IMG/VR virus record: IMGVR_UViG_3300007540_000102
Location: 1-24,095 of that record
Strand: one strand, 5' to 3'
DNA: 24,095 nucleotides
Origin: a virus
The position numbers were made by a program, and so were the translations under genes. The notes under the pieces were generated by a model that was given only the letters and a program-made list of their open reading frames with translations, had not been told where the DNA came from and ran no database searches. Of the stretch, positions 1 through 24,095 are shown piece after piece. Every line of letters begins with the position of its first letter. Position 1 is the stretch's first letter.

Positions 1-65
1 ACTCTTTTAGTAGCCTTGCGTTTACGACCAGATGTAGTGTAATTAATACTTCCGCTTACTATCAT
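1..65 (-). CDS. Partial CDS, N-terminus of a small basic phage protein
   Basis: Only the first 21 codons lie in the window; the gene continues off the left edge. The visible protein starts MIVSGSINYTTSGRKRKATK and is rich in Arg and Lys. The start is well supported: an AGAGGAG ribosome site lies about 7 bases before the ATG, and a perfect sigma-70 promoter sits upstream (94-122). It lies just past the helicase gene on the same strand, so it probably belongs to the replication region. I do not recognise the function; the basic tail could suggest nucleic-acid contact, but that is only inference. Confidence 0.75.
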   Translation of the reverse strand, partial: MIVSGSINYTTSGRKRKATKR

Positions 66-93
66 GATTATACTCCTCTCATTTAAGAAAGAT

Positions 94-122
94 ATTATAT
101 CAAATTATAAAGCAAATGTCAA
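94..122 (-). promoter_or_regulatory. Sigma-70 promoter for the leftmost gene
   Basis: On the minus strand TTGACA (122-117) and TATAAT (99-94) are separated by exactly 17 bases, and the -35 is preceded by AGTTC. It starts 12 bases after the helicase stop codon and reads into the partial gene at 65. Confidence 0.85.
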
Positions 123-133
123 GAACTATTTTG

Positions 134-1483
134 TTAGATGTCGTCTATGGGTTCGTCTGAACGATTTTCAGCATCCGCTTTCTCGTTAGGCGTAAGAGTG
201 GACTCAGGACCTATCTTCAAGGTCTCCCAGCACATTTTAGACGAAAAGGACTTCATGGATGCGGAGCGCATCTTCACACAGTTCAATGTCATACAGTTAT
301 CTTCCTGCTCCCAAGTTTCTATCGAATACGCCGCATCTGCCGCATCTAGGATACCTTTTGCAAAACGGGCTTCGCCACTTGCATCAGTTTGGTAAGGTGA
401 GAATACTGGTACTTCAAATTCTTGTGCCATAGCTTTCAAGGCTTTACTAACTTCGATTTGCTCCGTCCAATCATATTGACCGCCACGTGAGGGTAGATTG
501 GAACGCTTTACTTGGTTGATATAATCGACAATCACCACACCTACGTCTAGAGTTTTAACCTTCTTATCAAGTTCTGCTCTGATCTTAGACAGTGTTAGAG
601 AGGGATCATAGACTACATCCAGCTGTTGAGTCGGGAGGAGCTCACAGGTGGTAGTAAGTTCATGATGAAACCTATCAAAATCACGATTTTCTCTATACTC
701 TTTCAAACGTTCCTGTCCTTTCTCAAAACGAGCTGCCCACCATGAAGCTACTTTCTCCCACTCAGGCATACTAAGATTCTTAGTACGTAAGCGAGCGAAA
801 GGTATCTCCGTAGCGATAGAGCAGCATCTTTGCAGAATAGATCTGCTATCCATCTCAATAGTGAAATAAATAGCAGTCTTTCCTGAATTGAATACATTAT
901 TCGCGACATTAGAACAGATAATGGACTTACCTGCCCCTCGTTTACCACCCACTAGGATTAGATCCCGTGGGGAGAACTTGATCTCATGATCGTATTCAGT
1001 ATTAAGGCCGAGGGGTAGATAATTACCAATATCTTCATCATCTTCAAACAAGGTAATACGTTGCATACTATCTTGTGGTCGTTCTAGGTCTACTTTATTT
1101 TCGACATCTAGTACGATCTGATGGAGATGATTTACTGATTCTTCTGCATCTTCAAAAGCTACAGAATTCTCAATATAGTCCTCAAGTGAGTTCAAGATCT
1201 CTTTCTGAGCGTACTCATTCTTGAGATACTCCAAAAGCATGAAGGCATCTGCATCCACCTCAACGGCTTCAATTGCATACAACTTCTCTCGAACCCCGCT
1301 ATCGCGGATTTCAAACTTGAGGTCGTCAAATGTAGGCATTTTGTGATATTTTTCACAATGATGATCTATGATTCCATACAGAGAATGATACTCCGTTGGT
1401 AGATAATTCTTGCGACAGCTAGTCCAGGTCTCGAAGTCCTGTAGCTCAAGCACTTGCTTTATAAGAGCACTAGCAATATTCAA
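134..1483 (-). CDS. DnaB/gp41-like replicative DNA helicase
   Basis: 449-residue RecA-fold helicase expected to unwind DNA at the phage replication fork. The N-terminal ~160 residues are a helical domain. Walker A is GGKRGAGKS at residues 179-187; Walker B is VVIVDYINQV around 316-325; a downstream segment near 358-390 (PVFSPYQTDASGEARF, then DAADAAYSIE) matches the DnaB motif that couples hydrolysis to DNA binding. Length is normal for the family. The start codon is TTG at 1483, supported by GGGAG about 8 bases upstream; no in-frame ATG lies near. An intrinsic terminator (1510-1540) lies between this gene and the upstream HTH gene and I see no promoter after it, so expression probably depends on read-through. 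The neighbouring ligase genes fit a replication module. Confidence 0.9.
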   Translation of the reverse strand: MNIASALIKQVLELQDFETWTSCRKNYLPTEYHSLYGIIDHHCEKYHKMPTFDDLKFEIRDSGVREKLYAIEAVEVDADAFMLLEYLKNEYAQKEILNSLEDYIENSVAFEDAEESVNHLHQIVLDVENKVDLERPQDSMQRITLFEDDEDIGNYLPLGLNTEYDHEIKFSPRDLILVGGKRGAGKSIICSNVANNVFNSGKTAIYFTIEMDSRSILQRCCSIATEIPFARLRTKNLSMPEWEKVASWWAARFEKGQERLKEYRENRDFDRFHHELTTTCELLPTQQLDVVYDPSLTLSKIRAELDKKVKTLDVGVVIVDYINQVKRSNLPSRGGQYDWTEQIEVSKALKAMAQEFEVPVFSPYQTDASGEARFAKGILDAADAAYSIETWEQEDNCMTLNCVKMRSASMKSFSSKMCWETLKIGPESTLTPNEKADAENRSDEPIDDI

Positions 1484-1509
1484 TCAAAATTCTCCCGATT
1501 TGACATTCT

Positions 1510-1540
1510 AAAAAAGCCCCTGGAACTGGCCCAGAGGCTT
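1510..1540 (-). terminator. Intrinsic terminator after the HTH gene
   Basis: On the minus strand a 10-bp stem (AAGCCTCTGG with CCAGGGGCTT, one G-U pair, 7-base loop) is followed by six T. It lies 20 bases after the stop of the gene at 1560-2285 and before the helicase start, so it can attenuate helicase transcription. Confidence 0.9.
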
Positions 1541-1559
1541 ATAGTTTAACAACTACTTA

Positions 1560-2285
1560 TTAAGCAGTTGCTTTTTCTTTCTTTGAAGCGCCATCGTAGT
1601 CAGAAGCGACCAAGCCACGGCGAGTAAGCATAGTTTTAACACCACGTGCAGTTTTACCAATCGCATCAGCGATTTGCTCAACAGTCATACCGTCGATGTC
1701 ATTAAGGTCTGCAAAAGGATCTGCTTTCGTAGAACCTTTAGTTTCTTTTTGCTTAGGAATTGCAGTAATCAATTCAGCACGTAATAAGCTAAGAGCTTTA
1801 CCACGAACACTGTTTACAGATTTGCCTAAGGCTTCTGCGATTTCTTCAACGAAAGAACCACCATTTACTAGATCAACGAAAACAACTTCTTCCGCATCAG
1901 TATAAGTCTTTACAGACTCTACTTTAGGAGCAGGTTTAACGTGACCAGTCAATTCCATAGACAAGATCTTGCCTTGGATTGATTTAGGTGAGTACGCGCC
2001 ATCTTCGAAATGACCCGCGATATCAGCGTAAGTGTAATCACCGCTGTTATCTGTAACAAAAGCTAAAAGAGTTGCTTCTTGAGCTTCTGAGAACGCACGA
2101 GTGGCTGATGCAGAAGCTAGTTCTACGTCGAAACCCATCTTGCGAAGTTTGCTAGAAACTGAGCGTGGGCTAGTCTCTAACTGATCTGCTGCTTCTGCAA
2201 CAGTAGATTGTGATACAGGTGACTCGTCACCGATGAATGCTGTTAATTGAGCTGTACGCTCGTCTGTCCACTTAGGAAGTGCCAT
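1560..2285 (-). CDS. Multi-repeat helix-turn-helix DNA-binding protein (T5 D5-like position)
   Basis: 241 residues that divide into about four related helical units, each ending in a recognition-helix-like pattern: SPRSVSSKLRKMGF (~39-52), SPKSIQGKILSMEL (~98-111), SVNSVRGKALSLLR (~155-168) and TARGVKTMLTRRGL (~212-225). The first starts with a Myb/SANT-like WTDERTAQL. It is a multi-unit relative of the shorter proteins at 4816, 16585 and 19848. Size and position (between split ligase and helicase) match the abundant D5 DNA-binding protein of phage T5; this link is inferred from gene order. Start ATG with GGAG 8 bases upstream, 2 bases after the ligase-subunit stop. It likely binds phage DNA as a regulator or coating protein. 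Confidence 0.75.
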   Translation of the reverse strand: MALPKWTDERTAQLTAFIGDESPVSQSTVAEAADQLETSPRSVSSKLRKMGFDVELASASATRAFSEAQEATLLAFVTDNSGDYTYADIAGHFEDGAYSPKSIQGKILSMELTGHVKPAPKVESVKTYTDAEEVVFVDLVNGGSFVEEIAEALGKSVNSVRGKALSLLRAELITAIPKQKETKGSTKADPFADLNDIDGMTVEQIADAIGKTARGVKTMLTRRGLVASDYDGASKKEKATA

Positions 2286-2287
2286 TT

Positions 2288-3037
2288 TTAATTCTCCAAG
2301 AATTGTTGTAGGTTAGTTATAATTTGTACGCCAGCGTCTCTGGCTTTTTGTGTTTTTTGAGACTCTATACCACTCTCATTAACTAGAATGGTAACGTCTC
2401 GTGTCAAAGAAGCCTTAATCGCGTAACCGTTCTGTTGTAGTATCTCTGAGGCTTCAGCTTTAGTTTTATAAGATTTTAACTTGCCTGAGATACATACTAC
2501 TCCTTTCTGGGCTAGTACGACTTGTGGTTTCTCGAACTTGAAAGAGAATGGATGATCTAGTAGCGCAATGCCATTCTCACTCAGGTATGAAAGTAGGTTG
2601 TCTGTGGCTTTTGGGCCTAAGCCCGCAGCATCACAATTATCTACATTAATATCGTGTATTGTATCGCACACAGTTGCTAATTTTTTAGCTGCTGTGTTGC
2701 CGATCAAAGGGATACTAAGTGCAGGAAGTACTACATTCATTGGCACATTCTTTGATACTTGTATTTCAGCGAAAAGCTTCACACCAATCTTCTCAGATTC
2801 TAGGATAGACACTAAGTCATCTTTAGTCAGCAAGTACAACTCTTGTGAAGTTGTGACCCCTAATTTCTCGATAGCTTTTGGTCCGAGCCCTTTGATCTTG
2901 AGGGTCTTTGCAAAGTGTTCTAGCTTTTTGTGAATTTTTGTACCGCAAGATGTGTTTTTGCAAAACAAAAGATTATTTATGACAACGATAACAGAGTTAC
3001 ACGATGGGCAACTTGTAGGTGGTTCGATATATGTCAT
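2288..3037 (-). CDS. ligB: NAD-dependent DNA ligase, Zn-finger/HhH/BRCT subunit
   Basis: 249 residues equal to the C-terminal third of a bacterial LigA. A four-cysteine zinc finger uses C10, C13, C26 and C31; helix-hairpin-helix repeats follow (IKGLGPKAIEKL near 48-59, and AAGLGPKATDNL further on); a BRCT domain fills the last ~80 residues (VVCISGKLKSYKTKAEASEI). It has no nucleotidyltransferase motif and so should work with the product of 3111-4037 to seal nicks. The split falls between the OB fold and the zinc finger, as in the two-subunit ligase of T5-like phages. Start ATG with AAGGA upstream; its own promoter is at 3064-3092. Confidence 0.88.
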   Translation of the reverse strand: MTYIEPPTSCPSCNSVIVVINNLLFCKNTSCGTKIHKKLEHFAKTLKIKGLGPKAIEKLGVTTSQELYLLTKDDLVSILESEKIGVKLFAEIQVSKNVPMNVVLPALSIPLIGNTAAKKLATVCDTIHDINVDNCDAAGLGPKATDNLLSYLSENGIALLDHPFSFKFEKPQVVLAQKGVVCISGKLKSYKTKAEASEILQQNGYAIKASLTRDVTILVNESGIESQKTQKARDAGVQIITNLQQFLEN

Positions 3038-3063
3038 AGATGATTCCTTAATTTTGAAAAGAT

Positions 3064-3092
3064 ATTATATCGTAAGTTTAAGATAAAGTCAA
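3064..3092 (-). promoter_or_regulatory. Sigma-70 promoter for the second ligase subunit and HTH gene
   Basis: Minus strand TTGACT (3092-3087), 17-base spacer, TATAAT (3069-3064). It lies between the two ligase genes, so the subunits can be transcribed separately. Confidence 0.85.
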
Positions 3093-3110
3093 GAGTTATT
3101 TTTTTATGGG

Positions 3111-4037
3111 TCATACGCGTCTGACGACTCTGGGAATGATCTCCCCAGAGCGAATAATTTCTACGTCACATCCAATCTCTAAGTCCAACTCTCTAATATA
3201 GTCTATATTATGAAGAGTGGCTCTTGACACAGTAGCATCTCCTACCAATACTGGCTCTAGTATTGCAACTGGACTAATAATACCTGATTTACCTACTTGC
3301 CAGACAACATCTAGTAGTTTTGTAACTACACCCACCTGCTTTTCCTTAAGAGCGAACGCTCCATGAGGATGCTTGGCAGTATAGCCTAGAGAGGCAAATA
3401 AGTAGTTATCATTGATACGGTAGACAATACCATCTTGCGGAAAGCCTGCTGTCATATGAGTATGTACAGTGTTGAAGCCTTGAAGGGCTAACCGATCCAT
3501 ATCTTCTGCCCAGCTTACTAAACCGTTATCACACTGTAGCCCGTAGGCGTAAAAGTAAGTAGACCTGCTATCAAACTCTTTAGTACACTTGAGGTTCAGT
3601 GACCCCGCAGCGTAGTTACGAGAGTTTTCAATATTATCAGGAGCTACTAGCTCGCCAGTGATCTGTACTACGCCACTTTCTAGTATTTGTGCAGGTACTC
3701 GCAAAGCCATCTTATCTGTAACATCTCTACCAAAGATACCATCGCCACGCGTAAGAGCTTGAGTAAATTCTCCGTTAATGTAAACTAGAGACACAGCAGC
3801 ACCGTCAAGCTTAGGAGAAGCGATAACGTCTTTACCTAGTACATGAAAGGGCGGGTTCAATATATCGAAACATTTCTGCAAAGAATACATCTGGAACAAA
3901 TGACGAACGCCATCTGTAGGAGTATAACCAACATCATCGTAGTTAAAAACACGAGACAAGAAGTCCCACTCACCGTCACTGATGATAGGATTACCTTCGA
4001 AATAAGCGTGTGCTGCTTTGTCTAAGAACTTCTTCAT
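3111..4037 (-). CDS. ligA: NAD-dependent DNA ligase, adenylation/OB subunit
   Basis: 308 residues covering domain Ia, the nucleotidyltransferase domain and the OB fold of a bacterial NAD-dependent ligase. Seen in order: EGNPIISDGEWD (domain Ia), HLFQMYSLQKCFD, the adenylation motif PKLDGAAVSL with catalytic K76, TRGDGIFGRDVT, an ITGEL strand, RNYAAGSLN, DGIVYRIND, and an OB segment VWQVGKSGIISPVAILEPV ending at IIPRV. It lacks the zinc finger, HhH and BRCT parts, which are encoded next door. Start ATG with GAGG 6 bases upstream and a consensus promoter at 4068-4096. Joins nicks with NAD+ as cofactor during phage replication and repair. Confidence 0.93.
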   Translation of the reverse strand: MKKFLDKAAHAYFEGNPIISDGEWDFLSRVFNYDDVGYTPTDGVRHLFQMYSLQKCFDILNPPFHVLGKDVIASPKLDGAAVSLVYINGEFTQALTRGDGIFGRDVTDKMALRVPAQILESGVVQITGELVAPDNIENSRNYAAGSLNLKCTKEFDSRSTYFYAYGLQCDNGLVSWAEDMDRLALQGFNTVHTHMTAGFPQDGIVYRINDNYLFASLGYTAKHPHGAFALKEKQVGVVTKLLDVVWQVGKSGIISPVAILEPVLVGDATVSRATLHNIDYIRELDLEIGCDVEIIRSGEIIPRVVRRV

Positions 4038-4067
4038 TACTTGCCTCTTTCATTAATTTAGATAAGT

Positions 4068-4096
4068 ATTATACTTAAAAAATAAGGAAAAGTCAA
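4068..4096 (-). promoter_or_regulatory. Sigma-70 promoter for the ligase adenylation subunit
   Basis: Minus strand TTGACT (4096-4091), 17-base spacer, TATAAT (4073-4068), with AGTTC before the -35. It lies directly before the ligase start and overlaps the end of the upstream gene region. Confidence 0.85.
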
Positions 4097-4099
4097 GAA

Positions 4100-4399
4100 C
4101 TATTTATACATATCTGCTAGCAAATCACCAAAGTATTCCATGATAACTTCCTTTGATTCGGCTAGGGATAGTATCTCGGTAAGCCCTATGAAGAGCTCCC
4201 TAGAGTTTATGAAGTCTATAGGCATAGTTATTCCTTCTTTGGAAGGCTGCCATTCCTCTTCAAAGTCCATATAGTATTTTCTTAAACTAAGGTATTCTAT
4301 TCCACGAAAGGTACTTACGGTTAACCTGACTTGTGTTTGCTTAATAGCGTCAAGGTGTATGATTCTCTCATACATTTCAGGTGCTTCATGGAGTTCCAT
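4100..4399 (-). CDS. PC4/p15-like single-stranded DNA-binding protein
   Basis: 99 residues. The core from about residue 24 to 65 (VRLTVSTFRGIEYLSLRKYY, then an acidic stretch, then KEGITMPIDF) follows the PC4/p15 coactivator fold: strand, FRG turn, 'DIRxYY'-type strand, and K-x-GI-x-(L/M)-P before a helix. PC4-like domains in phages bind single-stranded DNA and act in replication or transcription. The position next to ligase and helicase fits such a role. The ATG at 4399 follows the previous stop by 1 base, so it is translationally coupled; the ribosome site is weak (GAG). Assignment rests on motif recognition only. Confidence 0.65.
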   Translation of the reverse strand: MELHEAPEMYERIIHLDAIKQTQVRLTVSTFRGIEYLSLRKYYMDFEEEWQPSKEGITMPIDFINSRELFIGLTEILSLAESKEVIMEYFGDLLADMYK

Positions 4400-4400
4400 A

Positions 4401-4667
4401 CTACGTCTCGTTTTTAAGTACAGCTGATAGGGGTACTACGGTGGTTACACTTTCTGGTTTTAGCAGTCGGTATGAGTCGGTATCCCAACAAAAGAACAAC
4501 AAATTACTGTCTGTTTCTTTTGCTCTGTTCTTTTTACCTTGAATATAAGGCGTAGAGAAGTCTAGAGTACATACATTATACTTTAACTTATTTGAGTTTT
4601 CACTTCTATAAGTAATTACTGCATCACCATATTGTGTGACTTTATCTTTTAATTCTTGCTTTTTCAC
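4401..4667 (-). CDS. Small SH3-barrel-like protein (DUF2693-like)
   Basis: 88 residues from a GTG start at 4667 that has AAGGAG at the right distance; longer reading from upstream TTG codons is less likely. The pattern VITYRSEN...YNVCTLDF followed by LLFFCWDTDSYRLLKPESV matches small phage proteins of the type 'xxTxxDGxxRxMxCTL ... VxDxxxxxWRSFRxDSV', thought to fold as a small beta barrel. The protein at 9436-9660 shows a similar C-terminal pattern. Function unknown. It lies downstream of the terminator at 4738-4778 with no clear promoter in between. Confidence 0.6.
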   Translation of the reverse strand: MKKQELKDKVTQYGDAVITYRSENSNKLKYNVCTLDFSTPYIQGKKNRAKETDSNLLFFCWDTDSYRLLKPESVTTVVPLSAVLKNET

Positions 4668-4737
4668 TTGAGCTCCTTTGGTAGCATTGGGCAACAATAA
4701 TTACTATGTGCATACTCTTAGGTCATTTCTGTGAATG

Positions 4738-4778
4738 TAAAAGAACCCCCGCGTGGAGCTAAGCTCTAGAGGCGGAGG
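4738..4778 (-). terminator. Intrinsic terminator after the monocistronic HTH gene
   Basis: Minus strand: stem CCTCCGC with GCGGGGG (one U-G pair) enclosing a second hairpin GAGCttaGCTC, followed by TTCTTTT. Just upstream (4802-4789) lies another short palindrome, ATCCCCTTGGGGAT. It ends the transcript of 4816-5172. Confidence 0.8.
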
Positions 4779-4815
4779 CCGTGTTACTATCCCCAAGGGG
4801 ATATTAGTAAATTAT

Positions 4816-5172
4816 TTAGTCGGCATTAGCTGTTAATACTTTTGTGAAGTACTGAGCTGCTTTACCAGTCAATTTACTTACTACGTCTTCGTCAACTTCT
4901 TGTCCAGCATCAGTGATGGCGGCAGTAAGAGCGTCTTGAGCAGCTTGTTTAGAGACACGAGTGCCTCCAGTAGAAGCGCCACCAGATGCTTTTGCAGCAG
5001 GAGTTTTCTTAACATAGACACCAGCTTTAGTAAGAATCATACGGACACCATTAGGCGACTCACCAAGATCATCGGCGATTTCTTTTACGATTTCCATGCT
5101 AGTTTCTGGGGTGGGGTTGGCAGCTTCGTATAACTCTACTGCTTCAGCTTTAGATTCATCAGTCCAAGGCAT
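4816..5172 (-). CDS. HTH DNA-binding protein, paralogue family member
   Basis: 118 residues in three parts. An N-terminal Myb/SANT-like helical domain (MPWTDESKAEAVELYEAA to NGVRMILTKAGVYVK, ~1-52) carries a recognition helix; an Ala/Lys/Gly-rich linker follows; the C-terminal helical domain starts at about residue 73 (VSKQAAQDALTAAI) and ends in YFTKVLTAN. The same plan is seen in 16585-16905 and 19848-20159. The ATG at 5172 has AAAGGA 8 bases upstream and aligns with the paralogue starts. An in-frame TTG at 5256, itself behind AAGGAA, would add 28 residues, so a second start is possible. Own promoter and own terminator: a monocistronic unit, as expected for an abundant DNA-binding protein. 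Confidence 0.8.
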   Translation of the reverse strand: MPWTDESKAEAVELYEAANPTPETSMEIVKEIADDLGESPNGVRMILTKAGVYVKKTPAAKASGGASTGGTRVSKQAAQDALTAAITDAGQEVDEDVVSKLTGKAAQYFTKVLTANAD

Positions 5173-5288
5173 TTTTCTATTCCTTTTGTTTGGGTTATTG
5201 TAGCCTGGGCAAGTACCCAGACGGTTAAGTTGTTGGTTGTAAAATCGGTCTCCCAATTTTTATTTCCTTTCTCAAATTTTGAAATGAT

Positions 5289-5318
5289 ATTATAGAGTAT
5301 TTTAAACGTAATTGTCAA
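5289..5318 (-). promoter_or_regulatory. Sigma-70 promoter for the HTH gene at 4816
   Basis: Minus strand AGTTCTTGACA with -35 at 5318-5313, 18-base spacer, TATAAT at 5294-5289. The ~115-base leader to the ATG contains a small hairpin, CTGGG (5220-5216) with CCCAG (5209-5205). Confidence 0.8.
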
Positions 5319-5327
5319 GAACTTTTT

Positions 5328-6017
5328 TTAAATTGCTTCAAGCTTAATACCATGTTCTTTAAGATGTTCTAGCTTACCTAGATCGTAGGCTAAAGAGTAG
5401 GCGTAATAACCGCCATCAATATTAAAGTCATTCTCTGTTTGTTCTTTAACGTAGATAGAGTAGCACTTCGAGTCATACTTGCTTTCATAGTCACACTCGC
5501 CTAGACCCTTTTTACTTTCTATGTGGGAAGAGCTCTGTTCTTCTTGCACTTCTACAATTGAATGATACCTTGCCGACCATGCAAGCTCACCTTTCTCAAA
5601 AGTATCAGCTACACAATTCTCTGGTAGATATGCTACCTCCACTCTTTCCTCTGCACTAGACGGCTTTGTAGGTACGCCTAGTTTATCTAAGATGGTTTTT
5701 ACAAACCCCGCAGAGCGGTAAAGACCTTTTGCAATGTTAGTAATATTCTCACCCTTGAGGTACAACATAGTAGCCTCTTTAATCTCATAAGGGGCTGCGG
5801 CTTTACCTTTGTTCATACTCTTACGTTTTTCTTTGTACGCTAGGTTCTCTGCATGGTCGTTTAGTATTTTTGCTAAGCGAGTAGTGTTATACGAGATAGC
5901 TAGTATGGCACAAGCCTCTTTCTTTGTTATAGGTTTATCTGCAGCAAGCAGGTCAGCAACATGCTGTATATTGCTAGTAGATAACTTTTCGTGCTCTTTC
6001 TTTTTAATCCTAGGCAT
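5328..6017 (-). CDS. HTH protein of a conserved phage family
   Basis: 229 residues with two HTH-like segments: ITKKEACAILAISYNTTRLAKIL (~30-52) and ITNIAKGLYRSAGFVKTILDKLG (~91-113), both resembling homeodomain-like or sigma-region-4-like helices. The C-terminal half is a separate domain with GELAWSARYHSIVEV and a final SLAYDLGKLEHLKEHGI. I recognise the overall pattern as a recurrent hypothetical in environmental phages; its role is unknown, but sequence-specific DNA binding is likely. Last gene of the operon beginning at 9121; its start overlaps the upstream stop by 8 bases. No terminator is seen before the next promoter. Confidence 0.75.
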   Translation of the reverse strand: MPRIKKKEHEKLSTSNIQHVADLLAADKPITKKEACAILAISYNTTRLAKILNDHAENLAYKEKRKSMNKGKAAAPYEIKEATMLYLKGENITNIAKGLYRSAGFVKTILDKLGVPTKPSSAEERVEVAYLPENCVADTFEKGELAWSARYHSIVEVQEEQSSSHIESKKGLGECDYESKYDSKCYSIYVKEQTENDFNIDGGYYAYSLAYDLGKLEHLKEHGIKLEAI

Positions 6018-6300
6018 CTTCTTTCGCCTCTACCGTTGCTACAAAGTGTTCATCGTGATGTCCGATGTGTATAATCTCTTTTCCTTCAATCATCGTACCT
6101 GGATATTCATCACCATCACGACACGAAATATAAGGGCCACCACTTGGATCAAACATACCCAAGTCTTGCATATCTATTTTAGACTGACTTAATTTTCCTG
6201 CGCAACGACAGTATTTCATATTATCACCGCTCATATGGAACTTATATTGATTTGTGGCAATCTTTTCCCAGTGCCATTCGTCACCATATCTATTCTTCAT
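6010..6300 (-). CDS. Conserved phage hypothetical with DLGMFDPSGGPYI motif
   Basis: 96 residues. The central segment YKFHMSGDNMKYCRCAGK and DLGMFDPSGGPYIS recalls a hypothetical protein recurring in marine and freshwater phages. Two cysteines near residues 31-33 are present, but not in a clear metal-binding arrangement. Function unknown. It overlaps both neighbours in the operon by a few bases, so translation is coupled. Confidence 0.75.
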   Translation of the reverse strand: MKNRYGDEWHWEKIATNQYKFHMSGDNMKYCRCAGKLSQSKIDMQDLGMFDPSGGPYISCRDGDEYPGTMIEGKEIIHIGHHDEHFVATVEAKEDA

Positions 6301-6515
6301 TGTCTTTCCTCTTTGGCGTAGAAGTCATCCCAATCTCCAAACAGATCAGGTGCTTGCTCTTTGGCTAGATCCATATGATACTGACCTGGGTAGTGTCTAA
6401 GACATCGACCTGCTTCATCTCTTACGTTTTGGGGGGCGCCTTCATCACGCAGTAACCCAATTAAAAACTTTCTAGTTCTGTTTACGGCATTTCTTCTTTC
6501 ATCAGGCATTGTCAT
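6297..6515 (-). CDS. BPSL0761-like small protein (MTMPDER start)
   Basis: 72 residues beginning MTMPDERRNAVNRTRKFL, with a later LRHYPGQ. This matches a small family found in phages and proteobacterial genomes whose members start MTMPDERTRAV and carry an LLRHYP motif; the function is unknown. Predicted mostly helical. The stop overlaps the ATG of the next gene, and its own start overlaps the end of the gene at 6502. Confidence 0.75.
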   Translation of the reverse strand: MTMPDERRNAVNRTRKFLIGLLRDEGAPQNVRDEAGRCLRHYPGQYHMDLAKEQAPDLFGDWDDFYAKEERQ

Positions 6516-6822
6516 TCTTTATCTTCTCCTTTTCCCATTCTTTTGCCATATGATCATAATGGCGTTGAGTAAATACTTCACCACAAACACATAGCTTCTT
6601 AATTTCACAGTGTCGTGAGCAATTTGGTGAGAGTGTGTTCTCATACTGTGCAAGTGTGCGATCTTCTTCTTTTTGAACCAGCAATCTCAAGTCTCCTAAC
6701 TCACGCAGTGCCTTAGCATTCAAATCTAAATTCCAATACAGAATATATAGTGCTGACGAAAGGTTAGGTGTTGCGACTAACGCTTCTACAAGAGTCATCT
6801 TCTTATCTTTAGGATCTGTCAT
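6502..6822 (-). CDS. Hypothetical protein with a cysteine cluster
   Basis: 106 residues from the ATG at 6822, which overlaps the upstream stop as ATGA; an in-frame TTG 15 bases earlier is less likely. The C-terminal half holds CSRHCEIKKLCVCGEVF, a tight Cys cluster (C-x3-C-x5-C-x-C) that could bind zinc, followed by an HYDHMAKEWEKEK helix. The N-terminal half is helical. I do not recognise the family. Member of the 9121-5328 operon. Confidence 0.65.
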   Translation of the reverse strand: MTDPKDKKMTLVEALVATPNLSSALYILYWNLDLNAKALRELGDLRLLVQKEEDRTLAQYENTLSPNCSRHCEIKKLCVCGEVFTQRHYDHMAKEWEKEKIKNDNA

Positions 6823-7130
6823 AATAAATTTTTCCAATCTGTGTCTTCAGGCATCATCTCCACTTTGTCGCCAAAGCGTGATACTATATCATTGTAGATT
6901 CCTGCTGTGGCCATTCTTAGTCCGTATGCTCCTTTTTGACAAACATACAATGATCCACTATTACCATAGAAGTCTACTTGATCTTTTCGTTCAAATACTA
7001 TGTTGATACCGCTATTCAATCGCCAAGAATCACCATAAAGATAACCACCACTCCATCCTGCTAAGACTTTGTAGATGACATCAGTCTCTGTGGTTATCTT
7101 CAGTACGACCCAACTATCAGGATGCGTCAT
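6819..7130 (-). CDS. Conserved phage hypothetical (GWSGGYLYGDSWRLNSG)
   Basis: 103 residues from the ATG at 7130, supported by GAGGAA 7 bases upstream; a longer upstream reading lacks a ribosome site. The motif KVLAGWSGGYLYGDSWRLNSG and the later GNSGSLYVCQKGAYGLRM recur in a family of phage hypotheticals I recognise from environmental phages. Beta-rich by composition, soluble. No catalytic signature seen. Overlaps neighbours on both sides. Confidence 0.72.
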   Translation of the reverse strand: MTHPDSWVVLKITTETDVIYKVLAGWSGGYLYGDSWRLNSGINIVFERKDQVDFYGNSGSLYVCQKGAYGLRMATAGIYNDIVSRFGDKVEMMPEDTDWKNLL

Positions 7131-7368
7131 CTTTATCTTCCTCATCAACTTCACACTCGTCTACCCAACTCCAAGCGCCCTCATAGAACTCGTCGTCTGT
7201 CCAATCAGGCTCAGGTTTATTATCTTTTACAATCCAAGGCATCAATCCAATTTTTTGAAGTCTGATAGCTTCTTTCAGCTCATCTTTATGAGACAACTCT
7301 GCTTCTTTCTCCGTTACACCGTAGAGTGTCATTATATACTTTAAGGCTATATCTCGATCAGTGATCAT
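7117..7368 (-). CDS. Small acidic hypothetical protein
   Basis: 83 residues, strongly acidic towards the C-terminus (ECEVDEEDKDDAS). The N-terminal part (DIALKYIMTLYGVTEKEAEL) looks like a helical bundle. No membrane segment or known motif. The start overlaps the upstream gene by 11 bases and the end overlaps the downstream gene by 14, so it is a genuine operon member despite no recognisable family. Confidence 0.68.
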   Translation of the reverse strand: MITDRDIALKYIMTLYGVTEKEAELSHKDELKEAIRLQKIGLMPWIVKDNKPEPDWTDDEFYEGAWSWVDECEVDEEDKDDAS

Positions 7369-7717
7369 CTTCTATACTCCACCGTATTCCTCGACCATAT
7401 TCTTTTTCAAAATCACTGATCAGTTCTCTGTATGTTAAGAGAACTGTCGACTCCAACTTATCTAGATAGTCACTTAGCTCGTTCCAATCTTCAGTTCTCA
7501 TTGGGGCAACACTGTACTCGCCTCTACCACACCAGTGTTCCTGTTCATCCAATCCATATATATCTATGCGGCCACAAGAGTATGACTCTAGGTAGTGTTT
7601 GTATTGCATCTTTTCAAAAATCTTACCTGAAGTTTCTCTCCACTCAAACGGAACCCTTCTATCTTCGTACCAACGAGTGGAGACTGGGCCCATCCAATTT
7701 GTGCTATAGGTTATCAT
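7358..7717 (-). CDS. Conserved phage hypothetical (ITYSTNWMGPV)
   Basis: 119 residues from the ATG at 7717, which shares its A with the upstream TGA stop. The start MITYSTNWMGPVSTRWYEDR, a central SCGRIDIYGLDE and the end YGRGIRWSIEDD define a family of hypotheticals found in tailed phages. Aromatic-rich, soluble, no known catalytic motif. Confidence 0.72.
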   Translation of the reverse strand: MITYSTNWMGPVSTRWYEDRRVPFEWRETSGKIFEKMQYKHYLESYSCGRIDIYGLDEQEHWCGRGEYSVAPMRTEDWNELSDYLDKLESTVLLTYRELISDFEKEYGRGIRWSIEDDH

Positions 7718-8223
7718 CAGTCCCACAAAGCCTCATAATATTTACCGAACAGGCGAAAGCCGTTTGCAATACGGCACTGTTCTACTTTTAAACCTTCAAG
7801 ATCTAACTTATAAGTATGACCTTCAGCCTTTTCCCAAGTGATTCCAATCTCAGTTCCATCTTTACCTATAACTGGGATACTATCATGTTTGATCTCACCA
7901 CTAGAGTACTTATCTTCCCAATTATTTAGTTTAGACTCAAAGGCAAAGAGCATCTCAGACATGATCCACTCCCACTTCTCCTCGTTATTACCCTCAAAAA
8001 ACAAACCTACGTCTTCGTCGTCTACCAAAGGTACTCCATGTTTTGTATCTCTAAGCTGTTTCAACATAGGAATAACGATATGAGCTAGTGTAGTGTCCAT
8101 ACTCCACGTATCGTACTTATCTATCTTGACTTTTATTGTTGGTTCTGGGGAGTACCCGAACCAATTATAAAGATAGTTGCTATACCATCTCCAAGTAGGG
8201 TACTTACCAATTTTAACTTTCAT
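7717..8223 (-). CDS. Conserved phage hypothetical (KYDTWSMDTTLAHIVIPML)
   Basis: 168 residues from the ATG at 8223 with GGGGA about 8 bases upstream; an earlier ATG three codons before is less well placed. Two matching segments of the form KIxKYxTWxxxxxL lie at the N-terminus. The motif TTLAHIVIPMLKQLRDTKHG, a DDEDVGLFFE stretch, EWIMSEMLFAFES and the terminal NGFRLFGKYYEALWD are features of a widely spread phage hypothetical. Probably a structured, mostly helical protein; role unknown. Confidence 0.75.
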   Translation of the reverse strand: MKVKIGKYPTWRWYSNYLYNWFGYSPEPTIKVKIDKYDTWSMDTTLAHIVIPMLKQLRDTKHGVPLVDDEDVGLFFEGNNEEKWEWIMSEMLFAFESKLNNWEDKYSSGEIKHDSIPVIGKDGTEIGITWEKAEGHTYKLDLEGLKVEQCRIANGFRLFGKYYEALWD

Positions 8224-8374
8224 CTTTAGCATCCCCTACAAAAATCTTTAGTGTTCTTTTACTATCCTGAAGTGATAGTATTACGTCGGCTACATTCTTA
8301 TTAACGTATACTCTGCCGCTTCCATCAATCAATTCTACTCTTGTTACATTTTCAACGTAGTCATTTATGTTCAT
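8213..8374 (-). CDS. Small conserved hypothetical (GRVYVNKN...LKIFV)
   Basis: 53 residues: it starts MNINDYVENVTRVELIDGSG and includes SLQDSKRTLKIFVGD. I recognise the 'RVExIDxxGRxYVN ... LSLQDxxRTLKIF' pattern from small phage proteins, probably a little beta fold. The ATG at 8374 overlaps the upstream TGA (ATGA) and GAGGAC lies before it; the end overlaps the next gene by 11 bases. Function unknown. Confidence 0.72.
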   Translation of the reverse strand: MNINDYVENVTRVELIDGSGRVYVNKNVADVILSLQDSKRTLKIFVGDAKDES

Positions 8375-8526
8375 TCAGTTGTGTCCTCGTCTACAAAGTT
8401 GCAATAGTGTGGGCCTTCGTCAGGAGCGGAGTACCACCAGTCTTCTTCTAAAGCATTGATACAGTGAAAGGGTAGTTTATACCCGTCTCCCATCATATCA
8501 TCGCCACAATATTTACACTTATCCAT
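8371..8526 (-). CDS. Small zinc-ribbon-like protein
   Basis: 51 residues starting MDKCKYCGDDMMGDGYKLPF. A CxxC pair (C4, C7) and later HC (21-22) and HYC (41-43) residues could form a zinc site. A similar tiny protein with 'CxxCGD-MxGDGY...APDEGPxYC' is known to me as a phage hypothetical. The ATG at 8526 lies inside the end of the upstream gene. Role unknown. Confidence 0.7.
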   Translation of the reverse strand: MDKCKYCGDDMMGDGYKLPFHCINALEEDWWYSAPDEGPHYCNFVDEDTTE

Positions 8527-9121
8527 TGGCTGTAATCCTCTTCTCGTAATCTGCGTAATCTTCGCTCCACCAGTCTGGTTTATCTCTACCAGTCCATGCA
8601 GCAAATGTAGCTTTATCTAGATGGTAGTAGTCGCGATAAGATTGTATAGGGTTGTCGTAGTCTTTTAAGTCATCAGGCATAGCTAGGCCGAACGTAGTAA
8701 AACCTTTACGTTCCATATTCTCTGGCTCTGGTAGTATGTTGATGACTTCTTCTACTGATTTATGGCGTTTGCCATAACGGTAACAATACTCTTCATTGAG
8801 AGCATTGCCATAGCAATGAGTCCACTCGAAGTTATCAAGACTTGACCTCACCCATATCGTGCAAGGATGATTATACATCATTGGGAGATATGGGGTGAGG
8901 GGTCTATCCTTTGGAGGGAGATGTTTGATCTCTTTCTTGAGATCGTTCAGCAAGTCCCGCTCTACTTTATTGAGAGCGCGAGGGACAAAGCCGAGGTGTT
9001 TGTCTACCCAGATAGCCGTGCACAATAGCTGTGCAACTTCTAAAGGCATCTTGACAATGTGCTTATCTACGTGATACTCTGCACATTTGTCAAAATTTTT
9101 GTCTAGGTAAAATAAATTCAT
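8519..9121 (-). CDS. Pyrimidine dimer DNA glycosylase-like protein (Pyr_excise relative)
   Basis: 200 residues. Start MNLFYLDKNFDKCAEYHVDKH, then VKMPLEVAQLL, HPCTIWVRSS, EEYCYRYGKRH and a C-terminal YRDYYHLDKATFAAWTGRDK. This layout is shared by phage proteins annotated as pyrimidine-dimer DNA glycosylases, a family distantly related to T4 endonuclease V; some members may have other roles. Expected, if active, to start repair of UV-damaged DNA. It is the first gene of a twelve-gene operon behind a consensus promoter (9149-9177). Confidence 0.68.
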   Translation of the reverse strand: MNLFYLDKNFDKCAEYHVDKHIVKMPLEVAQLLCTAIWVDKHLGFVPRALNKVERDLLNDLKKEIKHLPPKDRPLTPYLPMMYNHPCTIWVRSSLDNFEWTHCYGNALNEEYCYRYGKRHKSVEEVINILPEPENMERKGFTTFGLAMPDDLKDYDNPIQSYRDYYHLDKATFAAWTGRDKPDWWSEDYADYEKRITANG

Positions 9122-9148
9122 AACTTACTCTCTTAAATTTGAAATAGT

Positions 9149-9177
9149 ATTATATCAAATTAGGGAGTGTATGTCAA
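9149..9177 (-). promoter_or_regulatory. Sigma-70 promoter of the 9121-5328 operon
   Basis: Minus strand TTGACA (9177-9172), 17-base spacer, TATAAT (9154-9149). The -35 overlaps the last codons of the MazG-like gene by a few bases. Confidence 0.85.
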
Positions 9178-9434
9178 GAATTATCTTCTTCTCGCTTCTG
9201 TAAAACGATTAATTTTTCTTTGGCTCGTTCTATTACTTCTTCATGAGTAAACAAGTTGTGTGCCTCTAGAAGATACATAGTTGCTAATACATCTCCCGCC
9301 TCTTCGATTAGGTGGGCCTTTCTCTTATCATCTAAACCGTGTCGAATTACTTTACTACAAGCACGTACAAATTCTCCTGCTTCTTCCATTGCTAGTATGA
9401 GGCAGGGGTCTACATTTTTAGTTGTGAAATACAT
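9174..9434 (-). CDS. MazG-like nucleotide pyrophosphohydrolase
   Basis: 86 residues. The two acidic motifs typical of all-alpha NTP pyrophosphatases are present: EEAGEF near 17-22 and EEAGDV near 44-49, separated by a helix of the usual length. Such enzymes cleave nucleoside triphosphates to monophosphate and pyrophosphate and can clean the nucleotide pool or lower host alarmone precursors. Short for MazG, normal for phage MazG-like proteins. Last gene of the lysis operon; its start follows the previous stop by 1 base. A second, different family member is at 14932-15312. Confidence 0.82.
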   Translation of the reverse strand: MYFTTKNVDPCLILAMEEAGEFVRACSKVIRHGLDDKRKAHLIEEAGDVLATMYLLEAHNLFTHEEVIERAKEKLIVLQKREEDNS

Positions 9435-9435
9435 A

Positions 9436-9660
9436 TTAAGTCCAAGATATAATTGTTGAGGTTTCTATGTCCATCCACCTGAGATGGTCTAGGTCCCATA
9501 CGGGCACTTTGTTGCTATTCGCTGAGACCCCGATGGTGATTCCATGAGGTATCAAATCAGGAGCTAGAGTTACGTTTTTACATAACTCTATTCCTGTTAA
9601 GATGTGTGAGAATTTTACTTTTACCGGTCCTTCTTTTACTGCGGTTATAAATGAACTCAT
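9436..9660 (-). CDS. Small SH3-barrel-like protein (DUF2693-like)
   Basis: 74 residues. AVKEGPVKVKFSHILTGIE, a Cys-containing strand and a C-terminal VPVWDLDHLRWMDIETSTI fit the same small beta-barrel pattern as 4401-4667 (a 'VWDxxxxxWxxxxxxxI' end). The ATG overlaps the holin stop as ATGA. Function unknown; located between holin and MazG-like genes. Confidence 0.6.
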   Translation of the reverse strand: MSSFITAVKEGPVKVKFSHILTGIELCKNVTLAPDLIPHGITIGVSANSNKVPVWDLDHLRWMDIETSTIISWT

Positions 9661-10028
9661 TTCCTTGCCTTCATTAGTCCTACTGCTGAACGAACCCCAA
9701 AAGAAGCTCCTACGATTATACTAAGAGTGTATTGATACCAATCTGGCATGAGCGATAAAGCAGCAAAGCCGTCTTGAACATAAACAACTGATCCTGGAAA
9801 GAAGCACAAGATAAGAGGAATGCTAAATAAAATTGTTAGCCATTCATCTTTCCAGCTCTGCCCAGAATTTACTGCTTGAATCTTTTCCCAATCTGCGGAA
9901 GACTGAGCAGCAGTAACTAATACTGTTGCCTCTGCCTCTGCTTTGGCTTTCATTTTTACGTTCTTACCTTCTAGATATGTCTTACCTAAATCCGCTATAG
10001 GACCTAGAAAACTTAAGGGATTAAACAT
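9657..10028 (-). CDS. Holin
   Basis: 123 residues. After a soluble N-terminal half (residues ~1-60, Ala/Lys-rich, amphipathic) there are two clear membrane segments: WLTILFSIPLILCFFPGSVV (~63-82) and a second around YTLSIIVGASFGVRSAVGL (~100-118). A short basic tail (MKARK) follows. This resembles holins common in Gram-negative phages, which permeabilise the inner membrane at lysis. It overlaps the lysozyme gene directly upstream, the classic lysis cassette pairing. Confidence 0.82.
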   Translation of the reverse strand: MFNPLSFLGPIADLGKTYLEGKNVKMKAKAEAEATVLVTAAQSSADWEKIQAVNSGQSWKDEWLTILFSIPLILCFFPGSVVYVQDGFAALSLMPDWYQYTLSIIVGASFGVRSAVGLMKARK

Positions 10029-10461
10029 TTTCCATTCTCACCATTAGCCTTTCAGCTCTTTGACCGACCTGGCGATACCAGCGAGAGTCTCTTCCTTCTA
10101 CTGCAGCACATCTCCAATTCTCATCTTCTATGTGTGCATTCATTTTCTTAAACTTACTGAGGCGAGGCCGCCCAAGATTAAACATCATGTTGACTAGAAT
10201 CTCTTGGACTTCCTCTGGTAGCTCTTCCCAGAAGTAATACAGAACTTTGCATTCATTCTCAGCTATAGCTAGGTCCTCTGCAAAAGCCGTTGCAACTCTC
10301 TCAGGGGTAACGGGTGTCCCTATTTCGAGGCTAAACTCAGGGTCTGATGTTAAGACTAAATGCCCTATGCCGAAGGTAGCCAAGCCTAGGTGATCATGAT
10401 AAATCCTATGCTCTACTCCTTCATCTAACTCTAACTGTCTTTGTACGCGTTCTATATTCAT
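10021..10461 (-). CDS. T4-type endolysin (GH24 lysozyme)
   Basis: 146 residues. The catalytic triad E14, D23 and T29 lies in ELDEGVEHRIYHDHLGLATFGIGHL and keeps the same spacing as E11/D20/T26 of T4 lysozyme. The C-terminal lobe carries LVNMMFNLGRPRLSKFKKM and a WYRQVGQRAERL helix. No signal peptide, so export should need the holin downstream. Cleaves the glycan strands of peptidoglycan. ATG preceded by AAAGGA. Confidence 0.93.
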   Translation of the reverse strand: MNIERVQRQLELDEGVEHRIYHDHLGLATFGIGHLVLTSDPEFSLEIGTPVTPERVATAFAEDLAIAENECKVLYYFWEELPEEVQEILVNMMFNLGRPRLSKFKKMNAHIEDENWRCAAVEGRDSRWYRQVGQRAERLMVRMENV

Positions 10462-10471
10462 TCTTTTTCCT

Positions 10472-10570
10472 TTACTGGGTTATGGTTACAATAACCAATA
10501 CTAGGGGAAGAAAAGCTGCTGTTGTATATGTCAATATTTCACACAATAAGCATGCGTTTTCCTTATTCAT
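10472..10570 (-). CDS. Mini membrane protein next to the lysozyme
   Basis: 32 residues, starting MNKENACLLCEIL and ending in a hydrophobic stretch TAAFLPLVLVIVTI with a short tail. AGGAGAG lies before the ATG, and the gene fits neatly between the Hsp20 and lysozyme genes. One membrane segment. It could be a small lysis accessory or an inner-membrane peptide; no spanin features (no lipobox) are seen. Confidence 0.55.
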   Translation of the reverse strand: MNKENACLLCEILTYTTAAFLPLVLVIVTITQ

Positions 10571-10580
10571 TAATTCTCTC

Positions 10581-10997
10581 CTATAGAATGTCTACGTTGA
10601 TGGGCTTGTCTGCATCAGGGACTACTTCGTTTAAATCTATACACAAGAGACCGCGCTCCATGTATGCTTTAGTCAACTTTATGTAGTCTCCAACCTTAAA
10701 ATTTCTTTGAAAACCTTTTCCACTTAATCCTTTATGAACATAAGTTTCATCGTTCTCTGCCTTTTCACGTTTACCTTCTATAGTTAAGACGTTCTTGTGC
10801 ATTACTATAGATACATCCGACTTGTCCCAGCCTGGTATTGCAAGCTCTATACGATAACCTGCATCACCCACTTTTACGACGTTGTATCGGGGGTATCCTG
10901 AGTCTGCTGCATTTGAAAACATCTCAGATTGTAGACGGTCAAACCCTAGAAAAAATTTCGGAAAGTCTGCCATTGTTAATTGATTTTGTAAAGTCAT
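10581..10997 (-). CDS. Small heat shock protein (Hsp20/IbpA-like)
   Basis: 138 residues from the ATG at 10997, with GGAG 7 bases upstream. The alpha-crystallin domain runs from about residue 35 to 130: YNVVKVGDAGYRIELAIPGW, VLTIEGKREK, then GFQRNFKVGDYIKLTKAYM and GLLCIDL. It ends KPINVDIL, the usual IxI-type C-terminal anchor. Acts as a holdase for unfolded proteins, perhaps protecting virion proteins. Small heat shock proteins are known in cyanophages and some T4-like phages. Here the gene sits within the lysis operon, which is less usual. A small hairpin (GCAC..GTGC) lies just before the ribosome site. Confidence 0.87.
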   Translation of the reverse strand: MTLQNQLTMADFPKFFLGFDRLQSEMFSNAADSGYPRYNVVKVGDAGYRIELAIPGWDKSDVSIVMHKNVLTIEGKREKAENDETYVHKGLSGKGFQRNFKVGDYIKLTKAYMERGLLCIDLNEVVPDADKPINVDIL

Positions 10998-11071
10998 TAT
11001 ATTACTCCGTTGCACCCTTGCGGCGTGCTCTGTGAACTCCTTTCGGTAGCTCGGTTAGTTAAGTGACGTTT

Positions 11072-11233
11072 TTAAGACTCGTCTTGTCCCTTTTCGTTCT
11101 TTGCCAGTATTTGGCGCTTATGGTTTATTAAGTCGTCTGAGGCTTTAGCGAATACTCTAATTGCTGTATCTAGCGCGTATATTGCCTTTGTCAGTACTTC
11201 TAGTACTAATTCATCTTTAAGTTTCATCTTCAT
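11072..11233 (-). CDS. Small helical hypothetical protein
   Basis: 53 residues from the ATG at 11233, preceded by GAGGAGGAACAAG. The sequence (KDELVLEVLTKAIYALDTAI ... DLINHKRQILAKNEK) is a continuous amphipathic helix, possibly a coiled coil. No family recognised. The start lies within the end of the upstream gene. Confidence 0.6.
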   Translation of the reverse strand: MKMKLKDELVLEVLTKAIYALDTAIRVFAKASDDLINHKRQILAKNEKGQDES

Positions 11234-11390
11234 CTTGTTCCTCCTCAGGACATATACATTGGTATTTTGTGCATTCCGGGCATTTACCGCCCGATTCAAA
11301 TATGCGATCCCATTCTTCAACTATTACGGATTCCTCTACTAGAGACTCTCTTCTTTTGTCTCCTTTTCCACCGTGTGTTCTATAACTCAT
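11217..11390 (-). CDS. Small phage protein with 'HGGKGDKRR' start and Cys pairs
   Basis: 57 residues: MSYRTHGGKGDKRRESLVEE at the start and CPECTKYQCICPEEE near the end. The 'THGGKGDxxR' start is recurrent in small phage proteins of unknown function; the Cys cluster could bind a metal. GGAG lies 9 bases before the ATG, which overlaps the end of the upstream gene by 11 bases. Confidence 0.68.
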   Translation of the reverse strand: MSYRTHGGKGDKRRESLVEESVIVEEWDRIFESGGKCPECTKYQCICPEEEQDEDET

Positions 11391-11541
11391 CTTCATCTGC
11401 TCCGTCTAATGTTATAACGCCTTGGTCTTCTAAGTATTCTAGACACTGTGTCATGCCTACTCTGCGCCCTAGGAAATAGCTCTGGTAGCCACACCCTATA
11501 AGGCAGACAATAAATATGACTATGCTGGGAACTTCTACCAT
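11380..11541 (-). CDS. Small membrane-anchored phage protein
   Basis: 53 residues. The N-terminal hydrophobic segment (IVIFIVCLIGCGYQSYFLG) is followed by GRRVGMTQCLEYLEDQGVI and an acidic tail. The 'GxxxG...LxYLEDQGVIxLD' pattern recurs in tiny phage proteins. AAAGGAAATC ribosome site; first gene of the 11541-9174 operon behind promoter 11576-11604. Confidence 0.7.
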   Translation of the reverse strand: MVEVPSIVIFIVCLIGCGYQSYFLGRRVGMTQCLEYLEDQGVITLDGADEDEL

Positions 11542-11575
11542 GATTTCCTTTCCTATGTTTTAAATAATTACGCAC

Positions 11576-11604
11576 ATTATATCAAAGTATAGGGAAGTTG
11601 TCAA
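11576..11604 (-). promoter_or_regulatory. Sigma-70 promoter of the lysis/Hsp20 operon
   Basis: Minus strand TTGACA (11604-11599), 17-base spacer, TATAAT (11581-11576). Its -35 and the -35 of the plus-strand promoter at 11638 face each other as an inverted repeat (TGTCAAGAA ... TTCTTGACA). Confidence 0.87.
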
Positions 11605-11637
11605 GAAATATTTTTACAACATTGCATTAAAAACTTC

Positions 11638-11666
11638 TTGACATAGAAGTTAATTTTTAATATAAT
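11638..11666 (+). promoter_or_regulatory. Sigma-70 promoter of the rightward operon
   Basis: TTGACA (11638-11643), 17-base spacer, TATAAT (11661-11666). The expected start point (about 11672-11674) coincides with the first ATG of the gene at 11674, so the first message is probably leaderless. Confidence 0.87.
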
Positions 11667-11673
11667 ATGCGAT

Positions 11674-11838
11674 ATGAAAATGAAAAAGAAACCATGGTCA
11701 AGAGAAGAACGCTATACGCTGGAGAAGCACTATGGCAAAATATCTGTAAGAGAAATACAGGAGCTTCTACCAGACAGGACTGAGGGATCTATTCGTAAAC
11801 AGGCAGCATATCTTAGAAAAAGAGGGTGGAGAGTATGA
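11674..11838 (+). CDS. Myb/SANT-like HTH mini-protein A
   Basis: 54 residues, starting MKMKKKPWSREERYTLEKHY. The WSREERYTLEKHYG ... IQELLPDRTEGSIRKQAAYL pattern is a compact Myb/SANT-like three-helix DNA-binding domain, related in style to the HTH proteins elsewhere in the window. There is no ribosome site; either the ATG at 11674 is leaderless or the ATG at 11680 is used. The stop overlaps the next ATG (ATGA). First gene of the rightward operon, hence a plausible regulator. Confidence 0.78.
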   Translation: MKMKKKPWSREERYTLEKHYGKISVREIQELLPDRTEGSIRKQAAYLRKRGWRV

Positions 11839-12008
11839 GTAAAATGTGGGCACACAGCGAGTATTTAGTACTAGAAAGGTGGGCAGGTTTGAGAACTTCT
11901 CTAGAACTATCTACTATTCTACGTACTAGAACACCCGCTGAGATTGAGAAAGAAATAGTAGCGCTTCGGGAACGAGGCTGGGAATTTTTCCCAAAGAAGA
12001 ACCATTAA
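11835..12008 (+). CDS. Myb/SANT-like HTH mini-protein B
   Basis: 57 residues from the ATG at 11835 (ATGA overlap with the previous gene). EYLVLERWAGLRTSLELSTIL ... AEIEKEIVALRERGWEF repeats the helix pattern of the previous protein, including the terminal 'LRxRGW'. The pair looks like a tandem duplication that diverged and may act together. DNA binding inferred. Confidence 0.72.
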   Translation: MSKMWAHSEYLVLERWAGLRTSLELSTILRTRTPAEIEKEIVALRERGWEFFPKKNH

Positions 12009-12021
12009 TACAGGCATATAA

Positions 12022-12222
12022 ATGAAAGTAATAATAAAGAAAGGCAACTTCGACAGAGCACTTCGACAGTTTAAGAGAAAAATAACAGAAGAAGGGTTAC
12101 TACAAGAAGTTCGTGAAAGAGAGTACTACGAGAAGCCTAGCGACGGGCGTAGAGGCAAACTTAAAGCAGCAAAAAACCGAGAGAGGAGAAGAGATGGCGT
12201 TGTTATCACTAGAAAATATTAA
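12022..12222 (+). CDS. rpsU: Phage-encoded ribosomal protein bS21
   Basis: 66 residues with the bS21 layout: N-terminal KKGNFDRALRQFKRKITEEG, then LQEVREREYYEKPSDGRRGK and a basic tail KAAKNRERRR. Bacterial bS21 has the same FDxALRxFKR ... EVRxREYYEKP core. It is slightly shorter than the host protein (about 70 residues). bS21 sits on the small subunit near the anti-Shine-Dalgarno end of 16S rRNA; phage copies are thought to exchange with the host one and bias translation initiation. The gene itself has only a weak ribosome site (CAGG). The next gene begins inside its 3' end. Confidence 0.9.
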   Translation: MKVIIKKGNFDRALRQFKRKITEEGLLQEVREREYYEKPSDGRRGKLKAAKNRERRRDGVVITRKY

Positions 12223-12469
12223 TGAAATTACTTTTGATGAAGGCACCTTTATGACTCAAAATACTATGACAGACCAGAGTCGTCCTGACGTGGTAATACG
12301 ATACGGTTACCCTCTTGAAGGAGGTCTCTATTGCACGTACCTACTAGAGCAGAGTCGAGAAGGGGAGATATTGAGATGCTGGCGGGTAGGGGATTTATTG
12401 CAAGAGGAAAACCCTACTACAGTGGAGCAGTATATAGAGCAGATTTTCAAGGGAACATATGATGAGTGA
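12194..12469 (+). CDS. Hypothetical protein
   Basis: 91 residues from the ATG at 12194, strongly supported by GAGGAGAAGAG directly upstream; it overlaps the end of the bS21 gene by 29 bases. MALLSLENINEITFDEGTFM at the start, then RPDVVIRYGYPLEGGLYCTYL and GEILRCWRVGDLL. Beta-rich, acidic, no membrane segment. Family not recognised. Confidence 0.7.
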   Translation: MALLSLENINEITFDEGTFMTQNTMTDQSRPDVVIRYGYPLEGGLYCTYLLEQSREGEILRCWRVGDLLQEENPTTVEQYIEQIFKGTYDE

Positions 12470-12680
12470 TATAACACCCTTCCATAGAAGTGATATAGAC
12501 AGATTCTTAGTGTCATTTGTATCTACACCACACAACAGAAAGGCTCAGATGTTTATTACTAGCGACGGTACTTATGGGTATCGTTGTTTTGTGCGTCAAG
12601 TCTTTCTACAAGATGTACTAATCCCTAACAAAAGCATTCACTATGTAGAGGATGCTGCTGAAACCTGGAGCAACCAATGA
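12462..12680 (+). CDS. Hypothetical protein
   Basis: 72 residues from the ATG at 12462; an ATG one codon earlier (12459) is equally in frame but closer to the AAGGGA ribosome site. DIDRFLVSFVSTPHNRKAQM and GTYGYRCFVRQVFL are the main features. Soluble, no motif recognised. Overlaps both neighbours. Confidence 0.65.
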   Translation: MSDITPFHRSDIDRFLVSFVSTPHNRKAQMFITSDGTYGYRCFVRQVFLQDVLIPNKSIHYVEDAAETWSNQ

Positions 12681-12967
12681 CAGATAAAAATCAACAGTAT
12701 TGGATAGACTTTCATAAAGAACCCTCTGCTTTTGGAGCTGCACAAGATATGGTAAACAGTCCACCTCACTATAATTGTGGGGAGATTGAAACAATTGACT
12801 ACATAGTAGACGTACTTGGTACTCGTGGAGCAGCAGATTACTGTCACGGTAATGTACTGAAGTATCTAGGCTCTAGACTCCACCGCAAGAACGACCCCGT
12901 AGAGAACTCCAAAAAAGCGCAGTGGTATTTAGCTAAAATGATAGAACTTCTAGACGATAAGTCTTGA
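12677..12967 (+). CDS. DUF3310 family protein
   Basis: 96 residues. PPHYNCGEIETIDYIVDVLG, then GAADYCHGNVLKYLGSRLHR, then KKAQWYLAKMIELL are the hallmark of DUF3310, a small helical protein present in many phages and sometimes fused or linked to nucleotide kinases. Biochemical role unknown. Last gene before the internal promoter at 12964, whose -35 lies in its last codons. Confidence 0.88.
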   Translation: MTDKNQQYWIDFHKEPSAFGAAQDMVNSPPHYNCGEIETIDYIVDVLGTRGAADYCHGNVLKYLGSRLHRKNDPVENSKKAQWYLAKMIELLDDKS

Positions 12968-12993
12968 CTTTAACTGCTTTTTTCATGTATAAT
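12964..12993 (+). promoter_or_regulatory. Sigma-70 promoter before the metallopeptidase gene
   Basis: TTGACT (12964-12969), 18-base spacer, TATAAT (12988-12993), followed by GAAGGAAAC and the ATG at 13023. Confidence 0.82.
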
Positions 12994-13022
12994 ATCTTTC
13001 TAAATTAAAGAAGGAAACAAAA

Positions 13023-13430
13023 ATGAGAGTAAGATATAAAAACACAGAACGACTGCATCTTGTACAGATGTTCGTCAATAATGCTCTTGAGTATATGAAT
13101 ATTGCTGATCTCGAACACACCGATCTCAATATCACATTTGTTAAGAAATTAGACAAAGGTCAATCCCATGGTCACTGTTCAGGTGACATCGGAGAAGTTG
13201 ACATTGTAGTAGCAACAAATGTTCCTTTCTTAATGCAACTTCGCACACTTTCGCACGAGCTTATTCATGCTCGTCAACTGTGGGCAGGTGAGCTATCTTC
13301 TGATCTATGTGCTTACAAAGGCGTAGATCATACTGATACCGACTATGACGATCAACCTTGGGAGATCGAAGCCCACAAGTACGAAGATCAGCTATTCATG
13401 GCTGCTTTTCCTTGGAGTGTAAATGTTTAA
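13023..13430 (+). CDS. HExxH zinc metallopeptidase-like protein
   Basis: 135 residues. LSHELIHARQLWAGEL (~76-91) contains the HExxH zinc motif (H78, E79, H82) on a helix with a following Gln; a downstream PWEIEAHKYE (~112-121) offers the third, acidic ligand. This is the compact minigluzincin-like arrangement without a large extra domain. No signal peptide, so a cytoplasmic target is expected. Possible roles are cleavage of a host regulator or virion protein; the target cannot be read from sequence. First gene behind its own promoter, good ribosome site GAAGGA. Confidence 0.78.
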   Translation: MRVRYKNTERLHLVQMFVNNALEYMNIADLEHTDLNITFVKKLDKGQSHGHCSGDIGEVDIVVATNVPFLMQLRTLSHELIHARQLWAGELSSDLCAYKGVDHTDTDYDDQPWEIEAHKYEDQLFMAAFPWSVNV

Positions 13431-13713
13431 AGGCATGGAACAGTTTATAAGCTCAATGATACCTAAGTACGGCATTCAGATAGATTGGCTAACATTGACT
13501 GCAAAAGATCTGGTAGACAATCCTATAGCTGCAAACAGTATAGCACAAGTTATATTTAGTTTACCAGATGATGAGGATTTAAATGAGACCGAGATATACT
13601 TAGTCGATCACATTGTAAATACATTAAAAATTGTAGACGAAATAAGAATGAAAGAAAAGAGGTGCCCTTTGGCACAAGAATACCACAACCTACCCAGCAA
13701 GGAGTTACACTAA
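13423..13713 (+). CDS. Hypothetical protein
   Basis: 96 residues starting MFKGMEQFISSMIPKYGIQI; overlaps the metallopeptidase by 8 bases. Helical, with NSIAQVIFSLPDDEDLNETE and a Lys-rich C-terminus. The sequence upstream of the next ATG (AAGGAG) lies in its last codons. Family not recognised. Confidence 0.68.
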   Translation: MFKGMEQFISSMIPKYGIQIDWLTLTAKDLVDNPIAANSIAQVIFSLPDDEDLNETEIYLVDHIVNTLKIVDEIRMKEKRCPLAQEYHNLPSKELH

Positions 13714-14003
13714 TGTTACTGTTTAAATATACCACCCCAGAAGATATGTTAGAATACTCTGACGTTGCAGACGTTGAGTTCAAAGTTAATGAAGATGCAA
13801 CTCTTCCTGAGCTAGTATCAGCATTCGATAAGTTTGTACGAGCTATCGGCTACATGCCTTCCCCTACTGCTACCCTAGAGTATGTGGAAGAGCATGAGTT
13901 TGATGAGACTGATACAAAGCTTTTATGGAGCTCTCTTGATGTAGAACGACCTGTAGAAGATGGGCCTAATGAAAAGGACGGAGGTGGCAGAAACTATGAC
14001 TAA
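13713..14003 (+). CDS. Acidic hypothetical protein
   Basis: 96 residues from the ATG at 13713, which shares its A with the previous TAA; AAGGAG lies 8 bases upstream. MLLFKYTTPEDMLEYSDVAD, LPELVSAFDKFVRAIGYMPS and an acidic C-terminus. Soluble and helical. Family not recognised. Confidence 0.68.
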   Translation: MLLFKYTTPEDMLEYSDVADVEFKVNEDATLPELVSAFDKFVRAIGYMPSPTATLEYVEEHEFDETDTKLLWSSLDVERPVEDGPNEKDGGGRNYD

Positions 14004-14274
14004 GTTTGTTTTAGTGGAAGCAATCAATACCTTTCGTATGAGATATGTAGTTCAGCTAAACGACAACGACCCCGCAGAGTGGGCTATGGACACTGTTGTT
14101 ATGGAACCAGATGAAGAGTTAGGTCAATTATTTCTAGGGCAGCAGGTCATGGGACATCGTGTAGTAGATGCAGATGAAGTAAAGGCTCTCGCAGTAGAGG
14201 ATAACAAATATATTAAAGACTGGTCAACAGAACAAGTCCTAGACTTATTAACAGTAAAGGTGAGAGATGAATAA
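13996..14274 (+). CDS. Conserved phage hypothetical (LVEAINTFRMRYVVQL)
   Basis: 92 residues from the ATG at 13996, with GGAGGT 10 bases upstream. The N-terminus TKFVLVEAINTFRMRYVVQL and the following EWAMDTVVMEPDEELGQLFL, then VMGHRVVDADEV, match a recurrent phage hypothetical, probably a small alpha/beta fold. Role unknown. Confidence 0.75.
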   Translation: MTKFVLVEAINTFRMRYVVQLNDNDPAEWAMDTVVMEPDEELGQLFLGQQVMGHRVVDADEVKALAVEDNKYIKDWSTEQVLDLLTVKVRDE

Positions 14275-14425
14275 GATGGTTTATGTAGTAACAGTTGGCA
14301 TTGATGCTGGCAGTGGAATTGTGTACGAAGGTAGCAACAAGTCTCAAGCCAACCATGTTTACGAACTATGGCTAGACAAAGGCCATGATGATGTTACCAT
14401 AGAAGAGTATGAGGATTTCGAATAA
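14267..14425 (+). CDS. Small hypothetical protein
   Basis: 52 residues starting MNKMVYVVTVGIDAGSGIVY with a Ser/Asn-rich turn and an acidic end (TIEEYEDFE). AAAGG lies 6 bases before the ATG; the stop shares bases with the next start (TAATG). Looks like a mini alpha/beta protein. Family not recognised. Confidence 0.62.
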   Translation: MNKMVYVVTVGIDAGSGIVYEGSNKSQANHVYELWLDKGHDDVTIEEYEDFE

Positions 14426-14598
14426 TGGAACGAACATACAAAGTAGTACAGACCGTTACTCGTGTGGTTACTACGGAAGTGGTAGCCAAGAGTGCTAAGA
14501 ATGCAAAGAGAAAGTTCTGGTGGGGTCAGTCAACATCTGAACCTAAGATCGAGAACAAGAGAAGTCTGGAGGTGCTAGATGACGAATTTGAGAGCTAA
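14425..14598 (+). CDS. Small basic hypothetical protein
   Basis: 57 residues: MERTYKVVQTVTRVVTTEVV, then AKSAKNAKRKFWWGQS. A beta-hairpin-like N-terminus followed by a basic patch with two Trp. It starts at the previous stop (TAATG) and overlaps the next gene by 20 bases. Nucleic-acid contact is possible but unproven. Confidence 0.62.
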   Translation: MERTYKVVQTVTRVVTTEVVAKSAKNAKRKFWWGQSTSEPKIENKRSLEVLDDEFES

Positions 14599-14785
14599 GA
14601 TTAATGCCCAGATGGACAAACTTCAACTAATGATGGAGGCGCAATGTCACATCACTGACAGGGTAGAGACGGAACTACAGATCTCTATATGCTCTGGATA
14701 CTTTCATGTACTAGATGGAGAAGATCGAGAGTATGTCCAGATGGCACGCTTTGCATTAGAGGAACAAACAAAGTGGAAAGTATAG
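14579..14785 (+). CDS. Small helical hypothetical protein
   Basis: 68 residues with MTNLRAKINAQMDKLQLMME at the start and YVQMARFALEEQTKW at the end. GGAGGT lies before the ATG. Helical, likely a small coiled coil. Overlaps both neighbours. No family recognised. Confidence 0.62.
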   Translation: MTNLRAKINAQMDKLQLMMEAQCHITDRVETELQISICSGYFHVLDGEDREYVQMARFALEEQTKWKV

Positions 14786-14928
14786 TACACGCTACCCTTG
14801 AACAAGGCTTCAGCCTCTGTGGCATTCACCCAGCAATCAGAGAAGAAGATCACAAGTTTGTACCAGTAGAACAGATCGAGAAGGTTACGTGCCCTCACTG
14901 TTTAAAAAAATATTATAAAGAAGGATAA
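14773..14928 (+). CDS. Small zinc-knuckle-like protein (GTG start)
   Basis: 51 residues from GTG at 14773, preceded by AGAGGA about 9 bases upstream. Start VESIVHATLEQGFSLCGIHP, end EKVTCPHCLKKYYKEG. One CxxC pair plus an upstream Cys-Gly and His give a possible metal site. Small proteins of this 'LCG ... VTCPxCL' type are common in phages and actinobacteria. The longer ORF in this frame runs antisense-free through the previous gene but lacks a ribosome site. Confidence 0.6.
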   Translation: MESIVHATLEQGFSLCGIHPAIREEDHKFVPVEQIEKVTCPHCLKKYYKEG

Positions 14929-14931
14929 ATT

Positions 14932-15312
14932 ATGAGTAATTACAACAAAGTGTGGAACTTCATGCGCACGTTCGGTCAAGAGACCCCGAAGCGACCTACA
15001 CTTCCTAACCAGAAATTAGCACAACTACGAGTTGATCTAATTGCTGAAGAGTTGAACGAATTAGTAGACGCACTAGCAGATGATGACATGGTAGAGATTG
15101 CTGACGCTTTGACCGACATTCTATATGTTACATATGGAGCTGGTGTAGCTTTCGGTATCGAACTCGATCCATGCTTCAACGAAGTACATCGTAGCAATAT
15201 GAGTAAACTTGGCCCAGATGGTAAGCCGATTTACCGTGAAGACGGTAAAGTGCTTAAAGGTGCTGACTATTCTGAACCCAACCTAACCCCGTACATACTT
15301 AAAGGACACTAA
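14932..15312 (+). CDS. MazG/PRA-PH-like nucleotide pyrophosphohydrolase
   Basis: 126 residues. The helical NTP-pyrophosphatase core shows EELNEL (~40-45) and EIADALTDILYVTYG (~55-69), followed by FNEVHRSNMSKLGPDGKPIY, a tail typical of the phosphoribosyl-ATP-pyrophosphatase-like branch found in phages. Expected to hydrolyse nucleoside triphosphates or related molecules in the cytoplasm. Good ribosome site (AAGGA). A different, shorter family member is in the lysis operon (9174-9434). Confidence 0.85.
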   Translation: MSNYNKVWNFMRTFGQETPKRPTLPNQKLAQLRVDLIAEELNELVDALADDDMVEIADALTDILYVTYGAGVAFGIELDPCFNEVHRSNMSKLGPDGKPIYREDGKVLKGADYSEPNLTPYILKGH

Positions 15313-15313
15313 A

Positions 15314-15508
15314 ATGTTATTAGATATACCTCAAGACTTTGCAACCCTGAACGAAGAGCATAGATTTACACTAGCAGCTAACGGCTACACAATTTATCTC
15401 ACTGGTACTGACCATGACGATAACTATGTTAGCAAAACGTATGTATTTGTTGACCAAGATAGTTTCTTTGCAGCCTTACAACAATTGGAAGGAGTGGAGG
15501 TATCATGA
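15314..15508 (+). CDS. Small hypothetical protein
   Basis: 64 residues starting MLLDIPQDFATLNEEHRFTL, with AANGYTIYLTGTDHDDNYVS and DQDSFFAALQQLEG. AAAGGA before the ATG. Alpha/beta, acidic, soluble. The stop overlaps the next ATG. Family not recognised. Confidence 0.65.
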   Translation: MLLDIPQDFATLNEEHRFTLAANGYTIYLTGTDHDDNYVSKTYVFVDQDSFFAALQQLEGVEVS

Positions 15509-15618
15509 TACTAGAGGCAGCTTTCCTTTTTATAGCAGGAGGCCTTTTAGTGATACTGGTCGCTGCTATTATGACATATATAGAAGTAAACAGAACAGGA
15601 GATAACGATGATCTTTGA
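15505..15618 (+). CDS. Mini membrane protein
   Basis: 37 residues: MILEAAFLFIAGGLLVILVA and a short hydrophilic tail (VNRTGDNDDL). One membrane helix. GGAGG lies before the ATG; the ATG overlaps the upstream stop, and the end overlaps the next gene. First of four consecutive tiny membrane proteins. Confidence 0.6.
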   Translation: MILEAAFLFIAGGLLVILVAAIMTYIEVNRTGDNDDL

Positions 15619-15730
15619 TATAATTACATTTTTGATAGGCGGTGGCCTAGGTTTTGGCATTGGCTTGTTCATAGCCGGAGCAGTAGGAGACGGTTCTTAC
15701 ATTAAGCAGGGGTGTGAAGATGAATACTAG
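15608..15730 (+). CDS. Mini membrane protein, Gly-rich helix
   Basis: 40 residues: DIITFLIGGGLGFGIGLFIA forms one Gly-rich membrane segment with GxxxG-type spacing that could favour helix packing; the tail is hydrophilic (YIKQGCEDEY). AGGAG precedes the ATG by 6 bases. Overlaps both neighbours. Confidence 0.6.
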   Translation: MIFDIITFLIGGGLGFGIGLFIAGAVGDGSYIKQGCEDEY

Positions 15731-15929
15731 AGATAACGTAAGAAACACACTTATGATTGTTGCTTGTGTGTTTGCATGGACTACTGCATTTGTTCTGATG
15801 TTTGCAATAGGACAGAAGCATGGTAGAAACCAAGTCTACCTGAAAGAAGTTGAATGTGTCACTCACCCTCTGAAAGAACATAAAGTGCTATGCAAGAAAG
15901 CTAGAACCATAATTGTATTGGAGCCATAG
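15720..15929 (+). CDS. Membrane-anchored small protein
   Basis: 69 residues from the ATG at 15720 with AGGGG 7-8 bases upstream (an in-frame GTG six bases earlier is less likely). One N-terminal membrane segment (LMIVACVFAWTTAFVLMFAI) follows a short basic start; the rest is hydrophilic with Cys residues (VECVTHPLKEHKVLCKKAR). The segment-then-Cys layout could place the tail in the periplasm, but orientation cannot be fixed. Family not recognised. Confidence 0.62.
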   Translation: MNTRDNVRNTLMIVACVFAWTTAFVLMFAIGQKHGRNQVYLKEVECVTHPLKEHKVLCKKARTIIVLEP

Positions 15930-16007
15930 ATGGATCCTGTAGTCATAGTAGCAGCAGTTCTACTCTTCTATCTTTACCTTTGGCTACAAGAAGAAGGTGA
16001 TGATTAA
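15930..16007 (+). CDS. Micro membrane protein
   Basis: 25 residues: MDPVVIVAAVLLFYLYLWLQ plus an acidic end (EEGDD). GGAG lies 6 bases before the ATG, and it follows the previous stop directly. Single membrane helix. Last gene of the rightward operon. Confidence 0.5.
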   Translation: MDPVVIVAAVLLFYLYLWLQEEGDD

Positions 16008-16017
16008 AATATTTTCT

Positions 16018-16083
16018 AGGACGGGTAACGTACTTTTTCTCACTGTTACAAATAGGTGGGAAAAATAGTACTTTACTTGTCCT
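16018..16083 (+). repeat. Long imperfect inverted repeat at the operon end
   Basis: AGGAC (16018-16022) pairs with GTCCT (16079-16083), and inside it GTACTTTTTCTCAC (16030-16043) pairs with the stretch at 16056-16071 apart from two single-base bulges. The hairpin follows the last rightward gene by 11 bases but has no T-run after it. It overlaps the -35 of the promoter at 16072, so it could act as a terminator, processing site or operator. Confidence 0.6.
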
Positions 16084-16100
16084 AAAACTCGTGATATAAT
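16072..16100 (+). promoter_or_regulatory. Sigma-70 promoter with no ORF behind it
   Basis: TTTACT (16072-16077), 17-base spacer, TATAAT (16095-16100). It reads into 250 bases with no plausible coding frame but several helices (see the candidate RNA at 16107-16352). Confidence 0.75.
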
Positions 16101-16106
16101 AAATAC

Positions 16107-16352
16107 AAATTGATATGACAATCAAGTCAACTACGATTTACAAAACCCATGCTAGGAAGATGGTTTGAAATATTTATGCGCTTAACCTATGATGAAGCCA
16201 ATGCGTAATCATATGGTTGAACCCATAAGATTATAGAAAGTGACATTGACTAGCATAAACCCAAACATCAATTATCCTTAACTGATGTTCAATAAGACTA
16301 TTCACATATAAACCCGATAAAACCTAATAATGATAATACTTACATCGGGTTT
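16107..16352 (+). ncRNA. Candidate structured non-coding RNA
   Basis: Behind a consensus promoter, four helices line up. An outer 7-bp ATGCTAG/CTAGCAT (16149-16155 with 16250-16256) encloses a 10-bp stem with one bulge (AACCTATGAT at 16184-16193 with 16208-16218, 14-base loop). Then come a 7-bp AACATCA/TGATGTT hairpin (16264-16270 with 16283-16289) and a 9-bp AAACCCGAT/ATCGGGTTT hairpin (16310-16318 with 16344-16352). The motif AAACCC or GAACCC recurs four times. The longest frame from an ATG is about 20 codons without a ribosome site. It lacks a T-loop, so it is not a tRNA. The 3' end is uncertain; the last hairpin is followed by CCCC rather than T. Function unknown. Confidence 0.5.
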
Positions 16353-16530
16353 CCCCTTCAAAAACTCTTACTGAAATTCCCTCTTTTATTTAACCACCTC
16401 AAAAGCCACAACTTCACCCAATTCGCGATACTCCATTTCTTACTAAACTCCAATCCATTAATTCATACACCTCTTCCCCAATTCTACCAAATTATACTAG
16501 ACCATTTCCCTTTGCCCTCAAACTTTAGAC
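16353..16530. other. G-poor non-coding tract
   Basis: About 180 bases between the candidate RNA and the terminator at 16531. On the plus strand there are only a handful of G against long runs of C, T and A (for example a stretch from 16430 to 16490 with two G). No frame of useful length on either strand. A TATAAT-like box on the minus strand near 16490-16500 has no good -35. Confidence 0.6.
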
Positions 16531-16567
16531 AAAAATAAACCCCGTAGCGATTTCTCATTACGGGGTT
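16531..16567 (-). terminator. Intrinsic terminator after the HTH gene at 16585
   Basis: Minus strand: 9-bp stem AACCCCGTA/TACGGGGTT with a 12-base loop, followed by a T-rich run (TTTATTTTT). Lies 18 bases after the stop codon. Confidence 0.9.
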
Positions 16568-16584
16568 GGTTGGACTAGATGTTA

Positions 16585-16905
16585 TTAGTTAATTGTCAAC
16601 ACATCCAATACTTTCTGCAATGCTGCCTTTGGTGATTTCTCTAGTCCTGCTATTGAATCTAGTTCTATCTGTAAATAATCTGCTAGCTGTGTTACTAATT
16701 CTACTTTGGTTACGGGTTTAGCACCAGTCTTCGTAGTATAGCTTTCTTTCTGATATACTCCTTCTCTAGACAGCTTTCCTATGATTGACTTCGTTGTCTT
16801 GTCAAAGGTCTCTGCTAGATCTTTAACTGTTTCCATGCTGGGATTTGCTGCGTAGGCAGCCACGATTGTAGCGGTTACTTCTTCTGAATAGTTTACGTTT
16901 TTCAT
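16585..16905 (-). CDS. HTH DNA-binding protein, paralogue family member
   Basis: 106 residues with the same plan as 4816-5172 and 19848-20159. An N-terminal HTH domain covers residues 1-52 (VNYSEEVTATIVAAYAANPS to TTKSIIGKLSREGVYQK), followed by a short linker and a C-terminal helical domain (TKVELVTQLADYLQI ... LEKSPKAALQKVLDVL). The 'S-x-x-x-A-L-x-x-(V/L)L' end is shared with the protein at 19848. Good ribosome site (GAGGAAGAAC); the ATG lies in the stop of the upstream gene. Followed directly by a strong terminator. Likely a phage DNA-binding regulator or architectural protein. Confidence 0.78.
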   Translation of the reverse strand: MKNVNYSEEVTATIVAAYAANPSMETVKDLAETFDKTTKSIIGKLSREGVYQKESYTTKTGAKPVTKVELVTQLADYLQIELDSIAGLEKSPKAALQKVLDVLTIN

Positions 16906-17231
16906 TGTTCTTCCTCTGGGAATAGTTCTAATTGTTCGGGGTCATTAGCGAATCGTATGTCAGGTATGCCTTCATCATCTAGATAAACTTCTATCTCTGG
17001 AGCATACTCTAGGAAACCTACTTCAACATTCTCTTCACCTACAATATCTGCATAAATTCTTAGCTGTTTGTTAAACTCTCGTTCTACATCATCAGCTTCT
17101 TTCTCTGCTGCTAACAGTTCTGTAACTGCTAGGTCGATTGTTTGGTACAGCTCTTCCATCTTAGCTATTTTTTCATACATACTTTCTTTTATCTTGTCCG
17201 TCTTGCTGCTAAACTGTAATACGTTGCCCAT
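16902..17231 (-). CDS. Coiled-coil hypothetical protein
   Basis: 109 residues. Residues ~10-60 form a long charged helix (KESMYEKIAKMEELYQTIDL ... EKEADDVEREFNKQLRIYAD), probably a coiled coil; the C-terminal part is acidic and beta/irregular, ending LELFPEEEQ. AAGGAAG ribosome site, first gene behind promoter 17264-17292, co-transcribed with the HTH gene at 16585. It may be a partner of that protein; this is inference from linkage only. Confidence 0.7.
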   Translation of the reverse strand: MGNVLQFSSKTDKIKESMYEKIAKMEELYQTIDLAVTELLAAEKEADDVEREFNKQLRIYADIVGEENVEVGFLEYAPEIEVYLDDEGIPDIRFANDPEQLELFPEEEQ

Positions 17232-17263
17232 AATTTTCTTCCTTCTATCAGTTTTAGAAGTAT

Positions 17264-17292
17264 ATTATACATCAAAATTTAGTATGTGTCAA
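17264..17292 (-). promoter_or_regulatory. Sigma-70 promoter for the coiled-coil/HTH operon
   Basis: Minus strand AGTTCTTGACA with -35 at 17292-17287, 17-base spacer, TATAAT at 17269-17264. Confidence 0.87.
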
Positions 17293-17318
17293 GAACTTTC
17301 GTACTTTTGCTGGGGCAC

Positions 17319-17361
17319 AAAAAAGCCCCTATCATCGACCGAAACGGTTTAATCAAGGGGC
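17319..17361 (-). terminator. Intrinsic terminator
   Basis: Minus strand: GCCCCT (17361-17356) pairs with AGGGGC (17330-17325), an inner ACCGtttCGGT hairpin fills the loop, and six T follow. It ends the transcript of 17401-17628 just before the next promoter. Confidence 0.82.
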
Positions 17362-17400
17362 ACAAAAGGTAGCAAATTGTAGTAGGCTTTTTGTTTTTGA

Positions 17401-17628
17401 TTACTGAGCTAATCGTTTTACATGAACACTCTCAGTATAAAACCTAGTTTTAGGTGTAGAAACTAGGAAACCATCCTCGCTTTTAGTAGGAGGATCCCAA
17501 CTTTGCAGGTTCTCGACTCTGCCAGCGCTGCTCTTGTTAAGGTCAGACAGAAACCTAGTCCAATTATCGTGGGGACTACACGCAGAAATAAAGTATAAAT
17601 AGAAAGATTCTGGAGCTAGGGGAATCAC
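17401..17628 (-). CDS. Hypothetical protein (GTG start)
   Basis: 75 residues from GTG at 17628, with AGGG 7 bases upstream; there is no in-frame ATG. IPLAPESFYLYFISACSPHD, NWTRFLSDLNKSSAGR and SEDGFLVSTPKTRFYTESVH. The gene fills the unit between a consensus promoter (17727-17755) and a terminator (17319-17361), which supports it as real. No family recognised. A 90-base leader separates promoter and start. Confidence 0.55.
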   Translation of the reverse strand: MIPLAPESFYLYFISACSPHDNWTRFLSDLNKSSAGRVENLQSWDPPTKSEDGFLVSTPKTRFYTESVHVKRLAQ

Positions 17629-17726
17629 GCTTTACCCTAGTCTTATAGATTTTATGCCACGTAGTGACCGATGAATAACCCAAAACCTAATCTTTTAAAC
17701 TTTTATTTCTCAATTTCTTAAAACAT

Positions 17727-17755
17727 ATTATACATTGAATTCAGCATTGTGTCAA
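17727..17755 (-). promoter_or_regulatory. Sigma-70 promoter between the tRNA genes and the unknown gene
   Basis: Minus strand AGTTCTTGACA with -35 at 17755-17750, 17-base spacer, TATAAT at 17732-17727. Confidence 0.87.
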
Positions 17756-17784
17756 GAACTAAATGATAACTACTTAATAAATAA

Positions 17785-17860
17785 TGGCGTCCCATAGGAG
17801 GTTCGAACTCCTGTTACCGGGATGAAACCCCGATGTCCTAGACCACTAGACGAATGGGAC
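17785..17860 (-). tRNA. tRNA-Glu (UUC)
   Basis: 76 bases including an encoded CCA. Acceptor GTCCCAT pairs with ATGGGAC; the anticodon loop GTTTCAT gives UUC; the T-arm has GTTCGAA. Very close to the E. coli tRNA-Glu layout. Lies 5 bases from the tRNA-Gly gene, so both come from one precursor. Confidence 0.96.
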
Positions 17861-17865
17861 ATTGT

Positions 17866-17939
17866 TGGAGCGAGTCAAGGGAATCGAACCCCTGTTATCA
17901 ACTTGGAAGGCTGATGTAATACCATTATACGACACTCGC
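17866..17939 (-). tRNA. tRNA-Gly (UCC)
   Basis: 74 bases including an encoded CCA. Acceptor GCGAGTG pairs with GACTCGC (one G-G mismatch at the inner end); the anticodon loop CTTCCAA gives UCC; the T-arm has GTTCGATTC. Transcribed from the promoter at 18051-18079, followed by tRNA-Glu. Confidence 0.96.
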
Positions 17940-18050
17940 TTTATTAGTTGCACTCAGTGATCATCTGATTATGTTATATCGTGTTTTACCACGCTAAGTG
18001 CGAAACTGTTGCTTAAAAACTTTTCTTTCATGTCTCAATTCAATAAAGAT

Positions 18051-18079
18051 ATTATACAGATTTCTGAAGCTAAAGTCAA
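18051..18079 (-). promoter_or_regulatory. Sigma-70 promoter of the tRNA pair
   Basis: Minus strand TTGACT (18079-18074), 17-base spacer, TATAAT (18056-18051). The ~105-base leader before tRNA-Gly shows only a small CGTG/CACG hairpin and a possible 20-codon frame without a clear ribosome site. Confidence 0.82.
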
Positions 18080-18089
18080 GAGATATTTT

Positions 18090-18284
18090 AATTTTATGTC
18101 CACCAAGAAAGAAAAAACTCGTCAAGCATAAAGGCTGTAATTCCGGGGGGCCGGACGGGGTCGCGATGTCAAGTCTTATTTACTACAATTTTCCAAAATT
18201 ATCTCATATTATCGTCCCCGCTGCGGGGTTATCTCGAATTAGACTACTTTATCCTGATTTACGCCATCTAATTCGCGAAAGTAC
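18090..18284. other. Non-coding GC-palindrome region at the left edge of the foreign block
   Basis: No convincing gene on either strand. Contains a very GC-rich run around 18143-18170, a CCCCGCtGCGGGG hairpin at 18213-18225, and a minus-strand TTGACA at 18168-18173 without a matching -10. Composition changes sharply here compared with the tRNA side. Confidence 0.5.
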
Positions 18285-18314
18285 TTGACAAACCCCGCGG
18301 GGGTGTGCTATAAT
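18285..18314 (+). promoter_or_regulatory. Sigma-70 promoter with a CCCCGCGGGG palindrome in its spacer
   Basis: TTGACA (18285-18290), 18-base spacer, TATAAT (18309-18314), followed by CGGCGCG. The spacer holds the perfect palindrome CCCCGCGGGG, an operator-like position. No ORF with a ribosome site follows; repeat copy A lies 26 bases downstream. Confidence 0.75.
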
Positions 18315-18340
18315 CGGCGCGCAGAGCATATTTTAAACAC

Positions 18341-18533
18341 ATCGTCGTACTACTACTGGCGCAGGTACTGTTTCGGCGCATCGTCGTACTACTACTCGGC
18401 GCCATTGTGCAGAGACTGACCAAATTGTATATAATTCGTGGCAATTTACATAAAAGACTTGACAAATATCGCTTACATACTGTATAATCGGCGCGGCCCA
18501 CCACCAATATCATCGTCGTACTACTACTGGCGC
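18341..18533 (+). repeat. Three copies of a 17-bp repeat plus GGCGC
   Basis: ATCGTCGTACTACTACT occurs at 18341-18357, 18380-18396 and 18512-18528, each followed by GGCGC (with one extra C in the second copy). Copies 1 and 3 each lie 23-26 bases after a promoter whose -10 continues TATAATCGGCGCG, so promoter plus repeat is itself a duplicated module. The repeat read in frame gives Ile-Val-Val-Leu-Leu-Leu, but no start codon or ribosome site precedes it. The minus-strand frame across it (repeating Ser-Ser-Ser-Thr-Thr-Met) looks like a by-product. Confidence 0.8.
18459..18488 (+). promoter_or_regulatory. Sigma-70 promoter before repeat copy C
   Basis: TTGACA (18459-18464), 18-base spacer, TATAAT (18483-18488), then CGGCGCG as at 18309. 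No gene follows directly. Confidence 0.75.
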
Positions 18534-18608
18534 CCCCGCGCCGAATCTCTGGGAGACCAAGCTGGGCGGGGTCACACAAATTAAATGCACATGGCCCACA
18601 AATAAAGC

Positions 18609-18637
18609 TTGACAAACCCCGAGCGGCGCGGTCGCGC
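18609..18637 (+). promoter_or_regulatory. Orphan -35 element with GGCGCG/CGCGCC hairpin
   Basis: CTTGACAAACCCCG repeats the -35 region of the promoter at 18285 exactly, but no -10 stands 16-18 bases downstream; instead there is GGCGCGgtCGCGCC. Looks like a decayed copy of the promoter module or a binding site. Confidence 0.45.
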
Positions 18638-18699
18638 CAAAATTATTATACCATACCGCAGAGCAGGTTGCAAGCGGTAATATTCACATAAAATAAGTG

Positions 18700-18728
18700 T
18701 TGACGTTTGCAGCATTATTCGATATAAT
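18700..18728 (+). promoter_or_regulatory. Sigma-70 promoter of the mini-protein cluster
   Basis: TTGACG (18700-18705), 17-base spacer, TATAAT (18723-18728); the first ATG with AGGGGAG follows at 18755. Confidence 0.82.
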
Positions 18729-18754
18729 TCTTTTAACGAATAGGGGAGAGCATC

Positions 18755-18844
18755 ATGACAGCAGCAGCAGTATTATTAATCGTAGTCTTACCAACAATTT
18801 TCGCGATAGCGTTCGCAGTATCACAAATTAGAGAGTCAAAATAA
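18755..18844 (+). CDS. Mini membrane protein
   Basis: 29 residues: MTAAAVLLIVVLPTIFAIAF plus a short polar tail (VSQIRESK). GGGGAGAG lies 4-8 bases before the ATG and a consensus promoter is 27 bases upstream. One membrane helix. First gene of the block's left operon; shares its last base with the next ATG. Confidence 0.6.
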   Translation: MTAAAVLLIVVLPTIFAIAFAVSQIRESK

Positions 18845-19002
18845 TGAAAAAGTCAAAGATTAAAATGTTTTTTCTTGGGTTGCTCCACCTTATTATCTCA
18901 CCAGTATACATACCTGCGCTGATATTGTGGGAAGAAAGAGATCAAATTATAGATTATTATTCTCAGTGCTTTAAAGCCGTAACATTTAGAGAGTTCAGAT
19001 AA
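18844..19002 (+). CDS. Small membrane-associated phage protein
   Basis: 52 residues: basic start, a hydrophobic segment (FFLGLLHLIISPVYIPALIL), then WEERDQIIDYYSQCFKAVTF. The 'LLHxxxSPxxxPxxxxWExRDxxxDYYSQCFxxVTF' pattern recurs among small phage proteins. Starts at the previous stop (TAATG) and ends the same way. Function unknown. Confidence 0.68.
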   Translation: MKKSKIKMFFLGLLHLIISPVYIPALILWEERDQIIDYYSQCFKAVTFREFR

Positions 19003-19262
19003 TGAAAGCATATATTAAATCTAGAATGAATCAAGACGGGTCTTACACGCATGAAGCGTACGACCTGCGCACGGGTGATGCCATCGGCATGCAAAAATGG
19101 TGCTTTGATATTACCCGCGCTAGACGCGGTCGCAGAGAGTTGCAGCGCGATATGATGGAACAAAATATCATTCCAGTATCGCAATGTGGTAAAACGCTTT
19201 GCTATTATGATGAAGACGCTACAGATTGTGTTGCGTATCTAACAAAGGGGTTATACCAATGA
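19002..19262 (+). CDS. Hypothetical protein
   Basis: 86 residues starting MKAYIKSRMNQDGSYTHEAY, with an Arg-rich centre (ITRARRGRRELQRDMM) and a Cys-containing end (SQCGKTLCYYDEDATDCVAY). Soluble. Codon choice (CGC, GCG) differs from the phage genes left of 18 kb. Family not recognised. Translationally coupled to its neighbours. Confidence 0.65.
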   Translation: MKAYIKSRMNQDGSYTHEAYDLRTGDAIGMQKWCFDITRARRGRRELQRDMMEQNIIPVSQCGKTLCYYDEDATDCVAYLTKGLYQ

Positions 19263-19333
19263 CCGTTTTAAGATTTCTGTTTCAATTTGCCATTATCATC
19301 GCTGTTGCTGTATTAGCATTACAATACCTATAG
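19259..19333 (+). CDS. Micro membrane protein
   Basis: 24 residues: MTVLRFLFQFAIIIAVAVLA and LQYL; one membrane helix. AAGGGG lies 8 bases before the ATG. The leader GGTTATACCAATG is almost repeated before the next gene. Confidence 0.5.
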   Translation: MTVLRFLFQFAIIIAVAVLALQYL

Positions 19334-19343
19334 GATTATACCA

Positions 19344-19421
19344 ATGAATAATTCCGAATTCTTTTTTGTAGCAGCTATCCTGTTATTATTCTTTACGCAG
19401 TGCGGAGTGATACCATATTAG
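19344..19421 (+). CDS. Micro membrane protein
   Basis: 25 residues: MNNSEFFFVAAILLLFFTQC plus GVIPY; one membrane helix. The upstream AGGATTATACCAATG copies the leader of the previous gene, suggesting a small duplication. Last gene of this cluster. Confidence 0.48.
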   Translation: MNNSEFFFVAAILLLFFTQCGVIPY

Positions 19422-19472
19422 ACTAGGCATATTCTAGCGCATATGTCAAATCGCGAGCGGCAAACATGGGGC

Positions 19473-19505
19473 TTGACACAGGTCAAAAATCGGCGCCCCT
19501 GCGCC
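19473..19505. repeat. Two short inverted repeats in the control region
   Basis: TTGACacagGTCAA (19473-19486) followed by GGCGCccctGCGCC (19492-19505). The second is flanked by A on the left and T on the right and could terminate transcription in either direction; it overlaps the expected start point of the minus-strand promoter at 19507-19535. Confidence 0.55.
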
Positions 19506-19506
19506 A

Positions 19507-19535
19507 ATTTTATCATAAAAATCAAGCCATGTAAA
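19507..19535 (-). promoter_or_regulatory. Minus-strand promoter, mirror of the one at 19602
   Basis: Minus strand TTTACA (19535-19530), 17-base spacer, TAAAAT (19512-19507). Its -35 is part of the left arm of the 18-bp inverted repeat. No minus-strand gene is seen downstream; it would give RNA antisense to the mini-protein cluster unless stopped at the GGCGC hairpin. Confidence 0.55.
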
Positions 19536-19608
19536 GCATTTTCTTATACCGTTTTTGCATATTTGGCGCCGCCCTTATGCCTTTTTAGTCTAAGAAAACG
19601 CTTTACAT
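19529..19608. repeat. 18-bp near-perfect inverted repeat
   Basis: Left arm ATGTAAAGCATTTTCTTA (19529-19546) and right arm TAAGAAAACGCTTTACAT (19591-19608) match at 17 of 18 positions, separated by 44 bases that contain the palindrome GGCGCC. Each arm includes the -35 of an outward-facing promoter, so the element sits symmetrically over divergent promoters. Confidence 0.85.
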
Positions 19609-19630
19609 TTGCGAAAATAATTGATATAAT
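19602..19630 (+). promoter_or_regulatory. Promoter P1 of the PPK2 operon
   Basis: TTTACA (19602-19607), 17-base spacer, TATAAT (19625-19630). First of three tandem promoters before the HTH gene at 19848. Confidence 0.8.
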
Positions 19631-19676
19631 GTGTTTCTGAAATGGGGAAAGGCAAGAGAATCCTAGTCGGCAAAAA

Positions 19677-19690
19677 TGGTAATATTACCA
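19677..19690. promoter_or_regulatory. Palindromic operator TGGTAATATTACCA
   Basis: A perfect 14-bp palindrome preceded by CAAAAA. It ends 1 base before the -35 of P2. A second copy stands before P3. Confidence 0.8.
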
Positions 19691-19691
19691 G

Positions 19692-19720
19692 TTGACAATA
19701 AAGAAAAACCTTGCTATAAT
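19692..19720 (+). promoter_or_regulatory. Promoter P2 of the PPK2 operon
   Basis: TTGACA (19692-19697), 17-base spacer, TATAAT (19715-19720); consensus throughout, with the operator directly upstream. Confidence 0.87.
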
Positions 19721-19757
19721 TCAATTCAGAAATACGGGAAACCAACCCACACAAAAA

Positions 19758-19771
19758 TGGTAAAATTACCA
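19758..19771. promoter_or_regulatory. Second operator copy TGGTAAAATTACCA
   Basis: Same site as at 19677 with one central change, again preceded by ACAAAAA. It ends 11 bases before the -35 of P3. Confidence 0.75.
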
Positions 19772-19782
19772 ACAAATAAAGG

Positions 19783-19811
19783 TTTACAGTCGCGCCTTTA
19801 TTTGATATAAT
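19783..19811 (+). promoter_or_regulatory. Promoter P3 of the PPK2 operon
   Basis: TTTACA (19783-19788), 17-base spacer, TATAAT (19806-19811). Its -10 context TTGATATAAT is the same as in P1. Confidence 0.85.
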
Positions 19812-19847
19812 AGCGGCTCTTAAATACAATTCTTTGGAGAATTAAAC

Positions 19848-20159
19848 ATGTCAAAATCAGTATACACAGTTGAAATGATCGAAACAATGACCGCTCAAGC
19901 GCCTTTAAACGCTGAAAAGTGTGCGGCCTTGGCTACAGAATTCGGTCTTGGTATTACAAGCCGCTCCGTTATTGCAAAAGCAAAAAGTGCGGGCATTGAC
20001 TACGAAGTCAAAGCAAAACCAGCTCGCAAAAAAGCGGCAGTCTCAAAGCTGGATATTGTCAAAGCAATTACAAAAGCGGTAGATGCGGATGATGGTTCGC
20101 TAGACGGCTTGCTAAAAGCTCCAGCGTCGGCATTGTCTGCTTTGTTGAGTAACGTGTAA
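19848..20159 (+). CDS. HTH DNA-binding protein, paralogue family member
   Basis: 103 residues with the family plan: N-terminal HTH-like domain (~1-52; VEMIETMTAQAPLNAEKCAA to TSRSVIAKAKSAGIDYEVK), a KPARKKAA linker, and a C-terminal helical domain (SKLDIVKAITKAVDADDGSL ... APASALSALLSNV). Its C-terminus resembles that of 16585-16905. Ribosome site GGAG. It is the first gene after three promoters and two palindromic operators, so autoregulation through those sites is an attractive guess. Codon use is less CTA/AGA-rich than in the paralogues to the left. Confidence 0.8.
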   Translation: MSKSVYTVEMIETMTAQAPLNAEKCAALATEFGLGITSRSVIAKAKSAGIDYEVKAKPARKKAAVSKLDIVKAITKAVDADDGSLDGLLKAPASALSALLSNV

Positions 20160-20354
20160 ATGGTAGCCTTAGCTGGCTGGATTGGTGCGGGGCTTTTATG
20201 CCTCGCCCCATTCTTAATAAATTACACAATCGGTAAAATTTTCGCAATTGTTGGTTTAGCATTATTGACCACCCAAGCGGTAGAGCAAAAAATGCACAAT
20301 TTAATTGTTTTAAATATTGTCGGTATTATTGGTTATATTTGGAGTTTAGTTTAA
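20160..20354 (+). CDS. Two-segment membrane protein
   Basis: 64 residues: GWIGAGLLCLAPFLIN and IGKIFAIVGLALLTT, then VEQKMHNLIVLNIVGIIGYIW, giving two or three membrane segments and little outside them. The ATG follows the previous stop directly and no ribosome site is seen, so translation is coupled. Family not recognised; inner-membrane location inferred. Confidence 0.65.
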   Translation: MVALAGWIGAGLLCLAPFLINYTIGKIFAIVGLALLTTQAVEQKMHNLIVLNIVGIIGYIWSLV

Positions 20355-20833
20355 TGTTATATATTTTTGATTTAGATCACACAGTGATTGATAGCTCGCA
20401 CCGTCAATTGACTCGTGCAGATGGTTCGCTTGATTTAGATAACTGGATAGAGAATTGCACCCATGAAAAAATTATGCAAGATCGTCTCTTACCCTTGGCT
20501 GCTAGTTTCAAAAGGTTTATCAAAGATCCTAGCAAAAAAACGGCAATCTGTACGGCTCGCGTATTATCAAAGCCAGATTATGAATTTTTGGCTTTACACA
20601 ATATGCAACCCGATTATATTATGTCCCGTTCTATTGGCGATAATCGTGCAGATGATCGCATGAAGTTTGCAAAAATATCGCGCTTATTAATTCAGCTCAA
20701 AATCCCGCGTGCTCGCTGGCGTGTTGCGGCTTGTATCATTGACGACAATTTGTCTGTTCTAAAAATGGCAGAGAATGAATTAAAAATAAACGCTCTTAAT
20801 GCAATTGACCTAAACCAAAAATTACAGGCTTAA
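20354..20833 (+). CDS. HAD-superfamily phosphatase
   Basis: 159 residues from the ATG at 20354 (TAATG overlap, GGAG 9 bases upstream). Motif I is FDLDHTVID with D6 and D8; motif II is TAICTAR with T67; a Lys near 104 (DRMKFAK) can serve as motif III; motif IV is IIDDN with D130 and D131. All catalytic positions for a HAD phosphohydrolase are present. The substrate is open: the phosphatase domain of phage polynucleotide kinase and small nucleotidases are of this type. Linked to an exonuclease and a PPK2-like kinase, so a nucleotide or nucleic-acid end substrate is plausible. Confidence 0.82.
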   Translation: MLYIFDLDHTVIDSSHRQLTRADGSLDLDNWIENCTHEKIMQDRLLPLAASFKRFIKDPSKKTAICTARVLSKPDYEFLALHNMQPDYIMSRSIGDNRADDRMKFAKISRLLIQLKIPRARWRVAACIIDDNLSVLKMAENELKINALNAIDLNQKLQA

Positions 20834-20836
20834 ATT

Positions 20837-21547
20837 ATGAAAAACGTGATTCTAACATTAGACACCGAAACGGCTGATTTATCTGGTAATGTTTATGACC
20901 TTGGCTATATCATACACGACAAAGATGGGAACCAGCTTACCAGCTATAACGCCTTAGTATCTGAGATTTTCACACAGCCAAAAATTATGATGGGCGCATT
21001 TTACGCTAAAAAATTGTTCTCGCATTATGCACCCATGTTAGACAATAGCGAAATCACAATGAAGCCTTGGCAAGAAATCATTGATCAATTGAGATCGGAT
21101 ATTGTAGAGTATAACGTAACGACAATAGCCGCCTATAATATCGGCTTTGATATGCGGGCAATGTCCAACACCCATAAAAGCCTAACGGGAGAAGATCGCG
21201 TTTTACAGTCTAAAATGCAGGTCTTGGATATATGGCAATTCGCTTGCGAAGCAAAGCTAAAAAGCCGCAATTATAAAAAGATTGCAGAATCATTCGGTTG
21301 GGTATCACCCAAGGGCAACATTAAGACAGGCGCAGAATTCGCTTATCGTTTTTGTTCAGGTGATCATGGCTTTATCGAAGATCATACAGCCCTAAGTGAT
21401 TGCGTTATTGAGGTAGAGATATTGCGCCAATGTTTCAAAACAAAAAAGAAGATACCCTATAACGTATATAATAAAGCGCCTTGGCGTTTAGTAAACCCAA
21501 GCGCAAAAGGCAAAGATAAAAATATCCACGGGAGTATAGTTGCATGA
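20837..21547 (+). CDS. DEDDh-family 3'-5' exonuclease (DnaQ-like)
   Basis: 236 residues. Exo I is LTLDTETADL (D9, E11); Exo II is AAYNIGFDMRAM (D105); Exo III is HTALSDCVIEVEIL (H183, D188): the full DEDDh set for a two-metal exonuclease. No polymerase domain is attached, so it is a stand-alone enzyme acting on DNA or RNA 3' ends. Its ribosome site is weak, and its last codon overlaps the next ATG (ATGA), coupling it to the PPK2-like gene. Confidence 0.86.
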   Translation: MKNVILTLDTETADLSGNVYDLGYIIHDKDGNQLTSYNALVSEIFTQPKIMMGAFYAKKLFSHYAPMLDNSEITMKPWQEIIDQLRSDIVEYNVTTIAAYNIGFDMRAMSNTHKSLTGEDRVLQSKMQVLDIWQFACEAKLKSRNYKKIAESFGWVSPKGNIKTGAEFAYRFCSGDHGFIEDHTALSDCVIEVEILRQCFKTKKKIPYNVYNKAPWRLVNPSAKGKDKNIHGSIVA

Positions 21548-22167
21548 ATTCATTAGAGAGAGAGCAAGCCAAGCTCAACAAATTAGCAGAAAAAAATCGG
21601 GGGCGTATCGCTGTTATATTAGAGGGGCGCGATACGGCAGGAAAAACGGGAACAATCCGAACGCTTACACAATACCTTAATCCGCAATGGTTCAGTGTAT
21701 GCTTATCATCTAAGCCTAGCGCGCACGCTATGGATAATTGGCTGGCATCATGGCTCAAGAAAATGCCCGCTGATAATCAAATAGTATTCTATGATCGCTC
21801 TTGGTATAGTCGCGCCTTGGTTCAACCTGTTAATGGTTGGTGTAGTGATAAGCAATATAGTAATTTTATGAAGTCCGTTCTAATATGGGAAAAGAAAAAG
21901 CCTATCACGTTTATTAAAATGTGGTTGTCTATTTCAGAAGTTGAACAGTTAGCTAGAATTAATCACCGCGAAGTATCACCGCTCAAGTATTGGAAGCTAT
22001 CAGAGAATGATAAAATGGCAGTCGAAAAATATAATGCTATGAGTATTAAAAAAGAATCTATGGTTAATAATTGCGGCGATTGGTTCAGTATAAATTACAA
22101 TGATAAAAGTGCAGGACGTTTAGCGTTTATAAAAAGATTAAACAAGGAGTTAGAGAAGATCGTTTAA
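21544..22167 (+). CDS. ppk2: Polyphosphate kinase 2 (PPK2)-like kinase
   Basis: 207 residues, PPK2 fold. Walker A is ILEGRDTAGKTGT (GRDxAGKxG at ~28-36), Walker B and lid start are FYDRSWYSR (82-90), then IKMWLSISEVEQLARI and the family block SPLKYWKLSENDKMA (~145-159). A final INYNDKSAGRLAFIKRLNKE matches the terminal helix. Somewhat short for PPK2 (usually about 230-300). PPK2 enzymes transfer phosphate between polyphosphate and nucleotides, making NDP or NTP from NMP or NDP. In a phage this could draw on host polyphosphate for nucleotide supply, or deplete it. Last gene of the operon, followed by a large hairpin. Confidence 0.9.
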   Translation: MNSLEREQAKLNKLAEKNRGRIAVILEGRDTAGKTGTIRTLTQYLNPQWFSVCLSSKPSAHAMDNWLASWLKKMPADNQIVFYDRSWYSRALVQPVNGWCSDKQYSNFMKSVLIWEKKKPITFIKMWLSISEVEQLARINHREVSPLKYWKLSENDKMAVEKYNAMSIKKESMVNNCGDWFSINYNDKSAGRLAFIKRLNKELEKIV

Positions 22168-22169
22168 GC

Positions 22170-22225
22170 CTATAAAACAAGGGGTTTTTGAATAAAAAAA
22201 TGTTCAAAAACACCTTGTTTTATAG
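22170..22225. terminator. 23-bp-stem hairpin, probable bidirectional terminator
   Basis: CTATAAAACAAGG and following bases (22170-22192) pair with 22203-22225 over 23 positions with one mismatch; the loop is 10 bases, mostly A. It starts 3 bases after the PPK2 stop. The stem itself contains five T after GGGG, so it can work as an intrinsic terminator. It also marks the right edge of the block with unusual composition. Confidence 0.75.
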
Positions 22226-22282
22226 TGTTAAATGACCACCTTATGCCCTTACCTAAAAAGTCACAGACCTACATGGACAGAT

Positions 22283-22330
22283 GCAAATGATAATCATTCT
22301 CGTTAGGGGGCGGTAATGAGACTCATTCTC
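22283..22330. promoter_or_regulatory. Two Fur-box-like sites
   Basis: GCAAATGATAATCATTCTC (22283-22301) agrees with the Fur box consensus GATAATGATAATCATTATC at 16 of 19 positions; GGTAATGAGACTCATTCTC (22312-22330) agrees at 15 of 19. The pair is framed by a 9-bp inverted repeat TGCAAATGA/TCATTTGCA (22282-22290 with 22329-22337). No promoter lies inside; the nearest one starts 150 bases downstream. Confidence 0.55.
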
Positions 22331-22376
22331 ATTTGCAGCGCGCCGCGCACACTTCCACGTAAACCTCAAGTAAAAC

Positions 22377-22443
22377 GGTAAAGCAAGTAGGTGCCAAAGG
22401 TTGCAGAGATGATACCCAATGGTAAAGCAAGTAGGTACCAAAG
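22377..22443 (+). repeat. Two 23-bp direct repeats
   Basis: GGTAAAGCAAGTAGG followed by TGCCAAAG (22377-22399) or TACCAAAG (22421-22443); 22 of 23 bases agree and the period is 44 bases. Non-coding, about 40 bases before the tail-gene promoter. Confidence 0.85.
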
Positions 22444-22481
22444 AAGTGCAACAAACCTTAACACCCCCTGAAAAATATACC

Positions 22482-22510
22482 TTGACAAATTTCTTAAAAT
22501 TAAGTATAAT
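22482..22510 (+). promoter_or_regulatory. Sigma-70 promoter of the tail-protein genes
   Basis: TTGACA (22482-22487), 17-base spacer, TATAAT (22505-22510), followed by GAAGGAG and the ATG at 22537. Confidence 0.87.
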
Positions 22511-22536
22511 TTATCAAATCGAAGGAGATTACTACT

Positions 22537-22881
22537 ATGGCTTTTGGACTGCAAGTATACGACAGAGACGAAAACCTACTAATGGACACAAGTTCTAAAA
22601 GTTGGATGCAGGTGGCCGTCTTAAATATACCTTCAGGAGATACCGCCTCGACAATATATTTCAGTGGAAACAGTTTACCCGCAGGCATGGAGCTTAGAGT
22701 AGCCTTGCAAATTATAAGCGATGTGCCTGTTGACGAAAAACAACTGGTACCTACCGTATCGATCAATACCAGTGTACGATCAGTTCTTATTACAAGTACT
22801 TCAGGCACTACCACAAACTCAGAGAATAATACTTTTAACGCATATAGTGCAGCGTGCAAAATACTAATACTAGGAAGATAA
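22537..22881 (+). CDS. Small tail-associated protein (DUF6453-like)
   Basis: 114 residues. Start MAFGLQVYDRDENLLMDTSS, then mostly beta strands (AVLNIPSGDTASTIYFSG, LRVALQIISDV, VRSVLITSTSG) and a final SAACKILILGR. Small proteins beginning 'M(A/S)FGLQVxDxxGxxxxDTS' are found next to tail-fibre genes in several phages. Consensus promoter and AAGGAG. The next protein starts with a similar MAYGF, so the two may share an N-terminal strand motif. Likely a virion appendage component, inferred from context. Confidence 0.62.
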   Translation: MAFGLQVYDRDENLLMDTSSKSWMQVAVLNIPSGDTASTIYFSGNSLPAGMELRVALQIISDVPVDEKQLVPTVSINTSVRSVLITSTSGTTTNSENNTFNAYSAACKILILGR

Positions 22882-22884
22882 GAT

Positions 22885-24095
22885 ATGGCATATGGGTTTG
22901 TTTCAAAAAACGACGATGATGAGTACTTAATTACTGATCAAACTACAAACTTAACTTTTGTAAAAAGAATCCTCAGCCCCGACTATAGTAGAAGTACTTC
23001 ACCTAAATCAGGCTTTGGAGGCTTTACCTTATTTAACTATACGGTAAGTAACTGTAGTTCACTCCCTATACCTTTCTTTACCACACCCTTCTCGGGCAAA
23101 TCTTATGCCGTAACGCAGGTGTTTCCTACAGGCAATGATAACGAGTGGAACATAGAATTAATATCGAATACACGACCGGAAGACCAGGCCAACTATGTGC
23201 CCCCTCTAATTGTTACTACCCCTGCACAAGGGTTCGATATGACCCTAGAGCAGTTCTTTCTGCCTGAAGAGTGGGAAACTCCTATATGGCCGGATAGCAC
23301 TAGTGCCTCTGGAACAATTGGACAGGTACAGATTATACCTGAAAACTACGGTGAGGGACTCACAACTGGACGAGGCCTTAGTAGAGGTGCAATGGTTCTG
23401 TGCAGCGACTACTCTTCCTATAACACTTCTACTAGTAGCGTTACTCGAGCCTATCAGCAAGAGCACATACCTCAAGGCCGTAGAGTTGAATTTTCAAACA
23501 TACTAAGAACTGGTCAGTATCTTTCTTGGAAAGGCTATTCCTCTGGCGGACGCAACGTTCTTTCGGTTTTTCAGTATAATGGTGGGGATATTGAAGGGAC
23601 TCCAGATACTAATACTGGCTCGGCACCCTACGTACTAACACCTACCGATGCCTCTACTAGGCTTAGTAGTTATATACATAGAATTCACGAGAAAAAGCGT
23701 GCAGATATGTCTTATACTTACCCACTTATCAAAACGGATTCCAATGCCTCCGATTATGTTAATAGTAAGACTAGACTGTACATTAGTCAGTGGTCTTATG
23801 AAAAAATTAAGGTTGGTCAGTACGCAAACTGGCCTAAAAGCATTAGCGATCCTTTTGGTTCTGGCGAGACCTACGTAACCTGGTCAGGCTTCAAGGAAAT
23901 TACAGGCTTGGGGTATAATGCTACCGTAGGGTACTACTTAGAGGTATCTGGTAATCACCCTTGTATGGATTTTGACGATATTACCTGGTACTATAGAAAC
24001 CGGGCACCCGCAGATATTACTATAGGAGGCAGCGTGTTCGAACACTTCAACTTCTACGTACGAGGCTGGCCGGGTGTAAGTGCAACAGCAACGGG
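22885..24095 (+). CDS. Large beta-rich virion protein, probably tail-associated (partial)
   Basis: 403 codons are open to the window end, so the C-terminus is missing. Start MAYGFVSKNDDDEYLITDQT, AGGA 9 bases upstream, 3 bases after the previous stop. The sequence is rich in Thr, Ser, Tyr, Gly and aromatic residues, with no membrane segment or enzyme motif: typical of adhesion or tail-fibre/baseplate-associated proteins. Segments include FNYTVSNCSSLPIPFFTTPF and YLSWKGYSSGGRNVLSVFQY. Codon use returns to the CTA/ACT/AGA-rich style of the main phage genome. Exact role not recognised. Confidence 0.65.
   Translation, partial: MAYGFVSKNDDDEYLITDQTTNLTFVKRILSPDYSRSTSPKSGFGGFTLFNYTVSNCSSLPIPFFTTPFSGKSYAVTQVFPTGNDNEWNIELISNTRPEDQANYVPPLIVTTPAQGFDMTLEQFFLPEEWETPIWPDSTSASGTIGQVQIIPENYGEGLTTGRGLSRGAMVLCSDYSSYNTSTSSVTRAYQQEHIPQGRRVEFSNILRTGQYLSWKGYSSGGRNVLSVFQYNGGDIEGTPDTNTGSAPYVLTPTDASTRLSSYIHRIHEKKRADMSYTYPLIKTDSNASDYVNSKTRLYISQWSYEKIKVGQYANWPKSISDPFGSGETYVTWSGFKEITGLGYNATVGYYLEVSGNHPCMDFDDITWYYRNRAPADITIGGSVFEHFNFYVRGWPGVSATAT

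Follow-up and report, generated by a model that had tools for sequence, protein, structure and literature searches.

In T5, the host DNA is destroyed, the phosphatase Dmp discards the products, and a phage ribonucleotide reductase (RNR) remodels the dNTP pool. The pre-early (first-step-transfer) region of T5 has the order A2, T5.005 (a two-TM protein), A1, T5.003, T5.002 and dmp, and in a Vibrio T5-like phage A2 and A1 are followed by one gene and then by a Dmp-like HAD. T5 Dmp is a deoxynucleoside-5'-monophosphatase, which dephosphorylates dNMPs and blocks the recycling of host nucleotides (PMC12265719; PMC13250531), and it is dispensable in T5 (PMC8108384).

PPK2 enzymes are assigned to class I, II or III by the Asn, Gly or Glu, respectively, that follows Walker B, and those of class I favour GDP and ADP (PMC8776046). 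In the open-licence literature, viral ppk genes are reported only as metagenomic cargo or auxiliary metabolic genes (PMC13188868). Described here is a phage operon that joins a homologue of Dmp to a DEDDh exonuclease and a PPK2. We read it, with a probability of about one half, as a marine form of the pre-early takeover region of T5-like phages, in which PPK2 charges (d)NDPs from host polyphosphate.

The phage and the layout of its operon

The window, the whole 24 kb viral record that was analysed, was extended by two near-identical contigs and has essentially no DNA-level similarity to phage records. The portal, taken from one near-identical contig (41% identity), a subunit of the NAD-ligase (46%) and DnaB (31%) are each closest to T5-like phages, and by these homologies the phage is T5-like. 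The NAD-dependent DNA ligase is apparently split into two genes (window 2288-4037), as in T5-like phages; the 3111-4037 half was the one searched. An Hsp20-like small heat-shock protein is also encoded (10581-11015; PF00011, E=4.8e-14). Cellular matches to the PPK2 have at most 42% identity and indicate no host.

The sequence-only reading had described five coupled genes that overlap, abut or lie no more than 3 bases apart, and all five ORFs were confirmed at the same positions as one transcription unit (window 19848-22167; Table 1). The membrane-protein gene abuts the HTH gene (TAA/ATG) and is overlapped at its end by the start of the HAD gene (TAATG); 3 bases separate the HAD and exonuclease genes, and an ATGA overlap joins the exonuclease and PPK2 genes.

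Table 1. Features of the operon in window coordinates, with the A4 family in the coordinates given for its loci
Feature	Position	Strand	Basis or detail
Three tandem near-consensus sigma-70 promoters	19602..19811	+	TG ahead of each -10 (extended -10)
Promoter 1	19602-19630	+	TTTACA-17-TATAAT
Palindrome, perfect, operator-like	19677..19690	.	TGGTAATATTACCA; immediately ahead of promoter 2
Promoter 2	19692-19720	+	TTGACA-17-TATAAT
Palindrome, second copy	19758..19771	.	TGGTAAAATTACCA
Promoter 3	19783-19811	+	TTTACA-17-TATAAT
Small DNA-binding protein, D5/A2-like (HTH), 103 aa	19848..20159	+	PHROG and T5 A2 profile match
Small hydrophobic, probably membrane protein, 64 aa	20160..20354	+	Position and sequence kept in 41 loci
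HAD phosphatase, T5 Dmp homologue, 159 aa	20354..20833	+	BLASTP, family profile, phrog_415, predicted structure
DEDDh 3'-5' exonuclease, 236 aa, phrog_20187	20837..21547	+	Residues, fold, PHROG
Viral PPK2, 207 aa	21544..22167	+	Walker A EGRDTAGKT, Walker B DRSWYS; Pfam, NCBIfam, PDB sequence search
Strong hairpin after PPK2	22167..22228	+	-30.2 kcal/mol, z=-9.0
A4 protein (L064, L065, L067, L068)	6471-7031
A4 protein (L066)	6471-7064

Promoters of comparable quality lie upstream of the HTH gene in 24/69 related loci against 0.4 expected from simple shuffles; duplicates of a contig were left in this count. The two operator-like palindromes in the promoter region of the window read TGGTAAWATTACCA, and an identical or near-identical palindrome (TGGTAAWWTTACCA) precedes the operon in L013, L015, L064, L065, L067 and L068. 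Its recurrence in several lineages suggests a shared, putative operator. The hairpin after PPK2 is probably a terminator or an RNA-stabilising end, and a terminator scan of the window did not list it. Another perfect consensus sigma-70 promoter (22482-22510) stands ahead of the next gene (22537).

The first gene had been called an HTH regulator. Its product has no Pfam match and is assigned by its match to the D5-like phrog_323 (E=3e-4) and by that of its family profile to T5 A2 (E=8e-11). The small membrane protein occupies a place analogous to that of T5.005, and its family has no detectable similarity to that protein. A2-like and Dmp genes occur together in this T5-like phage, the combination that marks the T5 pre-early region.

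The HAD phosphatase and the exonuclease

The HAD protein has the catalytic motifs D-x-D, T-A-R and D-D, and shares DLDxT, S-x-H-R, TAR and DD with T5 Dmp, which it matches by BLASTP (E=5e-18) and by family profile (E=2e-30). On this homology it is assigned to the T5 Dmp family; dNMP phosphatase activity is established for T5 Dmp only. It falls in phrog_415, for which the PHROG label of polynucleotide kinase is misleading, given that T5 Dmp is a member.

The predicted structure (pLDDT 95) has a PNKP-type HAD fold. The top fold match and the only PDB profile match (E=0.0096) of the HAD protein are both to bacterial Pnkp1. The 3'-phosphatase domain of T4 Pnkp and of bacterial Pnkp1 has the HAD fold with similar motif spacing and is a distant relative. 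Against the Pfam HAD_PNKP model the protein scores 16.5 bits, below the cut-off of 27.6. A PNKP 3'-phosphatase was an early leading idea for the HAD, and was dropped because T5 Dmp is much closer.

A role of that kind belongs to an alternative in which the operon is a salvage module: a PNKP-like HAD would open nucleic-acid 3' ends for the exonuclease, and PPK2 would rephosphorylate the resulting NMPs from polyphosphate. The fold and the Pnkp1 matches are consistent with such a module, as is the locus L087, where a strong PNKP-type HAD (PF25109, E=2.7e-44) comes after PPK2. It is nevertheless unlikely, since no PNKP approaches the similarity of T5 Dmp to the HAD and Dmp counters salvage. The sequence-only reading had offered salvage or takeover; the takeover and nucleotide theme survives, but rephosphorylation as it was put is not supported, as the HAD is homologous to an enzyme that blocks recycling.

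In the exonuclease, D9, E11, D105, H183 and D188 are invariant among 39 homologues, and the predicted RNase H-like exonuclease fold resembles that of DnaQ, ExoX and Orn. Although it shares this fold and the five catalytic residues with the DnaQ, ExoX and oligoribonuclease DEDDh exonucleases, it has no close characterised relative and forms its own family. Its role could alternatively lie in DNA or RNA processing and not in host degradation. Homologues of 34% identity, annotated as hypothetical proteins, occur in the Enterococcus phages EF1, EF5, H1 and VRE9; in EF1, the one inspected, neither a HAD nor a PPK2 is annotated beside the homologue.

The exonuclease slot is filled in L064-L068, L082, L097, L112 and L154 by an unrelated family of 170-214 aa proteins, A4 (Table 1). 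Most members have an invariant R64 and E133 and a GG-[ST]-EF motif. A4 is possibly another nuclease; five members tried have no Pfam match, and that of L065 has no PHROG match.

The PPK2 and its linkage to the operon

The protein encoded at 21544 matches Pfam PF03976 (E=3.7e-45; 154.7 bits against a cut-off of 22.3) and the PPK2_P_aer model (E=3e-53), and its PDB matches are PPK2 structures (E=4e-34). No other kinase family fits it better, with dTMP kinase reaching only E=0.004 and such models about 40 orders of magnitude weaker. By these matches, what the sequence-only reading had called PPK2-like is a true member of the PPK2 family, with a predicted polyphosphate-dependent activity. Across 27 sequences, D30, G33, K34, R85, S86, Y88, R138 and R142 are invariant, and the Walker A (DxxGK), Walker B (RSxY) and lid (Rx3R) motifs are all present. 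The catalytic residues of PPK2, HAD and exonuclease are intact, as had been claimed.

In comparison with a class I PPK2, FtPPK2 from Francisella (4YEG/5LL0), the Walker A D and K and the Walker B D and R are invariant in both, and the equivalents of the lid arginines R174 and R178 and of K228 are invariant in the viral proteins, but those of H76 and R232 are not conserved. The viral proteins lack the long N-terminal region of class I (about 205 aa versus 250-290), form a separate clade, and have Ser instead of Asn at the signature position. This Ser (DRSWYS) is found in 102/102 viral ORFs read, near-copies included. Cellular relatives mostly have DRSWYN, and a few from marine bacteria (SAR86, Marinimicrobia and others; L156, L164, L165, L170, L203, L223, L227, L231) have Ser or Thr.

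Because the residue is Ser rather than Asn, Gly or Glu, no PPK2 class can be assigned. By sequence (PPK2_P_aer model), the window PPK2 is nearest the NDP-using class I, and with the Ser signature it may prefer either NMPs or NDPs. The altered signature is a point in favour of salvage, but since the nearest class uses NDPs, rephosphorylation of NMPs is not the leading reading. The Ser-signature PPK2s are a new target for probing how PPK2 enzymes select their substrates.

Viral PPK2s form one exclusive clade (SH-aLRT 100), on a long branch with an uncertain root, apart from the cellular and huge-phage PPK2s. In seven pairs dN/dS is 0.03-0.16, and the viral PPK2 is under purifying selection; a dN/dS of 0.09-0.17, where computable, is one sign that the operon is more than chance. 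A homology search found no match to the window PPK2 among cultured T5-like phages. Huge-phage PPK2s (LR756502, LR745206, LR756501) have about 38-42% identity to it, but are longer, carry the Asn signature, have other neighbours and fall with the cellular sequences in the tree. Those of L004, L005 and L006 are long forms of 388-417 aa with the Asn signature, in genomes of 635-735 kb.

The linkage of these genes was followed from both ends. A search centred on the exonuclease gave 51 viral contigs, from which near-copies were then removed. The HAD gene lies directly upstream of the exonuclease gene in 33/35 distinct loci, and the full order of HTH, membrane protein, HAD and exonuclease is kept in 27/34. 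PPK2 is found within 1.7 kb of the exonuclease in 13/22 loci and is absent from at least 9/22; it is therefore accessory to the module. When contigs with no PPK2 beside the exonuclease were searched for a hidden copy elsewhere, 20 of 21 had none, and the single match was the known copy of L043.

The search centred on PPK2 matched 316 viral contigs, of which 80 were kept. Among the 24 distinct loci whose upstream sequence was long enough, a HAD gene lies within 5 kb in 21, accompanied by the exonuclease in 14 and alone in 7, and neither is present in 3. The order can also be exonuclease, HAD, a gap and then PPK2 (L102, L115, L122, L128, L140), and PPK2 sometimes lies 0.1-1 kb or several kb downstream of the other genes; in the contig of L088, HAD and exonuclease are about 7 kb away. 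Dozens of divergent viral contigs share the gene order of the operon, and the counts over distinct loci rule out chance co-location. The genes do travel together, as the sequence-only reading needed, and this recurrence argues for a functional link, with the proviso that contigs from a single lineage do not count as separate events.

The separability of PPK2, its lack in 9/22 exonuclease loci and its variable distance also fit a second alternative, in which PPK2 removes or alters host polyphosphate, to release phosphate or relieve polyphosphate-dependent stress signalling, or sustains ATP and GTP, beside neighbours that form a separate Dmp and exonuclease takeover set. The preference of class I PPK2s for GDP and ADP (PMC8776046) is consistent with it. 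However, the linkage of the Dmp homologue in 21/24 PPK2 loci, in different gene orders, suggests a joint function, and we regard this alternative as improbable. Much more improbable is that chance put PPK2 into an early region as general metabolic cargo. In other viruses ppk genes are reported as auxiliary metabolic genes (PMC13188868), and huge phages have unrelated PPK2s, but a single, exclusive and diverse viral clade, stable linkage and stop/start overlaps argue against recent random cargo.

Proposed mechanism and comparison with T5

Because the HAD is a Dmp homologue and the HTH protein resembles A2, the locus is most likely a marine T5 pre-early takeover region and not plain salvage. For expression timing, all substrates, the direction of reaction and any dependence on host polyphosphate, we infer the following scheme. 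After DNA entry, host RNA polymerase would transcribe the operon from the three strong sigma-70 promoters, under the operator-like palindrome, with the A2/D5-like protein as regulator. The DEDDh exonuclease would digest host nucleic acid from its 3' ends, releasing 5'-(d)NMPs, and take over part of the work of A1. The Dmp homologue would turn dNMPs into nucleosides and phosphate, such that host-derived nucleotides are discarded. PPK2 would charge (d)NDPs to (d)NTPs with host polyphosphate, so that phage DNA synthesis would be supplied from stored phosphate rather than ATP.

Sources of the (d)NDPs would be the host and the RNR that many of these phages encode. The RNR large subunit is present in 11/20 contigs, all of them sister contigs, and was not seen in the window's two near-identical contigs, which are fragments. 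In the contig of L041 (G010, 22831-23938), the RNR large subunit is split over several frames, by decay, introns or sequencing error.

The operon occurs in many uncultured marine T5 relatives, with a virus-specific PPK2. More tentatively, a widespread marine T5-like clade with its own altered-signature PPK2 subfamily might power its dNTP supply directly from host polyphosphate within the takeover programme, making replication independent of host ATP and perhaps also of defences that deplete nucleotides. Takeover and replication may partly run on stored host phosphate. If so, phages would tap polyphosphate for energy and phosphate via a dedicated, conserved enzyme, which is relevant to phosphate-poor ocean water. 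The sequence-only reading knew of no phage system with this combination, and the open-licence literature likewise yielded none, nor any paper that describes a PPK2 clade linked with an operon of Dmp and exonuclease.

Read as the marine equivalent of the T5 takeover region, the operon contains a different nuclease, and the T5 gene for host-DNA degradation was not found. A1 was seen in 0/20 marine contigs, which are fragments, such that A1 could lie elsewhere, and was recovered from the positive controls, T5 and an Aeromonas T5-like phage. The T5 pre-early region lies in a terminal repeat that is transferred first, whereas the window is known from genome fragments only. The HAD is shorter than T5 Dmp, which has 244 aa, and the DEDDh exonuclease and PPK2 are additions relative to T5. 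In common, the two regions have a Dmp homologue, an A2-like protein, strong promoters and T5-like core genes.
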